The notes beneath the pieces were generated by a model, which made no database searches, was not told the origin of the DNA, and worked only from the letters and a program-made list of their open reading frames with translations. From NCBI RefSeq assembly GCF_004319545.1, contig NZ_CP036313.1, positions 1,800,501-1,864,500 on the forward strand: DNA of 64,000 nucleotides. Reading direction: 5' to 3'. Position 1 is the stretch's first letter. Each line of letters starts with the position of its first letter. Position numbers and translations under genes: made by a program. Shown in pieces: positions 1 to 64,000 of the stretch. The DNA is from Desulfobacter hydrogenophilus. Lineage in GTDB: Bacteria; Desulfobacterota; Desulfobacteria; Desulfobacterales; Desulfobacteraceae.

Positions 1-1155
1 AGTTTTTTCGGTATCCGGGTCATCAAGGTGTTCAATTTTGAGCCCCAGGTCCGCCAAAAGACGGAAAACAGCGCCCGGGGCTATTTTAGAAAAAATTTAA
101 AACGGGCTTATATCAATGCCCTGCTGCGCCCTTTGTTGGGACTTTTTTTTAATACCTCCACCCTGATCATCATTCTTTACGGCGGGGGGCTGGTCATGGA
201 AAATCGGTTAAGCCCCGGAGAGTTTGTGGCCTTTATTCAATACCTGGGAATTCTGGCCTGGCCGGTGATTGCCATCGGGTGGATGACCAATCTGTTACAG
301 CGGGGAATGGCATCCCTGAAACGAATCAACGTTCTTTTGAACACCCGGTCCGAAATCACGTTCCCGGAAGATACGGTGATGCCGGAGATTGTGAGCGGCC
401 ATATTCGATTTGAAAAGGTCAGTTTTTCCTATGATAAAAAAGTGAATGTGCTCTCTGATATTTCAATGGAGATTCCGGCAGGGGTCAGGATCGGGATTAC
501 CGGACCACCGGGCTGCGGAAAAACGACCCTGCTTTCATTGATTCCGCGCCTGTATGACCCCATGACCGGCCGGATCTGCCTGGACGGAAAAGATCTGAAA
601 ACCTTTGATCCTGAATTTTTAAGGCGTCATATCAGCTTCATGGCCCAGGAACCGTTTTTATTTTCAGGTACTCTTGAAGATAATATTCTTATGGGCGAAC
701 GTTTTTCCGGGGGCAACGCGCGTGAACTTTTGGACCAGGTCATTCATATTTGTGCTTTAGGCGACACCATTGCGCAGATGCCTAAAGGTCTTGGTACCCT
801 GGTCGGGGAACGGGGGGTTACCTTATCCGGCGGGCAGAAGCAGCGGGTAACTCTGGCCCGGACCCTGGTGCAGCCCAAGCCGGTGATTCTTTTGGACGAT
901 CCGGTCAGCCATCTGGATACCCGTACCGCAGAGGGGGTGATTCGGGGCATCAGCCGGATGAACCGGGATGCCGTCATGGTCATGGTCTCTCACAGGCTTT
1001 CGGCCCTTGCCGACTGTGACAGAATTTATGTGATGGACAACGGCACAATTACGGATCAGGGAACCCATGAGCAACTCAAGGCATCCAATGCCTTTTACCG
1101 GACATCCTTTAAGGTCCAGCAGTCTGAAAGACAGCTCTTGGGAGATGGGTCATGA
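1..1155 (+). CDS. ABC exporter half-transporter, partial at 5' end
   Basis: The reading frame is open from base 1, so the gene starts upstream of the window; the GTG at 28 is internal. What remains is the end of the transmembrane domain and a complete nucleotide-binding domain: Walker A GPPGCGKTT, signature LSGGQKQR, Walker B ILLDDPVSHLD and an H-loop (MVSHR). The catalytic Glu after Walker B is replaced by Asp (DDP rather than DEA). This is typical of the degenerate site in heterodimeric exporters of the LmrCD/TM287-288 type. The stop overlaps the start of the next gene (ATGA), which encodes the partner half. The substrate cannot be told from sequence. Confidence 0.9.
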   Translation, partial: SFFGIRVIKVFNFEPQVRQKTENSARGYFRKNLKRAYINALLRPLLGLFFNTSTLIIILYGGGLVMENRLSPGEFVAFIQYLGILAWPVIAIGWMTNLLQRGMASLKRINVLLNTRSEITFPEDTVMPEIVSGHIRFEKVSFSYDKKVNVLSDISMEIPAGVRIGITGPPGCGKTTLLSLIPRLYDPMTGRICLDGKDLKTFDPEFLRRHISFMAQEPFLFSGTLEDNILMGERFSGGNARELLDQVIHICALGDTIAQMPKGLGTLVGERGVTLSGGQKQRVTLARTLVQPKPVILLDDPVSHLDTRTAEGVIRGISRMNRDAVMVMVSHRLSALADCDRIYVMDNGTITDQGTHEQLKASNAFYRTSFKVQQSERQLLGDGS

Positions 1156-2963
1156 ACCACCAGCCCCACGCCTTTTCCGACGAGGAGAAAAAGGTCAGTC
1201 TGGCGAACCTGGCCCTGTTTAAAGCATTGAGCCCCTATGTTCGACCCTATGCCTGGATGCTTGCTTTAACTACGTTTCTGGTTTTCATGGTCACCGGGTT
1301 TGAACTGTTTCAACCCTGGCTCATCCAGCAGGCTATTGACGGGTTCATTCTTGTTTCAGGCGATCCGGGTTTTAATATCATGGGGTTTGAAATAGAGCAG
1401 TTTTCTGTCTTTGGTCTCTGGTTTGGCGTGGTGATCCTGGCAGGTTTTATTCTGGATTTCAGCCAGGCCATGTTTATGGAGTATACGGGCCAGAAAATTA
1501 TGCTCAATCTGCGGTGTCGTTTGTTTGATCATATGACGGACCTGCCCGTGGCCTATTTTGATAAAAATGCCTCGGGAAGACTTGTGGCCCGGGTGGCCGG
1601 GGACATTGAGAATATGAACGAAATGTTTACAAGCGTTCTTGTTTTTATTTTCAGGGATCTTCTGCTCATGGCCGGGGTCTTTGCCATCCTGTTTTTCACC
1701 AATCACCGGCTTACCTTTTATTTAAGCCTGATGATCCCCATCGTTTTTTGGGGTGTGGTTTATTTTTCGGGTATTCTGCGCAGGGTCTTTCGGACGCTGA
1801 GACAAAAAAATGCTGAAATTAACCACCGTTTTTCCGAAGCTATTTCCGGTATCCGGGCCATCCAGACCAGTATGGCCGGCCCGCACTTTATCCATGAATT
1901 TAAACGTTTGAATCTGGCCCATTTCAAGGCCGCCATGTCCCATATTCGGGTGTTTTCCGTGTTTATGCCCATGGTGGGGCTTATGGGCACCCTGGCAGTG
2001 GCTGTTATTCTCTGGAACGGCTCTTTTATGGTGCAAAGCCAAGGCCTGACCCTTGGTGAGCTTGTGGCGTTTTTGACCTATATGAAATTATTTTTCAGGC
2101 CCTTGAGAGAGTTGTCCGAAAAATTCAACCTTTTGCAGAACGCTTTGGCCTCAGCTGAACGGATAATTACGGTATTAAACACGCCCAAAGCCCGGCAGGA
2201 TACGAAGTTAAGGGGGGCGGACCCCGGTGGTATCGGGCACTTGGCATTTGAAAACGTGTCTTTTTCATACACGTCCGGTGTTCCGGTATTGAAACATATC
2301 AGTTTCAGCCTTGAAAAGGGTAAGGCCATGGGGATTGTGGGGCAGACCGGGGCTGGGAAAAGTACCATCATCAATCTTACGGCCGGGTTTTACAGCCCCA
2401 CAGGTGGGCGCATCCTCATTAACGGTCAGGACTATGTGCACATGGATATCGCCGGCATCCGGCATCACACCGCCCTGGTCATGCAGGATCCTATCCTGTT
2501 TTCGGGAACCGTGCGGGAAAATATTGTACGACTCCCGGATGGTGATTCCCGCCGGGATGATCAACGTCTTAGCGCTGCCTTGAGAAAGGCCAACTGTTCA
2601 TTCCTGTTTGATAAATTTTCAGGACTTGACACCATCCTTCAGGATGGTGGCCGCCCGCTGTCTTCGGGGGAGAAACAACTGGTCTGCATTGCCCGGGCCT
2701 TTGCCTTTAACCCGGATTTGATTATCTTTGACGAGGCGACCTCTTATATGGATTCCCAGTCCGAGGTGAAAATTCATGACGCTATGAAAAAACTGATGGA
2801 AGGGCGCCTGTCCATTATCATTGCCCATCGCCTTTCAACCGTAAAATCGTGTGATCACATTTTGGTGTTAAGGGACGGGCAGATAATTGAACAGGGGGGC
2901 CATGAACAGCTTTCCCGGGCCGGCGGCGAATATGCACGGCTTCTTGAAAAGGAGCGGATGTGA
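1152..2963 (+). CDS. ABC exporter half-transporter (TMD-NBD)
   Basis: A 603-residue full half-transporter: about six membrane segments in residues 35-320, then an NBD with Walker A GQTGAGKST, signature LSSGEKQL and a canonical Walker B IIFDEATSYMD. The consensus site contrasts with the Asp-substituted one in the upstream partner, so the pair probably forms an asymmetric heterodimer with one active ATPase site. It overlaps the upstream gene by 4 bp and is surely co-transcribed with it. It ends 50 bp before the convergent ihfA. The family exports lipids, peptides or drugs; nothing here narrows that. Confidence 0.92.
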   Translation: MNHQPHAFSDEEKKVSLANLALFKALSPYVRPYAWMLALTTFLVFMVTGFELFQPWLIQQAIDGFILVSGDPGFNIMGFEIEQFSVFGLWFGVVILAGFILDFSQAMFMEYTGQKIMLNLRCRLFDHMTDLPVAYFDKNASGRLVARVAGDIENMNEMFTSVLVFIFRDLLLMAGVFAILFFTNHRLTFYLSLMIPIVFWGVVYFSGILRRVFRTLRQKNAEINHRFSEAISGIRAIQTSMAGPHFIHEFKRLNLAHFKAAMSHIRVFSVFMPMVGLMGTLAVAVILWNGSFMVQSQGLTLGELVAFLTYMKLFFRPLRELSEKFNLLQNALASAERIITVLNTPKARQDTKLRGADPGGIGHLAFENVSFSYTSGVPVLKHISFSLEKGKAMGIVGQTGAGKSTIINLTAGFYSPTGGRILINGQDYVHMDIAGIRHHTALVMQDPILFSGTVRENIVRLPDGDSRRDDQRLSAALRKANCSFLFDKFSGLDTILQDGGRPLSSGEKQLVCIARAFAFNPDLIIFDEATSYMDSQSEVKIHDAMKKLMEGRLSIIIAHRLSTVKSCDHILVLRDGQIIEQGGHEQLSRAGGEYARLLEKERM

Positions 2964-3012
2964 AAATTTTCCGTCCATGACAAATTTATTGCTGAATTCA
3001 GAGCGGCTTGTT

Positions 3013-3303
3013 TTATTCAACAGTCTCGTTGATCTGGTTTCGCAGTTTACCGGAACATTTGAAGGTCACAATTTTTCTGCCACCCAGCATCATGATTTCA
3101 CCAGTGGCTGGGTTCCGGCCTTTTCTGGGTGCTTTCTCGTTTACCTGGAATTTTCCAAACCCTGATATCATGATGTCGTTTCCGGATGCCAGGGTGACTT
3201 TGATAATTTCAAGCATCTCTTCCATCGTTTCTTTGGCCTCGGGTCCTGATAAATCAAGTGTTTCTGATATTTTTTCAACAATATCCATTTTGGTAAGTGT
3301 CAA
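3013..3303 (-). CDS. ihfA: Integration host factor alpha subunit (HU/IHF family)
   Basis: The 96-residue product has the full HU/IHF fold. The N-terminus MTLTKMDIVEKI and the beta-arm signature GRNPATGE followed by GRKIVTFK match IHF-alpha better than HU. IHF bends DNA at specific sites and assists sigma-54 activators. That fits a window rich in sigma-54 promoters, but the link is inference. It is convergent with the ABC genes, and a 400-bp intergenic region separates it from fliS. Confidence 0.9.
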   Translation of the reverse strand: MTLTKMDIVEKISETLDLSGPEAKETMEEMLEIIKVTLASGNDIMISGFGKFQVNEKAPRKGRNPATGEIMMLGGRKIVTFKCSGKLRNQINETVE

Positions 3304-3700
3304 TATTTTTTCCTCATTTAACCTATTGAAAATATTTAAAGATTGGCCCTAACTACTGTGATTTAAGCCGGATGTCAAGAAAAAGGAATGAAACCCGGTC
3401 ACAAATCGTTGCCGGTTACCGTCAACGGAACCAACGGAACCGAAAGAAAATTACAAAAGGAACAAAATGGGTTTAAAACATTTCATGAGAATTATGTATA
3501 AAGTATTACTTATTTTTGCCGATAATTAATTTTAAGAATTCATGAATACGGCCAAAAAGAAAAAGAACTGATACAAAAATAAAACCCAATGACTGCACGA
3601 TATTAAGAAATGGGCCTATGCAGTCTTATGCCCATAAATTTTTAGTGCAACTTAAGGATGACGAAAGTCAGGAGTTGCAAAAAGGAGCGTTAAACTAATT
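3304..3700. other. Intergenic region holding the divergent ihfA and fliS promoters
   Basis: No credible gene lies here. The stretch carries the sigma-28 promoter listed at 3499-3525 and implies a leader of about 165 nt before fliS. The leader contains several GGA triplets (near 3656, 3671 and 3683), including AAGGATG, which resembles the CsrA target core. A CsrA effect on fliS is speculation. Confidence 0.6.
3499..3525 (+). promoter_or_regulatory. Sigma-28 (FliA) promoter of fliS operon
   Basis: TAAAGTAT, then 11 bases, then GCCGATAA: seven of eight bases match the -35 consensus TAAAGTTT, with the ideal spacing and a perfect -10 box GCCGATAA. The cognate sigma factor FliA is encoded in this window. 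The promoter points to fliS, about 175 bp downstream. Confidence 0.85.
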
Positions 3701-4183
3701 ATGGTATACAATGCCCTCAGTTCCTATCAGAAAGTCCAGGTCAGCAGTGAAATCAATCCACAAAAATTGATCCATATGCTTTACGACGGCGCCATCAAGC
3801 GTATTAGCTTTGCCCGGGAAGGCGTCATTAATAAAAATCCCAAGCAAAGAGGTGAGAATCTGAGTAAGGCCATTGCCATTATCTCAGAACTCAACGCGTC
3901 TCTGCGTAATATTGAGGGTGAAGAAATTTCTTTTTTAAGAAGCCTTTTTCTATCCATGATGCAGGAACTTTGTAAGGTTTCCATCACCAACGACATCCAA
4001 ACCCTGGACCGGGCAACCAAATACCTGATGGAACTCAAACGGATATGGGAAACCAGTGTGATGGGGCAGGCAGATACTGCCGAAAATACCAATCCTAAGA
4101 CTGCACAAAAAAAAGAAATTCCTTCCATGAGCTATTCAGGGTATGAAAGACATGGTCAAAAAACAACAAGTATTGCAATTTAA
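3701..4183 (+). CDS. fliS: Flagellin chaperone FliS
   Basis: A 160-residue protein of the FliS family: the N-terminal YQKVQV segment, then PQKLIHMLYDGAI and a four-helix pattern through about residue 120. The tail is longer than usual and polar. FliS binds flagellin C-termini in the cytosol, prevents premature polymerisation and delivers flagellin to the export gate. It is the first gene of a sigma-28 operon. The AAGGAG at 3681-3686 is about 14 bases from the ATG, a rather long spacing. The filament cap gene fliD, which usually precedes fliS, is absent here. Confidence 0.9.
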   Translation: MVYNALSSYQKVQVSSEINPQKLIHMLYDGAIKRISFAREGVINKNPKQRGENLSKAIAIISELNASLRNIEGEEISFLRSLFLSMMQELCKVSITNDIQTLDRATKYLMELKRIWETSVMGQADTAENTNPKTAQKKEIPSMSYSGYERHGQKTTSIAI

Positions 4184-4199
4184 GCGGTAAGGACAATAT

Positions 4200-4592
4200 A
4201 TGAAAGATTTATCAGAGCAAATTGCAAAGCAGTGCAGTGAATATGAAAATCTTCAGAACAGACACTTAGATTTGCTAAAGGCAGAACCGTTGCCGGATTT
4301 GGCCCAGATGACCATTGAGCGCCGGGGGGCTTCGGAAAAGCTGAAAAGTGCGATTAATGAATTTATCAGTACAACGGGTCAGTTTGAATTTTCATATGAT
4401 GCTCACAAGATGGCGACACTTAAACAACGTCTTGGGCTAATCCTAAAGGTTGACGGGACCATTGGGGTTGAGATACAAAGACACAAGAATCAATTGGAAA
4501 AAAGCCTTAAATCTCTCAAGCATGGAAAAACAACTCTGGAGAGTTACCGGCCGGCAAAGGGCAGCCCAAGCCTTCTCAGCATCAGCCGGTAG
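4200..4592 (+). CDS. Small flagellar protein, FliT-like
   Basis: The 130-residue mostly helical protein lies 16 bp after fliS and before flaG, the slot where FliT-type export chaperones are found. The sequence (heptad-like Leu pattern, no Cys, no membrane segment) suits a helical chaperone, but I see no diagnostic motif. The function is inferred from position only. It is probably co-transcribed from the sigma-28 promoter upstream of fliS. Confidence 0.6.
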   Translation: MKDLSEQIAKQCSEYENLQNRHLDLLKAEPLPDLAQMTIERRGASEKLKSAINEFISTTGQFEFSYDAHKMATLKQRLGLILKVDGTIGVEIQRHKNQLEKSLKSLKHGKTTLESYRPAKGSPSLLSISR

Positions 4593-4621
4593 GAATTGTT
4601 TACCGCAGGAAGGCGAGAAAC

Positions 4622-5053
4622 ATGAATGTAACAGGAAATGCAATAACCAATACAGACAGACTTGACACCGGCATTCGGGGTCAGGAAACTGTTGCCGAGA
4701 CAGTAAGTGCAAAAATTACTACACTGTCCGAGTTAAAGCAGGCTGAATCTTCTTCGGCAAACACCAACCGGACTGAAAGCCGGACATCTGCACAAAAAAG
4801 TAAGGATACCGGTAATCAGGCCCAATTGACCAGAAAAGATGTTGAAGATATGGTGGAAGCCCTTGAGGACTTTGCCAATACTGTTCAGACAAGACTGAAT
4901 TTTAGCATTGATGACGATACCGAGGATGTGGTTGTCAAAATTGTGGACAAAGAAACCGATGAAGTCATCAAGCAATTTCCTGCAGAAGAACTTCTTGAGC
5001 TTCGTGAAAAAATGCAGGACTTAAGCGGCCTTCTTTTCAGTACGAATGTTTGA
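4622..5053 (+). CDS. flaG: FlaG family flagellar protein
   Basis: The 143-residue protein has a disordered Thr/Ser-rich first half and the FlaG domain in the second half, ending in a pattern like VVKIVDKETDEVIKQFP followed by EELLELREKM. FlaG proteins influence filament length; the mechanism is poorly known. It is the last gene of the fliS operon and ends 3 bp from the convergent fliW stop codon, so the two transcripts probably overlap at their ends. Confidence 0.88.
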   Translation: MNVTGNAITNTDRLDTGIRGQETVAETVSAKITTLSELKQAESSSANTNRTESRTSAQKSKDTGNQAQLTRKDVEDMVEALEDFANTVQTRLNFSIDDDTEDVVVKIVDKETDEVIKQFPAEELLELREKMQDLSGLLFSTNV

Positions 5054-5056
5054 TTT

Positions 5057-5485
5057 TTATTTTAAAAGCAGCTGCTGGTGTGAGTAAGGACTGCCCTGGA
5101 GGATCAGCTGCATCCCTTCTTTTCTTTCATTGTTAATCACAATCGGTGCCATAAAGTTCGCCGTCATATCTTCGGGTTTGCCTTTGGGGATGGTGATGAT
5201 GACAAAACAGGAGAGCTCTTCCTTTCCAAATTCCCATTTAATCGTCTTATCAAAGTCCTTAACGGACAGTGTGTACTCAGGGTAGAAACGAAGGGGGTCC
5301 ATGACCACAAATGCAAGATTCGGGTCATCCACACATTGAAACAAATAAAAAGGAAAGGTTTCCTTTTTTTCAAGAACAACATATCGTTTCTGCTGCCCGA
5401 ATCCGGGAATACCATCCGGCATATTGATGATTTTATCACCATCAATACTCACTTCACCGAATTGCCTTGTATTAATTTTCATCAC
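5057..5485 (-). CDS. fliW: Flagellar assembly factor FliW
   Basis: The 142-residue FliW protein starts with a tandem ATG (MMKINTRQFGEV) and contains the family core GIPGF and FAVMDP-like segments (FVVMDPLRFYPEY). FliW binds CsrA and flagellin alternately, releasing CsrA to repress flagellin translation when flagellin accumulates. csrA lies upstream on the same strand, separated by a 165-bp spacer containing a palindromic repeat. The usual csrA-fliW partnership is kept, though not as a tight overlap. Confidence 0.92.
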   Translation of the reverse strand: MMKINTRQFGEVSIDGDKIINMPDGIPGFGQQKRYVVLEKKETFPFYLFQCVDDPNLAFVVMDPLRFYPEYTLSVKDFDKTIKWEFGKEELSCFVIITIPKGKPEDMTANFMAPIVINNERKEGMQLILQGSPYSHQQLLLK

Positions 5486-5550
5486 CTTTTATTTAGACTC
5501 CTTGTCCTTAGGGACTCGGGGAAAATAAATTCCACAAATTTTGCGCCGAA

Positions 5551-5632
5551 TTTTTGTCTGTATCCAAGGCGCGTCAAGGGGAGCATATTCAAAATATGTG
5601 CCGTTTGGCGCAACGCGGGATACGGACAAAAA
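5551..5632. repeat. Imperfect palindromic intergenic repeat (family D)
   Basis: The arms 5551-5565 (TTTTTGTCTGTATCC) and 5618-5632 (GGATACGGACAAAAA) pair with one mismatch. An inner arm pair around GCATATT/AATATGTGC lies between them. The element fills most of the csrA-fliW spacer and would form a long hairpin in either transcript. It resembles other palindromic elements in the window, notably 43184-43317. Confidence 0.7.
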
Positions 5633-5651
5633 GGCAAGCAACATTGAGGAT

Positions 5652-5900
5652 TTATTTTTTTTCGAGGCCCTTGTTACCTATCAGTTTGGCTGCGTTTGCA
5701 ATATCAATGTTATCTGTTCCCTGGGAGGAAAGGATATTTTCCTTTTGAATGGCGTCAAACACCTCTTGCCGCAGAATAGATATTTCCCGGGGCGCATCAA
5801 TACCTATCCGAATGCTGTTTTTGCCGGTTTCAATCACCTTTACGATGATGTTATTAGCAATGACGATACTCTCACCAACTTTTCGTGTTAGAATAAGCAT
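5652..5900 (-). CDS. csrA: Carbon storage regulator CsrA
   Basis: Starting at the ATG giving MLILTRKVGES, the product is 82 residues with the CsrA fold and the family sequence IKVIETGKNSIRIGIDAP. This is the near-universal N-terminus, although no Shine-Dalgarno stands out; a TTG 15 bases upstream is the alternative. The tail is about 20 residues longer than E. coli CsrA, as in many FliW-containing bacteria. CsrA is a post-transcriptional regulator binding GGA in leaders. The context (flgN upstream, fliW downstream) matches the flagellar branch of CsrA. Confidence 0.93.
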   Translation of the reverse strand: MLILTRKVGESIVIANNIIVKVIETGKNSIRIGIDAPREISILRQEVFDAIQKENILSSQGTDNIDIANAAKLIGNKGLEKK

Positions 5901-6085
5901 AGGCGTAACAAACAATCCACCAGACTGACATTAATAATTATAGCGGTTGAATTCAAAAAGGCCTTACATGCCGCCTGCATTGATTTTTAAATTCATAACT
6001 GGACGTGCTATTGTTATAATCATATGTGCCATCAGAGTCAACCTTGTTCACGTTCAATTTCTCAAAAGGGATCTATCAAGCCATG

Positions 6086-6601
6086 CTACACCTGGGCCAT
6101 GAAAAGGCAGTTGCTCTTTTTCCCCTGGGTCACCATCCCTTTGCCGGTATACCGGGTTTGTACAACATTATTTCCAATTAAATCCATAATGTTATCCACA
6201 ACGGACAGGTGCTTTTTAACCTGAGTTTGATTTGATTTTATAAAATGGGCTACGATGTCTTTTTCCTTGTCAATGGTGCGCTTGATCTGTCTTATATCGC
6301 TTTTGCGTTTATTGGTCAGCGGCAGGGCATGTACCAGATGGTTCAGGGAAAAGGAATTGGGTTCTTTATCCATTTCTTTGTCCATGCCGGGAAAATGATT
6401 TTGGCAGGTCACAAGAATATTATTTCGTAATGTTTCGATTTTCCCGACAAGATCTTTTTTGGCCCTGGTTGTCTCCCAGATCATGCCAAGGTCAATGGTT
6501 CCGATTGCCTTTTTTTCAGCCTTTAATACCAGATGCAGCTCTTGGTAGCAGGCCAGTTTTTCATTAAGCAACGTTTGGATAATATCGGCAGCCTTTTTCA
6601 T
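6086..6601 (-). CDS. flgN: FlgN-like flagellar chaperone
   Basis: A 171-residue all-helical protein with the FlgN-type architecture: a long coiled coil in residues 1-60 and a second helical pair in 90-150. FlgN chaperones the hook-filament junction proteins FlgK and FlgL. It has its own sigma-54 promoter at 6715-6730. In related genomes flgK and flgL normally follow flgN, before csrA; here only 185 bp of non-coding DNA separates flgN from csrA. The family assignment is moderate because FlgN is poorly conserved. Confidence 0.7.
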   Translation of the reverse strand: MKKAADIIQTLLNEKLACYQELHLVLKAEKKAIGTIDLGMIWETTRAKKDLVGKIETLRNNILVTCQNHFPGMDKEMDKEPNSFSLNHLVHALPLTNKRKSDIRQIKRTIDKEKDIVAHFIKSNQTQVKKHLSVVDNIMDLIGNNVVQTRYTGKGMVTQGKKSNCLFMAQV

Positions 6602-6714
6602 ATCCCTTCTCCCTGTCTTATTAATATCAAATACGATATTCAGTTTTTAAGAACGAAATCAATTCACAAAATCAGGAAATATTTTCCGGTGTTCGCTTTT
6701 GTGTAGATATAAAA

Positions 6715-6730
6715 AGCAACTATTATGCCA
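6715..6730 (-). promoter_or_regulatory. Sigma-54 promoter upstream of flgN
   Basis: Read on the minus strand: TGGCAT-AATAG-TTGCT. This matches the -24/-12 consensus TGGCAC-N5-TTGCA, with exact GG-N10-GC spacing. It lies about 115 bp upstream of the flgN start. Confidence 0.8.
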
Positions 6731-6736
6731 TATGTG

Positions 6737-6886
6737 TCAACAGGCTGTTGCAGAATGTCGATTTTTGTTCAAGCTCAAGACGTATGAAATATTTAACCAT
6801 ATGAATATATAACATATTTTGAGGATTGAAAATTTAATACAACGTAGAGATTGGACAAGAAGTGACGTTCTGTGGCAGCCTGTCAA
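6737..6886. repeat. 150-bp imperfect palindromic repeat
   Basis: The outer arms CAGGCTGTTGCAGAATGTC (plus) and the complement of GACGTTCTGTGGCAGCCTG pair with few mismatches. The centre carries GAGGATT-AAATTT-CAACG, a core shared with the repeat at 43184-43317. The right arm runs into the flgJ stop codon, so the element sits between flgJ and the flgN promoter and may end the flgF-J transcript as a hairpin. Confidence 0.75.
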
Positions 6887-7191
6887 GCTGAGTCCTGAAG
6901 CTGCTGGTATAAGAACTCCTTGAAGCCGGTTACACGACGGCCCTGGGATAAATTTTCCGTAAGATACTGGTCATGCAGGGACTGGTAGATGTCAGACGCA
7001 TTGCTTTCGGGGAAAAGGCTGTCTCCGGGCAGGGTATCGCGCATGCCCTGCATCAAGGTATCGAGCATCAACGCTTCAAACCCCTGGCAGGCTTTTTCAA
7101 GGTCTTTTTCCCGTTGGAGCTGCCGGGCCGCATTTGTGGACTCCTGGGTATCCGTAACAGGCGTCATAACGCCGGGCATTTGAATTGACAT
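6883..7191 (-). CDS. flgJ: Rod-binding protein FlgJ (N-terminal domain only)
   Basis: The start chosen at 7191 (MSIQMPGVMTPV) has AGGAA eight bases upstream; the longer frame reads into a palindromic repeat and is rejected. The 102-residue product is the rod-binding domain (LEKACQGFEALMLDTLMQGMR), without the muramidase domain of the gammaproteobacterial FlgJ. This short form is common in Deltaproteobacteria and needs a separate lytic enzyme. It is the last gene of flgF-G-A-H-I-J. Confidence 0.88.
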   Translation of the reverse strand: MSIQMPGVMTPVTDTQESTNAARQLQREKDLEKACQGFEALMLDTLMQGMRDTLPGDSLFPESNASDIYQSLHDQYLTENLSQGRRVTGFKEFLYQQLQDSA

Positions 7192-7230
7192 AATTTTATT
7201 CCTTTGTTTTACCGAATCATGTGAACGACG

Positions 7231-7326
7231 TCTGAACACAAACCCGTGTTTGGACGGCTTGTCCGAGGCGCATGCCACAAAGTGGTCCGGCTGCAACGCC
7301 GCAGATAGGTGGTTTTGCGTTCAAAC
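7231..7326. repeat. Palindromic repeat, family A copy 1
   Basis: It contains AACCCGTGTTTGGACG on the left. On the right it has the complement of CGTTTGAACGCAAAACCACC, followed by TATCTGCGGCGTTGCAG. The same words recur at 21237-21376 and 35002-35078. It lies between flgI and flgJ, inside the operon, so it is transcribed as a hairpin. Confidence 0.75.
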
Positions 7327-7327
7327 G

Positions 7328-8353
7328 TTAAAGTATCTCAAGACTGGCCTGCAACGCTCCGGCGGCCTTTATACTTTCCAGAATACTGATCAGATCCCTG
7401 GGCTGAACGCCTAAAGAGTTCAGTCCATTAACCAGTTCTCCAATTGTGGACGTGCCGGGCAGTTCCATAATATATTCGGGATTTTGTTCTTGAATAACTA
7501 CGTTCAGATCCCCATGGGCCACGGCCACATTTGAAATGGTCACTTCACTGCCGATAACCACAGTGCCGGTTTTTTCATTAATCACGACCTTGGCAATGGT
7601 ATCCGGGACCACCGAGAGTCCTTCCACGTCGGCAATAAACTCCGCCACATGCTCCTGTTGCATGGACTCAGGTACATTCAGGCGGATGGCGCTTGCATCA
7701 ATGATTTTTGCAATGCCTTCCCCTAAAGCGGCATTGATGGTATCTCCTACCCGCCGGGCCGTGGTGAAATCGGGCCTGAACAGGGACAGGGTTAATTTCT
7801 CTTTTCCTTCCAGATGAAAGGGGATCTCACGTTCCACAGTGGCCCCGTTGATAATCCGGGCGGTGAGAAGATGACTGCTTCGGTCGTTCATTCCGGCGGG
7901 GATCGCAAGACTTACTGCGCCCTGGGCAATGGCATAAACGTTACCGTCGACCCCTTTCAGGGGCATCATTAAAAGGGTCCCGCCTTTAAGACTTGTGGCA
8001 TCTCCTAATGACGAAACCGTGATGTCAATGCGGTCCCCGATCCGGGCAAAGGGTGGAATATTTGCCGTGGCCATGACGGCTGCCACATTTTTCACCTTGA
8101 TTTGGCTTTTGTCAAAATGAAGATTCATCTTTTTAAGCATATTGGTCAAGGACTGACGGGTGAACAAAATATTGTTTTTATCTCCGGTGCCGTTAAGTCC
8201 TACCACCAGGCCATATCCGGTGAGTTGATTGGAACGGACCCCCTGGATGGCGGCCATGTCCTTGATTCGTGTGGCCATGGCAGGCACCGAAAGGGAAAGT
8301 ACCCACAGCACGGTTCCCATAACGATCGTTATTTTTTTAAACTGATTGTTCAT
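7328..8353 (-). CDS. flgI: Flagellar P-ring protein FlgI
   Basis: A 341-residue protein with a cleavable signal peptide (residues 1-27, ending AMA) and the FlgI body (RIKDMAAIQGVRSNQLTGYG, GLVVGLNGTGDK). It forms the periplasmic P ring around the rod in the peptidoglycan layer, confirming a Gram-negative envelope. AAAGGAG stands before the ATG. It follows flgH and precedes flgJ. Confidence 0.97.
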   Translation of the reverse strand: MNNQFKKITIVMGTVLWVLSLSVPAMATRIKDMAAIQGVRSNQLTGYGLVVGLNGTGDKNNILFTRQSLTNMLKKMNLHFDKSQIKVKNVAAVMATANIPPFARIGDRIDITVSSLGDATSLKGGTLLMMPLKGVDGNVYAIAQGAVSLAIPAGMNDRSSHLLTARIINGATVEREIPFHLEGKEKLTLSLFRPDFTTARRVGDTINAALGEGIAKIIDASAIRLNVPESMQQEHVAEFIADVEGLSVVPDTIAKVVINEKTGTVVIGSEVTISNVAVAHGDLNVVIQEQNPEYIMELPGTSTIGELVNGLNSLGVQPRDLISILESIKAAGALQASLEIL

Positions 8354-8379
8354 GATGCCCGCTCCTTTATTCTACAACT

Positions 8380-9105
8380 TTACCAGGGCCAGATATTATC
8401 AATTATCCGTGTTCCCCAGCCCGGTTTCTGTTTGTCGGCAAGGGCTCCTTTGCCGTAGTATTCAATGCGCGAGTCAGCTAAAGAGGTGGACTCCACCCGG
8501 TTGTCCGAATCAATATCGTCGGGTCTCACAATACCTGAAACCATGATGTACTGAACCTCATTATCCACTTTCATGGCCCTGCGCCCGAAGATGCTCAAGT
8601 TCCCGTTGGGCATGACTTCCGTAACCCGGGCCGCAACAGAGGCCGTTACCTGACCTGACCTGTCACTTGTGGCCTCTCCTTTGGTGGAATTTTCAAAACT
8701 GGTGTCAATGAGTTTGTCACCGACAGTACCGCCAAGATGGGTCACTTTTCCAAATGCATTCAAAGTCGGCACTCCCACCGACATGCTGGTTGTCCGTCCA
8801 CCCTCGGAATTTACCTCCATTTCAGATGAGGAATTCTCCACAATATCCACGATCACCGTGTCTCCAATATAAGCGGCCTTGGTGTCATCCAGCAGGAATC
8901 TGTTCTGGGCCGTCCAAAGTGAACCTTCCGCAGGCGTCGCCATGGTGTATTGGGGTTGCACGGCGGGTGCAGGCATTGCGTCCTGTGGAACAACGCTTAA
9001 GTCAGGCTCCCGGCCACCGGATATACAACCGGTAAACATGCCGGGCATCAGAATCAGCATAAATGCCAACGTCCTTCGCATAAATTTTTTTTGAATTGAC
9101 CACAT
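8380..9105 (-). CDS. flgH: Flagellar L-ring lipoprotein FlgH
   Basis: The 241-residue product has a signal sequence ending in a lipobox (MFTGC, Cys 27), then the FlgH body with SLWTAQNRFLLDDTKAAYIGD and the C-terminal GRRAMKVDNEVQYIMVSG. It forms the outer-membrane L ring. AGGAGG lies six bases before the start, fixing it at 9105. It sits between flgA and flgI in the basal-body operon. Confidence 0.96.
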   Translation of the reverse strand: MWSIQKKFMRRTLAFMLILMPGMFTGCISGGREPDLSVVPQDAMPAPAVQPQYTMATPAEGSLWTAQNRFLLDDTKAAYIGDTVIVDIVENSSSEMEVNSEGGRTTSMSVGVPTLNAFGKVTHLGGTVGDKLIDTSFENSTKGEATSDRSGQVTASVAARVTEVMPNGNLSIFGRRAMKVDNEVQYIMVSGIVRPDDIDSDNRVESTSLADSRIEYYGKGALADKQKPGWGTRIIDNIWPW

Positions 9106-9119
9106 ACCAAACCTCCTGG

Positions 9120-10118
9120 CTAAAAAACGACTTCCACGGTGCCGTCTGCTGTAACAAGGCCGCGCACCAGTTTTCCCGATGTTAAGTTTTGCACTGTCAC
9201 AGGCTGCCCCGGATAGCCGTCTTCCTTGCTGATCCCTAAAGTAATAATGGACAAACGATTCTTTTTGGCCACTATTTTTATCACGGCCCCTTTTTCAATT
9301 GCCGGCGCCCGTTTGAATTCGCCCTGGGTCACACAGTCCCCTTTGTCAATGGTCCGGGTTATTACCATGCCGCTGACCTGATCAACCGAAGTCATTGCAT
9401 CCGGCTGCAGCCCGAACACGTCCATATCCCGCAGGGTGACATCCGCCGGAGTAATGGTCTGTCCTCTTTCCAGGCGTGTTGTCGCGACAACTACAGGTCT
9501 CATCTGTGACAGGCGACCTGTGACAGTCAACCGGTCCTCTTTGACGCCGTCCACCCAGACTTCGGCATGAATGGACAAGCGGCCATTGCCCGAAGGGGTA
9601 TAGCGCTTGTCAAACACCAGGGATAAATCGCCCAGGGGATAGGTCTCAATCCCCCGGACTCTGAAGGCCTTTAGATCGAATTTCCCCTTTGGCAAAAATT
9701 CGGATAAAAATTGTCTAAGCGCCTTTTCTACGTATGAGGGTTCAAGCACCTGGCTGGCGCGTTTGATAAACACCCGTTTCGGCACTTGAATATTAATGTC
9801 ATTGTCATTAAGCCCCATGGCATTTATGGCCGCTGTAATCCTTTCGCCTGAAAGCTGTTTCATCCGTCCGGCCCGGGGGGATTTTCCAAGATCAATGCGT
9901 GTCAGCTCCGCCTTGAAAAAATCAGGCGCTGTTATACTTGCAACCTCACCTAAATATATGACAGGACTTTTAACTTCTGCTGTCCGGGCAACCTCAATAA
10001 GAATTTTTCCCGGTGTGGCGGCCAATACCGGCAGGCTGAAATGGAATATGCAGGCCAGGCAGGACACTACCATCAAATATTTTTTATAAATTTTGTGGGT
10101 ATTCATGGCGGTATCCAT
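9120..10118 (-). CDS. flgA: P-ring assembly chaperone FlgA
   Basis: A 332-residue exported protein with a signal peptide (about residues 17-34, ending in LAA) and a C-terminal SAF/FlgA domain (RGQTITPADVTLRDMDV; GYPGQPVTVQN). FlgA assists P-ring polymerisation in the periplasm. It is longer than the E. coli protein because of an extra N-terminal module. It lies between flgG and flgH. Confidence 0.93.
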   Translation of the reverse strand: MDTAMNTHKIYKKYLMVVSCLACIFHFSLPVLAATPGKILIEVARTAEVKSPVIYLGEVASITAPDFFKAELTRIDLGKSPRAGRMKQLSGERITAAINAMGLNDNDINIQVPKRVFIKRASQVLEPSYVEKALRQFLSEFLPKGKFDLKAFRVRGIETYPLGDLSLVFDKRYTPSGNGRLSIHAEVWVDGVKEDRLTVTGRLSQMRPVVVATTRLERGQTITPADVTLRDMDVFGLQPDAMTSVDQVSGMVITRTIDKGDCVTQGEFKRAPAIEKGAVIKIVAKKNRLSIITLGISKEDGYPGQPVTVQNLTSGKLVRGLVTADGTVEVVF

Positions 10119-10129
10119 TCACAGTTCAT

Positions 10130-10912
10130 TTAAGATTTTAATTGGACGGCTGTTGCCAGCATATCATCGGCTGTGGTGATGGATTTTGAATTGGCCTCAT
10201 AGGTGCGCTGTCCTGAAATCAGACTGACCATTTCTTCCACAACATCCACGTTGGAATTTTCAATATAGTAGTTTAACACTGTTCCGGTACCGTTTTCCCC
10301 CGGTGTATTTTCCTGTGGGGCGCCCGAACCTTCGGTTTCCCTGAACAGGTTGCCACCTACGGCATATAGTCCGGCGGGATTTACAAAGGTTGTTACAAGA
10401 ACCTGCTCTGTAGCCAGAATGGTATCATCGTCGGCAAACACGCTCAGAGTGCCGTCATCGTCCAGGGTAATCGTAACAGCCTCCGAAGGGATGGATATTT
10501 CGGGTTGGAGACGGTCTCCTGCCTGGGACGTAATGTATCCCTCACTGTCCAGGGAAAAATCCCCGGCCCGGGTATACATATCCTCGTCCCCGTGCAGGAC
10601 CCTGAAAAATCCCTCGCCCTGGATGGCAAAATCCAGCTGATTATCCGTTTGGAGATAATCGCCCTGGGTAAATATTTTTTGAATACCCGCCGTATTTACG
10701 CCCATGCCCACCTGAATTCCCGTTGGCACCTGTCCCCCGCCGGGAGTTGTCTGTCCCGCGACCCGCTGGGTCATGTACATTAAATCTTCAAATGCTGCCC
10801 GGGATTTTTTAAACCCGGTGGTGGAAGAGTTCGCCAGGTTATTGGAGGTCACGCCAATCTGCGTATCCTGGGCCATCATTCCCGTCGCTGCCGACCATAG
10901 TGCCCGTATCAT
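10130..10912 (-). CDS. flgG: Distal rod protein FlgG
   Basis: 260 residues, the usual FlgG length. The N-terminal helix has MIRALWSAATGMMAQ and the NNLANSSTTGFKKSRAAF motif of axial proteins. The C-terminus has NVDVVEEMVSLISGQRTYEANSK. It builds the distal rod through the P and L rings. It lies 12 bp after flgF. Confidence 0.97.
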   Translation of the reverse strand: MIRALWSAATGMMAQDTQIGVTSNNLANSSTTGFKKSRAAFEDLMYMTQRVAGQTTPGGGQVPTGIQVGMGVNTAGIQKIFTQGDYLQTDNQLDFAIQGEGFFRVLHGDEDMYTRAGDFSLDSEGYITSQAGDRLQPEISIPSEAVTITLDDDGTLSVFADDDTILATEQVLVTTFVNPAGLYAVGGNLFRETEGSGAPQENTPGENGTGTVLNYYIENSNVDVVEEMVSLISGQRTYEANSKSITTADDMLATAVQLKS

Positions 10913-10924
10913 AAATTCACTCCT

Positions 10925-11617
10925 TTATGTAAACTGCCCGACTTCATTTATTGCCTTTGAATCAATTTCATCAAATGTTTTCATAGACTTGGTGTAAGTT
11001 TCAAACATTCGCTGATAATCAATCATTTTCGCCATTTCCTCTACGACCTGAACATTGGCCTGTTCAAGTGAACCTGCTTTAACTCTGATATTTTCAAGGG
11101 TAATTTCATCTGCGGTGTCCCCTGTATAGACAAACAGATTATCCCCGGCTTTCTCAAGTCTCTCCATATTCTCAAAGGAGACTACATCAAGGGTATCAAG
11201 AAGCTCATTGTTTAAAAATATCTGCCCGTATTCATTGATATTTACACTTGTATTGGGGTCCACAGTATCCATGAAAACGGCACCACCCTGACCCATGAGA
11301 GGATTACCGTTTTTATCCACAAGAATGCCTTCACTGCTCAACGAAAAATTGCCGTTCCGCGTGTATTTGATCCCGTCCGGGGTTTCCACTTTGAAAAGAC
11401 CCTGGGGTCCTAATGCCACATCCAGGGGGTTGTCGGTTTTTATCACATTTCCCTGGGTGAAATCCTGGTCCACCCGGGCCCTGAACGCCTTATCAAAACT
11501 GACGACATCTTTTTTAAACCCAATGCTGGACGCATTGGCCAGGTTATTGGAGACTGCTTCGAGTTTTCGTTCCTGCCTCAACCCGCCCTGGGTCGGCCGC
11601 GTCATTTCAAGAATCAT
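10925..11617 (-). CDS. flgF: Proximal rod protein FlgF
   Basis: A 230-residue flagellar axial protein with NNLANASSIGFKKD near the N-terminus and a C-terminal coiled-coil segment (VQVVEEMAKMIDYQRMFETY). The N-terminus is slightly shorter than in many FlgF proteins, but no upstream in-frame start exists. GGAG lies about 11 bases before the ATG. First gene of the flgFGAHIJ operon, driven by the sigma-54 promoter at 11697. Confidence 0.93.
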   Translation of the reverse strand: MILEMTRPTQGGLRQERKLEAVSNNLANASSIGFKKDVVSFDKAFRARVDQDFTQGNVIKTDNPLDVALGPQGLFKVETPDGIKYTRNGNFSLSSEGILVDKNGNPLMGQGGAVFMDTVDPNTSVNINEYGQIFLNNELLDTLDVVSFENMERLEKAGDNLFVYTGDTADEITLENIRVKAGSLEQANVQVVEEMAKMIDYQRMFETYTKSMKTFDEIDSKAINEVGQFT

Positions 11618-12037
11618 AGGGCAGTTTACTCCTTTGCATGATTTGCCGATGTTCCTACGGCATTGATTGGTTTAATTCTACCTTATTCACACTTTATGCA
11701 AATGGGATGCCATATTTTTTTTCAATTACGCTCAGATCCTGAACCGCGCTCTTTTCAAGAGAATCCTTATGCAACTGTGGAGATATGATCAAAGGGAACC
11801 GACCTGAATTTAAAATAATGTGCCAAAAGGCCGACATCTGAGATCGCCGAATTTGACGCACCCAGAAATTTTTTCCCACCGGTTTGGAATGGGTTCCAAA
11901 AAAACTTCATTGAGAAAGATCATTGTCAGATCCAATCAGGGGTGACAATAAAAAATCCCCTTGCATCCTGCCCCCGTTTAGGTATAAAGCAAAAACTGCA
12001 TCCATTGAGGATGCAAGAAAAAATAAGAAGGAAATTT
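11618..12037. other. Intergenic region upstream of flgF
   Basis: It contains the sigma-54 promoter at 11697-11712. A possible minus ORF at 11694-11879 overlaps the promoter, has no family signature and is not accepted. The rest holds short AT-rich stretches, a repeated GGATGCAAG near 11960/12010 and nothing else recognised. Confidence 0.5.
11697..11712 (-). promoter_or_regulatory. Sigma-54 promoter of flgF operon
   Basis: On the minus strand: TGGCAT-CCCAT-TTGCA. This matches the -24/-12 consensus in all but one -24 position, with correct spacing. It is about 80 bp upstream of flgF. Confidence 0.85.
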
Positions 12038-12295
12038 ATGACCGACGAAGGCGATTACCCTGACATAGCGCATCTCTCTTTCGAACACCCTGCAGGGAGA
12101 GAGACTTCACGAACAGAATCATCTCAACATCCATCCGGCCTGGAGGAAGACCCGACGAAGCATGCGGAACAGGCGTTTAAAGATTATTTTTGTCCGTTTT
12201 GCGGTGACAGATTATTCCGGGGTAAGGTCCGGGATTATAAAATGGTCTGCCATAAATGTAACCGGCTTGTTGACAGTACAAAGCTTGAAGAATAA
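12038..12295 (+). CDS. Small zinc-ribbon protein
   Basis: Starting at the ATG with AAGAAGGA upstream, the 85-residue product has an unstructured acidic N-terminus. Its C-terminal zinc ribbon carries CPFCGDRLF and MVCHKCNRL (two CxxC knuckles about 17 residues apart). I do not recognise a named family. It is transcribed against the flagellar genes on both sides and ends 15 bp from fhlB. It may be a small regulator or adaptor; the function is unknown. Confidence 0.6.
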   Translation: MTDEGDYPDIAHLSFEHPAGRETSRTESSQHPSGLEEDPTKHAEQAFKDYFCPFCGDRLFRGKVRDYKMVCHKCNRLVDSTKLEE

Positions 12296-12310
12296 TGATC
12301 CTGGACCATA

Positions 12311-12601
12311 TTAGGATTTTTTTTTAAATTCCTCAGCATTGGCCCCATAAACAAAAGCAAGAAGTTCGGCCACTGCCACATATATTTCAGCCGGAATTTC
12401 CTGGCTGATGTCGAGGGACGCCAGGACCTCCACCAGGTCAGGATCGTCCTTGACCGGTACCCCATGGGCCAGCGCCAGGGCAATGATATTTTCAGCCACC
12501 TTTCCCTGACCTTTGGCCGTTACCGTCGGTGCAGCGTCCTTGAGCCTGTCATATTTCAGGGCAATTGCTTTCTTCTTGTTGTCTTTAGGTGCCATAGTCA
12601 A
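12311..12601 (-). CDS. fhlB: FlhB C-terminal-domain-like protein (FhlB)
   Basis: The 96-residue product resembles only the cytoplasmic domain of FlhB after the cleavage site: VTAKGQGKVAENIIALALAHGVPV and the end AVAELLAFVYGAN. Compare IPFEYYQTVAELLAYVYGL in the FlhB of this window. The NPTH cleavage motif is absent. Such stand-alone FhlB proteins can replace the autocleaved FlhB C-terminus and affect the export switch. The start overlaps the end of the fliK-like gene. Confidence 0.88.
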   Translation of the reverse strand: MTMAPKDNKKKAIALKYDRLKDAAPTVTAKGQGKVAENIIALALAHGVPVKDDPDLVEVLASLDISQEIPAEIYVAVAELLAFVYGANAEEFKKKS

Positions 12602-13776
12602 ACCACAATATTCAGACCTTGCATATCATCGGGCGTTTTCATGGAAAGCATTAAGCTGGTTGGGGCAATCTGTTCCGGCCGGGCTACCTGGCAGTCGATA
12701 TTTCCTGCCTGATATCCGATTCCGGACAGACGCTGTCTTAACTCTGAAACCTTTGGGGTCAGGTAATTACAGATTTCCTGGTTTTCCAATAAAAATCGGC
12801 CGGTAATGGTTTTGTCCAAAATGGAAAAATCCGCTCGTAAAGGACCAAGGGCCGTCATATTCAATAAAAAGGAAACACTGAGTATTTTTTTTTCTGTCTT
12901 TGTTGTGCCTGTTTTTCCCATGTCCACCATGAGCTGACCGAAATCAAAGCCATCCTCCCGCCAGACAGGGAAGGGCAGTAGAAACCGTATGCCATCCTGA
13001 CTTTGTCCGCTATCCCCGGATTTAACATTTAACTGGGCAAAGTTATCCAGCGCATCTGAGATATGTTTTAATACAGTAGCCTTGTTCGGGTCGCTTTCCA
13101 TGCCGGCAAGGGACAAAGAGGCCGCTTTCAGATCCTGGCCCGCTAAGTGTTTGATCACGTGGGCAACCGTTTTTTTATCCAGGGCATTTTCAAGACCGTT
13201 TGCCAGTTTTTTTTCAAAGCTTAGGCCCATATTCTCTATGATTTTGGGTAGAAATTGATCATCTCGAACATCGGATTTCAGGGAAAGTCCCATTAGGATA
13301 TCATTCAGAACCGGTTCGCGAACCTGGCTAAGCGCGTCTAAACCCTGGAAAATTTTTGCCGGGGAAAAGGATTGAAAGGAAGCGGTCTGCAAAGATTTTT
13401 CGGTCCCGTTAACAGCGTTTGAGTTCGGTAAGGTGGTCGGCACGGAAGCCGTCGGGCTTTCAGTATTCATCGCAGGCCTTGCCGTATCAGTGGATGTTGG
13501 CGAAGGCGGGGTCGTAAAAAACGGCTTTAACACAATACCGTCCTGGGAACGGACAACCTTCATGGGGATATCCATGCCCAGGGTTAGAGGAAGCTGGGTG
13601 GAAACAGTCAGTTTCTGACCGCCAACAAGCAATTGGACCCGATTTGGGGCGGTAACATCAAGAACTTTTGCATTGACAATCCGGCCGGGCTTTAAATTCA
13701 TGATATCTGACAGCTCGGATTTTTCCAAATTGCCGCCGATAATTTTCAGGGCCGTAATGGGCAGGCTGGGGATCAT
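12598..13776 (-). CDS. FliK-like flagellar hook-length control protein
   Basis: 392 residues. The C-terminal 120 residues (PFPVWREDGFDFGQLMVDM, ALGPLRADFSI, FLLENQEICNYLTPKVSELR) match the FliK substrate-switch domain. The N-terminal 80 residues form a separate beta-rich module, followed by a Pro/Thr-rich linker. It is adjacent to fhlB, so both halves of an export-switch pair (FliK-like plus FlhB-C-like) lie side by side. A second, larger FliK is at 27333-29330. Confidence 0.8.
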   Translation of the reverse strand: MIPSLPITALKIIGGNLEKSELSDIMNLKPGRIVNAKVLDVTAPNRVQLLVGGQKLTVSTQLPLTLGMDIPMKVVRSQDGIVLKPFFTTPPSPTSTDTARPAMNTESPTASVPTTLPNSNAVNGTEKSLQTASFQSFSPAKIFQGLDALSQVREPVLNDILMGLSLKSDVRDDQFLPKIIENMGLSFEKKLANGLENALDKKTVAHVIKHLAGQDLKAASLSLAGMESDPNKATVLKHISDALDNFAQLNVKSGDSGQSQDGIRFLLPFPVWREDGFDFGQLMVDMGKTGTTKTEKKILSVSFLLNMTALGPLRADFSILDKTITGRFLLENQEICNYLTPKVSELRQRLSGIGYQAGNIDCQVARPEQIAPTSLMLSMKTPDDMQGLNIVV

Positions 13777-14372
13777 CTGGCTTTCTCCATTGCAATAAAT
13801 TTTTCCTTGAGGTCAATGACAAGCGCAACCTCCCCTTTGGGTATGGAAAGCTTTTCTGCGATGGTGTCAACATCCATCTTCTGATAGTAAAAATCTATGA
13901 TCCGTTGTTGCTGATCAAGGACATCGGTTTCTTTGTGAAATAAGGCCGCACCCCCCTTGGGTAGGGCATTAAGCAGGGAATTATGCTGATTTTCAAGTTG
14001 GCTGTAAAGGGTGTTGGCCCGGGACAAAAGCAGATTGATGCTGATGATTTTTGAATCCAGGGACTTATCAAGTCTTCGGGTCAGTGTCTGTTTCTCCTGT
14101 ACCAGTCTCTCAAATTCCATAGCCGCATCCTTTGAGGCTTCCAAAATAGGTTCGATCATCTCAGAGGTTTCAGTCAGAACCTCCCTGGCCACAACCTGGG
14201 CTTTTTCACGGGACTGGGCGGCGATTTCTTCAAGATCATTTCCCTGGGTTAGGTTTGGATTTCGTTGGAGCCGGTTGGCCCGCCGGATAAAAAGAAACAG
14301 CAGGAAGATTAAAAACAGATCAATGATAAGTGAAAGGACGACAAGGAATTCAGTGGGAATCTTCAGCATCAT
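13773..14372 (-). CDS. Membrane-anchored coiled-coil protein, DUF2802-like
   Basis: A 199-residue protein with one N-terminal membrane helix (residues 8-28), a long coiled coil (about 40-150) and a C-terminal HTH-like segment DVDTIAEKLSIPKGEVALV. This layout is found in DUF2802-type proteins of flagellar clusters, whose role is unknown. It overlaps both neighbours by 4 bp, indicating translational coupling inside the flagellar operon. Confidence 0.7.
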   Translation of the reverse strand: MMLKIPTEFLVVLSLIIDLFLIFLLFLFIRRANRLQRNPNLTQGNDLEEIAAQSREKAQVVAREVLTETSEMIEPILEASKDAAMEFERLVQEKQTLTRRLDKSLDSKIISINLLLSRANTLYSQLENQHNSLLNALPKGGAALFHKETDVLDQQQRIIDFYYQKMDVDTIAEKLSIPKGEVALVIDLKEKFIAMEKAR

Positions 14373-14671
14373 GCCGTGGTATCTAAAAGTCGGCCCGGTC
14401 CATCCGGGTCCGGCGGCAGGTCATCTTTGGGGGGCTGTTTTTTTGCACGTTTGGTTTTACGGGCTTTTTGCCGTTTTTCTTTCTCTTTTTCCTGTTTCAA
14501 AGAGAGTGTTTCTTCGCTTTCCTGAACCGTTGTATTTTCCAGCACCTGCTGATTTTGATGTTGTACTGCTGCCTGATCAGGATCCGGTTTGGGAGACTGA
14601 AGCTGGTGGCTCAAATCCTGGGCAATACCGGATTGCTGAAAAATCTGGTTATGTCCATGAACTGTGGTCAT
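14369..14671 (-). CDS. Hypothetical charged protein in flagellar operon
   Basis: 100 residues, disordered. It has a Gln/Pro/Asp-rich first half, a run of Lys/Arg (EKEKEKRQKARKTKRAKK) and an acidic Pro-rich tail. There is no known domain. The case for it being real is the 4-bp overlap with the downstream gene, the 12-bp gap to the upstream FliL-like gene, and same-strand continuity. Confidence 0.55.
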   Translation of the reverse strand: MTTVHGHNQIFQQSGIAQDLSHQLQSPKPDPDQAAVQHQNQQVLENTTVQESEETLSLKQEKEKEKRQKARKTKRAKKQPPKDDLPPDPDGPGRLLDTTA

Positions 14672-14683
14672 TTATCCCCTGCG

Positions 14684-16225
14684 TTAAGTTGCTTTAAACG
14701 ATTTAAAACTGATCTTGTCAATATATTGGGGCGGCAATACCTTTTTTAATGAGGCTTCCACATCCCATAGCAGATCCGCTTCAGTTACCTCATTGTTCTT
14801 TTCCGATACCAGCCGGGTCTGAATAGCTCCGTAAATTAAATCCCGGTAAAAGGCAAGGTTACTGTTTATTTCATCATAGGCCCTTTGGTCTGAATAATCA
14901 ATAGATACATCTGCATACACATAGGTCATGGTCCGGCTTTGATCGGATGCCAGAATGATAAAATCTGTTAACAAAATTGTTCCTGACTTGCGGCTGGGCG
15001 GCAGAACCGGCATGTTTCCAGAAACATTAGCCTGGCCGTCCCGGATAAGATCAATTTCCGTCAAGGAGGCGGTCTGTCTTTCCGGCAGTGGCGGTGGCTC
15101 ACTTGAAAAAAATAAAAAATAACTTAAAGGAACGGATATACCCATGAACAGCAAGACAGAAGCAGCAGCAAGTATTATTTTTGATTTGAGAAGGGCTTTT
15201 ATCTTTTCGCTTTTTTTAGGCGATTCTGCCGACAAAGATTTTTTTTCGCCGGGAATTTCGGCTTCTTCAATGCCTTCCAGGACCACTTGATCCGAGTCGG
15301 ATTCCAGGTCATCGAACTGGTCCTCCAGATCAGACGCATAATCTTCTCCGTCGATATCGCCGAGTACGTCTTCATCTTCCTGATCTGCGGCCATGAGCAG
15401 GGTGTTAATGTCGTCCTGGGATATGAGGATGTCCTCATCGTCATCCAGCAAATCATCCGTCTCATTTGACTGCTGGAGAAGGGCATCAATATCTTCCTGG
15501 GTGACGTCATTTTCCTCTTCCTGGACGTCATCATCCGCCCCTCCGTCATCTGTTGCAGACGTCAGGCCTATCCCGTCCGGCAGGTTATCCTCTCCGGCAT
15601 CTGCTTCAGGTTCCCCGGTATCCCCTTCCGTAACATCCGGGGCCGGAAGGCCGGCCTTAATAAGGGCCTCCATGGTTTCCTGGGTGAGCATGCAATCCGT
15701 CACGTCTGCGGCCTGGTCTTCATCTATGGGGTCGTCAAAGGGGTCTTCTTCCTGGCCAGATGCTTCCACAACCGGGGCATCGTCAACGGTCTCGTCGTCC
15801 AAGGCCTCGGGTTCAAGTCCAGAATCGGAGGCATTCTCCTCCTGGGTATCACCACCCATGGCGCCTTGAATATCTTCCAGTGAGATCAACTCGTCATCAT
15901 CACCGGAACCGGAATCCTGGGATTCATTCATGGACGGACCAATTTCATCCTGGTCCAACTCGCCAGCATCGTCCTCTTCGGGACTGTCATCGTCATCCAG
16001 AGCATTGCCCGTCATCATGCTGTCAATGTCGTCCTGGGACAGTTCGCCTGCATCCTCTTCTTCGGTGTCCCACTTTTCTTCATCCTGGTCGGGCCCATTT
16101 AGCAGACTGTCTATATCATCCTGGGATAACTCGCCGGCATCGTCATCTCCTGAAGAGATATCCAGCATTTTATCAATATCATCCTGGGAAATTAGATCGT
16201 CTTCTTCCAAAATCGGGTCTGACAT
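14684..16225 (-). CDS. FliL-like protein with eight FliM-type SQDDIDxLL motifs
   Basis: 513 residues. Residues 1-330 are extremely acidic and contain eight degenerate copies of ISQDDIDxLL (about positions 12, 33, 62, 90, 113, 180, 241 and 268). These resemble the N-terminal segment of FliM (ILSQDEVDSLL in the FliM encoded here), which in FliM binds CheY-P. One membrane helix follows at about 349-373, and a periplasmic FliL/stomatin-like domain at about 395-513 (TILLTDFIILASDQSRTMTY). So an array of FliM-like peptides is displayed on the cytoplasmic face near the stator/motor. The function is unknown; CheY-P or C-ring binding is inference. Confidence 0.85.
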   Translation of the reverse strand: MSDPILEEDDLISQDDIDKMLDISSGDDDAGELSQDDIDSLLNGPDQDEEKWDTEEEDAGELSQDDIDSMMTGNALDDDDSPEEDDAGELDQDEIGPSMNESQDSGSGDDDELISLEDIQGAMGGDTQEENASDSGLEPEALDDETVDDAPVVEASGQEEDPFDDPIDEDQAADVTDCMLTQETMEALIKAGLPAPDVTEGDTGEPEADAGEDNLPDGIGLTSATDDGGADDDVQEEENDVTQEDIDALLQQSNETDDLLDDDEDILISQDDINTLLMAADQEDEDVLGDIDGEDYASDLEDQFDDLESDSDQVVLEGIEEAEIPGEKKSLSAESPKKSEKIKALLKSKIILAAASVLLFMGISVPLSYFLFFSSEPPPLPERQTASLTEIDLIRDGQANVSGNMPVLPPSRKSGTILLTDFIILASDQSRTMTYVYADVSIDYSDQRAYDEINSNLAFYRDLIYGAIQTRLVSEKNNEVTEADLLWDVEASLKKVLPPQYIDKISFKSFKAT

Positions 16226-16269
16226 AACTCCCCCCTAAAATATAAAAAAATAAAGATTACTTAAAATAA

Positions 16270-16285
16270 AGCAACGTTCAGGCCA
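16270..16285 (-). promoter_or_regulatory. Possible sigma-54 promoter upstream of the FliL-like gene
   Basis: On the minus strand: TGGCCT-GAACG-TTGCT. The GG-N10-GC core is intact but the -24 box deviates (TGGCCT against TGGCAC). It lies between fliA and the multi-motif FliL-like gene, about 45 bp from its start. Confidence 0.5.
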
Positions 16286-16296
16286 AACAGATCAAA

Positions 16297-17088
16297 TTAT
16301 TTCCCATAACTATCCAGGCCGACGTGCAGTTTCACCAGAACAGCCGTATGGATCTGACAGATCCTGGATTCAGTCAAAGACAAAACCTCCCCAATTTCTT
16401 TCAAGGTCAGTTCGTCATAATAGTAAAGGGAGATAACAATCTGCTCTTTTTCCGTCAATTTTTTGATGGCCTTCACCAGAACGGATTTTAGTTCTGCCCG
16501 GTAGAAGTCCTCTTCGGGATTTTCGTCACCCCTGAGACCGGCCTGAAAACGGGTATGGGAAGAGACATCATTTCTTTTCGTCTTTATGAAATCATCCAGA
16601 CTGAGGACCGCAGCCCCATGGATATCGGTCAGCATTTTCTGGTAAGTTTCCAGATCCACGCCCAAAACCTCACTTATTTCATCGTCATCGGCTGGCCGAC
16701 CTTTTTCATCCTCAATGGTTTTTGCCGCTCGCGATATGTCCTGAATTTTTTTTCGCATGGACCTTGAATAGGTGTCCATGTTGCGCAATTCATCCAGAAT
16801 GGCTCCCTTGATACGATACCGGGCATAGGTCTCAAGGCTGACATGTCTGCCCGGATCAAATTTGTCCACCGCATCAATGAGCCCCAGAGAACCTGCTGAC
16901 ATCAATTCGTCAAAAAGCACGCTGGAGGGCAGACGCATGGCAAACCGGGAGGCAATGTACCGGACCAGATACGCGTAATTTACAATACTCTCCTGCCGCC
17001 ATGCTTCCCACTCCGCCTGATTTTTTTTACTAGGGTATTTCATGGAAATGTTATTGTTTCCTTTTATAAAATGACCATAATCGCTCAT
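16297..17088 (-). CDS. fliA: Flagellar sigma factor sigma-28
   Basis: The 263-residue sigma-70 family factor lacks region 1. Region 2 has YASRFAMRLPSSVLFDEL-like sequence and GSLGLIDAVDKFDPGR. Region 3 follows, and region 4 has LTLKEIGEVLSLTESRICQIH. It directs RNA polymerase to late flagellar promoters such as 3499-3525. The start overlaps the flhG stop codon (ATGA). The anti-sigma gene flgM is not in the window. Confidence 0.96.
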   Translation of the reverse strand: MSDYGHFIKGNNNISMKYPSKKNQAEWEAWRQESIVNYAYLVRYIASRFAMRLPSSVLFDELMSAGSLGLIDAVDKFDPGRHVSLETYARYRIKGAILDELRNMDTYSRSMRKKIQDISRAAKTIEDEKGRPADDDEISEVLGVDLETYQKMLTDIHGAAVLSLDDFIKTKRNDVSSHTRFQAGLRGDENPEEDFYRAELKSVLVKAIKKLTEKEQIVISLYYYDELTLKEIGEVLSLTESRICQIHTAVLVKLHVGLDSYGK

Positions 17089-17978
17089 TGGGCCGCTGCA
17101 AACACCCGGTTCATAAAAAAGGTCAGATTTCCCTGGTTCTGGTTTGTCCTGCTGTCGTTGAGCAGCGTTTTTGCAAGGTCGGACACGGCATCGGCTGCAG
17201 GACTGTGCTTTACGGTATCCATAAGGATACTGCGATTTCGTACAGCTTTTTGCAGGGCCGGATCAAAGGGGATATGCCCGCAGTATTCCAGAACCACATT
17301 TTTTAAAAATTTATCCATGGCATTGCTCAAGGATCCGTAAACTTTTTTGGCCCCGGTCCGGTTGTCCGCCATGTTTACCACCAACTTGAAATGCTTTATT
17401 CCGTATCCTTGGGACATGACCTTCATCAGGGCATAGGCATCGGTAATGGAGGTGGGCTCGGTGGTGGCAACCACGAGGCACTGGTCCGCAGATGCATTAA
17501 AATAGAGTACATTGGATGAAATACCGGCCCCGGTGTCCAGTAAAATGATGTCTGCCATATCGGAAAACGCCTCAAATTCAGACAGCAGCGTTAGTTTTTC
17601 ACCTTCACTGAAACGGGTCAAATCTGCAAACCCTGATCCTCCGGGTAGAATGCCGATGCCATGATCCGTTTTTACCATCACCTGAGACAATGTTTTTTCC
17701 CCGGATATTAGATGGCGGATGTTATATTTGGGTCTCAGGTTAAATACGATGTCAATATTGGCTAGACCCACATCCGCATCTATGATCACCACCCGTTTTC
17801 CAAGCCGTGTCATGGCAACGGCCAGGTTTCCCACAATATTGGTTTTGCCCACCCCGCCCTTGCCGCTGGTTACCGCAATGACCCTGGGGTATGAACTGCC
17901 ATTGGAAGCCTTGTTCCGTTCACGTTTTTGCATCGCACTTGTCTTGGCCATCTGCCGCAGTCCTTTTGCCTGATCCAC
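17085..17978 (-). CDS. flhG: Flagellar number regulator FlhG (MinD-like ATPase)
   Basis: A 297-residue MinD/ParA-type ATPase starting at GTG with AAAGGAG upstream. It has the FlhG-specific N-terminal DQAKGLR motif (residues 2-8) that stimulates FlhF GTPase activity, deviant Walker A KGGVGKTN and VVIIDADVG. It is directly followed by fliA and preceded by flhF, as in polar flagellates. With FlhF it sets flagellar place and number. Confidence 0.95.
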   Translation of the reverse strand: MDQAKGLRQMAKTSAMQKRERNKASNGSSYPRVIAVTSGKGGVGKTNIVGNLAVAMTRLGKRVVIIDADVGLANIDIVFNLRPKYNIRHLISGEKTLSQVMVKTDHGIGILPGGSGFADLTRFSEGEKLTLLSEFEAFSDMADIILLDTGAGISSNVLYFNASADQCLVVATTEPTSITDAYALMKVMSQGYGIKHFKLVVNMADNRTGAKKVYGSLSNAMDKFLKNVVLEYCGHIPFDPALQKAVRNRSILMDTVKHSPAADAVSDLAKTLLNDSRTNQNQGNLTFFMNRVFAAAQ

Positions 17979-19082
17979 CTAATCTCCTTTGGGCTCTTTT
18001 TTTAGAATTATCTTCAAAAGCTCATGGCGGTCCGGGATAATCAAATCCTCGGGCACCTTTTGTCCGTTGGTCACCAATGACACCGGCAAGTCATGGCTTG
18101 CCACCTGGTCAAGAATTTTCCCGCATCTTTTTGTTTCATCTATTTTTGTAAACACATAGGTGTCTGGATTGAATACGGAAAAAGCAGATGCCGCTTCCTT
18201 CATATTAATCAATTCAGAGGTAACACTCAAGGTTAAATGAACGCTGACCTGGAAATCATTTTTAATCAGCTCAAGGATTTCGTCAATTTTTTCCTTGTCA
18301 TAATGGCTGTGTCCGGCTGTATCAATAAGTACCAAATCCATGGATTTCATTCGGTCCAGGGCGCATGCCAAATCCTGTCGTGAAAAGGCCGGCACACAGA
18401 CAAGCCCCATGATCCCGGCATAGGCCTTGAGCTGCTCAAAAGCCCCGATTCTGTAATTGTCGATGGAGACCAGCCCCACCTTCATTTTCCGGGTAAAGCT
18501 CAGGCAGGCGGCCAGTTTGGCAATGGTGGTGGTTTTTCCCACACCGGTCGGCCCTACAAAAGCCGCGACCTGGGGAAGCCCGGAAGAATTGCGCCGGGTG
18601 AAAAAATCCTTGGTGCGAAATTGATCCAGGCAAAGGCCCATAACTTTTTTTTTCAACTGCTTCATTTGTGTTACCGTATCAAGGCTTTGATCCAGATCAG
18701 CGGCTGCTTTTTGAACAAGCTTTGCCGCCAGGCGTTCGCTGACACCGCAGCGAAGCAGGGAGGCCAGCACGCCTACAGATTCGAAATGGTTGCACAAAAT
18801 GGACTGCACCCCGGAACCAAAACCGGCCACAGAAAGTATGTCCTTTATTTCCGCAATATCTGACTTAAGAGATTCCACATCCTGCAGAATAGGTATTTCA
18901 GGCTTATCATCACCGGCCGAAGGGAGTGCCGCCTCAACTTCGAACATGGTCTTTGCGTAGGGATCTTTGGGCGATTTGGGCACCTTTCGGGTGGAAAGGA
19001 TCATGGCATCGGGCCCCAGCTCTTCCTTGATGCGGGCTAATGCAGCCTGGATATTCGGAGCCCTGAAATTTTTTTTATTCAT
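17979..19082 (-). CDS. flhF: Flagellar SRP-like GTPase FlhF
   Basis: 367 residues with the SRP GTPase NG domain: P-loop GPTGVGKTTTIAKLA, DTAGHSHYDKEKI (G3; DTAG kept) and TKIDE (G4). The N-terminal basic part (IQAALARIKEELGPDAMILSTR) is the FlhF B region. It recruits early flagellar components to the pole. It overlaps flhA by 8 bp and ends one base before flhG. Confidence 0.95.
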   Translation of the reverse strand: MNKKNFRAPNIQAALARIKEELGPDAMILSTRKVPKSPKDPYAKTMFEVEAALPSAGDDKPEIPILQDVESLKSDIAEIKDILSVAGFGSGVQSILCNHFESVGVLASLLRCGVSERLAAKLVQKAAADLDQSLDTVTQMKQLKKKVMGLCLDQFRTKDFFTRRNSSGLPQVAAFVGPTGVGKTTTIAKLAACLSFTRKMKVGLVSIDNYRIGAFEQLKAYAGIMGLVCVPAFSRQDLACALDRMKSMDLVLIDTAGHSHYDKEKIDEILELIKNDFQVSVHLTLSVTSELINMKEAASAFSVFNPDTYVFTKIDETKRCGKILDQVASHDLPVSLVTNGQKVPEDLIIPDRHELLKIILKKEPKGD

Positions 19083-21183
19083 TCTTTAAACTTACCTTTC
19101 CGACAGCCTGCAGATTTATATCATCCACGATCTCTGCGTGGGATACCACAAATACGTTGGGAAGAGACGGCTCAATCAGTCGACGGACATGACGGCGCAA
19201 TGTGGGTGAGGTCATGAGCACCGGCTGGGTATTCAATGTGATGAGCTTTTCCACCTGTTTGGATACGGCGCCGACAAATTCCGTGATCAGGACAGGCTCT
19301 AAAGCCAGGTAGGTACCATGGTCGGTCCGTTTAATATTTTTTGTTAAAATTTCTTCAAGCTTACGGTCCAATGTCATGACCTGCAGCTTTTTACCGGGCT
19401 GCAGGTAGGACGCCAGCATGCCTTTGGCAACCCGTTGGCGGACATATTCGGTTAACAGGTCCGGATCCTTGCCTGCCGGGGCGAAATCTGCCAGGGTTTC
19501 CACGATGGTTAACAGATCTCTGACCGAAATACGTTCCCGCAGAAGATTTTGTAGCACTTTCTGCACCGCGCCGACACTTAAAAGATTGGGCACCAGCTCC
19601 TCAACCACCTTGGGGCTGGTTTTGGCCAGGTTATCCAGAAGATGCTGGACATCCTGTCGGCTAAGCAGGTTGTGGGCATTGTTTCTGATGATCTCCGTCA
19701 AATGGGTGGCAATGACCGTTGAGTTGTCCACCACCGTGTATCCGGCAAACTTGGCCTCCTCTTCCCTGGACATGGGTATCCACAGGGCCGGCAGGTTAAA
19801 GGCCGGTTCAACCGTCTCAATTCCGTCAATTTTTTTGGCCGCACCACCTGGATCCATGGCCAGATAGTGATTGACCATAAGCTCTGAACCGGCGGCCTCA
19901 ACGCCCTTGATCATAAGGCGATACTGGGCCGGGCTTAAATTCAAGTTATCCCGGATATGGATGGGCGGCACAATGATACCCATCTCCGTGGCAAATTGTC
20001 GGCGGATGGCCTTTATTCGTCCTAACAGCGTGCCGTCCTGCTGTTTGTCCACCAGAGGAATCAAACCATATCCCACTTCCAGTTCCATGGTATCCAGACG
20101 CAGCAGATGATCCACATCCTCGGGCTTTCCGGGCGCCTCTTCCTGGGCCTGCGTCTGGGCCTTTTCAATTTTCTGCTGTTTTTCTTCAGCTTTTTTTCCC
20201 TCTTGTCCTAAAAAATACCAGGCAATGGTTCCCATGGTAATTCCTAAGGTCATAAAGGGGATGGTGGGCAGGCCCGGAATTGCGCCCATGAGAAAAACAA
20301 CCACCCCCCCCACCATGACCGGGGTAGTACTGGAAAATAGATGTTTGGCAAAGTCTTGTCCCATCTTGCTTTCTGCGCCGGACCGGGAGACCAGAAGACC
20401 TGCTGCCGCAGAGATCAAAAGCGCCGGAATCTGGGAGACAAGCCCGTCACCCACGGTCAGCAGGGTGTAATTGGTCAACGCCTCGCCAAGCGGCATACCC
20501 TGCTGCACCACGCCGATGATAAAGCCTGCGCCGATATTAATCAAAGTAATCACAATGCCAGCAATGGCGTCACCACGGACAAATTTGGAGGCACCGTCCA
20601 TGGCGCCATGAAATTCCGATTCCCTGGCAATGGCGGCTCTTCGCTCTCCTGCCTCTATTTCGTCGATCATACCGGCATTGAGATCTGCATCAATGGCCAT
20701 CTGTTTGCCGGGCATGGCGTCCAGGGTGAAACGGGCGGCCACCTCTGCAATACGGCCGGCACCCTTGGTGATTACCATGAAATTGATGAGCACAAGGATA
20801 ATGAAAATAATCAAACCCACCACATAGTTACCGCCCACCACAAAGGCTCCGAATGACATGATGATTGCCCCGGCAGCTTCCGGTCCCTCGCTGCCATGCA
20901 AAAGAATCAACCGGGTGGATGCCACGTTCAACGAGAGCCTGAAAAGGGTGAGCATCAGAAGCAGGGAGGGAAAGATACTGAAGTCAAGTGGTCTTTGCGT
21001 ATACATGGTCGTGATCAATACCACAATGCCAAGGGAAATATTCAGGGCCAGAAAGAAATCAAGGATAATGGGGTGTAAAGGCAGGATCATTGCCATCAGA
21101 ATGCCGATAAAGGCCAGAACCATCAGAATATCTGATGACTCTTTTTTCATCGTGGCCATTATCCCGACGTTTTCCGTCGCCAT
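19075..21183 (-). CDS. flhA: Flagellar export gate protein FlhA
   Basis: The start at 21183 (MATENVGIMATM) has AAGGAGG five bases upstream; the frame extends ten codons further but without a ribosome site. The 702-residue product has eight membrane helices in the first 330 residues, the FHIPEP region (LTLFRLSLNVASTRLIL) and the cytoplasmic ring-forming domain. It is the main subunit of the flagellar type III export gate. Confidence 0.97.
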   Translation of the reverse strand: MATENVGIMATMKKESSDILMVLAFIGILMAMILPLHPIILDFFLALNISLGIVVLITTMYTQRPLDFSIFPSLLLMLTLFRLSLNVASTRLILLHGSEGPEAAGAIIMSFGAFVVGGNYVVGLIIFIILVLINFMVITKGAGRIAEVAARFTLDAMPGKQMAIDADLNAGMIDEIEAGERRAAIARESEFHGAMDGASKFVRGDAIAGIVITLINIGAGFIIGVVQQGMPLGEALTNYTLLTVGDGLVSQIPALLISAAAGLLVSRSGAESKMGQDFAKHLFSSTTPVMVGGVVVFLMGAIPGLPTIPFMTLGITMGTIAWYFLGQEGKKAEEKQQKIEKAQTQAQEEAPGKPEDVDHLLRLDTMELEVGYGLIPLVDKQQDGTLLGRIKAIRRQFATEMGIIVPPIHIRDNLNLSPAQYRLMIKGVEAAGSELMVNHYLAMDPGGAAKKIDGIETVEPAFNLPALWIPMSREEEAKFAGYTVVDNSTVIATHLTEIIRNNAHNLLSRQDVQHLLDNLAKTSPKVVEELVPNLLSVGAVQKVLQNLLRERISVRDLLTIVETLADFAPAGKDPDLLTEYVRQRVAKGMLASYLQPGKKLQVMTLDRKLEEILTKNIKRTDHGTYLALEPVLITEFVGAVSKQVEKLITLNTQPVLMTSPTLRRHVRRLIEPSLPNVFVVSHAEIVDDINLQAVGKVSLKNE

Positions 21184-21236
21184 GTATCCTCCTTGCTGAT
21201 AGATGCTTGACATCTGGTGCCAAAAAATTGACTATT

Positions 21237-21376
21237 GTTTGAAACTAAAGTCACCCATCTGCGGCGTTGCAGAAAAATTTGCAATCCTTACAACCGAGAG
21301 GTTGCTCCGGTTACAATTTTTTCTGCGCCTTGCATCTGGGCAACTTTACGTCCAAACACGGGTTTTCGTTCATGCA
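21237..21376. repeat. Palindromic repeat, family A copy 2
   Basis: Arms from 21237 (GTTTGAAACTAAAGTCACCC, then ATCTGCGGCGTTGCAG) pair with the complement of the segment ending at 21357. The right side continues with the family word complementary to AACCCGTGTTTGGACG. It fills the flhB-flhA gap inside the operon, so it would form a large hairpin between the two cistrons. Confidence 0.8.
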
Positions 21377-21402
21377 CTATTTATGATTTAACCCGGTTGG
21401 GT

Positions 21403-22479
21403 TTACGTCCCCTGACCGTTCTTAAGCCCGTAAACATAGGCAAGCAGTTCCGCTACAGTCTGGTAATATTCAAATGGAATCTGGTCACCAATATCTACTA
21501 TTCTATACAAATTTCGGGCCAACGGCTTATCTTCTACGACCGGCACATCATTTTCCCGGGCAATTCTTTTGATATTTTCGGCCACGGCGCCTGCGCCCTT
21601 GGCAACAACGCTCGGGGCATCCATCTTTTCTTTGTCATACTGCAATGCTACGGCAAGGTGCGTCGGGTTGGTCACAACCACATCTGCCTTGGGCACGGCT
21701 GCCATCATGCGTTTTCTGGCTGCGGCCATCTGAAGCTGACGAATCCTGGATTTAACCGCGGGGTCTCCTTCTGTTTGCTTTCGCTCGTCTTTTACCTCTT
21801 TTTTGGTCATTTTCTGGTCTTCTAAAAATTTCCATTTTTGGAAAGAAAAATCCAGAATGGCAACCAAAACCATTACGATACAGACTTTTATAAAAATCCA
21901 GAACGATTTAATAAAAAGAAAAAGCAGGATCTGGGCTGTGGAGTTATCGTACAGGGTAAGCACCTCGGATAGGTCTCCCTTTGTGGCCAGATAGCAGACC
22001 AGTGAAATTACAGCAAGCTTGAGCAGTGATTTTACAAATTCGACGACGGCCGAGGACGAAAATTTTTGTTTAAATCCGTTAATGGGATTCAGTTTGCTTA
22101 ATTTGGGTTCCAAGGCTTTCCAGGATATATGGAATCCAACTTGTGCCACGTTGGAAATGACCGCCACAACGCAAACGGCTGTAAATACAGGCAGGCACAT
22201 CAAAAACATTTTTTTTGCGTGATAAATCAGCATTACGCTCAGATCTGCCGGGCCCAGTTCCGGTACCCGCTTAAAAATAAAATTATAATGAAATATTTCC
22301 ACGCAGTTCTGATAGAAAAAAAATGCCGTGACATATAAAGCTGTAACACCGCCCAACACGACAAAAACCGAAGGAATTTCCATGCTTTTGGCAACCTGGC
22401 CTTCCTCCCTTGCCTTGCTGAGCTTTCGCCCCGATGCGTCCTCGCTCTTTTCGCCGCCACTCTCTGGATCTTCGGCCAT
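21403..22479 (-). CDS. flhB: Flagellar export switch protein FlhB
   Basis: 358 residues: an N-terminal charged segment (EKSEDASGRKLSKAREEGQV), four membrane helices and the cytoplasmic domain with the self-cleavage motif NPTH (VVTNPTHLAVALQYD). It switches export specificity from hook to filament substrates. It follows fliR. Note that a separate FlhB-C-like protein (fhlB) is encoded at 12311. Confidence 0.96.
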   Translation of the reverse strand: MAEDPESGGEKSEDASGRKLSKAREEGQVAKSMEIPSVFVVLGGVTALYVTAFFFYQNCVEIFHYNFIFKRVPELGPADLSVMLIYHAKKMFLMCLPVFTAVCVVAVISNVAQVGFHISWKALEPKLSKLNPINGFKQKFSSSAVVEFVKSLLKLAVISLVCYLATKGDLSEVLTLYDNSTAQILLFLFIKSFWIFIKVCIVMVLVAILDFSFQKWKFLEDQKMTKKEVKDERKQTEGDPAVKSRIRQLQMAAARKRMMAAVPKADVVVTNPTHLAVALQYDKEKMDAPSVVAKGAGAVAENIKRIARENDVPVVEDKPLARNLYRIVDIGDQIPFEYYQTVAELLAYVYGLKNGQGT

Positions 22480-22482
22480 CTC

Positions 22483-23271
22483 TTATCCTCCGCCCATATA
22501 AAACAATAATGCCAGAAATAATTTTCTGCACGGTTCAAGGTAATCCCGGGTAACAATGGCGATGATGGGCAGGGTCATGGAAAAAAAAATCAGGCCCACG
22601 ACGATCTTCACCGGAAACGCCACAATCATGACATTGGTCTGGGGTGAAAATTTTGCAATCAGTCCGAAACCGGTATTGACAAAGGTCAGGGCGGCAATGA
22701 CCGGAGCACTGATTTTAACGGCAGTCACAAACAACCCGGCTCCCACATCCATAATCCGGGGCATGAGTGCGGAATGCATCACAAACCCGCCCACAGGAAC
22801 CAGTTCAAAGCTGTCAATCATGGACATAATAATAATATGGTGTCCGTTGAGTACAAGAAAAATGACCAGACAGACCCAGTAACCGATTTGGTCCATAATA
22901 GACACATTCTCTCCGCTTTGGGGATCCATGACATTGATCATGGCAAATCCGATCTGAAAGCCGATGACCTGGCCGGCCATCTGGATCCCTGCAAAAAAAA
23001 TTCTCAGGCAAAGTCCCAGGGTAAATCCCACCAGAATTTCTGCCCCAAACATCAGGCCAAAGGTGGGGACATCCCCTGGAAAACGAGCTGGATCCACAGG
23101 TACCACCGTATAAAACAACAGGGTTAAAACCAGGGCAAGCGCAATTTTCAGGCTGTTGAGAATGGCTGATGAGTTAAAAACAGGGAACAAGAATAAAAAC
23201 ACGGATACCCGTGCCAGAACCAGCATAAAGGTTCTAAAGCGAATGGGATCAATGAGATCAAGCAGTTCCAA
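22483..23271 (-). CDS. fliR: Flagellar export protein FliR
   Basis: A 262-residue membrane protein with about six helices and family features such as GFQIGFAMINVMDPQSG. The start codon is TTG with AGGAC close upstream. Export-gate core component with FliP and FliQ; the order fliP-fliQ-fliR-flhB is conserved. Confidence 0.94.
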   Translation of the reverse strand: MELLDLIDPIRFRTFMLVLARVSVFLFLFPVFNSSAILNSLKIALALVLTLLFYTVVPVDPARFPGDVPTFGLMFGAEILVGFTLGLCLRIFFAGIQMAGQVIGFQIGFAMINVMDPQSGENVSIMDQIGYWVCLVIFLVLNGHHIIIMSMIDSFELVPVGGFVMHSALMPRIMDVGAGLFVTAVKISAPVIAALTFVNTGFGLIAKFSPQTNVMIVAFPVKIVVGLIFFSMTLPIIAIVTRDYLEPCRKLFLALLFYMGGG

Positions 23272-23304
23272 AGTCGTCCTTTCCTAACCCCAACGTTGGG
23301 TAAT

Positions 23305-23574
23305 TTATCTGATATACATGGGAATATTGGTAATAATATTGGTTGTAAAAGCCATCAGCTTTTCCATCATCCACGGGGCGGCAAACAAAAGTCCGATAAA
23401 CACGGCAAGGATCTTGGGCACAAAGGTAAGCGTCATCTCCTGGATCTGGGTAACCGCCTGGAACACACTGATGGCCAGGCCTGCAATCAGGCCTAGGCCC
23501 AGCATGGGCATGGATAAAAGAATCGTCAGGATGATGGACTGTTTGGCAAATGCAATTACAAATTCAGGGGTCAT
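23305..23574 (-). CDS. fliQ: Flagellar export protein FliQ
   Basis: An 89-residue protein with two membrane helices (MTPEFVIAFAKQSI start; AVTQIQEMTLTFVPK loop). The start at 23574 has GGAG seven bases upstream inside the end of fliP; the longer frame adds four residues with no ribosome site. Component of the FliPQR gate. Confidence 0.94.
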   Translation of the reverse strand: MTPEFVIAFAKQSIILTILLSMPMLGLGLIAGLAISVFQAVTQIQEMTLTFVPKILAVFIGLLFAAPWMMEKLMAFTTNIITNIPMYIR

Positions 23575-23575
23575 T

Positions 23576-24352
23576 TTACACTCCAAAGCTTTTAATCATC
23601 GAGCCTGCAATCAAATGCCAGCCGTCCACAAGGACAAAAAGCATCAGCTTAAAGGGCAGGGAAATCATAACCGGGGGAAGCATCATCATACCCATGGCCA
23701 GCAGCACCGAGGCGACGACCATATCAATGACAAGAAAGGGAACGTACAGAATAAAGCCTATGATAAATGCTGTTTTAAGCTCGGAAATCACATAGGCCGG
23801 AATCAGTGTTAAAAGCGACACATCATCCCGGTTTTCAGGTTTTTTTATGCCGGCCTCTTTGACAAACAGGGCTATGTCAGCTTCCCTGGTGTTGAGCAGC
23901 ATAAATTTTCGTATGGGCTTCTGGGCCTCATCAAAGGCCGTTTCATAGGAAATTTCACGTTCAAGGTATGGGTTTAAGGCTTTGTCATACACCTCTAAAG
24001 CCACAGGTTTGATAATAAAAAAAGTCATGAACAGTGAAAGCCCTACAATCACCTGGTTGGGCGGGCTTGACTGGGTACCTATCGCCTGGCGCAGGAAATG
24101 AAACACCATCGTTATACGGGTAAAAGGCGTCATGAGGATCAAAATAGCCGGAGCCAGGCTGATGATGGTTAAAAGAGCAATGATTTCAAGGACCACCGCC
24201 ACTTCTTCGGGCTCCTGGGCTGCGGTGACATTAAGTTCCAGGGAAGGAATAGGGAAGGTGACAGCGCCTGCCGTATCAACAAAACCTGCGATCATCATGG
24301 CTGTAACCACAATGAATCCTATCCATCCGGCCGGCCGGGCGTAGTTGCTCAT
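23576..24352 (-). CDS. fliP: Flagellar export protein FliP
   Basis: 258 residues: signal-like N-terminus, then FliP helices with LAPAILILMTPFTRITMV and FLRQAIGTQSSPPNQV, diagnostic for the family, and the PFKLMLFVLVDGWHL end. Pentamer-forming core of the export gate. It overlaps fliO by 4 bp. Confidence 0.96.
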   Translation of the reverse strand: MSNYARPAGWIGFIVVTAMMIAGFVDTAGAVTFPIPSLELNVTAAQEPEEVAVVLEIIALLTIISLAPAILILMTPFTRITMVFHFLRQAIGTQSSPPNQVIVGLSLFMTFFIIKPVALEVYDKALNPYLEREISYETAFDEAQKPIRKFMLLNTREADIALFVKEAGIKKPENRDDVSLLTLIPAYVISELKTAFIIGFILYVPFLVIDMVVASVLLAMGMMMLPPVMISLPFKLMLFVLVDGWHLIAGSMIKSFGV

Positions 24353-24777
24353 GATATCTCTCCTTTACCGGAATCGTTACGGAGATCGGAAGAATCATTT
24401 TTCAAGGGCATTCTCTGCACACCGTTGCCTTTAATTAGACTCTTTTTGAGCAGATTCTGAAATCCTTTGGCCGTTTCGAGGGGTTCTGATGCCGTTGCCG
24501 CCTTTGGCGGCTTGTCAAAACGGGCTAAAGACGAAATGCCGGCCGGCGAAACTCCGATAAGAACTGATTCATCCTGGACAGTTACCAGAATCAGTTTTTC
24601 TTTGGGGGATAAGTGATGGACGGATAACACCTTTATCAGCGCCATCGAATCTTTGTTTCCGAACCGCCCCGAGAATCTGCGGACAAGATAAAGGGCTATC
24701 AGAAAAAAAGCCAGAACGGCAAACAGCATACCGAAACTTTTGCCAAATTCCAGCCACATATCCGCATGCGTATTCAT
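24349..24777 (-). CDS. fliO: Flagellar export accessory protein FliO
   Basis: A 142-residue protein with one N-terminal membrane helix (about residues 15-33) and a small cytoplasmic domain (MALIKVLSVHHLSPKEKLIL, VLIGVSPAGISSLARF). FliO stabilises FliP during assembly. Position between fliN and fliP supports the assignment. Confidence 0.9.
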   Translation of the reverse strand: MNTHADMWLEFGKSFGMLFAVLAFFLIALYLVRRFSGRFGNKDSMALIKVLSVHHLSPKEKLILVTVQDESVLIGVSPAGISSLARFDKPPKAATASEPLETAKGFQNLLKKSLIKGNGVQRMPLKNDSSDLRNDSGKGEIS

Positions 24778-25124
24778 TGATTTTCCGAAGCCAGGGATTT
24801 GACACGGTCAATGGGTGTGATTACGTCGGTGAGACGAACTCCGAATTTTTCATTGACCACCACAACTTCTCCCCGGGCAATGAGCTTACGGTTTATATAG
24901 ACTTCCAAGGGTTCTCCGGCCAGTTTGTTCAATTCAATAATGGACCCTTGGGCCAGTTGCAAAAGATCGTTGACCAACATCTTGGTTTTGCCCAGTTCCA
25001 CGGAAAGTTCCAAAGGGATATCCAGGATAAAATCCAGCTCCCTTGCGCTATGATCCTCGCTTTGTTCGGATTCTTCCTGTATATCTTCATCATTTATGGT
25101 GCTGTTTTCATCAACCATGTTCAC
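24774..25124 (-). CDS. fliN: Motor switch protein FliN
   Basis: 116 residues, with the SpoA fold at the C-terminus (LDIPLELSVELGKTKM; GSIIELNKLAGEPLEVYIN; GVRLTDVITP). C-ring base component that binds CheY-P together with FliM. It overlaps fliM and fliO by 4 bp each. Confidence 0.96.
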   Translation of the reverse strand: MNMVDENSTINDEDIQEESEQSEDHSARELDFILDIPLELSVELGKTKMLVNDLLQLAQGSIIELNKLAGEPLEVYINRKLIARGEVVVVNEKFGVRLTDVITPIDRVKSLASENQ

Positions 25125-26119
25125 CTCTTACAGTCAGTTATAATTTTATCGTTGATTTTAAATGCCTGAAATCCCCGCTGAACACCAATGAAGCCTTTCA
25201 GTTTCACAAGCCCTCCCACAAAGCAGGACAACGGATCCGATGCGTCATTATCCAGTTGGATCACATCTCCGGGCTGCATATATAAAAGCCGTTCGCCGGT
25301 GATCTCGGTCTTGCCCAAAAGAATTCTTAAATCCACCTCAGAGTTGAGAATGACCTCTTGAATCATTCGCCGCCAGTTATAATCGATTTCTTCAATTTCC
25401 GCCTGGACACCGGATGACAGCTTATTTCGCATGGGTTCGATCATGGAATAGGGATAGCAGACCACAAGATTACCTGCGGCCTGTTCCAGTTCAATTTCAA
25501 ACCGGGTAACAATAACGAGGTCTGTGGGTAGTACAATGGCCGTGAACTGCGGGTTCATTTCCGAACGGATCAGGGATGCTTTTACCGGCTCTATGGGTGC
25601 CCAGGACGTTTCAATATTTTTCAGGACGGCCACCACAGCCTTTTTAATCATCACCTCTTCAATTCGGGTAAATTCGCGGCCTTCAACCCTTGCTTTTCCC
25701 AAGGCTTCTCCGCCAAAAAAAGTGTCAATGAGGTTATAAACCAGCTGACTTTCAAACACCACCAGACCATGTCCCCTTAACGGCTCCATCCTGAACATAT
25801 GAAGACTTGTGGGCACAGGTAGGCTGCGGACGAATTCAGAAAACTTCAGGGTATCAAAGGGATTGGCAGATACATCGACATTGGTCCGAAGCAGTGAAGA
25901 CAGTGTGGCCCGAACTTCCCTGGACAGACGTTCATTAATAACGTCAAAAGTGGGCATTCTTGCCCTGACCACTTTGTCCTGGCTGGTGAAATCATAGGCA
26001 ACGACCCCTTCAACCGGCTCCTCAGCAATCTCCGAAATATCGGCTTCGGTTTCTACTTCTCCGGAATCCAGTCCGTCTAGTAGACTGTCAACCTCGTCCT
26101 GGGATAGAATTTCACTCAT
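25121..26119 (-). CDS. fliM: Motor switch protein FliM
   Basis: 332 residues. The N-terminal CheY-P docking peptide (ILSQDEVDSLLDG), the CheC-like middle domain (FEPLRGHGLVVFESQLVYNL-like, with EPLRGHGLVVF seen) and the SpoA domain at the end. It links CheY-P to rotor reversal. The docking peptide is the same type that is repeated eight times in the 14684-16225 protein. Confidence 0.97.
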   Translation of the reverse strand: MSEILSQDEVDSLLDGLDSGEVETEADISEIAEEPVEGVVAYDFTSQDKVVRARMPTFDVINERLSREVRATLSSLLRTNVDVSANPFDTLKFSEFVRSLPVPTSLHMFRMEPLRGHGLVVFESQLVYNLIDTFFGGEALGKARVEGREFTRIEEVMIKKAVVAVLKNIETSWAPIEPVKASLIRSEMNPQFTAIVLPTDLVIVTRFEIELEQAAGNLVVCYPYSMIEPMRNKLSSGVQAEIEEIDYNWRRMIQEVILNSEVDLRILLGKTEITGERLLYMQPGDVIQLDNDASDPLSCFVGGLVKLKGFIGVQRGFQAFKINDKIITDCKR

Positions 26120-26126
26120 GGCACCA

Positions 26127-26735
26127 TCACTGCATTATAAAATTAGTAAAATAAATATGCCTTATGGCAACTTTGGGAAAAATTTGATTAATTCGGTTGA
26201 GAAGTGCAAATTTCAGTTTCAGTTTGCCTTGGGGGCTTCGCAGCTCCATCCATCTCATTTGTCGGATCTGGGTTTCAATTATTTTTCTTATTCTGGGCTC
26301 CATGGTATACACCTGTCTTCGAAACCCGGGTTCCATCATTTCAAGGGCGATACCAAGGGATATGTAAGGCATATTTGAATCCGGTCTTAAAAATATCTGT
26401 TCAAAGGGTTCAAGTTGTACAATATCCTCAAATATTGTTTTGTTCTGGTCTTTCAGGGCTGCCTGAATGCTTTCCGCGGTCACGACATCTTCACCAACCG
26501 GTTGTTCAGGGACATCTTTTTCCTTGTCGCTGAACAGAAAAAAGAACACACCGGTACCAATTCCACCCAATAAAAGGAGAAAACAAATCAGAATAATGAT
26601 CAGTTTTTTTTTCCCTGACAGCAGTTTGCCGATAAATCCATTTTTGACAGCGTCTCCATTTAAATCCCCGCCACCATCGTTTATGGATTCGGCCAGTTTA
26701 TCACCTTCGATTTTTTCCAGCAGATCTTCAGCCAC
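26127..26735 (-). CDS. fliL: Flagellar basal-body associated protein FliL
   Basis: The start is a GTG (VAEDLLEKIEG) with GGGAGG four bases upstream. A frame extending to 27017 is rejected because it reads through two repeat elements. The 202-residue product has a cytosolic N-terminus, one membrane helix (KLIIILICFLLLLGGIG) and a periplasmic FliL domain (VQLEPFEQIFLRPDSNMPY). FliL supports stator function. First gene of fliL-M-N-O-P-Q-R. Confidence 0.93.
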   Translation of the reverse strand: MAEDLLEKIEGDKLAESINDGGGDLNGDAVKNGFIGKLLSGKKKLIIILICFLLLLGGIGTGVFFFLFSDKEKDVPEQPVGEDVVTAESIQAALKDQNKTIFEDIVQLEPFEQIFLRPDSNMPYISLGIALEMMEPGFRRQVYTMEPRIRKIIETQIRQMRWMELRSPQGKLKLKFALLNRINQIFPKVAIRHIYFTNFIMQ

Positions 26736-26860
26736 AATACCTCCCAAAATAATTTGGTCGTTTGCCCAGCCGGCCCTTGCAGGCTGAATCGTGAATATCC
26801 TTGATAAATCAGGTTTTATATGAAAGTTCCAATAGGTTACTGAATTATTTTCATACTTTG

Positions 26861-27005
26861 TTGTGGGTTGAGCCTCGGTATTGATAGACCAAGTCAGCCC
26901 ATGGCTATTATAAGACAGTCTGTGTAAGCGACACAGGTTTTTCAACTTTCGTTGTAGGCTGAGCCTGGGTATTGATAAACCAGGTCGGCCCATGGCCGTT
27001 ATAAG
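26861..27005 (-). repeat. Two tandem family C hairpin repeats in the fliL leader
   Basis: Minus-strand units at 26952-27005 and 26861-26913 share GGCCATGGGCTGAC-like sequence, CTATCAATACC and CAGGCTCAGCCC-like sequence. Each can fold as a nested stem GGGCTGA-(C)CTGG / CCAGG-CTCAGCCC. Between them CTGTGT-AAGCG-ACACAG (26920-26936) forms a second small hairpin. Both lie between the sigma-54 promoter and the fliL start, hence in the 5' leader. Confidence 0.75.
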
Positions 27006-27012
27006 AAATGAC

Positions 27013-27028
27013 AGCAAATCTTATGCCA
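27013..27028 (-). promoter_or_regulatory. Sigma-54 promoter of fliL operon
   Basis: On the minus strand: TGGCAT-AAGAT-TTGCT, correct spacing, one -24 deviation from consensus. It directs transcription through the tandem repeats into fliL. Confidence 0.8.
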
Positions 27029-27133
27029 GTCTGTATTGGTTTTTACCTGGATAGTGCGGATAACAAAAAGCGTATGGTAAAGATTATAGGAAAGAAGAAT
27101 TTTTTGCAAAATTATTTATTTTAGGAGGGCTGA

Positions 27134-27225
27134 ATAACAGCCATGGACGAATTGGGTTTTTCACCGTGGTTCAGCACATAATGAAAGTTGTAAGATCTGT
27201 GTAGGTCACACAGACCTTTTTTTTA
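27134..27225 (+). repeat. Family C repeat, diverged, with terminator-like tail
   Basis: It shares AATAACAGCCATGG and GAAAGTTG-AAGATCTGTGTAG with the other copies. TCTGTGT-AGGTC-ACACAGA (27196-27214) is a perfect 7-bp stem followed by eight T residues on the plus strand, as in an intrinsic terminator, although no plus-strand gene precedes it. Confidence 0.6.
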
Positions 27226-27276
27226 TAAAAAAAGAAACCGAATATAGCCTGCAAGCAATATCCCGGTAAAAAACGT

Positions 27277-27326
27277 CACTTCTGCCATGGATCTGTCAAT
27301 GTTTTGACAGATCCATGGCAGAAGTG
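27277..27326 (-). terminator. Long perfect hairpin terminator after fliK
   Basis: A 23-bp perfect inverted repeat (arm starts CACTTCTGCCATGGATCTG) with a 4-base loop, 6 bp after the fliK stop. On the minus strand it is followed by ACGTTTTTT, so it fits an intrinsic terminator of fliK. The stem is unusually long and perfect. Confidence 0.75.
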
Positions 27327-27332
27327 TGCCTC

Positions 27333-29330
27333 TTACGCAACAAAGTGCAGCGATCCGCCGTCATTTATAACAGCGGCCTGACCCGTTAAATTATCTGTCG
27401 CATCTTCCTGGGTATCGTCACCGGCCCCACGCGTTGCCTGCTTCTTTCCGGCTGACTGATCCTGGGTCCGGGCATCGGCCATGGATTGCTGGAAATCGCT
27501 GCTCATATCAACGTCAAAACTCTCAAGATTGATACCCGAGGAGGAGAGCATGGTTTTGATTTCATTGACATTGGCTGCCAGAATATCTTTGGCTGACTGG
27601 TGTTCAGTAATTATGCTGACCTTCATGGAACTGCCATTATGGTCAATACTCATGTATACCCGGCCTAATTCAGACGGTTTCAGTTGCATCCGGATGGTGT
27701 CGTTACCGGTGTTGATCGACTGAACAATGCTTTTGCCCACTTGCCGGGTGACAAAGTCGGGCAGTGTGGAAAAGGCCTGTTGGGTGCGTTGGGTGCCCGA
27801 AGTTCCCAGCGTCGACGTTGTGGTTGATTTCTCTACGCTAAAAATAAAAGGCTGGGTTTCTGGATTTTTGGACGTTGTTTCCCCTGACAGGGAATTGGTG
27901 GTGGACGCCATTTTTTCCAGAGCCGCAGCATCGGCCTGGGCTGCTTTGATGGACATCTGTGATGTCGATTCCTTGGTTGTTCCTGCTGTGTCAGAAAAAC
28001 GGTTGGCTATTTTAAATGTATTATCAGAATTGGTTTCTCCTGTTTGCATATCCGTGGATACCGTATTGCCAACCGCCTGGGTATCAGCCGCTGTTTTTGT
28101 GCTCGCGTCACCCCCTCTGATTTGATCCATGAATTGAACCTGTATCCGGCCCTCAATTTCCTTGACCATGGCGTCTGAATTTGCGCTAAGCGTTATGGCG
28201 GAATTGACGGTTGTCTCGCTGTCTTCCTGAAGATTCAGTCCGGAAAAAAGCTGGTTTAGCAATCCGTGCCGGCCGGACTGGGTTGCAAGTGCATCAAAAG
28301 AATCCGTTGTAAACATGTCTGGTATGGATTGTTCAGTTTGGTCTGATAGATTATCTTCTATCATATCAAGCTTCTGGGCAAAGGCATTGATTAACGTGCT
28401 CAGGTTCAAAGGCGTGCCGGATTCTTCAATAAAAGAATCCAGATCAAGCTGTTTTAAAAGGGTGGTATATGCGGCGTCCTCACCATCTGTCTGATAGGTC
28501 CGGCCGGATTCATCGGCTGTATTCAAAAGCTGCTCTAACTGTTCGATAAAATCGTCAAAATCAAACCCCCGGCTCCCTTCAGAGGCGTTATCCATGATTG
28601 AGGTAATTTGCGGCTCATCCACACCCATTGTTGACAAAAGGGATTTGATATAGGGCAGATCAGAGGTAGGCATGAGCGTCTCTGCCTGGGTGATATCCTC
28701 TTCTTCGGCAAGGGGCAGTTCAAACAAATTATCCATGAAATCGGATACGGATATCAGACCGGCTTTCTCTTCAAGGGCAAGGGTCAAATCCGACATCAAT
28801 GCCTCAACAGACGCCTGGTCAAAACCTGCCTGAACAAGTAGATCGCCAAGGGCTTCAAGCCCGTTTTCATCCAGGGATAGATTGTCCAGATCGCCATTGG
28901 AAAGGGATAAAAGCAGATTTTTTAATTCCGTTAGAAATTTTGGGCCTCCGCCATTTTCAAGCACATCTTCAATGTCTGAAATTTTCTGTTTAGTTGTTCG
29001 GACAATAAAATTAGATTTTTCCACCGTGGACATTTCAGTGTTCTGTTCACCCGTGGACAGATTGGGCTTTTGCGCATTGGCAAGCGGTGAGGCCTCCGCC
29101 TGAACACGAGTATCCCCTGAAAGGCCGACCCCCGTGTTTTTCCCAACGGCGTTGACTTCACTTGTATCTTCCATGCCGGAGTTCTGCGGTATGGCCTTGT
29201 CTAACTGCTCTTGAAATGCCGATATCGCAAAACCACTTTTTGTGGAAACTGTGCTGTTGGTTGCTGCCATGAGGGCGTCTGAAGAACTTCCTGTCATTAA
29301 CGCATTGATGTTTGAAGTATTGGATAACAT
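27333..29330 (-). CDS. fliK: Flagellar hook-length control protein FliK
   Basis: 665 residues: a long Ser/Thr/Asp-rich ruler region (1-520) and the C-terminal FliK domain (about 555-640) with TIRMQLKPSELGRVYMSID and VSIITEHQSAKDILAANVNE. It measures hook length and triggers the FlhB switch. A sigma-54 promoter lies about 60 bp upstream and a strong hairpin terminator follows. Confidence 0.92.
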   Translation of the reverse strand: MLSNTSNINALMTGSSSDALMAATNSTVSTKSGFAISAFQEQLDKAIPQNSGMEDTSEVNAVGKNTGVGLSGDTRVQAEASPLANAQKPNLSTGEQNTEMSTVEKSNFIVRTTKQKISDIEDVLENGGGPKFLTELKNLLLSLSNGDLDNLSLDENGLEALGDLLVQAGFDQASVEALMSDLTLALEEKAGLISVSDFMDNLFELPLAEEEDITQAETLMPTSDLPYIKSLLSTMGVDEPQITSIMDNASEGSRGFDFDDFIEQLEQLLNTADESGRTYQTDGEDAAYTTLLKQLDLDSFIEESGTPLNLSTLINAFAQKLDMIEDNLSDQTEQSIPDMFTTDSFDALATQSGRHGLLNQLFSGLNLQEDSETTVNSAITLSANSDAMVKEIEGRIQVQFMDQIRGGDASTKTAADTQAVGNTVSTDMQTGETNSDNTFKIANRFSDTAGTTKESTSQMSIKAAQADAAALEKMASTTNSLSGETTSKNPETQPFIFSVEKSTTTSTLGTSGTQRTQQAFSTLPDFVTRQVGKSIVQSINTGNDTIRMQLKPSELGRVYMSIDHNGSSMKVSIITEHQSAKDILAANVNEIKTMLSSSGINLESFDVDMSSDFQQSMADARTQDQSAGKKQATRGAGDDTQEDATDNLTGQAAVINDGGSLHFVA

Positions 29331-29585
29331 GCATCACCTTTAATTTAGTGGCCTTTTTCATTCGCTTTACTGTCAAAAAAAAGCAACCATCATGCCAATG
29401 AATTAATGCGTAGAATTATATTAATATTTTCAATGTGTTATATGACTAACATCTACGTATAAAATTAAAAATGTCACAGTCATTGGGCAGGAATTTCCCA
29501 TAAAAAAATCGCAAGGGAAATAATTACCTGTTTTCCTGGTATCTACCCCGGTACACCGGGATGTTAAGGCCATGTTGGTAAACTA
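29331..29585. other. Intergenic region upstream of fliK
   Basis: It holds the fliK sigma-54 promoter at 29382-29397. The rest is AT-rich. I see CCTGGTATCTACCCCGGTACACCGGG around 29533-29560, a GC-rich inverted stretch near the 3' end of the histidine kinase gene that could act as its terminator. Confidence 0.5.
29382..29397 (-). promoter_or_regulatory. Sigma-54 promoter of fliK
   Basis: On the minus strand: TGGCAT-GATGG-TTGCT, followed by a T-rich stretch. Matches the -24/-12 consensus with correct spacing, about 55 bp upstream of the ATG. Confidence 0.85.
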
Positions 29586-31535
29586 TTATGAATTTAGCGT
29601 TGTTTTCACAGGGGTAAAGAACCGAAAAGTACTCCCCTTACCGCGTTTGTTTTCTACGGTAATGACACCATTGTTTGCCTGTGCAATCCCCAGCACAACA
29701 GGTAACTCAAGCCCTCTCCCCGTGGCCTTGGTCGAAAAAAACGGATCGAATATTTTTTCGATGTTCTGTTCCTCAATTCCACAACCGGAGTCGGTGACCT
29801 CCAGGCAGGCATAGTCATCTTGCCCGGGCATCCAAGCTACAGGGAAACGATGCTTTTTAGGTATTTCGTTGGCAAGGACAGTCTTTAAACTAAGATAGAT
29901 GGTGCCTTGTTTTTGATAAGATTCCGCGGCATTGGTAACAAGGTTGGTGACAAGCTGTTGAATTTGATTTTCATGCCCATAAATCATGGGGCCCTGGTTC
30001 GGAAAATCTGTTTCCAGAACAATATTTGATGACAATGAGACCCGAAGAAGAGGTATGGTCATACTGCAGACCTTGCCCATATCCATTTGTATTTTTCCAG
30101 AAACGTTTTTTCCAAGGTAGGTAAGCATCAAACCATTGACTTTGGCTGCCGTTTGAGCAACCTGCATGGATTTCATTATATTTTTAAGAGGAGATTCCCC
30201 CCTCTCGATTAATTTAAGACTCAGCTCCAGATTTCCCATGATCGCCATCAAGTGATTATTGAAGTGGTGAGCAATCGCACCTGCCATTCGGCTAAGACTT
30301 TTCTGTTTTTTGAGGTGCCAATTTTGAATCTGCAGTTCTTCCATATCCCGCTGCGTTTTTTTTTGTTCAGTGATATCATGAACAATGGAATGGAGATATT
30401 TTTGGCCGTTCATTTCAACACCGCTGCTGAACACCTCAACGTCGCGTATCGAACCGTCGGCCAATCGGTGTTGAAAATCAAAATGAATGCGTTTCTGGTT
30501 CTTCGCATTGCTCATTAGCGTTTTAATTTCGTCAAGGGATTTTGTGTTGATTTGATTAATATTCATTTGTGCAAGTGTTGTGCAAGGCCATCCATAGAAA
30601 TTCTCTGCAGCCTTGTTGGCCGCTATAATACGGCCTGTGTCGGGATCAATAAGGAGCTTGACGGCGGCATGATTATCAAACAGATTTCGAAATGCCTGTT
30701 CACTTTTTCGAAGTACTTTTTCTGCATGTTTTCGATCGGTAATATCTATGACATTACCAAGGACTTTTTCAACCGTATCGCCTTTCCAAATAGGTTCGGC
30801 TACGGTTTTAATCCATATTTTTTCCCCTGACGATCTTCGAAGTTCAAACTCCAGTTCATACGCAACCCCTTCCTTTTCACATCTATGGAAAGCATCCAAT
30901 AGTTTGGGTTGGTCTTCAGGGCTATAGCACTCAAGACTTGTATTAATATGGTCAGGCGAACCAGGCTCAAACTGACTTGGCTCAAATCCATGCAGCCGAT
31001 ACAACTCTTTTGTCCAATACATCTTTTGTCGTTCTATATTCCATTCCCAGCCCCCCGTTTTTGCCAAGCGTTGAGTGTTCGCAAGCAGTTGTTGGCTGCG
31101 ATGTAATTGATCAGATAGCCTTTTGCTGTCGGTAATATCCGTGATGATGTGAATATATTTTGAGGGCCTTCTCCTATAATCGAGAATCGGGTTTACAACG
31201 ATCTCAAACCATCTCTCATTAATTTGGAGTTCAATAGATTCTTGTTGTAAGCTTTGGCCGGCTTTTAAAACAGGGCAGTCTTTAATCGGTTGGGCAGTGC
31301 CATGCACAACTGTCCAGCATTTTTTACCGATTATTTTTGAATCGTTTTTATTGAATAACCGCTCGGCAGCACTGTTGGATTTTAAGATATAGTGATCTTT
31401 GTCAATAATCAAAACAGCGGACTTCATGGCATTGAAAGCAGAATACAATTCCTTTTCGGACTTTAATTTCTGATTTTTCGCTGCAGAGTCCCTTAACACT
31501 TTAATTTTAATTTTTTTAAATAATGATTCCAACAA
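29586..31535 (-). CDS. PAS-domain sensor histidine kinase
   Basis: 649 residues without membrane segments: three PAS modules (about 35-150, 155-275 and 285-400, the second and third with PAC motifs such as HIITDITDSKRL, NVIDITDRKHAEKVL and SIVHDITEQKKTQ). A dimerisation domain with phospho-acceptor His follows (MAGAIAHHFNNHLMAIMG), then an HATPase domain (NLVTNAAESY N-box, DSGCGIEEQN). The G2 box reads GRGLEL instead of GxGLGL. The start is uncertain: the frame begins at a TTG without a clear ribosome site, and an internal GTG is possible. No response regulator is adjacent. Confidence 0.85.
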   Translation of the reverse strand: MLESLFKKIKIKVLRDSAAKNQKLKSEKELYSAFNAMKSAVLIIDKDHYILKSNSAAERLFNKNDSKIIGKKCWTVVHGTAQPIKDCPVLKAGQSLQQESIELQINERWFEIVVNPILDYRRRPSKYIHIITDITDSKRLSDQLHRSQQLLANTQRLAKTGGWEWNIERQKMYWTKELYRLHGFEPSQFEPGSPDHINTSLECYSPEDQPKLLDAFHRCEKEGVAYELEFELRRSSGEKIWIKTVAEPIWKGDTVEKVLGNVIDITDRKHAEKVLRKSEQAFRNLFDNHAAVKLLIDPDTGRIIAANKAAENFYGWPCTTLAQMNINQINTKSLDEIKTLMSNAKNQKRIHFDFQHRLADGSIRDVEVFSSGVEMNGQKYLHSIVHDITEQKKTQRDMEELQIQNWHLKKQKSLSRMAGAIAHHFNNHLMAIMGNLELSLKLIERGESPLKNIMKSMQVAQTAAKVNGLMLTYLGKNVSGKIQMDMGKVCSMTIPLLRVSLSSNIVLETDFPNQGPMIYGHENQIQQLVTNLVTNAAESYQKQGTIYLSLKTVLANEIPKKHRFPVAWMPGQDDYACLEVTDSGCGIEEQNIEKIFDPFFSTKATGRGLELPVVLGIAQANNGVITVENKRGKGSTFRFFTPVKTTLNS

Positions 31536-31693
31536 AATGTTTTAATTACCGAGAATATTTATGATTTTTGTCAATCCGTTTTTTGATAGCGGCTCATTTG
31601 CTCTCCCCTATCTTCCGTACGGGTTTAAAATAGAAATACAGGATGAATAAATTTAGCACAAAATTAATAAACGTTCCTAATATTATTTTTTTT

Positions 31694-32434
31694 TCAAGTA
31701 TCTAAGTCCCTGATCAGGTCAAGTATCGCTTCAATATCTGCCACGGCTTTTTCCTGGCTGACCTCCTGCCATCCCTGCTCTCGAATTCGGGTCAGTTCTT
31801 TGAGAAACCTTCCCAGAGACTGGGTGTATTTTGCCGAAAGCCCTAATCCGTCGGTCTCCTTGCCTCTAATTTCTCCACTTTCGCGGCGTTGGGCCTGGAC
31901 TTCGTTAAAGGCCTTGTTGATGGATTTTTCACCGGCCTGAATCTGTTCCTGGATATCGGGGCTGCCATATTCCATTACCTTTCTGGCTTTGTCCACCTTC
32001 TGCGGACTGATGCCCAGCTCTTTGGCCCGGATTTCGTTTTCCGCCTTGCGTGTGGTTTTTTGATCCGCTTCCTCTTTTTTGTGCACAACATCCAAAAGCG
32101 CCAGGCACTTTACAATGTCATCATCTGACATATTGCGTCGGTTCCGTTGGGCATGAAAGCTGTAAAGCAGGGCGTCATCCTCATCCTCAAAGGATTTATA
32201 TACTATCGGTACCTGATCCAGTTTCATGTTTTTGGCGGCTGCAAATCGGGTATGGCCGTCCACGAGTACATTTCCCTCTTTCCAGACCACCAGGGGGAAT
32301 ACCGGGTCAAACCCATTTACCTCCATGTCCTGGCTTATGGCCGATAGGGTTTCCTCCTGGATGGGGAACAGTTTTTCAAAAGGTTGCCGGGTGGTTAAGA
32401 CATCAGGGCTTACAAAGGTTGTGTTTGATTCCAT
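31694..32434 (-). CDS. ParB/sulfiredoxin-fold protein
   Basis: 246 residues. The N-terminal ParB-like domain contains the nucleotide-binding motif VLVDGHTRFAAAKN (around residue 55) and HAQRNRRNMSDDDI; a helical C-terminal half has an HTH-like stretch (RAKELGISPQKVDKARKV). It is not next to parA and so is unlikely to be the chromosomal partition protein. Such solitary ParB-domain proteins act as CTP-dependent DNA-binding factors or nucleases. It lies downstream of the sulfite reductase on the same strand; the role is unknown. Confidence 0.75.
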   Translation of the reverse strand: MESNTTFVSPDVLTTRQPFEKLFPIQEETLSAISQDMEVNGFDPVFPLVVWKEGNVLVDGHTRFAAAKNMKLDQVPIVYKSFEDEDDALLYSFHAQRNRRNMSDDDIVKCLALLDVVHKKEEADQKTTRKAENEIRAKELGISPQKVDKARKVMEYGSPDIQEQIQAGEKSINKAFNEVQAQRRESGEIRGKETDGLGLSAKYTQSLGRFLKELTRIREQGWQEVSQEKAVADIEAILDLIRDLDT

Positions 32435-32471
32435 TATTTTTTCCTGAATGAAGGTTGAAGTCGTTTTTGGG

Positions 32472-33119
32472 TTAGAGACCTAATTTTTCTTTGATGGTTT
32501 GGATCCCTATCTTTTCAACAAAACGGGACGTTCTTTTCTTGGCCGGAGCTGTTTCACAGTAAAAGTCGAGAAATTTCTGGCAAAGCTCAAGGGCTTTTTG
32601 CGTGGACAGCTCTTTTGCCAGTTCATCAGCGATTCTGGGTTTCATGCCTGAATTGCCGCCCACAAACATGCGCCAGCCTTTGGGCGTGCCGATGAATCCA
32701 ATGTCCCGCAGTCGCGATTCTGCGCAGCTAAAGGTGCAGCCGGAAATGCCTAATTTGATTTTGGCCGGTGTTGGAAGGGATCCATATTTTTCTTCAAGGA
32801 TCTGGGCAAGCCCCATGGCATCCTGCTGGCCAAATTTACACCACTTTGTCCCCGGGCATGCCTGGACATAGTGTCCGCCGGTTCTGAACGGCATGGCGTC
32901 GCATAGGCGGTGAATATTTTCCCTGCTCAGTCCGTAAAATCCAATGCGTTGTCCCGAGGTCAGCTTCACCTCCGGTACGTCATAGGCCCTGACAAGTTCA
33001 GCCATTTTTTCCAGATCCCGGGCGCTGAGTTTTCCGGAAGGCGGCGTGATCCGGGCGGCAAATGTTTTACCGTCCCGTTGCAGGATTACACCGGGGGGAC
33101 GGGGGGTCTCTTGTGGCAT
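32472..33119 (-). CDS. Low-spin assimilatory-type sulfite reductase (sirohaem/4Fe-4S)
   Basis: With the start at 33119 (MPQETPRPPG, GGAG nine bases upstream) the protein is 215 residues, matching the small sulfite reductase of Desulfovibrio (about 218). The cluster/sirohaem signature is complete: CPGTKWC (C88, C94) and GCTFSC (C128, C132), giving Cx5C...Cx3C. KLTSGQRIGFYGL is the substrate-side motif. It reduces sulfite to sulfide in the cytosol. An in-frame upstream ATG at 33266 would add 49 residues but has no ribosome site. Confidence 0.88.
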   Translation of the reverse strand: MPQETPRPPGVILQRDGKTFAARITPPSGKLSARDLEKMAELVRAYDVPEVKLTSGQRIGFYGLSRENIHRLCDAMPFRTGGHYVQACPGTKWCKFGQQDAMGLAQILEEKYGSLPTPAKIKLGISGCTFSCAESRLRDIGFIGTPKGWRMFVGGNSGMKPRIADELAKELSTQKALELCQKFLDFYCETAPAKKRTSRFVEKIGIQTIKEKLGL

Positions 33120-33355
33120 ATGTCGGATCTCCGGGTTTTTTTTGTTGCAGGTTGACGTTATGTAGCAGCCAGTTGCCTTCGGCAAAACTTCGATGGAATA
33201 TAATTCGATATTCTTCAAAATCAAGGCCTCGAGTCTCTTTTGGCCTTGTTCTGTCACGGGGGGCATGGGGTTACTTTGATGCGCTGCCTTGAAAATATCG
33301 GTTGATACATATATAAATAGAAAAAGACACGATACACATAACAGCGCTTATATCT

Positions 33356-33961
33356 ATGCCCCGATCCAATTGGCTTTTTCAGCTACTGCTTGTTTTTTTA
33401 ATTATCCTGGTTCCCCTTCCCGGGAGACCCCATCCCCATGTCTTTATTTCCCAGCGCACCGGTTTTGTTTTTGATGATCAGGGGCTGGCCGGTTTCAGGG
33501 TGAACTGGACCTTTGACGAGATGTTTTCCGTCATGATCAGCGAGGATTTTGACTCAGATCATAATCAGACTCTGGATGCCAAAGAAGTGGCGGTGATTAA
33601 GGAAAAAGCCTTTGGTTATATTGCCCCGTACAATTATTACATCCATGTCAGAATAGACGGCAAGCCCTTTGAGGTGAAGTTCATCAAAGCGTTTAATGCA
33701 TGGCTTGATAATGGAGTAGTCTGTTATGAATTTTTTATACCCTGCCATGTCTCTGCTGTGGATACACCCAAGCAGGTCGTGTTATCTCCCTATGATCCGG
33801 AATACTATTCCGATATCTATTTTCCGGATAAGGCGCCTTTGAACATGGAAAACGCAGATGCCTTTTCCACTAAGATACAGATGGCCAGGGACCACGCCAC
33901 CCTGATTTATTATGATACGGTAAATCCCATGGCAATTTTTCTTTCGTTTAAACGAAAATAA
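33356..33961 (+). CDS. DUF1007 family exported protein
   Basis: 201 residues with a signal peptide (LFQLLLVFLIILVPLPGRPHP cleaved region) and the DUF1007 start PHPHVFISQRTGF with its His cluster. WTFDEMFSVMI and FDSDHNQTLDAKE (an EF-hand-like acidic loop) follow. DUF1007 proteins are periplasmic and often accompany Ni/Co (NicO/RcnA-type) transporters; none is adjacent here. It is convergent with ilvY. Confidence 0.85.
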   Translation: MPRSNWLFQLLLVFLIILVPLPGRPHPHVFISQRTGFVFDDQGLAGFRVNWTFDEMFSVMISEDFDSDHNQTLDAKEVAVIKEKAFGYIAPYNYYIHVRIDGKPFEVKFIKAFNAWLDNGVVCYEFFIPCHVSAVDTPKQVVLSPYDPEYYSDIYFPDKAPLNMENADAFSTKIQMARDHATLIYYDTVNPMAIFLSFKRK

Positions 33962-33978
33962 ATTTTCCAAAGCTGACG

Positions 33979-34860
33979 TCAAGACGCCCCTGCAACGATA
34001 TCCCACAAGGCCCGGACCCGGGGATTGGAAAGGTTCGTGTTTCGTGTGCAAAGGGCTATTTTATAAGGAGGCAGTTCCGGCATATTGTCCAGTGCAACAA
34101 TATCCCGGTAAAGTGGGCTTTTTTCAAGAACCAGCCGGGGCACAAGGCCGATACCGAATCCGAGGTTCACCAGAGCGATAATGGCTTCATGGCCTGTAAC
34201 CTGGGAATAAATGCGCGGAACCACGGCATTTTCAACAAACCACTTATCAATACGTTCCCGGCTTAAACCTTTGTCCGCGAGAATTAAAGGGAATTTTTTC
34301 CAGTCCGGCCCCCCCTTGCCATCTTTTATCAGGACATCTGGATAATGTTTGGCCCCTATAAAAACCAGGGGACTGACAGCCATATTCAAAAAACTGATCT
34401 GGGCGCCGGGTTGTTCCGGCAGGGCTGCAATGACCGCATCTGCATCCCGGTTTATCAGTCGATGTATCGCCTGGGCAGGGTCTCCTGTTTCAAGGTGAAT
34501 CTGCACCCCGGGGTGCACGGCCCGGTAGCGGGGGATAAATCTGGGCAGGATGCTGTAAGCGGCGGTCACCGAGCAGTAAAGGGAAAGCTGGCCGGACAGG
34601 ATCGCATCCTTTGATAATTCCCCCTGGAGCCGTTCAAAGCGGCTGAGCACATCCTCGGCATATTTTTTTAAGACCTGTCCGGCATAAGTCAGCTCCACAC
34701 AGCGGTTGTCTCGGATAAGAAGCTGTTTTCCCACATCTGTTTCCAGGCGCTGAATCACCCGGGTAAGGGCTGAAGGTGAAATATTGCACGCCTGGCTTGT
34801 CCGGGAGAAATGTAAGGATCCGGCCAGGTGGTGAAATAATTCAAGGGTGCGTATATCCAT
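33979..34860 (-). CDS. ilvY: LysR-type regulator IlvY
   Basis: 293 residues: N-terminal winged HTH (LELFHHLAGSLHFSRTSQAC) and a substrate-binding domain with segments typical of IlvY (LSLYCSVTAAYSILPRF, TGHEAIIALVNLGFGIGLVP). It is divergent from ilvC, exactly as in enterobacteria, where IlvY activates ilvC in response to acetolactate/acetohydroxybutyrate. The intergenic region holds a palindromic repeat. Confidence 0.92.
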   Translation of the reverse strand: MDIRTLELFHHLAGSLHFSRTSQACNISPSALTRVIQRLETDVGKQLLIRDNRCVELTYAGQVLKKYAEDVLSRFERLQGELSKDAILSGQLSLYCSVTAAYSILPRFIPRYRAVHPGVQIHLETGDPAQAIHRLINRDADAVIAALPEQPGAQISFLNMAVSPLVFIGAKHYPDVLIKDGKGGPDWKKFPLILADKGLSRERIDKWFVENAVVPRIYSQVTGHEAIIALVNLGFGIGLVPRLVLEKSPLYRDIVALDNMPELPPYKIALCTRNTNLSNPRVRALWDIVAGAS

Positions 34861-35001
34861 TTTTATTTTTTTACCTTAACATGGTCAATGATCGTGTTTT
34901 TGCTTATTTTAAAAGAGTCTTTCATTATCTGCAATATGAAATTGCAAATGATTCATTTGACGCAACAATAGTTTTAAGACATTTTATTTACAACACTTAC
35001 C

Positions 35002-35078
35002 TAATGTTTGGACGAGAAGTTACCCATATACAAATTTTTCTACAACGCGCAGATGGGTGACTTCTCGTTCAAACACTA
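35002..35078. repeat. Palindromic repeat, family A copy 3, in the ilvY-ilvC spacer
   Basis: Arms GTTTGGACGAGAAGTTACCC (35006 on) and the complement of GGGTGACTTCTCGTTCAAAC (to 35074) pair almost perfectly, with TTTTTCTACAACG in the centre. It ends about 20 bp before the ilvC start, so it lies in the ilvC leader or over its control region. Confidence 0.85.
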
Positions 35079-35096
35079 AAATTAAGGAGACAAGAT

Positions 35097-36569
35097 ATGG
35101 GAACCAACTATTTCAATACCCTGCCATTACGGCTGCAACTTGAAGAACTGTCCCAGTGCCGGTTCATGGACCCTTCGGAATTTAACGGGGTTGAGGCACT
35201 CAAGGGGAAAAAAATTGTAATTGTGGGATGCGGGTCCCAGGGCCTGCACCAGGGCCTGAATTTAAGGGACAGTGGCCTGGATGTATCCTATACGTTAAGG
35301 GAAGCCGCCATTTCCGGAAAACGCCAGTCCTGGAAAAATGCCACGGAGAACGGCTTTGCCGTAGGCACCTATGAACAGATGCTGCCGACAGCAGATCTGG
35401 TCATCAACCTGACCCCGGACAAACAGCACTCCAATGTCATTGAATCCGTCATGCCTTTGATGAAAAAGGATGCCTGCCTTTCCTACTCCCATGGGTTCAA
35501 TATTGTTGAAGAGGGGATGCAGATCAGAGAAGATCTCACCGTTATCATGGTGGCTCCCAAATCCCCGGGAACCGAAGTCAGAGAAGAGTACAAAAGAGGC
35601 TTTGGCGTGCCCACCCTGATTGCCGTACACCGGGAAAACGATCCCAGAGGAGAGGGGTTTGAACTTGCCAAAGCCTATGCAGCCGGCACAGGCGGTCACA
35701 AAGCAGGTGTATTGCAGTCCTCGTTTGTGGCCGAAGTGAAATCGGATCTCATGGGCGAGCAGACCATTTTATGCGGGGTGCTGCAGACAGGCGCACTGCT
35801 GTGCTATGACAAAATGATTGAAAGCGGCATGGATGAAGGATACGCATCCAAACTGGTTCAGTATGGCTGGGAAACCGTGACCGAAGCCCTGAAACACGGT
35901 GGCATCACCAACATGATGGACCGGCTGTCCAATCCGGCTAAGATCAGGGCCTTTGAATTAAGCGAGCAGCTCAAGGAAATCTGGGCACCGTTGTACAACA
36001 AGCACATGGACGACATCATGACAGGTACTTTTTCAAAAACCATGATGGAAGACTGGGCCAATGATGACGCCAACCTGCTCACATGGCGGAACCAGACCCA
36101 GGATACGGCGTTTGAAAAATCGACTTCCCAGGACGCAGACATCCCGGAACAAGAATATTTTGATAACGGCATTCTCATGGTGGCCATGATCAAGGCCGGC
36201 GTGGAGTTAGCCTTTGATACCATGGTGTCCGCCGGCATTATTGCCGAATCCGCTTATTACGAATCCCTGCATGAGGTGCCCTTGATCTCCAACCTCATTG
36301 CCAGGAAAAAACTGTATGAAATGAATGTGGTGATTTCAGATACTGCGGAATACGGTTGTTATCTGTTTGCCCATACCGCAGTTCCCATGCTCAAAGATTT
36401 CATGGCAGGCCTTGGTGCCGATGTGATCGGTAAAGGCCTGGCTCTTGAAGACAGCAGCGTAGATAACATCCGCCTGATCCAGGTCAACGATGCCATCCGG
36501 AATCATCCTGTTGAAATTGTGGGTAAAAAATTGCGTGGATATATGGGGGCCATGAAAGCCTTGCGTTAA
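35097..36569 (+). CDS. ilvC: Ketol-acid reductoisomerase, class II (long form)
   Basis: 490 residues, the long E. coli/plant type rather than the 330-residue form common in anaerobes. NADPH-binding [32 protein letters not shown] and the duplicated C-terminal domain ([34 protein letters not shown]) are clear. It isomerises and reduces acetolactate in valine/isoleucine synthesis. AAGGAG precedes the ATG. With ilvY it forms a gammaproteobacterial-style pair, possibly acquired as a unit. Confidence 0.97.
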
Positions 36570-36678
36570 TCTGCGGTCCTTAACATATCGCTTTTTTGTC
36601 CAATCTTTGGATGAACCAGCGTTCTGTTTTAGTTTTCAGCATTCTGTTGCTGAAACCACATCTTGCCAGATGCGACTT

Positions 36679-36711
36679 AAGCGTTGGTGCAGCCCTCCTG
36701 CACCAACGCTT
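36679..36711 (+). terminator. Stem-loop downstream of ilvC
   Basis: AAGCGTTGGTGCA / TGCACCAACGCTT, a 13-bp perfect stem with a 7-base loop, about 110 bp after the ilvC stop. It is not followed by a T-run (GTTCAAAAAAA instead), so it may be a processing or stability hairpin rather than an intrinsic terminator. Confidence 0.45.
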
Positions 36712-36752
36712 GTTCAAAAAAATACAACACGATTCAAGAAACGCGAAAAGTT

Positions 36753-36846
36753 CAATAACGGCCATGGGCTGAGCTGCTCTATCAACACCGATACTCAACC
36801 CATAACAAAAGTTGAAAGATCTGTGTAGATTGCACATACTTTTTTA
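36753..36846 (+). repeat. Family C hairpin repeat upstream of the lipoprotein gene
   Basis: It matches the copies near fliL: AATAACGGCCATGGGCTGA, CTATCAACACCGATAC, AACAAAAGTTGAAAGATCTG, then TGTGTAGATTGCACA with a following T-run. The ribosome site of the lipoprotein gene begins about 15 bp beyond it. Confidence 0.75.
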
Positions 36847-36871
36847 TAAAAATTTTTTCAAGGAGGAAGAG

Positions 36872-37291
36872 ATGAAACAGATAGCTTCTATTATGGTAGT
36901 GTTTGCAGTGGCCGGGTTACTGATTTTTGGTTGCGGATCTACCCCGGGTGATGATGCCGCTGATGTTATTAAGCAGCATGCAGATGTTACGGAACAATTT
37001 GTGAACACCCTTGAAAAGGCGAGCAGCGCCCAGGATGTGGCCAAGGCCGTTGACGCATATACATCCGGTATGCAGGAGCTGGTTCCCCGGATTCAAAGCC
37101 TGAATGAAAAATATCCTGAATACAAGGACGGAAAAGTCCCCGAGGCGCTGGAAAAAGAGGCGAAAAGGCTGGACGATATGGCGGTGAGAATGCCGGCAGC
37201 CATGATGAAAACCGCGTCATACATGATGGACCCGGCGGTTCAGAAGGCCATGGAAAATATGAGCAACGAAATGGCCAAAATCGGGCAATAG
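36872..37291 (+). CDS. Small lipoprotein, unknown function
   Basis: The start at 36872 has AGGAGG upstream. The 139-residue product has a lipoprotein signal with lipobox LIFGC (Cys 21) and a helical body rich in Glu/Lys/Met (residues 25-139). I recognise no named family. It is monocistronic as far as visible, preceded by a family C repeat that could shape its leader. Confidence 0.8.
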   Translation: MKQIASIMVVFAVAGLLIFGCGSTPGDDAADVIKQHADVTEQFVNTLEKASSAQDVAKAVDAYTSGMQELVPRIQSLNEKYPEYKDGKVPEALEKEAKRLDDMAVRMPAAMMKTASYMMDPAVQKAMENMSNEMAKIGQ

Positions 37292-37504
37292 CCGGGTAAA
37301 TTTATCTCGTGTCTGAACGAAAATCTGGAAATTTTGCATTGGGACCAAATGATTTCAGGACGAAATCAGCATAATGCTGGACAGGTGTGTGATTTGTTCC
37401 CTATCTTTTTGTGCCAAATTGTGGGAATAAAAACAATAATTGTAATGAAATCAAATAACTGATTATTATAACTTATGACTCACGAGACGTTTAAGTAAAA
37501 AATT
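37292..37504. other. Intergenic region with degenerate repeat arm
   Basis: GTCTGAACGAAAATCTGG at 37311-37328, continuing AAATTTTG, resembles the arm of the 43184-43317 repeat (CCTGAGCGAAAACCTGG, AAATTTTG). No promoter is obvious for the kinase gene downstream. Confidence 0.45.
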
Positions 37505-38878
37505 ATGACCAGTAAAAATAGCAAAGATATCGGTAAATATCAGATCAACGCACTTCTCGGCAGTGGCACCATGGGCCGGATTTATCGCGTCACCATCCCG
37601 GTGCTTGAAAAAACAGCAGCTTTAAAATTGTTCACCCCTAGCCCGGCGTTGATTAAAAAGGTCGGTTTAACATGGCTCAGAGAGCAGTTTATTCATGAGG
37701 CAGCGGTGATTGCAAATATCCGGCATCCCAATGTGGTGAGCATCTGGAGTCTTGAAGAGACAGCAAATGAATTGTTTTACCTGATGGAATATTACTGCCG
37801 GAATCTAGGACAACTCATTGGAGAATCCTATTGGGCAGACAGGCCCTCCAGAAAGGTGTCCGTTGACAAAGCCTGCCATTACATGACCCAGATTATTGAA
37901 GGGCTTTGCCGCCTGCACGAAGCGGACATCATTCACCGGGATATAAAACCCTTTAATATCATGATTGAAGATACAGGAACGGTGAAGATTGTTGATTTTG
38001 GTCTTTCCAAACGAAGGGGTGAAAAGCGATTGCTTAGTGCAGAGAAACTTACCATTGGCACACCGTTTTATAGTGCTCCGGAACAGATTGATTCTCCTGA
38101 AACCGTGGATCAAAGAGCAGATCTGTATTCTGCCGGGGTGATCCTTTATCGGATGGTAACAGGTCATCTGCCCGATAAAAATCCAGCCCTGCCCAGTGAA
38201 TTAAATGCGCAATTGGATCGCAACTGTGACCGGTTCATTCTCAAGGCGATTGCCCCTCATCCAGATGAGCGGTTCCAGACAGCGGAGGCAATGTCAGAGG
38301 AACTAAAGGCGTTTTCCGTACTATATAAGAATGCCAGGCAGAGGGAATGTTTTACTCCCGCTGATGTTTCTCAGGAAGAAAAAACGGCTCCTCAGATCAA
38401 AACCACTCTCCCCATTAGATCCGAATCGTCCAGAATACTTGCAAAAAACGCGAGGATGGTTTTTAACCTGGATGATCTGCACCAGCCGACGGTCTTTGTT
38501 GAAAATGCGTTTCAAAAAATAAGTGATACCACGGTTATAGACCAGGCCACCAATCTGATCTGGCAGCAATCCGGTTCCCGCTATCCCATGATGTGGGATC
38601 AGGCCCAACGTTATATCCAGATGCTGTCCGAATCCGGATTCGGCGGATATCAAAACTGGCGAATGCCCACCATCAACGAGATGCTGTCACTGGTAAACCC
38701 AATGCATGATGACAATTTCTGCATGGAGCCTGTATTTTCAGCCAATCAAAAGTGGCTCTGGAGCAGTGATACCCGTTCAAAAAAATCTGTCTGGACCGTG
38801 GATGCTCAAATGGGATTTGTGACCTGCAGCGATCTTTTTGATTATAATTTTGTCAAAGGGGTCTGTTCTGTAAATTAA
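37505..38878 (+). CDS. Ser/Thr protein kinase fused to Lcl/DUF1566-type domain
   Basis: 457 residues, soluble. The N-terminal Hanks kinase (about 10-275) has the glycine loop LLGSGTMGRIY, AALKLF (Lys), catalytic HRDIKPFNIM, DFG (KIVDFGLSK) and GTPFYSAPEQ. After a linker, residues 340-455 form an Lcl_C/DUF1566 module (DQATNLIWQQSGS, NWRMPTINEMLSLV, LWSSDTRS, GFVTC). All catalytic residues are present. Lcl-type modules are usually secreted, so a cytosolic kinase fusion is unusual. No phosphatase is adjacent apart from the metallophosphoesterase convergent with it. Confidence 0.88.
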   Translation: MTSKNSKDIGKYQINALLGSGTMGRIYRVTIPVLEKTAALKLFTPSPALIKKVGLTWLREQFIHEAAVIANIRHPNVVSIWSLEETANELFYLMEYYCRNLGQLIGESYWADRPSRKVSVDKACHYMTQIIEGLCRLHEADIIHRDIKPFNIMIEDTGTVKIVDFGLSKRRGEKRLLSAEKLTIGTPFYSAPEQIDSPETVDQRADLYSAGVILYRMVTGHLPDKNPALPSELNAQLDRNCDRFILKAIAPHPDERFQTAEAMSEELKAFSVLYKNARQRECFTPADVSQEEKTAPQIKTTLPIRSESSRILAKNARMVFNLDDLHQPTVFVENAFQKISDTTVIDQATNLIWQQSGSRYPMMWDQAQRYIQMLSESGFGGYQNWRMPTINEMLSLVNPMHDDNFCMEPVFSANQKWLWSSDTRSKKSVWTVDAQMGFVTCSDLFDYNFVKGVCSVN

Positions 38879-38880
38879 AA

Positions 38881-38952
38881 GCCTGTTTAAAAATAGATGA
38901 ATCGGCTGCAATCACATGAGAATGGCCCCAATCCCCTAATTTTTAAACAGGC
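38881..38952. repeat. Palindromic repeat, family B copy 1
   Basis: Ends GCCTGTTTAAAAAT and ATTTTTAAACAGGC are a perfect inverted repeat; the interior carries the complement of GATTGCAGCCGATTCATC. Copy 2 is at 52886-53050. It begins 2 bp after the kinase stop codon and may serve as a bidirectional terminator for the convergent genes. Confidence 0.8.
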
Positions 38953-38970
38953 TCTATAGAAGAGAGGGGC

Positions 38971-39711
38971 TTATTTTTTTATGTCCGGATCTACTGCCTG
39001 GGCATATTTAAACGGCAGGCCTGCGGCCAGTATTTTTCGGGCGGCTGTTTGATTGTCATAGTCTATATACCGGATGTCCAGACAATATCTTTCCGTATCC
39101 CAGATCACATATTTGGCTCTTGGGTCGCCGTCACGGGGCTGGCCAACACTGCCGGCATTCACCATATGTTTTTTATTTTTTTTAAGCTGAGTCAACCCCG
39201 GATTCAATGATTGAACCTGAATGTCGCCATCTTCAGAGGAAATAAGGCTTAATTTGTGGGTATGCCCTAAAAAACAGATGGATTCTTTTATCTGCCCAAA
39301 CGCGTGGAGCAATTCAGAGTTGGGTATTTGGTGAAGATAATGTCGCACAGAATCCGGCCAGAACCCATGGACAAAAAAAGCCTGATACTGAGAAAGATTG
39401 ACGGGTAATTCCTTTAAATAGTCAATAGATGATGGTGACAATTTGGACAGGGTGTCATCCAGCGATTTTTTTACATCCCCGATATACCACTTATACACTT
39501 TTTTATTTACACAGGCCAGTTCATGATTGCCAAGAATCGATGGTATCCTGCGTGCGATTATTTGCTGGATAACCGCCTCGGAATCCGCGCCGTATCCGAT
39601 ATTATCCCCCAGGGAAATAATTTTATTGACCGCCTGAAGTTCCATATCTTTCAGCACCGTTTTAAATGCCTCAAGATTACCATGAATGTCCGAAATGACA
39701 GCGATTCGCAT
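38971..39711 (-). CDS. Calcineurin-like metallophosphoesterase
   Basis: 246 residues with all metal-binding motifs: SDIHGN (residues 7-12), GDNIGYG, GNHE (about 80) and GHTH (about 150), then NAGSVGQPRD. This is the YfcE/serine-threonine phosphatase-like group. The substrate is unknown; a phosphoprotein phosphatase role beside the convergent Hanks kinase is possible but unproven. Confidence 0.88.
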   Translation of the reverse strand: MRIAVISDIHGNLEAFKTVLKDMELQAVNKIISLGDNIGYGADSEAVIQQIIARRIPSILGNHELACVNKKVYKWYIGDVKKSLDDTLSKLSPSSIDYLKELPVNLSQYQAFFVHGFWPDSVRHYLHQIPNSELLHAFGQIKESICFLGHTHKLSLISSEDGDIQVQSLNPGLTQLKKNKKHMVNAGSVGQPRDGDPRAKYVIWDTERYCLDIRYIDYDNQTAARKILAAGLPFKYAQAVDPDIKK

Positions 39712-39941
39712 ATTGTTCCCATGTTTATTTTAATCAAAGAATAAATGTAGCATGATGGATGAATCTTAACAACATTACAACAAACTATTGTCGCGCAGAC
39801 TGATCCTCCCCCAAAAAATCGTAAGTGGATGTTTGCCCGTTTTTCGTTCATTGATCATTTATAGAGAGATTGAGTTTTAAAGTTAAATAAAAGTTGCTAT
39901 AAAAAATAAACGTCACCTAACAAATTTATAGGAGGTCTATC

Positions 39942-40685
39942 GTGAAGAAAACACTATTGATTGTAATCATTCTTTTTTTACCGGCTGTTATGTGGGGCGG
40001 TGAGGGGAAAACGGTTGAATATACGGTAAACGGGAATCTTTATGAAGGATATGTTATAAACCAGAATAGAAAGGCTCCCTTGGTTCTGCTGATCCATGAC
40101 TGGGACGGCCTGACCGACTACGAAATCAAACGCTCCCGAATGCTGGCGGAGCTGGGATATTCGGTCTTTGCCATGGATCTGTTCGGAGCCGGGGTCAGGC
40201 CAACGGAAATCAATGACAAACGTCGGCTTACTGGGGAATTGTATAAAGACAGAGAAAAAATGAGATCCCTGATGAAAGGCGCCCTTGAAAAGGCCAGGAG
40301 CCTGGGGGGCGACACCGGGAATGCCATGGTTGCCGGATACTGTTTCGGGGGCGCGGCTGTTCTGGAATGGGCAAGATCCGGGGAATCCCTCAAGGGGTTC
40401 ATCTCCTTTCACGGGGGGCTCAAGACCCCGGAGGGGCAGGATTATTCAAATACAAAAGGCCGAATCCTGGTCATGCACGGAACTGCAGATAAGGTCGTTT
40501 CCATGGATGAGTTTGCCGCCCTTGCAAAACAGCTTGAATCGGACGGGATAAAACATGAAATGATTACGTATAGCGGTGCTCCCCATGCGTTTACGGTGTT
40601 CGGTTCCCAGCGGTACCAGGAAGAAGCCGATAAAGCCTCCTGGAAACGGTTTACCGATTTTTTGAAAATGCAGTTGAAACAATAG
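39942..40685 (+). CDS. Exported dienelactone hydrolase family protein
   Basis: 247 residues. Signal peptide (1-18), then an alpha/beta hydrolase with the DLH nucleophile GYCFGG (Cys 134), acid Asp 183 (HGTADKV) and His 215 (GAPHAF). LLIHDWDGLTDY carries the oxyanion region. The usual Cys-Asp-His triad is complete. AGGAGG precedes the GTG start at 39942. Likely a periplasmic esterase; the substrate is unknown. Confidence 0.9.
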   Translation: MKKTLLIVIILFLPAVMWGGEGKTVEYTVNGNLYEGYVINQNRKAPLVLLIHDWDGLTDYEIKRSRMLAELGYSVFAMDLFGAGVRPTEINDKRRLTGELYKDREKMRSLMKGALEKARSLGGDTGNAMVAGYCFGGAAVLEWARSGESLKGFISFHGGLKTPEGQDYSNTKGRILVMHGTADKVVSMDEFAALAKQLESDGIKHEMITYSGAPHAFTVFGSQRYQEEADKASWKRFTDFLKMQLKQ

Positions 40686-40878
40686 AAAGGGGATGTATCG
40701 CGGGCGACACCCTGAAACTGGGTCTGTAACCATTAAAAGGAAACAAAGCCTAAAAAAATGCATTAAAAAATATCCTATGGGTTTTTAAGTTCCAACCCGA
40801 TACCCGGAGGTGAGCATGGGTTCTTTTTTTTCTGATCCGAATAATAGCCGGACATTTATCGTGCCCTTCGCATTGGGT

Positions 40879-41457
40879 TCATCCCTGGCCCTGGATGTTT
40901 TTTTCCTGGGGCAGGCCCGGAATGGGGCAGGGGAATCCGTGGGCGCCGAATGCCACTGGAGATCCGCAATGAAACACCAGGTCGTCCCAGGCACAGTCCG
41001 GGTGCCGGTACACCCCGGCAACGTTGCTGAAACAAGCCGGGTATATCCGGTGTTCCGGGCCCCGGGCCGAGGCGATGATGAGGATGCCCTTTTCCCGGGC
41101 GGTGTCGCACAATTGTTTCAAGGGTCCGGCAGAATTTTTATTTTCTACACCCAGACTCAGGTGGATGATGTCAAACTTTCGGCGGATACACCACGCTATT
41201 GCCTGGATCAACACCGGTACCGCTGTGCCCAGATCCCGGCTGAAAATTTTCACGGCATAGAGACCTGCATCCGGCACTTTTTCCTTAATAATACCCGCAA
41301 TGGCCGTACCGTGACCGATGTTGTCCATGAAATCGTCGGTTTGCCCAACCTGACCGGTTTCCGGATCGGTTTCGTACCCATGCCCCCCGGTGATGGGCCC
41401 CACATGGGGGTGACCTGGGTTAATGCCGCTGTCGATGATGGCGATTTCAGGCGTCAT
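40879..41457 (-). CDS. qhpE: Subtilisin-like protease of the amine dehydrogenase cluster (QhpE), truncated
   Basis: The start at 41457 (MTPEIAIIDSGIN) has AGGAA upstream and overlaps the end of qhpF. The 192-residue product has the S8 aspartate (Asp 9, IIDSG) and histidine (His 49, GHGTAIAGII), but the frame stops before a GxS serine motif. None of the three minus frames beyond the stop shows one. QhpE removes the leader of the gamma subunit in QHNDH maturation. Either a frameshift/truncation has removed the C-terminus or the family is divergent here. Confidence 0.7.
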   Translation of the reverse strand: MTPEIAIIDSGINPGHPHVGPITGGHGYETDPETGQVGQTDDFMDNIGHGTAIAGIIKEKVPDAGLYAVKIFSRDLGTAVPVLIQAIAWCIRRKFDIIHLSLGVENKNSAGPLKQLCDTAREKGILIIASARGPEHRIYPACFSNVAGVYRHPDCAWDDLVFHCGSPVAFGAHGFPCPIPGLPQEKNIQGQG

Positions 41458-43123
41458 GGGTAAATTCCTGGGGCCTGCCCTGGAAAATAAGGCCTTCATT
41501 GCCCAGGACCACCAGGTGATGGGCATGGCTGATGGCTGTTTTCCGGTGGCTGACCAGGATAATGGTTTTGTTTTTCATCAGGTCTTTCAGGGTCTGCTTG
41601 ATGCCTTCTTCTGCGGTTTTATCCAGAAAGGCAGTGGCTTCGTCCAGGATCAGGATTTTCGGATCCATCAGAATGGCCCTGGCAATGCTCAGTCGCTGTT
41701 TCTGCCCCCCGCAAAGGCGGGTGCCCCGGTCCCCCACAAGGGTGTCATACCCTTTGGGCAGCGATTCGATGAACTCATGGATCTGGGCGGCCTTGGCCGC
41801 TTTTTTTACTGTTTCGATATCTGCATCCGGTTTAAAAAACCGGATATTTTCCAGAATGGAGGTATGAAACAAAAAGGTTTCCTGGGAGACCATGGCCATC
41901 TGGGTTCTGAACCAGTTCCGGTCCAGGCTGTGGATGTCCTTTCCGCCCCAGGTGATGGTGCCGGCATCCGGGGCGTAGAGCCTCATGAAAAGGTGGCACA
42001 AGGTGGTTTTTCCGATGCCGCTTTCCCCGGCAAGCGCTGTTGTTTTTCCATGGGGAATGGTAAAGGATAGGTTCTTGAACACCGGGGTCTGGCCGTCATA
42101 GGAAAAACTTAAATCCTCTATGGCCAGGTCCTTGGCGGACAACTCCAAACTCAGCACCTGATCTCCGGTCTGATTCGTACTGGGTGAAATATCCAGGATT
42201 TCACGGACCCGTTTCAGGGCCACCTTTGATTTTTGAATGGACAATATCCCGTCGAGCAGCCCTTGGAGGGGACCGAAGACCCGGCCTTGGTACACGGAAA
42301 AAGCCACCAGGGTACCAATGGTCAAATTTCCTTCCAGGACCTTCATTCCGCCAAATCCAAATACAATTAGGGTGTTCACAATGGCAAAGGCCATGGGTAC
42401 GGAACCGGAAACCGCCCCCAGCACCTGGAACCGGAGCAGCAGGTCCAGAATCCCGGACTGTTTGGTCGACAGTTTTTCGTTTTCGCAATTTTCTGCGCCA
42501 AAGGCCCGGATGGCCGCTGTATTGGACAGGGATTCAAATAAAAAATGGGCAATACCGGCATTGGTTTTGGCAAGATCCTCGGAAAGGGCGAAAAGTTTGG
42601 GTTTGATGGCCTGGACCACCCAGACGGCAAAGGGCAGGATGGCAAGGCTCATCAGGGTCATTTCCCAGTTCAGCCAGAACAGGATGACGGCCGTGATGAT
42701 GAAGGTTAAAAAATCAAATAAGTATTTAGGAAAAATATCCGTGACCAGTGCCTGGATATCGGCCATATCCGAGGCAATCCTGGAATAAATATCCCCGATT
42801 TTGTTTTTTGAAAAATAGACCAGGGGGATTCTTTGCAGATGGCTGAACAGGTCTTCTCTCATGGCAAAAAGAATCCGGGCCGAGTATTTGGTATACAGGT
42901 ACCGGTTGGCGACCCTGACCCCGAATCCCACCACAAGTAGCAGAATCAATACCCCCAGGACCGGGAAAAGAATCCCGGGTTGATGCCCCAGAAACACCCG
43001 GTCGATGAGAATTTTGGCAAACCAGGGCTGAAGCATGCCAAGCGCCGTACTCAAGGCGCTTAAAATTAAAGAAAAGATTAATATCTTTTTGTGGGGTTTC
43101 AGGTAAGACCCCAGATAACCCAT
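41447..43123 (-). CDS. qhpF: ABC exporter of the QHNDH cluster (QhpF)
   Basis: A half-transporter with six membrane helices and an NBD: Walker A GESGIGKTT, signature LCGGQKQR (Cys instead of Ser), Walker B ILILDEATAFLD and switch His (SHRK). In characterised clusters QhpF exports the modified gamma subunit to the periplasm. The start is uncertain. The frame is open to 43375, but its first 65 codons lie in or beyond a palindromic repeat. The ATG at 43123 is the first ATG after the repeat, and coding-like sequence (PVDPSIWEQ) extends slightly upstream of it. Confidence 0.85.
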   Translation of the reverse strand: MGYLGSYLKPHKKILIFSLILSALSTALGMLQPWFAKILIDRVFLGHQPGILFPVLGVLILLLVVGFGVRVANRYLYTKYSARILFAMREDLFSHLQRIPLVYFSKNKIGDIYSRIASDMADIQALVTDIFPKYLFDFLTFIITAVILFWLNWEMTLMSLAILPFAVWVVQAIKPKLFALSEDLAKTNAGIAHFLFESLSNTAAIRAFGAENCENEKLSTKQSGILDLLLRFQVLGAVSGSVPMAFAIVNTLIVFGFGGMKVLEGNLTIGTLVAFSVYQGRVFGPLQGLLDGILSIQKSKVALKRVREILDISPSTNQTGDQVLSLELSAKDLAIEDLSFSYDGQTPVFKNLSFTIPHGKTTALAGESGIGKTTLCHLFMRLYAPDAGTITWGGKDIHSLDRNWFRTQMAMVSQETFLFHTSILENIRFFKPDADIETVKKAAKAAQIHEFIESLPKGYDTLVGDRGTRLCGGQKQRLSIARAILMDPKILILDEATAFLDKTAEEGIKQTLKDLMKNKTIILVSHRKTAISHAHHLVVLGNEGLIFQGRPQEFTHDA

Positions 43124-43183
43124 CTGCTCCCAGATAGACGGATCAACCGGTTTTTTTTCAGTGTTTCCTGAAGCATGGCCTGA

Positions 43184-43317
43184 GCGAAAACCTGGAAATT
43201 TTGTCGAGTACAAGGCGGACACAAATTTTAACCGCAGGCATATATTGAATATTCCGAGGATTAAAATTTGTGTCCAACGAAGTAATCGGCAAAATTTACG
43301 ATTTTCGGTCGGGCATG
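43184..43317. repeat. Palindromic repeat (family D) at the U32-A / qhpF junction
   Basis: Arms: 43184 on (CCTGAGCGAAAACCTGG, AAATTTTGTCGAGTAC, GGACACAAATTTTAA) against the complement of the segment ending at 43317 (CCGAAAATCGTAAATTTTG, GGACACAAATTTTAA). The element supplies the last codons and the stop of the U32-A gene and the apparent N-terminal extension of qhpF, so it has inserted at or created this gene boundary. Confidence 0.8.
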
Positions 43318-44303
43318 AAGTAGCACATGTATCCTGAATCACAATATTCAGGGGTTTGGCGAAGCTGTCTGGCATAATCTATTATCCTGTCGTGGTTTTG
43401 GGTTTGCAGTGCCTTGTCCCGGACGGCTTTGACCAGTTGCAGACTGCCCATTTTTCGGTGAAACGATGCTTCTCTTCCCACTAGTTTAACGGCGGTGACG
43501 CCCCAGTCCCTGAAATCGCCGAATTGGCACAGACTGCAGGGGCCGTTGGGCAGGCCGTCCTGCTGGAAACTGGAGCCGCAATTGTTCTGATACCAAAGAT
43601 AGGTTTTAAAGTGTGCCAGGCGTTCCTTTAAATCCGGGTAAACGGTTTCATTTGCGGTTCCGGGGCTGTTGGTTCCCAGGGGTGTGATTGACCAGTTGGT
43701 GAGACAAAATGCGCCCAGGGTGTGGCTGGTCTGGCAGAATCCTTCTTCAAAATAGCATCCGTCGTTCACCGCGAACACTTCAAACTCCATGTCATCCCTG
43801 TGCTTGGTAACGATTGCCTTTATTTCAGGCAGGGTCAACTGGCGGGGCAGAATGACTCGCTTAACCCCCAGGGATTTGTAAAACGGTACGGAAAAGGAAT
43901 TGAAACAGGCACCCAGGCTGCTTAAATGAATTCCTAGGGCCAGGTTCAGCCGGGACAGTTCAACCAGCAGGTTCAAATCCGAAACAATCAATGCGTCCAC
44001 GCCCATGTCCGCAAGCTGGCTGCACAAAGTTAGAATATAATCCATGCCGTTTTCAGGATAAAACGAGGCATTCAGGGTGATGCTCACTTTGACGGCATTC
44101 TCATGGGCCACAGCAATCAGGGTCTCAAGATCCTTTAATGACGTGATGTTGGCCTGGTCCGGGTTTCTTCGGTTCATCCACAGGTTTTCACTGAAAATCT
44201 CGTCCCATTCCCTTGTTTTTAAGCCACAGTACAGTTCATCCGCACCGTTGGAAATTAGCATTTCCAGCTCTTCAAGGGCGCGGATGGGGGTAATGATATT
44301 CAT
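43296..44303 (-). CDS. U32 family protein, UbiU-like (4Fe-4S, putative hydroxylase)
   Basis: 335 residues with the U32 fold: N-terminal GADELYCGLK, then NGCYFEEGFC-like Cys pair (C183-x6-C190, the spacing of UbiU C169/C176), C200, and C256/C259 before FGDFRDWGVTAVKLVGR. These probably bind a 4Fe-4S cluster. UbiU-UbiV are O2-independent hydroxylases of ubiquinone synthesis. Here the pair sits among QHNDH maturation genes where no flavin monooxygenase is found. Proposed role: anaerobic hydroxylation of the gamma-subunit tryptophan (inference). It starts within the stop of the partner gene (ATGA). Confidence 0.8.
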   Translation of the reverse strand: MNIITPIRALEELEMLISNGADELYCGLKTREWDEIFSENLWMNRRNPDQANITSLKDLETLIAVAHENAVKVSITLNASFYPENGMDYILTLCSQLADMGVDALIVSDLNLLVELSRLNLALGIHLSSLGACFNSFSVPFYKSLGVKRVILPRQLTLPEIKAIVTKHRDDMEFEVFAVNDGCYFEEGFCQTSHTLGAFCLTNWSITPLGTNSPGTANETVYPDLKERLAHFKTYLWYQNNCGSSFQQDGLPNGPCSLCQFGDFRDWGVTAVKLVGREASFHRKMGSLQLVKAVRDKALQTQNHDRIIDYARQLRQTPEYCDSGYMCYFMPDRKS

Positions 44304-45187
44304 GCCAGCCCCCCTTGCCAGACCAATCGCAGTCCATGGGTTTCGGCGGTTTTAAGAAGATGTCTCAGCATGGATGCCGTGTAGGGATAGAATATGGTGT
44401 TACCGTTTTGAAGCAGAGCCGGCCCACTACCCGGATGGCTGAGCTTGAACCGGTGGGTGGTGCAGGGGGCGTGGCAGCCGGCACTGAAATTGAATCTGGC
44501 ACCGGGCCGTCCGTTCATTCCCGCTGTAATGCAGGCCCGGCCTGTTGTGACATAGCCAAAGGGAAAATAAACGGAAACGTCAAGGTCTGAACCGTTCATT
44601 GCCAAGGCATCCGGATCGAGATCGGCATGGGGAAAAAGATCCTGCTCAAATCTTTGAATGCCAAGGTTTTTGGCCAGGGTTCTCATATTGGCATGTTGGA
44701 ACGAACAGTCATTTAAGCAGGCAGCGGCTGCTGCCGGGGTGATGTTTTTTGTGTCCAGACGGGGATCTTTAAAGCCTTTATTGAAGAGTCTTCCCATGGA
44801 CAGGCTGAATCCGGGAAATGTTTGTTTCAGATAAAGCAGGACACCCAGATCGTTTACCACCACTTCAGCGGCATGATCCCATTGATGGAATGTGTCAAAC
44901 AATTTACCCCAGGCCTTTATGCCGCCGTCGGTGAGAACCGGTGTCAGAAGGGTGACGGGCAATCCCTTTTGATCCGCAGCTTTCAACTGATTTTTCAAAT
45001 CTTTCATATCCGGCAGGCGCTTGGGAGAGAACTCGTCGCCGATATAGATACGGTCGGGTTGGGACACGATATCTTCAATATCCTGCCAGTGAAAATCATT
45101 TTCAGAGAAAAAGGTTTTAAGGCTTTCCCAGGGCTGGAGCGATTCATTGTCTGTGCCGCCACCCACCCAATGCCGGGCGATTTCCAT
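44300..45187 (-). CDS. U32 family protein, UbiV-like partner
   Basis: The start at 45187 (MEIARHWVGGG) has AAAGG eight bases upstream; an ATG five codons earlier overlaps the cytochrome stop and is possible by coupling. The 295-residue product resembles UbiV: RIYIGDEFSPKR against UbiV's IYLGEAVCSKR, VVVNDLGVLLYL, and the C-terminal Cys set GRAC...GCHAPC (C219, C238, C242 in this numbering). The first UbiV cysteine (of the EAVCSKR motif) is absent, but CLNDC (157/161) offers alternatives. It partners the UbiU-like protein, four-base overlap. Confidence 0.78.
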   Translation of the reverse strand: MEIARHWVGGGTDNESLQPWESLKTFFSENDFHWQDIEDIVSQPDRIYIGDEFSPKRLPDMKDLKNQLKAADQKGLPVTLLTPVLTDGGIKAWGKLFDTFHQWDHAAEVVVNDLGVLLYLKQTFPGFSLSMGRLFNKGFKDPRLDTKNITPAAAAACLNDCSFQHANMRTLAKNLGIQRFEQDLFPHADLDPDALAMNGSDLDVSVYFPFGYVTTGRACITAGMNGRPGARFNFSAGCHAPCTTHRFKLSHPGSGPALLQNGNTIFYPYTASMLRHLLKTAETHGLRLVWQGGLA

Positions 45188-45201
45188 GTTTGATCCTTTC
45201 A

Positions 45202-45735
45202 TCAGTCGGCCTGGGCTGTGACCGGCTCAAAAAATTTCTGTCCGTTTCTCATCTCATGGTTGTGGCAGTCCTTGCAGGGCTGGGATGCAATGTTTTTAAT
45301 CAGCTTTTTGTGGATCTCGACCTGGTCCTCCGGTTTATGGTTTTCAACATTTTTACAGGAAGAACATCGAGAATTTGGGACATGGCTCCAATAGCCCGGT
45401 TCTTTGTCTAATTCAAGAAAAAGAGGCTCTTCCTTGGGAAGGATCGGGGCATCCGGATCCCGCTTGAAATGCTCGACAAGAAACCGGACAGCGGATTTGT
45501 TCATGTCCATCCATCCCTTAACTCCAGGATCGAAATGACATTTGGCACAGTTTCTGTGGTTTTTGGCTGTTCCTGACCCCTTCCATTTTTCAATGGGAGC
45601 TTTCATTTCATGACAGACGACACAGGTTTTATCCTGAATATAACTCACTGATAATTCATGGGCAGCCAGTGCGATGGCAGGCAGAACAATGACGATGAGG
45701 ATCAGGATTAATTTTTTTTTGGATTTGGATTGCAT
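45202..45735 (-). CDS. Tetrahaem NapC/NrfH-like membrane-anchored cytochrome c
   Basis: 177 residues: N-terminal anchor/signal (KKLILILIVIVLPAIALA) and four haem sites: CVVCHEM, CAKCHF, CSSCK and CKDCH. The first has the NapC/NrfH-type trailing Met. The third is CxxCK, a lysine-ligand motif otherwise known from NrfA. Such proteins link periplasmic redox enzymes with the menaquinone pool, so this one probably takes electrons from the dihaem alpha subunit of the amine dehydrogenase. Located between qhpB and the U32 pair. Confidence 0.85.
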   Translation of the reverse strand: MQSKSKKKLILILIVIVLPAIALAAHELSVSYIQDKTCVVCHEMKAPIEKWKGSGTAKNHRNCAKCHFDPGVKGWMDMNKSAVRFLVEHFKRDPDAPILPKEEPLFLELDKEPGYWSHVPNSRCSSCKNVENHKPEDQVEIHKKLIKNIASQPCKDCHNHEMRNGQKFFEPVTAQAD

Positions 45736-45765
45736 ACTTCTACTTTGTTTCCTTTTTCAATAACG

Positions 45766-45794
45766 AAGCGGGCCGGAACTTTCCCGGCCCGCTT
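45766..45794 (-). other. Stem-loop between qhpB and the cytochrome gene
   Basis: AAGCGGGCCGG / CCGGCCCGCTT, 11-bp stem with a 7-base loop, in the 68-bp intercistronic gap. No T-run follows on the minus strand, so it is more likely an mRNA stability or partial termination element that would favour qhpCB over the downstream genes. Confidence 0.6.
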
Positions 45795-45803
45795 AAAAAA
45801 AGA

Positions 45804-46832
45804 TTATTGTTTGGACAGCATCTGAGTGGTTACCCCGTCGGACATCAACGGAATAATAGTCAGCAATTCCAGGGAATCGGCATCAAACACGCTTATGTCG
45901 GGTCCACCGGGACCGGCATAGATTTTTTTCCCGTCAGACGTAATGGCCACCGTATAGTTGGTGCCGGTTTCCAAATGGGCCATCTTCAGGGTTTCTCCGG
46001 TGGTCCGGTCCACCTTGATCAACTCATCCATGACTGCATAGATGTATTTTTGATCAGGAGACAACATACTGGAATATGCAAACCAGACGTTTTTGCCCCG
46101 CAGGTCATCCATTTCCCCGCTGTTTTTATCAATGAAAAAGTAGCCCAATCCCTTTGCATCATAGTACGGGTTGACAAAAATCCCGTGGTCACCGGGGCTG
46201 CCGGGCTGCCAGTTAGCCAGACAGTTTTTCATATCCTCGGGCTTTTTCGTGTTCAAAAAAGGCATGAGCATGTCTCGTTTACCGGTTTTCAGGCTGAACC
46301 GTTCAATGTCCTGTCCCACCAGGACCAGGTGATCCGGATCATTTCTCAAGACCACCGGCTGGGTATAGCTGGTGGGAATGGGATAATTTTTAATCATTCG
46401 TTTTTTTTCGATGTCGTAGACCACCAGTTGATCGGGCAGAACATTCAACCGGGGAATGTTTTGTTTTTTCTTGACAATGGAGCAGCAGAGAAACAATTGT
46501 TTCCCGTCATTGGATATGTTCATGCCGAAAATGGACACTTTGCTCAACTCCGTTGAAAACGGATAGGTCTCAGCCAGGGTGTTGGTGACGGTATCCACGG
46601 CATAAATGGAGTGAATCGCATTCAGGTACAACCGCTTGCCGTCGGACGAGCAGGCCGTGTTGATGATAAAATCATTGAACTCAATGGTTTTGATAACCGT
46701 GTCGGTGTCGCAGTCAATGACCTGGACGGCATTGTTCACCACGGCGTAAATATAATCCTTGGCCCCTGCAGTGGAGGCGCTCAGGAACGCCAGGATGCAG
46801 ACCGTGATCAATATCAGAACTGTTTTTTTCAT
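45804..46832 (-). CDS. qhpB: QHNDH beta subunit (beta-propeller)
   Basis: 342 residues with a signal peptide (cleavage near STAGA) and repeated propeller blades of the YVTN type (KDYIYAVVNNAVQVIDCDTD, SSDGKRLYLNA, SPDQKYIYAVMDELIKVDR, TSDGKKIYAGPGGPDISVFD). It is the seven-bladed subunit that packs against the CTQ-bearing gamma subunit in the periplasm. It lies 15 bp after qhpC. Confidence 0.9.
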   Translation of the reverse strand: MKKTVLILITVCILAFLSASTAGAKDYIYAVVNNAVQVIDCDTDTVIKTIEFNDFIINTACSSDGKRLYLNAIHSIYAVDTVTNTLAETYPFSTELSKVSIFGMNISNDGKQLFLCCSIVKKKQNIPRLNVLPDQLVVYDIEKKRMIKNYPIPTSYTQPVVLRNDPDHLVLVGQDIERFSLKTGKRDMLMPFLNTKKPEDMKNCLANWQPGSPGDHGIFVNPYYDAKGLGYFFIDKNSGEMDDLRGKNVWFAYSSMLSPDQKYIYAVMDELIKVDRTTGETLKMAHLETGTNYTVAITSDGKKIYAGPGGPDISVFDADSLELLTIIPLMSDGVTTQMLSKQ

Positions 46833-46847
46833 CCCGTATGTCTCCTT

Positions 46848-47171
46848 TTATCGTTTGTTTACGAAATTAAGGTTTCTCCAGTCCCGTTCAATGGCCTGGC
46901 ACTGGTTCTGATAATGGGGAAAGTTGGTCACATTGTCCGGGGTCTGGGCCGGCCACCAGCAGGTTTCGGAACAGGCGCTGAAATCCCTGGCACTGGACAG
47001 GCAGTTGCTCATGGGGGGTTCGGGCCGGGGATTGGTTTCCCACCCGGTGTCAAAGATCGTGGTGCAGCCGATGGGCATGCTGGTCATGATGGGATTGTCC
47101 GACATTCCCTGGACCTCATGCGCCAATTTTTTTGCTTTTTTATTCAGTGGTTTTAACCCTTTTTTCTTCAT
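46848..47171 (-). CDS. qhpC: QHNDH gamma subunit precursor (CTQ cofactor peptide)
   Basis: 107 residues, cofactor-bearing small subunit. Every cross-link position known from the family is present with the right spacing: C36/E45 and C57/D63 and C71/D79 for the thioether bridges, and C67/W73 for cysteine tryptophylquinone (SACSETCWWPAQ). The conserved end is DWRNL. Residues 1 to about 28 (MKKKGLKPLNKKAKKL...) form the leader that stays on during export and is later removed by QhpE. Trp 73 must gain two oxygens during maturation. An extra Cys (91) is present. Confidence 0.95.
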   Translation of the reverse strand: MKKKGLKPLNKKAKKLAHEVQGMSDNPIMTSMPIGCTTIFDTGWETNPRPEPPMSNCLSSARDFSACSETCWWPAQTPDNVTNFPHYQNQCQAIERDWRNLNFVNKR

Positions 47172-47237
47172 CTGATCCTCCTTAAGTCTTTGTAACGGTA
47201 TGACATTGGCTTGTTTCTTGAGTCGGTAACCCCCATG

Positions 47238-48083
47238 TTAAAATATGTAGGTCAGGCGCAGGTAAGTCCAGGAGCCATCTGTATATGCATCAGAGTCAAC
47301 GTCATGCATGTACCTTAAATTGAGCATGAGGTTTTCCTGAAGTGCATAACCCAGGTTGATGCCTAATTTTAGATTTTCACCCGGGCCATCTATACGATTA
47401 CCATCGGAATCCTCCTGATCATCAAAATCTTTCCACCATGCAGCCTGGAAAGCCAGACGAAGCTTGTCCGTCACTGCATAGCCGACGGCTGCCTCAAGTT
47501 CAAATGCATCCGATACATCTACATCCTGGTCCTCATCTTTCTGCCAGTAGTTCACGCATACGTCCAGAGACCAAGGACCGGGATACCAGCCAAAGGCCAG
47601 TTGGTGCTGAAACCACCAGGAATCAGTGCTGACTTCATCTGTGCCTGTCGGGGTATAGACAAATTCCCAGAATGAGAGAAATACTTGTTTTTTAAAATCT
47701 TCATATAAAAAGATAAAAGGGCCGACCACCAGATCTCCCAAGCCGTTATACGTACCTATATCTGCGGAGTCGTTATCATTACTTTCAACGGAAATATCCG
47801 TTAAAGCAATAATGCCGTTAACTCCCCAGGTCTTTCCAAATACTTTTCCGGCAAAATAAACCGGCCTGAAGGCGGCATAAGCCACGTCCACACCGACATC
47901 AAACGTCGTGCCGTCTTCTGTTTTGTAATCAGGCAGATGCTGATACCCGAAATAACTGACAAGGACCTTGGTTCCAACGGGTGCCGAACTGTTGTCCAGG
48001 GGATCCAGGACATCGGCTGAAGTCGGGGCCGTTAATCCGGCAAAAGCGATCAAAATAAACAAAGCAAGCCATAATTTTTTCAT
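47238..48083 (-). CDS. Outer-membrane beta-barrel transporter-like protein
   Basis: 281 residues: signal peptide (1-23), then alternating aromatic strands typical of the phenol-degradation meta-pathway (MetA/SphA-like) barrels, ending with a terminal strand YLRLTYIF (C-terminal Phe as in outer-membrane proteins). Lying inside the qhp operon, it probably lets amines enter the periplasm; this is inference from position. A family C repeat separates it from qhpD. Confidence 0.8.
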   Translation of the reverse strand: MKKLWLALFILIAFAGLTAPTSADVLDPLDNSSAPVGTKVLVSYFGYQHLPDYKTEDGTTFDVGVDVAYAAFRPVYFAGKVFGKTWGVNGIIALTDISVESNDNDSADIGTYNGLGDLVVGPFIFLYEDFKKQVFLSFWEFVYTPTGTDEVSTDSWWFQHQLAFGWYPGPWSLDVCVNYWQKDEDQDVDVSDAFELEAAVGYAVTDKLRLAFQAAWWKDFDDQEDSDGNRIDGPGENLKLGINLGYALQENLMLNLRYMHDVDSDAYTDGSWTYLRLTYIF

Positions 48084-48131
48084 TTTATTTTCTTATCCTC
48101 TATTCATATTTTAAAGTTTTTTGTATCGGTT

Positions 48132-48192
48132 CATATAACAGCCATGGGCTGACTTGGTCTATCAGTATCCAGGCTCAGCCCACAACGAAACA
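48132..48192 (+). repeat. Family C hairpin repeat between qhpD and the barrel gene
   Basis: AACAGCCATGGGCTGACTTG, CTATCAGTATCC, AGGCTCAGCCCACAACGAAA: the clearest copy, able to fold as GGGCTGA-CTTGG / CCAGG-CTCAGCCC. It is inside the qhp operon in antisense orientation relative to the genes. Confidence 0.8.
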
Positions 48193-48202
48193 ATAAAGTA
48201 AT

Positions 48203-49367
48203 TCAACAAATTATTGAGACTTTCTTATAAATTGATTCAGGCAGCGGCTCATGCCCCCTGAGCATGGACAGGTTGTCCAGAAAATCCGGGACCTGTACGG
48301 AAAGCCGGGCATATGCGTTCAGACCGGTTTCAATCCACGATTTAATCCATTGGCAATAGTGCAGATTGGGCGAAAGCAGGCTTCCCTGCCGGATACCGGC
48401 TTCATGGTAACAGCCGCCGGCACAGATGGATGCGGCCCAACAGCCATCACAGGGCTTTTTATTGGAAAGCGCCGCATTTTTCCGGAACGCTGCCAGTTTG
48501 GGCCGGTGAAAAGCCTGCTTCGGCAAACCCCAGATCCAGCAGATGGGTTAGGGATTGATAGATATCCCCCACCTCTTTGGCCAGGGTGACCCGGGCCACC
48601 ACCGGTTTGGTCATGCCGGCGCCCAGCAGTTTTTTGACCCCGGGCAGAATCACATCATAGGATGGCGACCCGTCCGGGAAACGGCGGAACCGGTCGTGGG
48701 CGGCCCTGATACCGTCAAGGCTCACGGTCATACCAATTCGGTGTTCCCGGATGAATGCAATCACCTTGTCGGTCAGGAGGGTGCCGTTGGTGGTTATGGC
48801 ATAGGAGATCTTCTTCCCTGAATCCAGGGCTTTCCTGTCTGCGTAGGCAATGGTGTCCGCTATCAGCTTTGTATTGAGCAGGGGCTCCCCGCCAAAGAAA
48901 ACCAATACCAGATCCAACAGGTTTCCACTGTTGTCAAAAAGAAAATCCACGGCCTGCCGCGCCACGGCCCGGTCCATGGGTGTGGAGACCCGGTCGGTGC
49001 CGTTCCCGTCATCGTGGTAACAATACCGGCACATGAGGTTGCAGGCCTGGGTGACATGGAGAACCAGGGTGTTGATGGGCGTGTCAACCGGGTATTCCGG
49101 TTGTTCCTTGGCCGATGTCCCTTCAGAGATCAGGACATAACTGGCCAGAAGGTCGGTCCACAATGCCTGTTTTTCCCTATCTGTCCCTTCCATAATGGTA
49201 AACAGATCAGATTGTGTAAAAACTTGTCCGGCCGTGCCGTGATCCAGAATAGATCCGGCAGGGGATTGGGGTTCCAGTTCAAATATGGTCCCGGTCCGTG
49301 TTAAAAAGACAAATTCTTTGCCCTGGGCCGTAAAGCGTTTATGATCTGCAATTTTTACCTGTTCCAT
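48203..49367 (-). pseudogene. qhpD: Radical SAM maturase QhpD, frameshifted and internally deleted
   Basis: The first part (48459-49367) has the peptide-binding N-terminus and the radical SAM motif CNLMCRYCY (C109, C113, C116), FFGGEPLLN and SLDGIRAAHDRFR. After GFSP the frame runs to a stop. The SPASM-type C-terminus (PCDGCWAASICAGGCYHEAG) is found in another frame at 48203-48526. Characterised QhpD is about 476 residues; the two parts total about 390. About 80-100 residues, including expected auxiliary-cluster cysteines, are missing between GFSP and the SPASM end. QhpD forms the intra-peptide thioether bridges in QhpC. The break could be genuine or an assembly error. Confidence 0.8.
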
Positions 49368-49374
49368 GGGTTGC

Positions 49375-51012
49375 CTATTTTATTTGGGGGATAAAATCCG
49401 GAACCGTGACTGCCAATCTGACCTTGTCGGTCAATTTGCCTGATCCGTCTTCAAATGAAGCGGTTACGGCAATGAGGCCCACGCCTTCTCTGTGCTGCTT
49501 TCTGGTTTTAATGGGCCCATAGCTGGTCACCGGTGTATAAAGTCCATTGGCAATGGAGGCGTTCAGGTATTGCATGTCATCATCGTCTTCCCGGGTTTTT
49601 TCCTCTGACAGGTGCCATTGGGCATTGACGGGCTCCAGGACCAGGTTGTCCGCAGTCCCCTGCTTGCCGTCCGGGCCAAAGGCAATCCCCCGTGCAACAA
49701 ACTGAACTCCCTGGGGCGGATAGGCCGCACCGCAGCTGACCCGCGCCCGTCCGATACGGGGGGACACGGCAATGGCATCGACTTTTTCAAATACCTTGAG
49801 CCCCTTGTAGGTCAGATCTTTTAAGTTGATGTCAGTCATTCCCACAGACGCCTGCTTGCCCACATCCACGGTCACGGTCAGGCCGGACGGGCCGGACTGG
49901 ACAATGTCCAACACCTTTATTCCGGCATTGGAAAAGGACAGATCCGCCGGAGACGCATTGGCCGGCAGATTGACGCCTACCAGGGTCAAGGTCTGGGGTT
50001 TGCCGGTATTTTTTTTCAGGCTCTGGGGAAAGGCGGCCATGATCCGCGCTGGTCCGTCGGCCTTGTAGAAAGATTCATTGCCGTAAGCATTGGTATCCTG
50101 AACCACGATCCACCATTTTCCCTTGAACTCGCCTGTGTCGGCATCCAGGTCAAACACGCCTTCAATTTGTCCGGTTGACGGGGTTGGGGCCAGTTTGTAT
50201 CTGAGATGGTATTCGCCGTACAGGGCGGCAGTTCCCACGGAAGAAACGGAAACGCCGTTCTCGTATTGTATATTTTTCTGGATACTGTACTCGTCTTCTC
50301 CTTTGGCCGTGTCCGGGGTCAGGGTGTAGGTGCCCTGATAATAGCCCATCCCAGGCTGATACCCGGCAATGGTCCAGGAACCGGTTAAATCCTGATCTTT
50401 TCTGTTTTTGAGCCACTCCCGGTATTCAGGGGTTTCAAATGGAAGCAGTTTGGACAGGTGCTGATTTAATTCCTTGGACTCTTTGAACCAATTCATTTCC
50501 CGCATCTGGGGCACGATAGTGGGATAGTAACCCAGGTGAAGGTTCCGGACTTCGTTCCACTGGCTTTGTGTATTCCGGTGGGATTTGATTTTCCCATAGG
50601 TGTGGCACCGGACACAGGCCGTAAAAATGCGCAGTTCTAAATCATTTTTTGGAATTTCCCTGTACTGGCTGTTTTCATCGCTGTTGATATAGGCGATGTT
50701 CCTGGACTCCGTGGGTGTTAAGCACAGGTCCCGGCTCAGTTCTTTAATGACCGGATAAAATTCCTCGTCACTTAACGGAGCGCTGTTGAGCCGGATCATC
50801 CGGTCCACCACCACTTTCCACTCTTCCATTGTCTTGCGGGTTTCTTCAATCACCTCAAGACGGCCCTGGGGATCTGGTTTGTGGCAGGCCGAACATTTTT
50901 GCCGAACCATGGATTGCTCGTTAAAAAGCCCCTCCCCAAAAGCGGGCGACCCTGCTAACAGCACTGATAGCAGCAGGATGACCCCCATGTTCCATTTTGC
51001 TGTTTTGCTCAT
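49375..51012 (-). CDS. qhpA: QHNDH alpha subunit (dihaem cytochrome c)
   Basis: The start at 51012 (MSKTAKWNMGV) has AAGGAG upstream. The 545-residue product has a signal peptide (LLLSVLLAGSPAFG), two c-haem sites (CSACH, CVRCH) in the N-terminal 130 residues, then beta-barrel/Ig-like domains (DLTGSWTIAGYQPGMGYYQG; GKWWIVVQDTNAYGNESFY). This is the layout of the amine dehydrogenase alpha subunit, which passes electrons from CTQ to the respiratory chain. It is preceded by a terminator hairpin after the aldehyde dehydrogenase gene and followed at 7 bp by qhpD. Confidence 0.93.
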   Translation of the reverse strand: MSKTAKWNMGVILLLSVLLAGSPAFGEGLFNEQSMVRQKCSACHKPDPQGRLEVIEETRKTMEEWKVVVDRMIRLNSAPLSDEEFYPVIKELSRDLCLTPTESRNIAYINSDENSQYREIPKNDLELRIFTACVRCHTYGKIKSHRNTQSQWNEVRNLHLGYYPTIVPQMREMNWFKESKELNQHLSKLLPFETPEYREWLKNRKDQDLTGSWTIAGYQPGMGYYQGTYTLTPDTAKGEDEYSIQKNIQYENGVSVSSVGTAALYGEYHLRYKLAPTPSTGQIEGVFDLDADTGEFKGKWWIVVQDTNAYGNESFYKADGPARIMAAFPQSLKKNTGKPQTLTLVGVNLPANASPADLSFSNAGIKVLDIVQSGPSGLTVTVDVGKQASVGMTDINLKDLTYKGLKVFEKVDAIAVSPRIGRARVSCGAAYPPQGVQFVARGIAFGPDGKQGTADNLVLEPVNAQWHLSEEKTREDDDDMQYLNASIANGLYTPVTSYGPIKTRKQHREGVGLIAVTASFEDGSGKLTDKVRLAVTVPDFIPQIK

Positions 51013-51029
51013 AAATTCATTCTCCTTAT

Positions 51030-51072
51030 TAAAAAAAGAATACGCCCCGGTAATCCGAATCACCGGGGCGTA
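51030..51072 (-). terminator. Intrinsic terminator between aldehyde dehydrogenase and qhpA
   Basis: TACGCCCCGGT / ACCGGGGCGTA, 11-bp perfect stem, followed on the minus strand by TTCTTTTTTT. It is placed between the two cistrons, so it may attenuate read-through from the aldehyde dehydrogenase into the qhp genes. Confidence 0.85.
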
Positions 51073-51078
51073 TAACGT

Positions 51079-52503
51079 CTATTCCTGTGGTGGCTTGGCC
51101 ACACTGATCACCTGGTTTACGGTATAGGCCTTGAGGCCCTCAAGACCAAATTCAGATCCCACACCGGACAGCTTGACCCCGCCGAAAGGTGCCATGGGAT
51201 GCAGTTTTCCATGGGCATTGACCCAGACCGTGCCGGCTTCAAGGCGCATGGCCACTTCTTTGGCCTTTGCCGGATCATTGGACCATGCCGATCCCCCCAG
51301 CCCCACATCAAGGGCGTTTGCCCGTTCCACAGCCTCATTAATCGTTGAATATTTGATAATGGGCAGGGCCGTGCCAAACTGTTCTTCTTTAACCAGGTCC
51401 ATGTCGTCGGTCACATCAGCCACCAGGGTCAAAGGATAAAAGTATCCCGGACTGGAAGCGGGTTCACCCCCGCACAGCACCCGGGCACCTTGTTTTTTTG
51501 CATCGTCCACATATCGTTTGACAGTTTCCAGCTGCGGCGCATTGCCCAGGGGCCCGATAAGATGGGTTTCATCCAGGCCGTCCCCCACGGGGATTTTGCT
51601 TACGTATTCGGTGAATTTTTCACAAACCGTGTCATAGTCATCCTCATGGACATAAAGACGTTTCAGTGCCGCACAGGTCTGGCCGGCATTGATGAAGCAT
51701 CCCCAGAACAAGGGTTCCAGCAGGGGCGTGATATCGGTTCCCGGCAGGATAATACCGGCATCGTTGCCGCCCAGCTCCAGGGTCAGGCTTTTTAAATTGG
51801 ACGCTGCCCGGCCCATGATGGTTTGTCCCACGGGAATGGAACCGGTAAACACTATTTTGTCGATCTCCTTGTGGGCTGACATGGCATTGCCGATGTCGGA
51901 ACTGCCCGAGACCACATTGAGGACCCCCGGGGGCAGCACTTCATTAAGCAGTTCCACCAGACGCAGGGTGGACAACGGCGTGTAGGAAGCCGGTTTCAGT
52001 ACCACGGTACACCCCACCCGGATGGCGGGCATGATGTGCCAGACCGCAATGAGCAGGGGCCAGTTCCACGGCGTGATGGATCCCACAACGCCGATGGGTT
52101 TTCTGACCAGTTCAATGGTGTCCTCCGGGTTTTCGTCCACAAGTTCCGTCTCAAGCTTCAGGGATGCCGTGACCTGGGTCCAGGCCTGGCATCCGCCGGC
52201 CTCAAACATGGAGCCGGGTCCGGAAAGGGTTTTGCCTTGTTCACGGGTGATCAGCCGGGCCAGTTCCACCTGGTGCTGTTCAATAATACCGGCCATTTGG
52301 TTCATGATCTCCACCCGTTTTTCATCAGCCATGCCCGACCATGCCGGAAACGCCTTCCGGGCCGCGGCAACCGCTTCATTCAGCTGTTCAACCGTGCCCT
52401 TGGGGCATTGGGCAAAAACCTCACCCGTTGCCGGATTGATCACGTCGAAAGTCGTGTCTGAAAACACTTTCTCGCCATTGATGATCATCGCATAATCCGT
52501 CAT
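51079..52503 (-). CDS. Aldehyde dehydrogenase (NAD(P)-dependent)
   Basis: 474 residues, ALDH superfamily, with catalytic Cys 277 (GQTCAALKR) and Glu 243 (LELGGNDAG), NAD-binding ITPWNWPL and FTGSIPVGQ. Placed directly before the amine dehydrogenase genes, it probably oxidises aldehydes made by amine oxidation to acids. AAGGAGG precedes the ATG. It is divergent from the NtrC-type regulator, with palindromes between. Confidence 0.95.
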   Translation of the reverse strand: MTDYAMIINGEKVFSDTTFDVINPATGEVFAQCPKGTVEQLNEAVAAARKAFPAWSGMADEKRVEIMNQMAGIIEQHQVELARLITREQGKTLSGPGSMFEAGGCQAWTQVTASLKLETELVDENPEDTIELVRKPIGVVGSITPWNWPLLIAVWHIMPAIRVGCTVVLKPASYTPLSTLRLVELLNEVLPPGVLNVVSGSSDIGNAMSAHKEIDKIVFTGSIPVGQTIMGRAASNLKSLTLELGGNDAGIILPGTDITPLLEPLFWGCFINAGQTCAALKRLYVHEDDYDTVCEKFTEYVSKIPVGDGLDETHLIGPLGNAPQLETVKRYVDDAKKQGARVLCGGEPASSPGYFYPLTLVADVTDDMDLVKEEQFGTALPIIKYSTINEAVERANALDVGLGGSAWSNDPAKAKEVAMRLEAGTVWVNAHGKLHPMAPFGGVKLSGVGSEFGLEGLKAYTVNQVISVAKPPQE

Positions 52504-52542
52504 TTATTCCTCCTTATTTAAAATAGTATTTTCCCAATGCAT

Positions 52543-52558
52543 ACAAATTTGGTGCCCG
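52543..52558 (-). promoter_or_regulatory. Candidate sigma-54 promoter of the aldehyde dehydrogenase/qhp genes
   Basis: On the minus strand: GGGCAC-CAAAT-TTGT. The -24 half is good, the -12 half ends GT instead of GC, so the match is imperfect. It is about 40 bp from the start codon. Confidence 0.4.
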
Positions 52559-52709
52559 GGCCGGCCGGAGGCGGGGTGCCCATGTTTTTTGAAAGAGCAA
52601 TCTGTTGAAAACATACAAAATTGAACAACTTTATTTTTTTGCTAAATTATAAACCGATGGTGATTTCGGATTGCGGTTTATTTCCGGCCGGCAAAAACAC
52701 CATAAAAAA

Positions 52710-52723
52710 TCCGAAATTTTGGA
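52710..52723. promoter_or_regulatory. Palindrome TCCGAAATTTTGGA, putative activator site 2
   Basis: A 14-bp near-perfect palindrome, about 170-190 bp upstream of the putative -12 motif, matching the site at 52810 at 13 of 14 positions. Location and spacing suit an enhancer site for an NtrC-type activator. Confidence 0.55.
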
Positions 52724-52809
52724 CGCTCTTGTGGTTTTGCCCCAAATTATCCCGGACTTGAGACGGTAACGTTAAGGGAAAGGCTTGTCCCGTATGCATT
52801 CTGACAGTG

Positions 52810-52823
52810 TCCAAAATTTTGGA
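52810..52823. promoter_or_regulatory. Palindrome TCCAAAATTTTGGA, putative activator site 1
   Basis: A perfect 14-bp palindrome. Its twin lies exactly 100 bp nearer the aldehyde dehydrogenase gene. The divergent gene encodes an NtrC-family regulator, the obvious candidate to bind here. Confidence 0.6.
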
Positions 52824-52885
52824 TCGGGCAGAGAGACGCCTTGATTTATCTGGTTTATTGTGTAAAAACGGGCCAGGTTTTGAGC

Positions 52886-53050
52886 GCCTGTTTAGGAATG
52901 AGTCTAAAATAATTTAACCTGGGAGCGCGGGCGTCTCGCCCGCATATAGCAAAATGGGCAAGTTATTTAAGACCCGTTCCTTAAAAATTGGGGGGAATTG
53001 GTTCTCATCCTTATGAAATTGCAGCCGATTCATCAATCTTTAAACAGGCC
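52886..53050. repeat. Family B repeat copy 2, split by an inserted element
   Basis: Compared with copy 1 (38881-38952, opposite orientation), this copy has GCCTGTTTA, then an 86-bp insertion, then TTAAAAATTGGGG, and continues with GATTGCAGCCGATTCATC to TAAACAGGC. The uninterrupted sequence GCCTGTTTAAAAATT of copy 1 shows the pre-insertion state. Confidence 0.8.
52895..52980. mobile_element. 86-bp MITE-like element inserted in a family B repeat
   Basis: Terminal inverted repeats GGAATGAGTCTAAAATAA / complement GGAACGGGTCTTAAATAA, with GCGGGCGTCTCGCCCGC hairpin inside. Flanked by TTA on both sides (52892-52894 and 52981-52983), consistent with a 2-3 bp target duplication. No coding capacity. 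Confidence 0.65.
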
Positions 53051-53095
53051 CTGAACATGGACATCCGTATCAACCTGGAAAATGGAGAACGTACC

Positions 53096-54496
53096 GTGGC
53101 CGCCATCCTGATCGTTGATGACGATCCTATTTTTTGTACCCCTTTTACGGCTTATCTAAAAAAACTGGGGCACCAGTGCCAGACGGCCCAGACGTTTTCC
53201 CAGGGAGCGGCACTTGCCCGGGACGTGGATTTTGACGTGGTGTTTCTGGATGTCCTCCTGCCTGATGCCAATGGTCTGGAGTGCATCAATTATTTTATTA
53301 ATGCCTCGTCATCCCCGGAATTGATAATCATCACCGGAAAATCGGAGCTCTCAGGGGCGGAAATGGCCTTGGAAAACGGGGCCTGGGATTATCTGGAAAA
53401 ACCCCCTGCCTACGACGACGTCAAACTCACCCTGAAGCGGGCATTACAGTTCAGGGACAATAAAATGGTCTCGCCCACCCGGGAAGGTTTCAAATCGGAT
53501 TTTATCATCGGCCGGAGCCCTGTTTTGAAAAAATGCCTGGATCTGGTGGCCAAATCGGCCCGGACAGACGGTAACCTTTTTATTTCCGGAGAAACCGGTA
53601 CCGGCAAGGATTTGATCGCCAATGCGGTTCATCTGAACAGTGAAAGATCCGGCGCCCCGTTCATTGCCGTGGACTGCACCAACCTGCCGGACACCCTGGT
53701 TGAAAACCTGCTGTTCGGCCATGCCAAAGGCGCCTTTACCGGTGCCGTAGACAAAAATGAAGGACTGATCAAACAGGCAGACAAGGGAACCTTGTTCCTC
53801 GACGAGATCGGGGACCTGTCCACGGCCGCCCAGAAATCCATTTTAAGGGTGCTCCAGACCAAAACCTTCCGCCCTTTGGGAATGAATAAGGAACTGAGCT
53901 GTGATTTCAGGTTGATTTCCGCCACCAACCGGGATTTGCAAGCTATGGTGAAACAAAGGACGTTCAGGAAAGACCTTTTCTATCGCCTGGTCACCCACCA
54001 CATTCACCTGCCGCCTTTGCGGGAACGGCCCGATGACATCGTGCTTCTGGCCGATTATTACATGGAAAAAATCTGCGCCCAGTTTGGTATCCGGCCAAAG
54101 GCCATGTCCGATGATTTTATTGATACCCTGATGGTGTACGACTGGAAAGGCAATATCAGGGAATTGATCTCCGTGCTTCATGCCGCCGTGGCCAGCGGCC
54201 TGAACGAACCCCGGCTCAATCCCCACCATTTGCCCGTGGCCCTGAGGATTTTTTCCAGGAAAAAGACATGGGAGGAACAGCGCCCCCTGGAACAGGGCAT
54301 TGAAAACGGGCTCGGGACGGATGAAACCGGATTTCCCTGCCTGAAGGATTTCAGGCACCTGAATGAATCCCAGTACCTGGATGCCCTGGTTCGATTGTCC
54401 GGGGGGCATATTGAAAAAGCCTGCAGCATGGCCGGGGTATCCCGGTCCGGACTCTACCACCTGCTGGAAAAGCATAACAAAAAATTGAATCCATAA
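53096..54496 (+). CDS. NtrC-family sigma-54-dependent response regulator
   Basis: The start is placed at GTG 53096, which has GGAGA seven bases upstream and opens directly at the receiver domain (VAAILIVDDDPIF). The frame extends to 52988, but those codons are repeat sequence. The receiver has the phospho-Asp in VVFLDVLLPDANG; the AAA+ domain has GETGTGKD, the sigma-54 contact loop GAFTGA and LFLDEIGDL; the Fis-type HTH ends the protein (GHIEKACSMAGVSRSGLYHLL). It is divergent from the amine oxidation genes, the likely targets. No cognate kinase is adjacent. Confidence 0.92.
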   Translation: MAAILIVDDDPIFCTPFTAYLKKLGHQCQTAQTFSQGAALARDVDFDVVFLDVLLPDANGLECINYFINASSSPELIIITGKSELSGAEMALENGAWDYLEKPPAYDDVKLTLKRALQFRDNKMVSPTREGFKSDFIIGRSPVLKKCLDLVAKSARTDGNLFISGETGTGKDLIANAVHLNSERSGAPFIAVDCTNLPDTLVENLLFGHAKGAFTGAVDKNEGLIKQADKGTLFLDEIGDLSTAAQKSILRVLQTKTFRPLGMNKELSCDFRLISATNRDLQAMVKQRTFRKDLFYRLVTHHIHLPPLRERPDDIVLLADYYMEKICAQFGIRPKAMSDDFIDTLMVYDWKGNIRELISVLHAAVASGLNEPRLNPHHLPVALRIFSRKKTWEEQRPLEQGIENGLGTDETGFPCLKDFRHLNESQYLDALVRLSGGHIEKACSMAGVSRSGLYHLLEKHNKKLNP

Positions 54497-54524
54497 AAGT
54501 CGGATTAAGGCAATATGGATTGTC
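53280..54524 (+). repeat. Duplicated segment, copy 1
   Basis: This 1245-bp stretch recurs at 57095-57125 plus 59715-60928 with only a handful of differences. The duplication starts inside the receiver domain and ends 28 bp after the stop codon. Confidence 0.95.
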
Positions 54525-54611
54525 AGGCCTTTGTTCCGCTTGTGTTCATGGTCTTGATCACCGGAAAAAATTATGTAGTGAGAAACGGATGAGTGCCGGG
54601 GAATAAAACCA

Positions 54612-56330
54612 CTATATCTGATTGACAGTAAAAGACCTCATTCGATTCAAAGCAAAAGCCAATTCAAAAGAGCGGAATTGGGCAAAATAACCGGAAATCT
54701 TATCACTGAGAATATCCAGTCCGTTTTTCTCAAGATCTGCCATGACTAAGTCAATTACCTGTTTCAGAGTTCTTTTTCCATTCATATACTTCCTGGCATA
54801 AAGCATGGAAAAGCCTATCGCTTTTGTCTGTGACAGCTCAATCAGCTGCTCAAGGTCAGTCAGGTCGATCTTGTTTCGGCCAAAATGCAGGGTATCTATC
54901 TCCGTTGTATAGAGACGCCACTTTCCGTACCCACTCATCGGGTCAACACTTTCAGGAACTGGAATGCGCGCTTTAGGCTGAATTGGGAATTCAACATCCT
55001 CTTTTGTTCTTTGTGTCGGATGGTTGATCATGATGTCTTTTGCCTGAGCAGAAACATCTTCTGGAAGATAGTTAATCATTTGGATTACATGATCTGCCAC
55101 TTCAAAATAATCTCCCACCCCACCCAGGGCGAGAATTGTCGATGTCTTATTTTCCAGGTAAAGCTGACGAACTTTATCGATATATGAAGTTATCGGTTCA
55201 TCTGATTTTTTTACCAGCTTCTGCATATACATATCTCGGATCATAAAATTAGTGGCGCAGGTATCCTCATCCATCAGAATTACCTTTGCACCCATCTCAA
55301 TGGCCTCGATAATATTTGCCGCCTGAGAAGTACTGCCACTGGCATTTTCAGTAGAAAAAGCACTGGTATCTTCTTGAAAAGGGAGATTCCTGATAAAGGG
55401 AGAAATATCTGTTTTAACCACATGTCTGCCGCTATAGGACCGGACCTTCACCGTTTCTATCAATGATACGCACTGTTCTCTGCCGTCCCCGGCTATATGG
55501 TTATACACACCCATTTCGATTACTTGCAAAAGGGTCGATTTACCATGATAACCGCCACCGGCAAGCAAGGTGACGCCTTGTGGAATTCCCATGCCGGTTG
55601 TTTTTCCGGCGTAAGGAAGATCAATTTCAGTTTTCAAACTTTCAGGGGATTTAAACGGTATTATCGAGTCACTGGTCATGGTGCGGTCACTGATACCGCT
55701 TTCCCGGGGCAAAATAGCGCCATTTGCTATAAACGCAAGCAGGCCCAAATCAGATAGTTTCTCACGTAAAAATTCTGCATCTACGGCAGTGTGTATGTGA
55801 GACAGTAGCTGATCTCTGCCGGTATTCTCACGATGCAATGACATGTTGACAATTTCGGGCAGCTCTTCAAGCAGCATTTTAACGGCCAGCTTGGCTTTGA
55901 CGTTTCTTTTGGATGCTGGGAGACCGACAAAACAGCGGATTTCTAAAATGTTTTCATTAATGACAACCGAGCTTCGATCCAGGATTGTCTGGCCTGGTTC
56001 ATTTATTGTTATGATGCCACTGTACCCGGTTCCCCGTCTTTTGCCGGCAATTTTATTGCTATGGTAGAAAAATTGCCGGGCATAAAAATCCCGACAGGCA
56101 ATTTCCCTGATTCTTGAACCAATCATGTCATCTTCAATTACAGTATCAGCAAGGGAGAATTGAACCCGATAAATCCCAGTATGCGGAGGGGCGTAAGGGT
56201 CTTTGGGTATCTGGTCGATAATTAAAGCAAACTGTTCAAAATCATAGGTTCCGATCAGTGATTGAAAGGCACCATAATCCTTACCGTCTAACGGGGTAAT
56301 TCTTCTCTGAAGTTGATCTTTTGTCACCAT
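54612..56330 (-). CDS. ABC-class predicted ATPase (COG3044 type)
   Basis: The start at 56330 (MVTKDQLQRRITPLDG) has GGGGA five bases upstream. The 572-residue product matches the stand-alone ABC-class ATPase family: a long N-terminal domain, Walker A GGGYHGKSTLL, a region with SETAxFSTENASGSTSQAANI-like sequence and Walker B VILMDEDTCATNFMIRD. There is no membrane domain. The biochemical role is unknown. It lies between the two copies of the duplicated regulator and may have come in with them. Confidence 0.85.
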   Translation of the reverse strand: MVTKDQLQRRITPLDGKDYGAFQSLIGTYDFEQFALIIDQIPKDPYAPPHTGIYRVQFSLADTVIEDDMIGSRIREIACRDFYARQFFYHSNKIAGKRRGTGYSGIITINEPGQTILDRSSVVINENILEIRCFVGLPASKRNVKAKLAVKMLLEELPEIVNMSLHRENTGRDQLLSHIHTAVDAEFLREKLSDLGLLAFIANGAILPRESGISDRTMTSDSIIPFKSPESLKTEIDLPYAGKTTGMGIPQGVTLLAGGGYHGKSTLLQVIEMGVYNHIAGDGREQCVSLIETVKVRSYSGRHVVKTDISPFIRNLPFQEDTSAFSTENASGSTSQAANIIEAIEMGAKVILMDEDTCATNFMIRDMYMQKLVKKSDEPITSYIDKVRQLYLENKTSTILALGGVGDYFEVADHVIQMINYLPEDVSAQAKDIMINHPTQRTKEDVEFPIQPKARIPVPESVDPMSGYGKWRLYTTEIDTLHFGRNKIDLTDLEQLIELSQTKAIGFSMLYARKYMNGKRTLKQVIDLVMADLEKNGLDILSDKISGYFAQFRSFELAFALNRMRSFTVNQI

Positions 56331-56423
56331 TGTCTTCCCCCGATGTAATTGGATAAATGAAGTCGCTTCTGTTGCTTCTGGGTCGGGTTCACGCAACCTG
56401 TTGTTATGTTTTAAGATAACCAG

Positions 56424-57080
56424 CTATGTAGGCGCTTGGTCTTCATGTAGTTCAAAGCTGCCTTCATTTTCATGTATTTTCCTGAGTTTTGCTTTAACAC
56501 CAAGTTGCATTTTAATGCTCTCAACATATTTTTGCTCTCCAACAGCAATACTTTGGGACCATTTTTCATCACGGATCAATTTATCTTGTTTAATGCTTTC
56601 GTTAATCCACTGACGGTGGGCTTTTTTTAGCATATCCAAAGATCTGGTTCCACGGCGATTACATAAATGCTTGTAATTTATAATAGTATATCTCATTTTT
56701 GGTTTTTGGATTTCATTAAAACCGCTCCAACGGCATTCTGAGGGATGAGAGACAACTTCTGCTTGTACCATATTCATATCGATATAAACCAAGCATTTAA
56801 TGAAATGGGAATCAGACTGAATAGCTGTTGCGTGGTACCGATCTTCCCAGTATGCTCCTTTCCGTTTCTTCCTCATGTAATATTCTTGAGCAGTTTGGCC
56901 GGCAACAACCTGCATTGATCAAGGGATTGTATCTCTATTACCGTTATCTGATACCAATAAATGGATATGGTTAGAGGTAATGATATAATTTAGGATTTTG
57001 AGTCCGTATTTATTCTTTACCCTGAATAATCGTTCAATCCACCGGTCTCTGTCACGAGCAAATTTTAACAAAAATAGGGG
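56424..57080 (-). pseudogene. REP-associated tyrosine transposase (Y1_Tnp) remnant
   Basis: The minus frame reads FLLKFARDRDRW, the HUH-type motif SNHIHLLVSD, then a TGA at 56919-56921. It reopens in the same frame (SMQVVAGQTAQEYY, GAYWEDRYHATAI, CLVYIDMNMVQAEVV) to the end. The N-terminal 20-30 residues are missing at the junction with the duplicated regulator fragment. So the gene is truncated and carries an in-frame stop. RAYT proteins mobilise REP palindromes in trans. Confidence 0.85.
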
Positions 57081-57094
57081 GCAGACCCGGTTTT

Positions 57095-57125
57095 AGTGCA
57101 TCAATTATTTTATTAATGCCCCGTC
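57095..57125 (+). pseudogene. 5' piece of the second regulator copy, cut off by IS21
   Basis: Thirty-one bases identical (one change) to 53280-53310 of the intact regulator, followed at once by the IS21 end. The rest of this copy resumes at 59715. Confidence 0.9.
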
Positions 57126-57300
57126 TGTCGATGGTCATGTTAAATTGAGCCAAAAATGGTCATTTAAAACTGAGCCACTAGGGAATTAAACAGGGGGGAC
57201 CGCAGGATCACTCCCCCCTGTTTAATTTCCCGGGTAAATGCCATCCTGGTAATTTTATCTGGGATAACAGTGGAGTGTTTATGAAAAAAAGGAGATCATT

Positions 57301-58557
57301 TTGGATATACTGGATCTGCACAGGTCCGGCTTGACCCAGCGGGCCATAGCCCGGCGCCTGGGCATAAGCCGTAACACCGTCAAAAAGTATCTTGAAGCCC
57401 CGGAAAGTTGCTTAAAAAATCCAAAGTCATACCATCGCACGAGTATTCTTGATCCTTATCACAACACCATCAAGGCCTGGCTTGACGAAGACGAGTATTA
57501 CACCGCCACCTGGATTTATGACCGTCTTGTCAACCAAGGATATACCGGTAGTTATGAAACCGTGAAGCGAAAGGTCGGTAAATTCAAGAAACAAAAACAA
57601 AAAATTGCCTACATGCGCTTTGAGACCGAACCCGGCCACCAGGCCCAGGTGGATTTTGGAGAATTTCAGGTTGAGCTTCCCGATGGCAGTATAAAGAAGC
57701 TGTATCTGTTTTCAATGATTCTGGGATATTCCCGGAAAATCTATACAGAATTGATCGAACGATGCGACATGCCAAGCTTTCTTGACTGCCATATACACGC
57801 CTTTGAATACTTCGCTGGCGTCTCGGATCAGATACTCTATGATCGCATGAAAAATGTGTATATCGCCAAGCTGACCGGTAAGGACAAGTTTAATTCAACC
57901 CTGATAGGATTTGCCGTTCATTACGGATTTGTTCCCAAAGTGGCCCCCGCTTATGCCGCCTGGGTCAAGGGAAAGGTCGAACGTCCTTATACCTTCATCC
58001 GGGAAGGCTTTTGGCGGGGATACGGCTTTGTAAACCTGGTTAGGGCCAACAAGAACCTTTGGTCTTGGATTATAAAAAAGGATGAACGGATTCATGGCAC
58101 GACCCATGAGAAAGTCAGCACCCGGTTTAAGCGGGAGCAGCCACATTTAAATGCACTGCCTCCCCAGACGTTCGACACCTCGTATCGTATTTACCGGCGG
58201 GTGTATAAAGACTGCACTGTCCACTTTCAAGGAAATCGCTATGTCACACCCCACACCCTGGTAGGAGAACAGGTCATACTTCGCCCGAAAGATGGTCAGC
58301 TACGTATTCTCCAAAACTGTTGGCTGGTAGTTACCTATGAGATTCCATCAACAAAAGGCAATTTGGTGCAGAAGAAGAGATTCTACGAGGACATGAAAAA
58401 GGACATTGACATGAATCGGCGCAAATATCACCACGGTAAAAAAGGTAAGGGACGGGCGAAACAGACTATCAGTCCCCAGAAGCCACAATATGACATGGAT
58501 GTTGAGGTTCGCTCCATCTCTGCATATGAAGAAATAATGCAGGAGGTGTCTTCATGA
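57301..58557 (+). CDS. istA: IS21 transposase IstA
   Basis: 418 residues: N-terminal HTH (GLTQRAIARRLGISRNTVKK) and an rve-type catalytic core with D118 (QVDFGEF), D181 (ILYDRMKN) and E227 (KGKVERPY). The start codon is TTG with AAGGAG seven bases upstream; an ATG at 57281 is out of frame. Overlaps istB by 4 bp. Confidence 0.93.
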   Translation: MDILDLHRSGLTQRAIARRLGISRNTVKKYLEAPESCLKNPKSYHRTSILDPYHNTIKAWLDEDEYYTATWIYDRLVNQGYTGSYETVKRKVGKFKKQKQKIAYMRFETEPGHQAQVDFGEFQVELPDGSIKKLYLFSMILGYSRKIYTELIERCDMPSFLDCHIHAFEYFAGVSDQILYDRMKNVYIAKLTGKDKFNSTLIGFAVHYGFVPKVAPAYAAWVKGKVERPYTFIREGFWRGYGFVNLVRANKNLWSWIIKKDERIHGTTHEKVSTRFKREQPHLNALPPQTFDTSYRIYRRVYKDCTVHFQGNRYVTPHTLVGEQVILRPKDGQLRILQNCWLVVTYEIPSTKGNLVQKKRFYEDMKKDIDMNRRKYHHGKKGKGRAKQTISPQKPQYDMDVEVRSISAYEEIMQEVSS

Positions 58558-59297
58558 GTGATACCCTTGTAATGGATCGTATTGAATCCAACCTTAGCCG
58601 GCTAAAACTCTCCCGGATCTATGAAGTTTTAGGCAGCCTTGCCAAAACAGCCGAGGAGCAGGGAAAAAGTTATCTGTCTTTTCTGGATGAACTGCTTGAA
58701 GAAGAAGTGGCGGCGAAGGAGCAGCGCCGGATCGAAACCGCATTAAGGATATCAGGACTGCCGTATATCAAAAGCATAGATGATTTTGACTTCGCCTTCC
58801 AACCCGGTCTGGATAAACAAAAAATCATGGGGCTTTTTGATCTGAGCTTTATCCGTGAAAAAGGCAATGTGATTTTTCTTGGCCCTCCTGGTGTGGGAAA
58901 GACGCATCTTGCGATATCACTTGCGTTGAAGGCATGCCAATCGGGCATGAGTATCTATTTTACTAACATGGAAGATTTGATTATCAAGCTGCGAAAGGAT
59001 CACGAGGCTGGGAAGCCGGGTAAGGGCCGTGGATACTATAAATCGTCCTTGGTCGTCGTTGATGAAGTGGGTTACACGCCCATCACCCGGGAAGAATGCA
59101 ATTTATTCTTTCGTTTTATTGCCAACCGTTATGAAAAAAACAGCACCATTATCACATCAAATAAGGCGTTCGGAGACTGGACAGAGCTGTTCCATGACCC
59201 GATCATAGTGACGGCCATCCTTGATCGACTACTTCACCACAGCGCCGTCGTTAATATTAAGGGTAACAGTTATAGACTGAAAGGTAAAAAGCCATGA
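58554..59297 (+). CDS. istB: IS21 helper ATPase IstB
   Basis: 247 residues, AAA+ ATPase with Walker A GPPGVGKTHLA and Walker B LVVVDEVGY, then IITSNKAFGDWTELF and AILDRLLHHS, all typical of IstB. It directs target selection for IstA. Intact. Confidence 0.95.
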   Translation: MSDTLVMDRIESNLSRLKLSRIYEVLGSLAKTAEEQGKSYLSFLDELLEEEVAAKEQRRIETALRISGLPYIKSIDDFDFAFQPGLDKQKIMGLFDLSFIREKGNVIFLGPPGVGKTHLAISLALKACQSGMSIYFTNMEDLIIKLRKDHEAGKPGKGRGYYKSSLVVVDEVGYTPITREECNLFFRFIANRYEKNSTIITSNKAFGDWTELFHDPIIVTAILDRLLHHSAVVNIKGNSYRLKGKKP

Positions 59298-59433
59298 ATA
59301 CGGGCAGTATTAAGGATGGGACGAAAATAACCTCAAAAATGACCCTGTTTTTTTGTAAAGCGTTATACACTTATCTAAAAAGTCCTAATACCAGTCATTT
59401 TCAGAGATTGTCTTGCCGAAAGGCGGTATCCAT

Positions 59434-59646
59434 ATGTTAGAAAAACGTGGAGGGTACAGGGGAAAGCCAAAGCCCAAACTACCACCACACCTAAAGCGGG
59501 TTCATGTCAATGCTCGTATACAAAAGTGGATGCTTGATAAGCTCAAAAGAAGAGGTGAAGTTGGAATAGTGTTGGAATATATATTGATTGAAGCCGGTTT
59601 TAAATATCATGACCCTTCAACAGAAAAAAACAAAGGAGGTTTATAG
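59434..59646 (+). CDS. Small accessory ORF of the IS21 element, ribbon-helix-helix-like
   Basis: From the ATG at 59434 the product is 70 residues (an upstream in-frame start at 59413 adds 7). A basic N-terminus (GKPKPKLPPHLKR) precedes VNARIQKWMLDKLKRRGEV, a strand-helix-helix pattern like small RHH repressors. It lies between istB and the right end; most IS21 elements have only istAB. Function unknown; a transposition repressor is possible. Confidence 0.55.
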   Translation: MLEKRGGYRGKPKPKLPPHLKRVHVNARIQKWMLDKLKRRGEVGIVLEYILIEAGFKYHDPSTEKNKGGL

Positions 59647-59709
59647 AATGAATCGGGGTGGCTCATTTTTGATGACCATAAATGGCTCAATTTCTGGTGC
59701 CCATTGACA

Positions 59710-60900
59710 CCGTCATCCCCGGAATTGATAATCATCACCGGAAAATCGGAAATCTCAGGGGCGGAAATGGCCTTGGAAAACGGGGCCTGGGATTATCTGG
59801 AAAAACCCCCTGCCTACGACGACGTCAAACTCACCCTGAAGCGGGCATTACAGTTCAGGGACAATAAAATGGTCTCGCCCACCCGGGAAGGTTTCAAATC
59901 GGATTTTATCATCGGCCGGAGCCCTGTTTTGAAAAAATGCCTGGATCTGGTGGCCAAATCGGCCCGGACAGACGGTAACCTTTTTATTTCCGGAGAAACC
60001 GGTACCGGCAAGGATTTGATCGCCAATGCGGTTCATCTGAACAGTGAAAGATCCGGCGCCCCGTTCATTGCCGTGGACTGCACCAACCTGCCGGACACCC
60101 TGGTTGAAAACCTGCTGTTCGGCCATGCCAAAGGCGCCTTTACCGGTGCCGTAGACAAAAATGAAGGACTGATCAAACAGGCAGACAAGGGAACCTTGTT
60201 CCTCGACGAGATCGGGGACCTGTCCACGGCCGCCCAGAAATCCATTTTAAGGGTGCTCCAGACCAAAACCTTCCGCCCTTTGGGAATGAATAAGGAACTG
60301 AGCTGTGATTTCAGGTTGATTTCCGCCACCAACCGGGATTTGCAAGCTATGGTGAAACAAAGGACGTTCAGGAAAGACCTTTTCTATCGCCTGGTCACCC
60401 ACCACATTCACCTGCCGCCTTTGCGGGAACGGCCCGATGACATCGTGCTTCTGGCCGATTATTACATGGAAAAAATCTGCGCCCAGTTTGGTATCCGGCC
60501 AAAGGCCATGTCCGATGATTTTATTGATACCCTGATGGTGTACGACTGGAAAGGCAATATCAGGGAATTGATCTCCGTGCTTCATGCCGCCGTGGCCAGC
60601 GGCCTGAACGAACCCCGGCTCAATCCCCACCATTTGCCCGTGGCCCTGAGGATTTTTTCCAGGAAAAAGACATGGGAGGAACAGCGCCCCCTGGAACGGG
60701 GCATTGAAAACGGGCTCGGGACGGATGAAACCGGATTTCCCAGTTTGAAGGATTTCAGGCACCTGAATGAATCCCAGTACCTGGATGCCCTGGTTCGATT
60801 GTCCGGGGGGCATATTGAAAAAGCCTGCAGCATGGCCGGGGTATCCAGGTCCGGACTCTACCACCTGCTGGAAAAGCATAACAAAAAATTGAATCCATAA
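59710..60900 (+). pseudogene. Second copy of the NtrC-type regulator, lacking most of the receiver domain
   Basis: From SSPELIIITGKSE to the end it is nearly identical to 53311-54496 (few changes, e.g. ELS to EIS, GFPCL to GFPSL). The receiver half including the phospho-Asp was not part of the duplication, and IS21 interrupts it. The AAA+ domain with GAFTGA and the HTH are intact. A frame open from a TTG in the IS end could give a receiver-less activator of about 398 residues. Confidence 0.9.
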
Positions 60901-60991
60901 AAATTGGATTAAGGCAATATGGATTGTCCGTTTAATTTTTGATAACTTTCAATTTCTTATGCTCGCTTCAACTGGATAATTATTTTAAAAC

Positions 60992-61501
60992 CTAACAATA
61001 CCCTCTGTGTCTGATATTAGTCAATTTTTCTCTCAATCGTTTTTCTTCTTGGCTCTGAATTGTTGAAAAACGAACAAGAGGGATTTTATATTTTTTTAAA
61101 ATTCCATCTTTAATTCTGTCTTTTTTTAACTGTTCCGGATTATTTGCATGGTATTCATAACCATCAACCTCAACAGCTAAAAAGGGAGATTTGTCCATGC
61201 GATTATAAATTATAAAATCCAAATGAGAGTCTCTTGCTACAAATTTTTTTTCAACTTCAGATAACATGGTTTTGTCTCGTATCAGCATCTTCAAAGGATA
61301 CTCCTCAGTTACTCTCAGGAATTGGAGATCACATCCTGAGAGAGAACATTTTGGATTAGATCGTACATTAAATTTTCCGATTCATGTTTAGAAACTTTCT
61401 TTCTGGATTTTTTAAACGTTTCAAATTTTTCGGCATTCTGACTGTATAGCAAGTCAAATATGGAATATATACGGCTTTTGACAACCTCAAGGTTATTATA
61501 T
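60992..61501 (-). pseudogene. C-terminal part of SF1 helicase, DUF2726 nuclease-like domain, frameshifted
   Basis: Continues the helicase of 63041-64000 after the IS4 insertion: YNNLEVVKSRIYSIFDLLYS, then a stop at 61315; the frame resumes (LRVTEEYPLKMLIRD) one base off and encodes a DUF2726-like domain (HLDFIIYNRMDKSPFLAVEVDG, IPLVRFST). The conserved D...E-x-D pattern resembles very-short-patch-repair-like nucleases. The gene is broken twice, by the insertion and by a one-base frameshift near 61317. Confidence 0.8.
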
Positions 61502-63040
61502 CTCAACTTTCGGAGGAGTAAATTTACACCCCCAATAATTCCTCAGGCCTACTTGAAAAACCGAAATACTTGAGAGCTTGGCCCATTACCTGATCAAGCA
61601 TCACTTGAACCATACGCTCGGTAAAATTAAATAATTGCCGAATATTTACCAAAGCTAAACGCATGATCCGCTCCAAAGAAACCATAAAAGACAAATTGGT
61701 CATCTCATCGTTACAGGCCCTGAAGAGCTCCCCGAATGATCTCTGATCCATACATTGCCGCTGATAAAGGCTGAGAATATTATACCTGGCAATAACCAGA
61801 GATGTATGGCCCACAAGGCCATCGTAATTTCGAATTTGTATTTCCTTCACCAATTTTAAGTGCTGTTTGCACATTTTGAAAAAGACCTCTATATCCCAAC
61901 GTTTGCCGTACAGACGAATGATTTCTTCATTAGGAAGGGCCAAATCTGTCGACAGGAGTGCAAGCCAGCCACGTTTTTTATCACAGGGAACAAAAATGAT
62001 TTTTGCCTGCTTGCCGTTGGAAAGAGTAACAATAGCTTGGGCTTTGACTTTTGCTCTTCCTCGTTTTTTCTTCAATTTTCCATAGAGTTCGGACAGCCTA
62101 AGCTTTTTGCCTTGATATTCATAAAGCCATTTTGGATGATCTTTCAGCATGCATATGACGTGTATGTATTCCCGCAAATTTGCGATTGCTGACGGCATCG
62201 AAAACCAACTGTCCATTAAAATATACTTAGCCCGGACACCCATATCAAGGGCTCTTTTTACCATCGGTACGAGATGGGCTGTGGTTTTTGTAACCGCTTC
62301 CTGGCGGCGATGATATCCGCAGGTCCTTTTATCAATATCAGGATTTATTTCATTGTATCGATTCTTTTTGTCTACAGATGATAAAAGGGCAAAATCAAGT
62401 CCAAGAAAACTGTTACCGTCAGACCAGCCAAGAGTCAGCATCCGGAATCCTTTGATGTACTTCATATCTGTATGATCAAACACCCGGGATAAAAGCTCGA
62501 CTTTTTTAGAACGGTTTCTGCTATAGGTAGAATCGTCGAAGATAAGAACTTCTTCAGAAGAATCATCAAGGAGCTTTCTGATGATAAAATAAATTCGGCG
62601 GCAGAGCTGAAGGGTAAACCGCCGCCAGTTATATGTTGGAGAGTTCAAAAAATTGTAAGCGGCGTCCTTATCGACATCAACTTTTTTATTTTTCACAATG
62701 CCCTGGTATAAATTCTTGTTGTGAAATGCCAAGTTAAATAGGGCTGTGAAAATGGCAAGCGGTGAGGCTCCTTTGGTTTTAACGATTCCTGATTGATTCA
62801 ATAACTTACCAATTTTGAATTTTGTAAAATAATCATTGAGTACGCCGATTTGTTCTGAATTTGTCATTTGATTTTCTACGTTGGTAAGGGTAGTATTCAT
62901 TTTGGCGAATTTCCTTTGTATGAAATGTTTGTTTAGTGGTAAACAAAGCGTATCATATAAAGTGAAATTCGTCAATTTAAATAATAAAATCAGTTTGTTG
63001 TGTTTTTATTCACTATCATTTTTAATCACCGAAAGTTGAG
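61502..63040 (-). mobile_element. IS4-family insertion sequence
   Basis: 1539 bp with perfect 12-bp terminal inverted repeats CTCAACTTTCGG / CCGAAAGTTGAG. The 9-bp direct repeat TTATTATAT at 61493-61501 and 63041-63049 is the target duplication. One transposase gene inside. It splits the helicase gene. Confidence 0.95.
61524..62900 (-). CDS. IS4-family transposase
   Basis: The start at 62900 (MNTTLTNVENQM) has AAAGGAA upstream; the frame extends 25 codons further without a ribosome site. The 458-residue product has the DDE core (IFDDSTYSR, ILMDSWFS) and the YREK signature YGKRWDIEVFFKMCK. Intact and probably active. Confidence 0.92.
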   Translation of the reverse strand: MNTTLTNVENQMTNSEQIGVLNDYFTKFKIGKLLNQSGIVKTKGASPLAIFTALFNLAFHNKNLYQGIVKNKKVDVDKDAAYNFLNSPTYNWRRFTLQLCRRIYFIIRKLLDDSSEEVLIFDDSTYSRNRSKKVELLSRVFDHTDMKYIKGFRMLTLGWSDGNSFLGLDFALLSSVDKKNRYNEINPDIDKRTCGYHRRQEAVTKTTAHLVPMVKRALDMGVRAKYILMDSWFSMPSAIANLREYIHVICMLKDHPKWLYEYQGKKLRLSELYGKLKKKRGRAKVKAQAIVTLSNGKQAKIIFVPCDKKRGWLALLSTDLALPNEEIIRLYGKRWDIEVFFKMCKQHLKLVKEIQIRNYDGLVGHTSLVIARYNILSLYQRQCMDQRSFGELFRACNDEMTNLSFMVSLERIMRLALVNIRQLFNFTERMVQVMLDQVMGQALKYFGFSSRPEELLGV

Positions 63041-64000
63041 TTATTATATTCTACATATCTGATCAAATCACCGATATTGCCGAACATATTTTTCTCATTG
63101 TCTGATATAACTACGACCAACTTGTTTACGGCCCTGGAAACCGCCACATTCAATAAGTTTGGATCATCGACAAAACTATTATCAGATTTTTTTGGATCAT
63201 TAACAAATGGCTTGATTTCATTGAGTACCGTCGAAAGGACAATGATATCTTTTTCTCGCCCTTGATATTTGTGAACGGTCAGAGCAGGATTGTCTTCTAA
63301 ACTGAACTGATGATTAATTTCTTCTACCTGCTTTCTAAATGGAGAAGCAATCCCAATAGATTGTTCGGTGCAGTTGCAATCTGGCAGGATCTCTTCTTTG
63401 ATTACGTCAATCTGTCTTTGATTCAGTAATCCTCTGGCGTGGTTACCTTTTACAGTTTTATGGATAGTCAGGGGTTTTTGAGTGTTATTGTTGCTGGTCA
63501 GGATGATAAGCTGCCCTTGATAAAATTTTTGATTGCAAAATTCAATTATTTTGGGATGACACCGGTAGTGCTCTCTCAATAACGTTTTGGGGATTTCATA
63601 GAATAATCCCGTAATTGATGAAAGCATACTATGAGAAGCATAATTGTAGTATTTTGACAAATCCACTTTACTGAAAAAAGCGTCTGTCTCTTTTTTCACA
63701 TTTTTATCTACTACATTGGGCAATTGCTTAAGATCTCCAACGATAATTGCTCTCCGGGCGCAGGATAAAGCAAGAGCACCAGTAACTATATCAATTTGTG
63801 ATGCCTCGTCCATTATAACGTAATCAAATAGTGCTGGTTTGTTTTTGCAGGATCTTAGAGAGTGAGTCGTGCTTAATATTACAGGATACTCTTTATTGAA
63901 CTTGTCAAAGTCCTTCCAAAAAGCCGTTTCTATAGAAAATTTTTGTCGAGTTTTTTCTTTATAGCGTTTACTGAGCTTTGCTTGAAAAAGTTGTTGAGAA
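63022..64000 (-). pseudogene. SF1 (Upf1-like) helicase, interrupted by IS4 and running off the window
   Basis: The frame is open to base 64000. Motifs: VIMDEASQID (II), VGDLKQLPNVV (III), LREHYRCHPKIIEF (IV), LTVHKYQGREKDIIVLSTV-like V (HKYQGREKD) and NVAVSRAVNKL (VI). The last codons before the stop (STFGD) come from the IS4 end. Helicase-DUF2726 proteins often sit in defence or mobile regions, but no partner gene is visible, so a defence role is only a suggestion. Confidence 0.85.

Follow-up and report, generated by a model that had tools for sequence, protein, structure and literature searches.

QhpG, the flavin monooxygenase of aerobic Paracoccus and Pseudomonas, dihydroxylates the gamma-subunit Trp with O2. 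Both oxygen atoms inserted by QhpG originate from O2, and biogenesis of cysteine tryptophylquinone (CTQ) has been described as an O2-requiring process (PMC7876137). A qhp (quinohemoprotein amine dehydrogenase) locus of Desulfobacter hydrogenophilus raises the question of what else could carry out this step, as the initial annotation noted two U32-family genes and no flavin monooxygenase gene there, and proposed the pair as an O2-independent Trp hydroxylase. UbiUV, of the same family, is known to hydroxylate aromatic rings independently of O2 (PMC10470549). From sequence, phylogenetic and structure-model comparisons, we estimate a probability of about three in four that the two proteins, U32b and U32a, form a putative iron-sulfur heterodimer that replaces the O2-dependent QhpG and hydroxylates the CTQ-precursor Trp of QhpC without O2.

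Organization and state of the qhp locus

The window analysed here is a stretch of 64,000 nt of the D. hydrogenophilus genome (GCF_004319545.1, NZ_CP036313.1, positions 1,800,501-1,864,500), and all positions are counted within it. Every named gene of the qhp locus (40879-52503) lies on the minus strand:

40879..41526 (-), qhpE, subtilisin-like protease, cut off before the catalytic-Ser motif (NF049966, E 3e-35, under cut-off; positions 2-172 of 219)
41447..43375 (-), qhpF, ABC exporter, longest open reading frame (PF00664/PF00005)
43296..44303 (-), U32a, UbiU-like (PF01136, E 6e-31)
44300..45202 (-), U32b, UbiV-like (U32 fold by model; cysteine positions)
45202..45735 (-), NapC/NrfH-like multiheme cytochrome, between qhpB and U32b (PF03264, E 5e-8; TIGR03153, E 6e-9)
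45804..46832 (-), qhpB, beta subunit (TIGR03907, E 4e-32, under cut-off)
46848..47171 (-), qhpC, gamma subunit, CTQ precursor (NF037958, E 1e-36, over cut-off)
47238..48083 (-), outer-membrane porin-like protein, between qhpD and qhpC (PF13557, E 1e-24)
48203..48526 (-), qhpD, C-terminal part with the SPASM end, in another frame (TIGR03906 positions 381-463)
48459..49367 (-), qhpD, N-terminal part with the radical SAM core, broken gene (TIGR03906 positions 3-288)
49375..51063 (-), qhpA, diheme alpha subunit (TIGR03908, E 2e-94, over cut-off)
51079..52503 (-), aldehyde dehydrogenase (sequence judged by eye)

All six qhp genes named in the initial annotation (qhpA, D, C, B, F and E) were thus found by family models, and the two U32 genes indeed lie between qhpB and qhpF, as seen from the family match of U32a and the model fold of U32b, with the cysteine sets described (C183-x6-C190; GRAC and GCHAPC). 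The U32a and qhpF reading frames overlap by 80 bases when the longest qhpF frame is taken. The aldehyde dehydrogenase is likely for the aldehyde product; two plasmid records carry annotated genes of this kind close to qhp, and profile matches place them in further loci. Relatives of the porin-like protein occur in 11 of the 95 mapped loci, duplicates counted.

The copy in the window is damaged. In assembly GCF_004319545.1, qhpD is internally deleted and out of frame, lacking about 90 residues (TIGR03906 model positions about 289-380), and in the alignment qhpE ends just short of the catalytic-Ser motif, with no continuation downstream in any frame. U32b carries Ser59 at the first of its four cluster-cysteine positions, the only such row among 62, so that the four-cysteine set kept across the clade is incomplete in this protein. 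Because of the damage to qhpD, to qhpE and to one cluster ligand of U32b, the qhp pathway in this window probably no longer works, and function in this host cannot be assumed. The initial annotation had overlooked the two gene breaks and the cysteine loss.

Distribution of the U32 pair and QhpG

Among 92 qhp-bearing genomes and plasmid records, 62 had genes of the U32 clades only, 23 had QhpG only, one had both and six (five genomes and one plasmid record) had neither. The sample consisted of 95 loci, less duplicates (L054/L056 and L106/L107 share genomes), and six Pseudomonadota genomes; it leans towards the U32 type because its 80 named loci were the best 80 of 578 matches to the window's own QhpC. 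One locus (L025/G381) was dropped, its QhpC being below the cut-off and containing stops.

An alignment of QhpG gave three matches at E<=0.01 in the whole genome of D. hydrogenophilus, the best at 29.8 bits compared with 634-817 bits for the references, which agrees with the claim that the locus lacks a flavin monooxygenase gene and reveals no qhpG homologue elsewhere in the genome. The search for QhpG covered the locus only in 13 of the 62 U32-only cases and the whole genome in the other 49. Nine of these genomes gave at most 32.6 bits, and 40 further ones (not including L057; up to 35 candidates scored per genome) gave no match at E<=1e-15 except one of 57.9 bits, to a protein below the curated QhpG cut-off and nearer to a halogenase. 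Conversely, a search of 20 QhpG-only genomes found no qhp-type U32a (the highest score being 83 bits, versus 402-470 for intact copies), and one of 14 found no U32b. As for the references themselves, two match 7CTQ, the peptidyl tryptophan dihydroxylase (515 and 152 bits), and one, run against the NF049967 QhpG model, was over the cut-off.

The sole genome with both (L112/G443) at first appeared to hold a plain QhpG locus, as its 20-kb locus gave only QhpG; a wider stretch revealed the U32 pair nearby. Its flavoprotein has a long tree branch, and the idea that it is something other than QhpG was set aside because the protein scores above the cut-off of the curated QhpG model (288 versus 240); it was therefore counted as both. 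The flavoprotein of another genome (G441) remained under this cut-off at 182, and a locus in which a flavoprotein of 41 bits adjoins qhpB (L041) was counted as neither.

Far from being absent from other qhp loci, as the initial annotation had allowed, the U32 genes are near-exclusive with QhpG. The pair was found in Thermodesulfobacteriota, Pseudomonadota, Bacillota, Acidobacteriota, Nitrospinota and one Sericytochromatia genome. Its order, U32b then U32a, is the same in 51/51 scored loci (the 52 with both genes, excluding L080, where U32a is cut by a contig end); qhpF comes next in 45/51, and a NapC/NrfH-like cytochrome stands immediately ahead of U32b in 10/51. As this arrangement recurs in many loci, the presence of the U32 genes in the qhp locus is not due to chance. 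In three genomes (L168, L169 and L171) the pair is separated from qhpA/qhpB and shares a cassette with qhpD, qhpF and qhpE, and in one (G404, locus L170) it has no qhpD, E or F alongside. Our results support the conclusion that, across several phyla, the U32 pair takes the place of QhpG.

Properties of the U32 proteins and their predicted substrate

The best NCBIfam match of U32a is UbiU (E 1e-24), at 87 bits far under the cut-off of 440, and hhalign comparison with E. coli UbiU gave a probability of 99.5. Its AF2 model (pLDDT 86) has 5D88 as top PDB match (E 2.5e-7) among 139 at E<=1e-3. The [4Fe-4S] cluster ligands of UbiU and UbiV are established (PMC6747719); C183, C190, C200 and C242 of U32a align with the UbiU cluster cysteines C169, C176, C193 and C232, and are kept in 57, 57, 57 and 49 of 57 rows, the fourth ligand being replaced in 8/57. 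U32a has additional conserved cysteines at C256, C259, C321 and C327. E. coli UbiU scores 37-56 bits against qhp U32a proteins, with one giving no match, compared with 315-486 bits against true UbiU.

U32b matched no Pfam or NCBIfam family. At E<=1e-3 its AF2 model (pLDDT 85) matches a single PDB entry, the U32 structure 5D88 (E 4e-4, TM 0.35/0.41), and cysteines occupy the UbiV cluster positions in 61, 62, 62 and 60 of 62 rows. Profile comparison showed weak similarity to UbiV (Prob 6.6, E 0.0055, 90 columns); we therefore do not regard U32b as a plain UbiV, its kinship being seen in the cysteine positions and the model fold. The initial annotation had named a position in a peptidase or tRNA-modification clade as evidence against its proposal; in our trees U32a and U32b form clades of their own, apart from TrhP, RlhA, UbiU and UbiV.

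The window's QhpC keeps the Cys and second Trp of CWW and the three thioether Cys-Asp/Glu pairs when aligned with 1JJU chain C. The CTQ residues are kept in QhpC of both the U32 and the QhpG types. CWW is present in 57/59 QhpC rows of the U32 set, the other two (L063_1 and L071_1) being spurious reading frames. One genome (G344) has the U32 pair though its QhpC lacks the CTQ cysteine.

Proposed function and alternative explanations

In the proposed mechanism, QhpD would first form the thioethers in QhpC, after which the pair would put two hydroxyls on the second Trp of CWW. Each U32 protein would carry one [4Fe-4S] cluster, as in UbiU-UbiV, and C256, C259, C321 and C327 of U32a would likely ligate a second metal centre. 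The O donor would likely be prephenate, which has been reported in this role (PMC11574389). The last oxidation, to the quinone, may use the QhpA hemes and, in Desulfobacterota, also the NapC-like cytochrome.

Alternatively, the pair could have another job in qhp maturation, such as electron delivery, chaperoning or proteolysis, with Trp hydroxylation left to some unrelated oxygenase or to heme/peroxide chemistry at QhpA. In its favour, the U32 family carries a peptidase annotation, U32b resembles UbiV weakly at the profile level, and QhpA belongs to a diheme protein family. Oxygen may also be available: COX1 of the heme-copper oxidase family (PF00115, which also covers nitric oxide reductases) matched in 37/42 U32-type genomes, all 20 QhpG-only genomes and the one with both (58 of 63 overall, 56 over the curated cut-off), so U32-type hosts may see O2. 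We nevertheless consider this explanation unlikely, as the four-cysteine sets of U32 hydroxylases are kept, and as QhpD, QhpF and QhpE are present in 50, 49 and 42 of the 52 U32-pair loci and in 16/16 QhpG loci (some loci being cut by contig ends), which leaves QhpG as the one known factor missing beside the pair. The same oxidase matches, which include U32-type Bacilli and one match in D. hydrogenophilus, contradict the expectation that the pair and QhpG track anaerobic and aerobic life, and a clean lifestyle rule was rejected. The five genomes lacking a PF00115 match are all of the U32 type, a hint only.

Considerably less probable is an explanation without functional replacement, in which the pair and QhpG each mark a lineage and were passed down together with their loci. 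The QhpD tree has only three state switches, so that the genome counts are not independent; QhpG changes oppositely in 3/3 independent pairs, a number that cannot reach significance (p 0.25). Against this explanation stand the spread of the pair over the groups listed above and a gammaproteobacterium (L118) that lies inside a QhpG group on the QhpD tree, yet carries the pair and gave no QhpG match in its genome. Least probable of all is that the pair hydroxylates quinones, as an ordinary UbiUV-type enzyme does, or tRNA/rRNA, and lies in the operon by accident: although UbiU is the best curated family name for U32a and the paired organization is alike, separate, adjoining UbiV and UbiU genes occur in 10/10 Pseudomonadota U32-type genomes searched, D. 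hydrogenophilus also encodes TrhP- and RlhA-like genes, and the pair forms distinct clades linked to qhp genes in 51 loci.

Replacement of QhpG by the U32 pair would be of broader importance. We lean towards the view that qhp U32a-U32b is the first O2-independent hydroxylase to act on a peptide, a multi-cluster complex that would add both CTQ hydroxyls with oxygen from prephenate, and that U32 oxidases modifying proteins form a broader class, as suggested by a sister pair whose genes adjoin lipA in some genomes. No earlier description was found in the open-access literature searched. If true, several phyla would have a second route to CTQ that needs no O2, which would explain qhp maturation in its absence, and U32 oxidases would extend from quinones and RNA to proteins. 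Hydrophobic quinone substrates hinder in vitro assays (PMC6747719); crosslinked QhpC would provide a small protein substrate for testing U32 chemistry and the O donor.

Comparison with known systems

U32b is not specific to qhp. In a survey of 395 Desulfobacterota genomes (up to six candidates per genome scored in one of its searches), U32b-like genes were found in 39 at E<=1e-6, just nine of which had QhpC over the cut-off. The 20 stretches examined held qhp-type pieces (L241 and L259) and the sister pair, as well as U32b-like genes that lack a U32a-like gene next to them and relatives that are more remote. The sister pair of Desulfobacterota is the nearest clade to both qhp U32a and U32b and has the identical gene order, but its genomes lack QhpC. 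It adjoins lipA in 4/8 genomes and a DnaJ-like gene in 4/8, and in 8/8 rows Cys is missing where qhp U32a carries C242 and C321. Because this pair occurs without qhp, the substrate cannot be deduced from the U32 fold alone.

Lysine and glycine oxidases matured by LodB/GoxB carry CTQ. LodB and GoxB, the NCBIfam maturases of these oxidases, are flavoproteins related to QhpG by their matches, and not U32 proteins. QhpG itself (PMC7876137, 7CTQ) shares with the U32 pair the operon context and the proposed reaction on the QhpC Trp, but is an FAD flavoprotein of another protein family and takes both inserted oxygen atoms from O2. The RNA hydroxylases TrhP and RlhA do belong to the U32 family, have cysteines at the C183, C190 and C200 positions and have a prephenate dependence reported in print; they differ from the qhp pair in being separate genes in the D. 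hydrogenophilus genome and in forming a separate tree branch. UbiU-UbiV, the O2-independent ubiquinone hydroxylase of E. coli (PMC6747719, PMC10470549), is likewise encoded by adjacent U32 genes, has four cluster-cysteine positions in each protein that align with those of the qhp pair, and hydroxylates an aromatic ring, the chemistry proposed here. The qhp pair differs in its gene order (U32b then U32a, as opposed to ubiU then ubiV), its own distant clades, its linkage to qhp, the four extra conserved cysteines of U32a, and its proposed substrate, a peptidyl Trp.

Organization of the qhp operon

The quinohemoprotein amine dehydrogenase (qhp) genes, including that for QhpC, the gamma subunit carrying the cysteine tryptophylquinone (CTQ) cofactor, lie in the window as follows.

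40879–52503, minus strand: qhp operon (family profiles and reading by eye)
43296–44303, minus strand: U32a, UbiU-like
44300–45202, minus strand: U32b, UbiV-like
45202–45735, minus strand: NapC/NrfH-like cytochrome
46848–47171, minus strand: qhpC
52988–54496, plus strand: regulator, divergent from the operon

The transcription order is aldehyde dehydrogenase, qhpA, qhpD, a porin-like gene, qhpC, qhpB, the NapC/NrfH-like cytochrome, U32b, U32a, qhpF (ABC exporter) and qhpE (protease), which confirms the U32 gene pair that the initial annotation placed between qhpB and qhpF. The longest open reading frames overlap by 1 base (NapC-U32b), 4 bases (U32b-U32a) and 80 bases (both U32a-qhpF and qhpF-qhpE), and this tight spacing fits the expectation of a single operon. 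The cytochrome gene is found immediately 5' of U32b in 10 of the 51 loci with the pair, and its product may connect the amine dehydrogenase in the periplasm with the quinone pool. The regulator contains response-regulator and sigma-54-type sequence, as read by eye; the qhp genes of Pseudomonas nitroreducens are likewise flanked by a sigma-54-dependent regulator.

The window's copy is damaged: approximately 90 middle residues of qhpD are absent compared with relatives and its end lies in a different frame, QhpE stops right before the catalytic-Ser motif with no continuation in any downstream frame, and U32b has Ser at the first cluster-cysteine position, which is Cys in 61 of the 62 rows aligned. 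This damage may stem from an assembly error. The genes are unbroken in relatives (e.g. loci L043 and L044), and the window's genome contains a single QhpC match.

In alignment, the window's QhpC retains the CTQ-forming and three-thioether residues of structure 1JJU. An additional Cys near the QhpC C-terminus, possibly engaged in a further crosslink, occurs in 56 of 59 rows from genomes with qhp-clade U32 genes (U32-type; 2 of these rows are spurious) and in 13 of 21 QhpG-type rows. The QhpC of locus L016 (genome G344), which adjoins a U32 pair, keeps the CWW motif and has Thr in place of the CTQ cysteine, and the product may contain a different cofactor.

Distribution of QhpG and the U32 pair

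QhpG, the O2-dependent FAD monooxygenase, was represented by three reference proteins encoded in qhp loci on plasmids, two annotated only as FAD-dependent monooxygenase and one only as NAD(P)-binding protein. Of the three, the two compared with solved structures both match the peptidyl tryptophan dihydroxylase 7CTQ (515 and 152 bits), and one run against NF049967 (QhpG) passes. In line with the earlier statement that the locus contains no flavin monooxygenase gene, no QhpG was found in the window's genome by reference alignment (at most 29.8 bits versus 634–817 for the references themselves); the same alignment detected none in nine other Desulfobacterota genomes (best 32.6 bits). More distant QhpG proteins, e.g. 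of Candidatus Binatia, reach 138–149 bits when complete, and one of this kind exceeds the curated cut-off (284 versus 240).

A genome collection was scanned with QhpC, and the best 80 of 578 matches were used as loci and mapped with family profiles; loci without one or both of U32 and QhpG were followed up genome-wide. Among 92 genomes or plasmid records, a sample neither random nor independent, 62 have qhp-clade U32 genes with no QhpG found (QhpG searched genome-wide in 49 and in the locus only in 13), 23 have QhpG only, one has both and six have neither. The U32-type genomes comprise 52 whose locus contains both U32 genes, the window included, five whose locus has U32b alone (in three of these a contig or locus end interrupts it) and five with the genes elsewhere in the genome. 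The QhpG-only records comprise 12 named loci, two with QhpG outside the locus, the three plasmid references and six from a set of 398 evenly drawn Pseudomonadota genomes, in which QhpC was present in seven, one counted before. QhpG and the pair, for which the initial annotation proposed to test mutual exclusivity, are nearly mutually exclusive. The six records lacking both are L041 (known only as a plasmid record), L049, L059, L088, L089 and L106/L107, and the one with both is L112 (L166/L167, genome G443). There, the U32 pair lies near qhp, and approximately 4 kb beyond qhpE is a flavoprotein that exceeds the QhpG cut-off, making this genome a natural case in which to examine a possible division of labour between the two. 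The QhpD tree contains three state switches, with QhpG changing in the opposite direction every time (p 0.25, three pairs being too few for significance).

U32b precedes U32a in 51 of 51 scored loci, with qhpF next in 45. In three genomes (L168, L169 and L171) the pair is separated from qhpA/qhpB and instead forms a cassette together with qhpD, qhpF and qhpE, and in a fourth (L170) it has none of these three beside it. QhpD (the thioether-forming enzyme), QhpF and QhpE are encoded in 50, 49 and 42 of the 52 U32-pair loci and in 16/16 QhpG loci; QhpG is therefore the known factor absent from U32-type loci.

Proposed role of the U32 pair

QhpG inserts two O2-derived oxygen atoms into the precursor Trp of QhpC once this is crosslinked (PMC7876137). 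Ring precursors are hydroxylated by UbiUV, which does not use O2 even when it is present (PMC10470549), and a reported oxygen donor is prephenate (PMC11574389, citing a 2024 paper). Most likely, the qhp U32 pair performs the task of QhpG by U32 chemistry. U32a and U32b would act as partners in the hydroxylation, drawing on a putative oxygen donor. No paper joining quinohemoprotein amine dehydrogenase or tryptophylquinone with U32 was found in the open-access literature, a scope in which a missing paper is not proof of absence.

The suggestion that the pair tracks anaerobic life did not hold: a COX1 match was present in 37 of 42 U32-type genomes versus 20 of 20 QhpG-only genomes, and carrying the U32 pair does not mark an organism as anaerobic.

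Relationship to known U32 proteins

U32a matches Peptidase_U32 and, by profile, UbiU (Prob 99.5). For U32b no family match was found; comparing its predicted model (pLDDT 85) with the PDB gave a single match at E<=1e-3, the U32 structure 5D88, for which the TM-score is modest. At the four UbiV ligand positions, given as C39, C180, C193 and C197 in PMC6747719, U32b has Cys in 61, 62, 62 and 60 of 62 rows, and U32a has Cys at the UbiU ligand positions in 57, 57, 57 and 49 of 57 rows. All 10 U32-type genomes of Pseudomonadota that were searched also encode a separate UbiV.

Another U32 gene-pair system occurs in Desulfobacterota without QhpC. In its eight genomes in the trees, lipA adjoins the pair in four (L207/L244, L208/L246, L213 and L216; that of L246 identified by TIGR00510, over cut-off) and is absent from the stretch examined in L212/L260, L206/L242, L214/L251 and L249; a DnaJ-like gene adjoins in four, and three have neither in that stretch. 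Close to U32b-like genes, lipA is also found in L209 and L215/L252. L243, L245, L247 and L250 have U32b-like genes, which cluster with the U32b of this system, and no U32a-like match in the stretch examined.

In the trees proposed in the initial annotation, both quick searches with long branches, a single branch sets off the qhp U32a proteins (57 rows, support 85) and, in the other tree, the qhp U32b proteins (62 rows, support 77). These clades adjoin the sister pair just described and are distant from UbiU and UbiV. TrhP and RlhA likewise fall apart from U32a. U32a differs from UbiU in four additional cysteines, C256, C259, C321 and C327 (57, 57, 56 and 56 of 57 rows), which are missing from 14 of 14 UbiU rows and would provide a putative second metal site.
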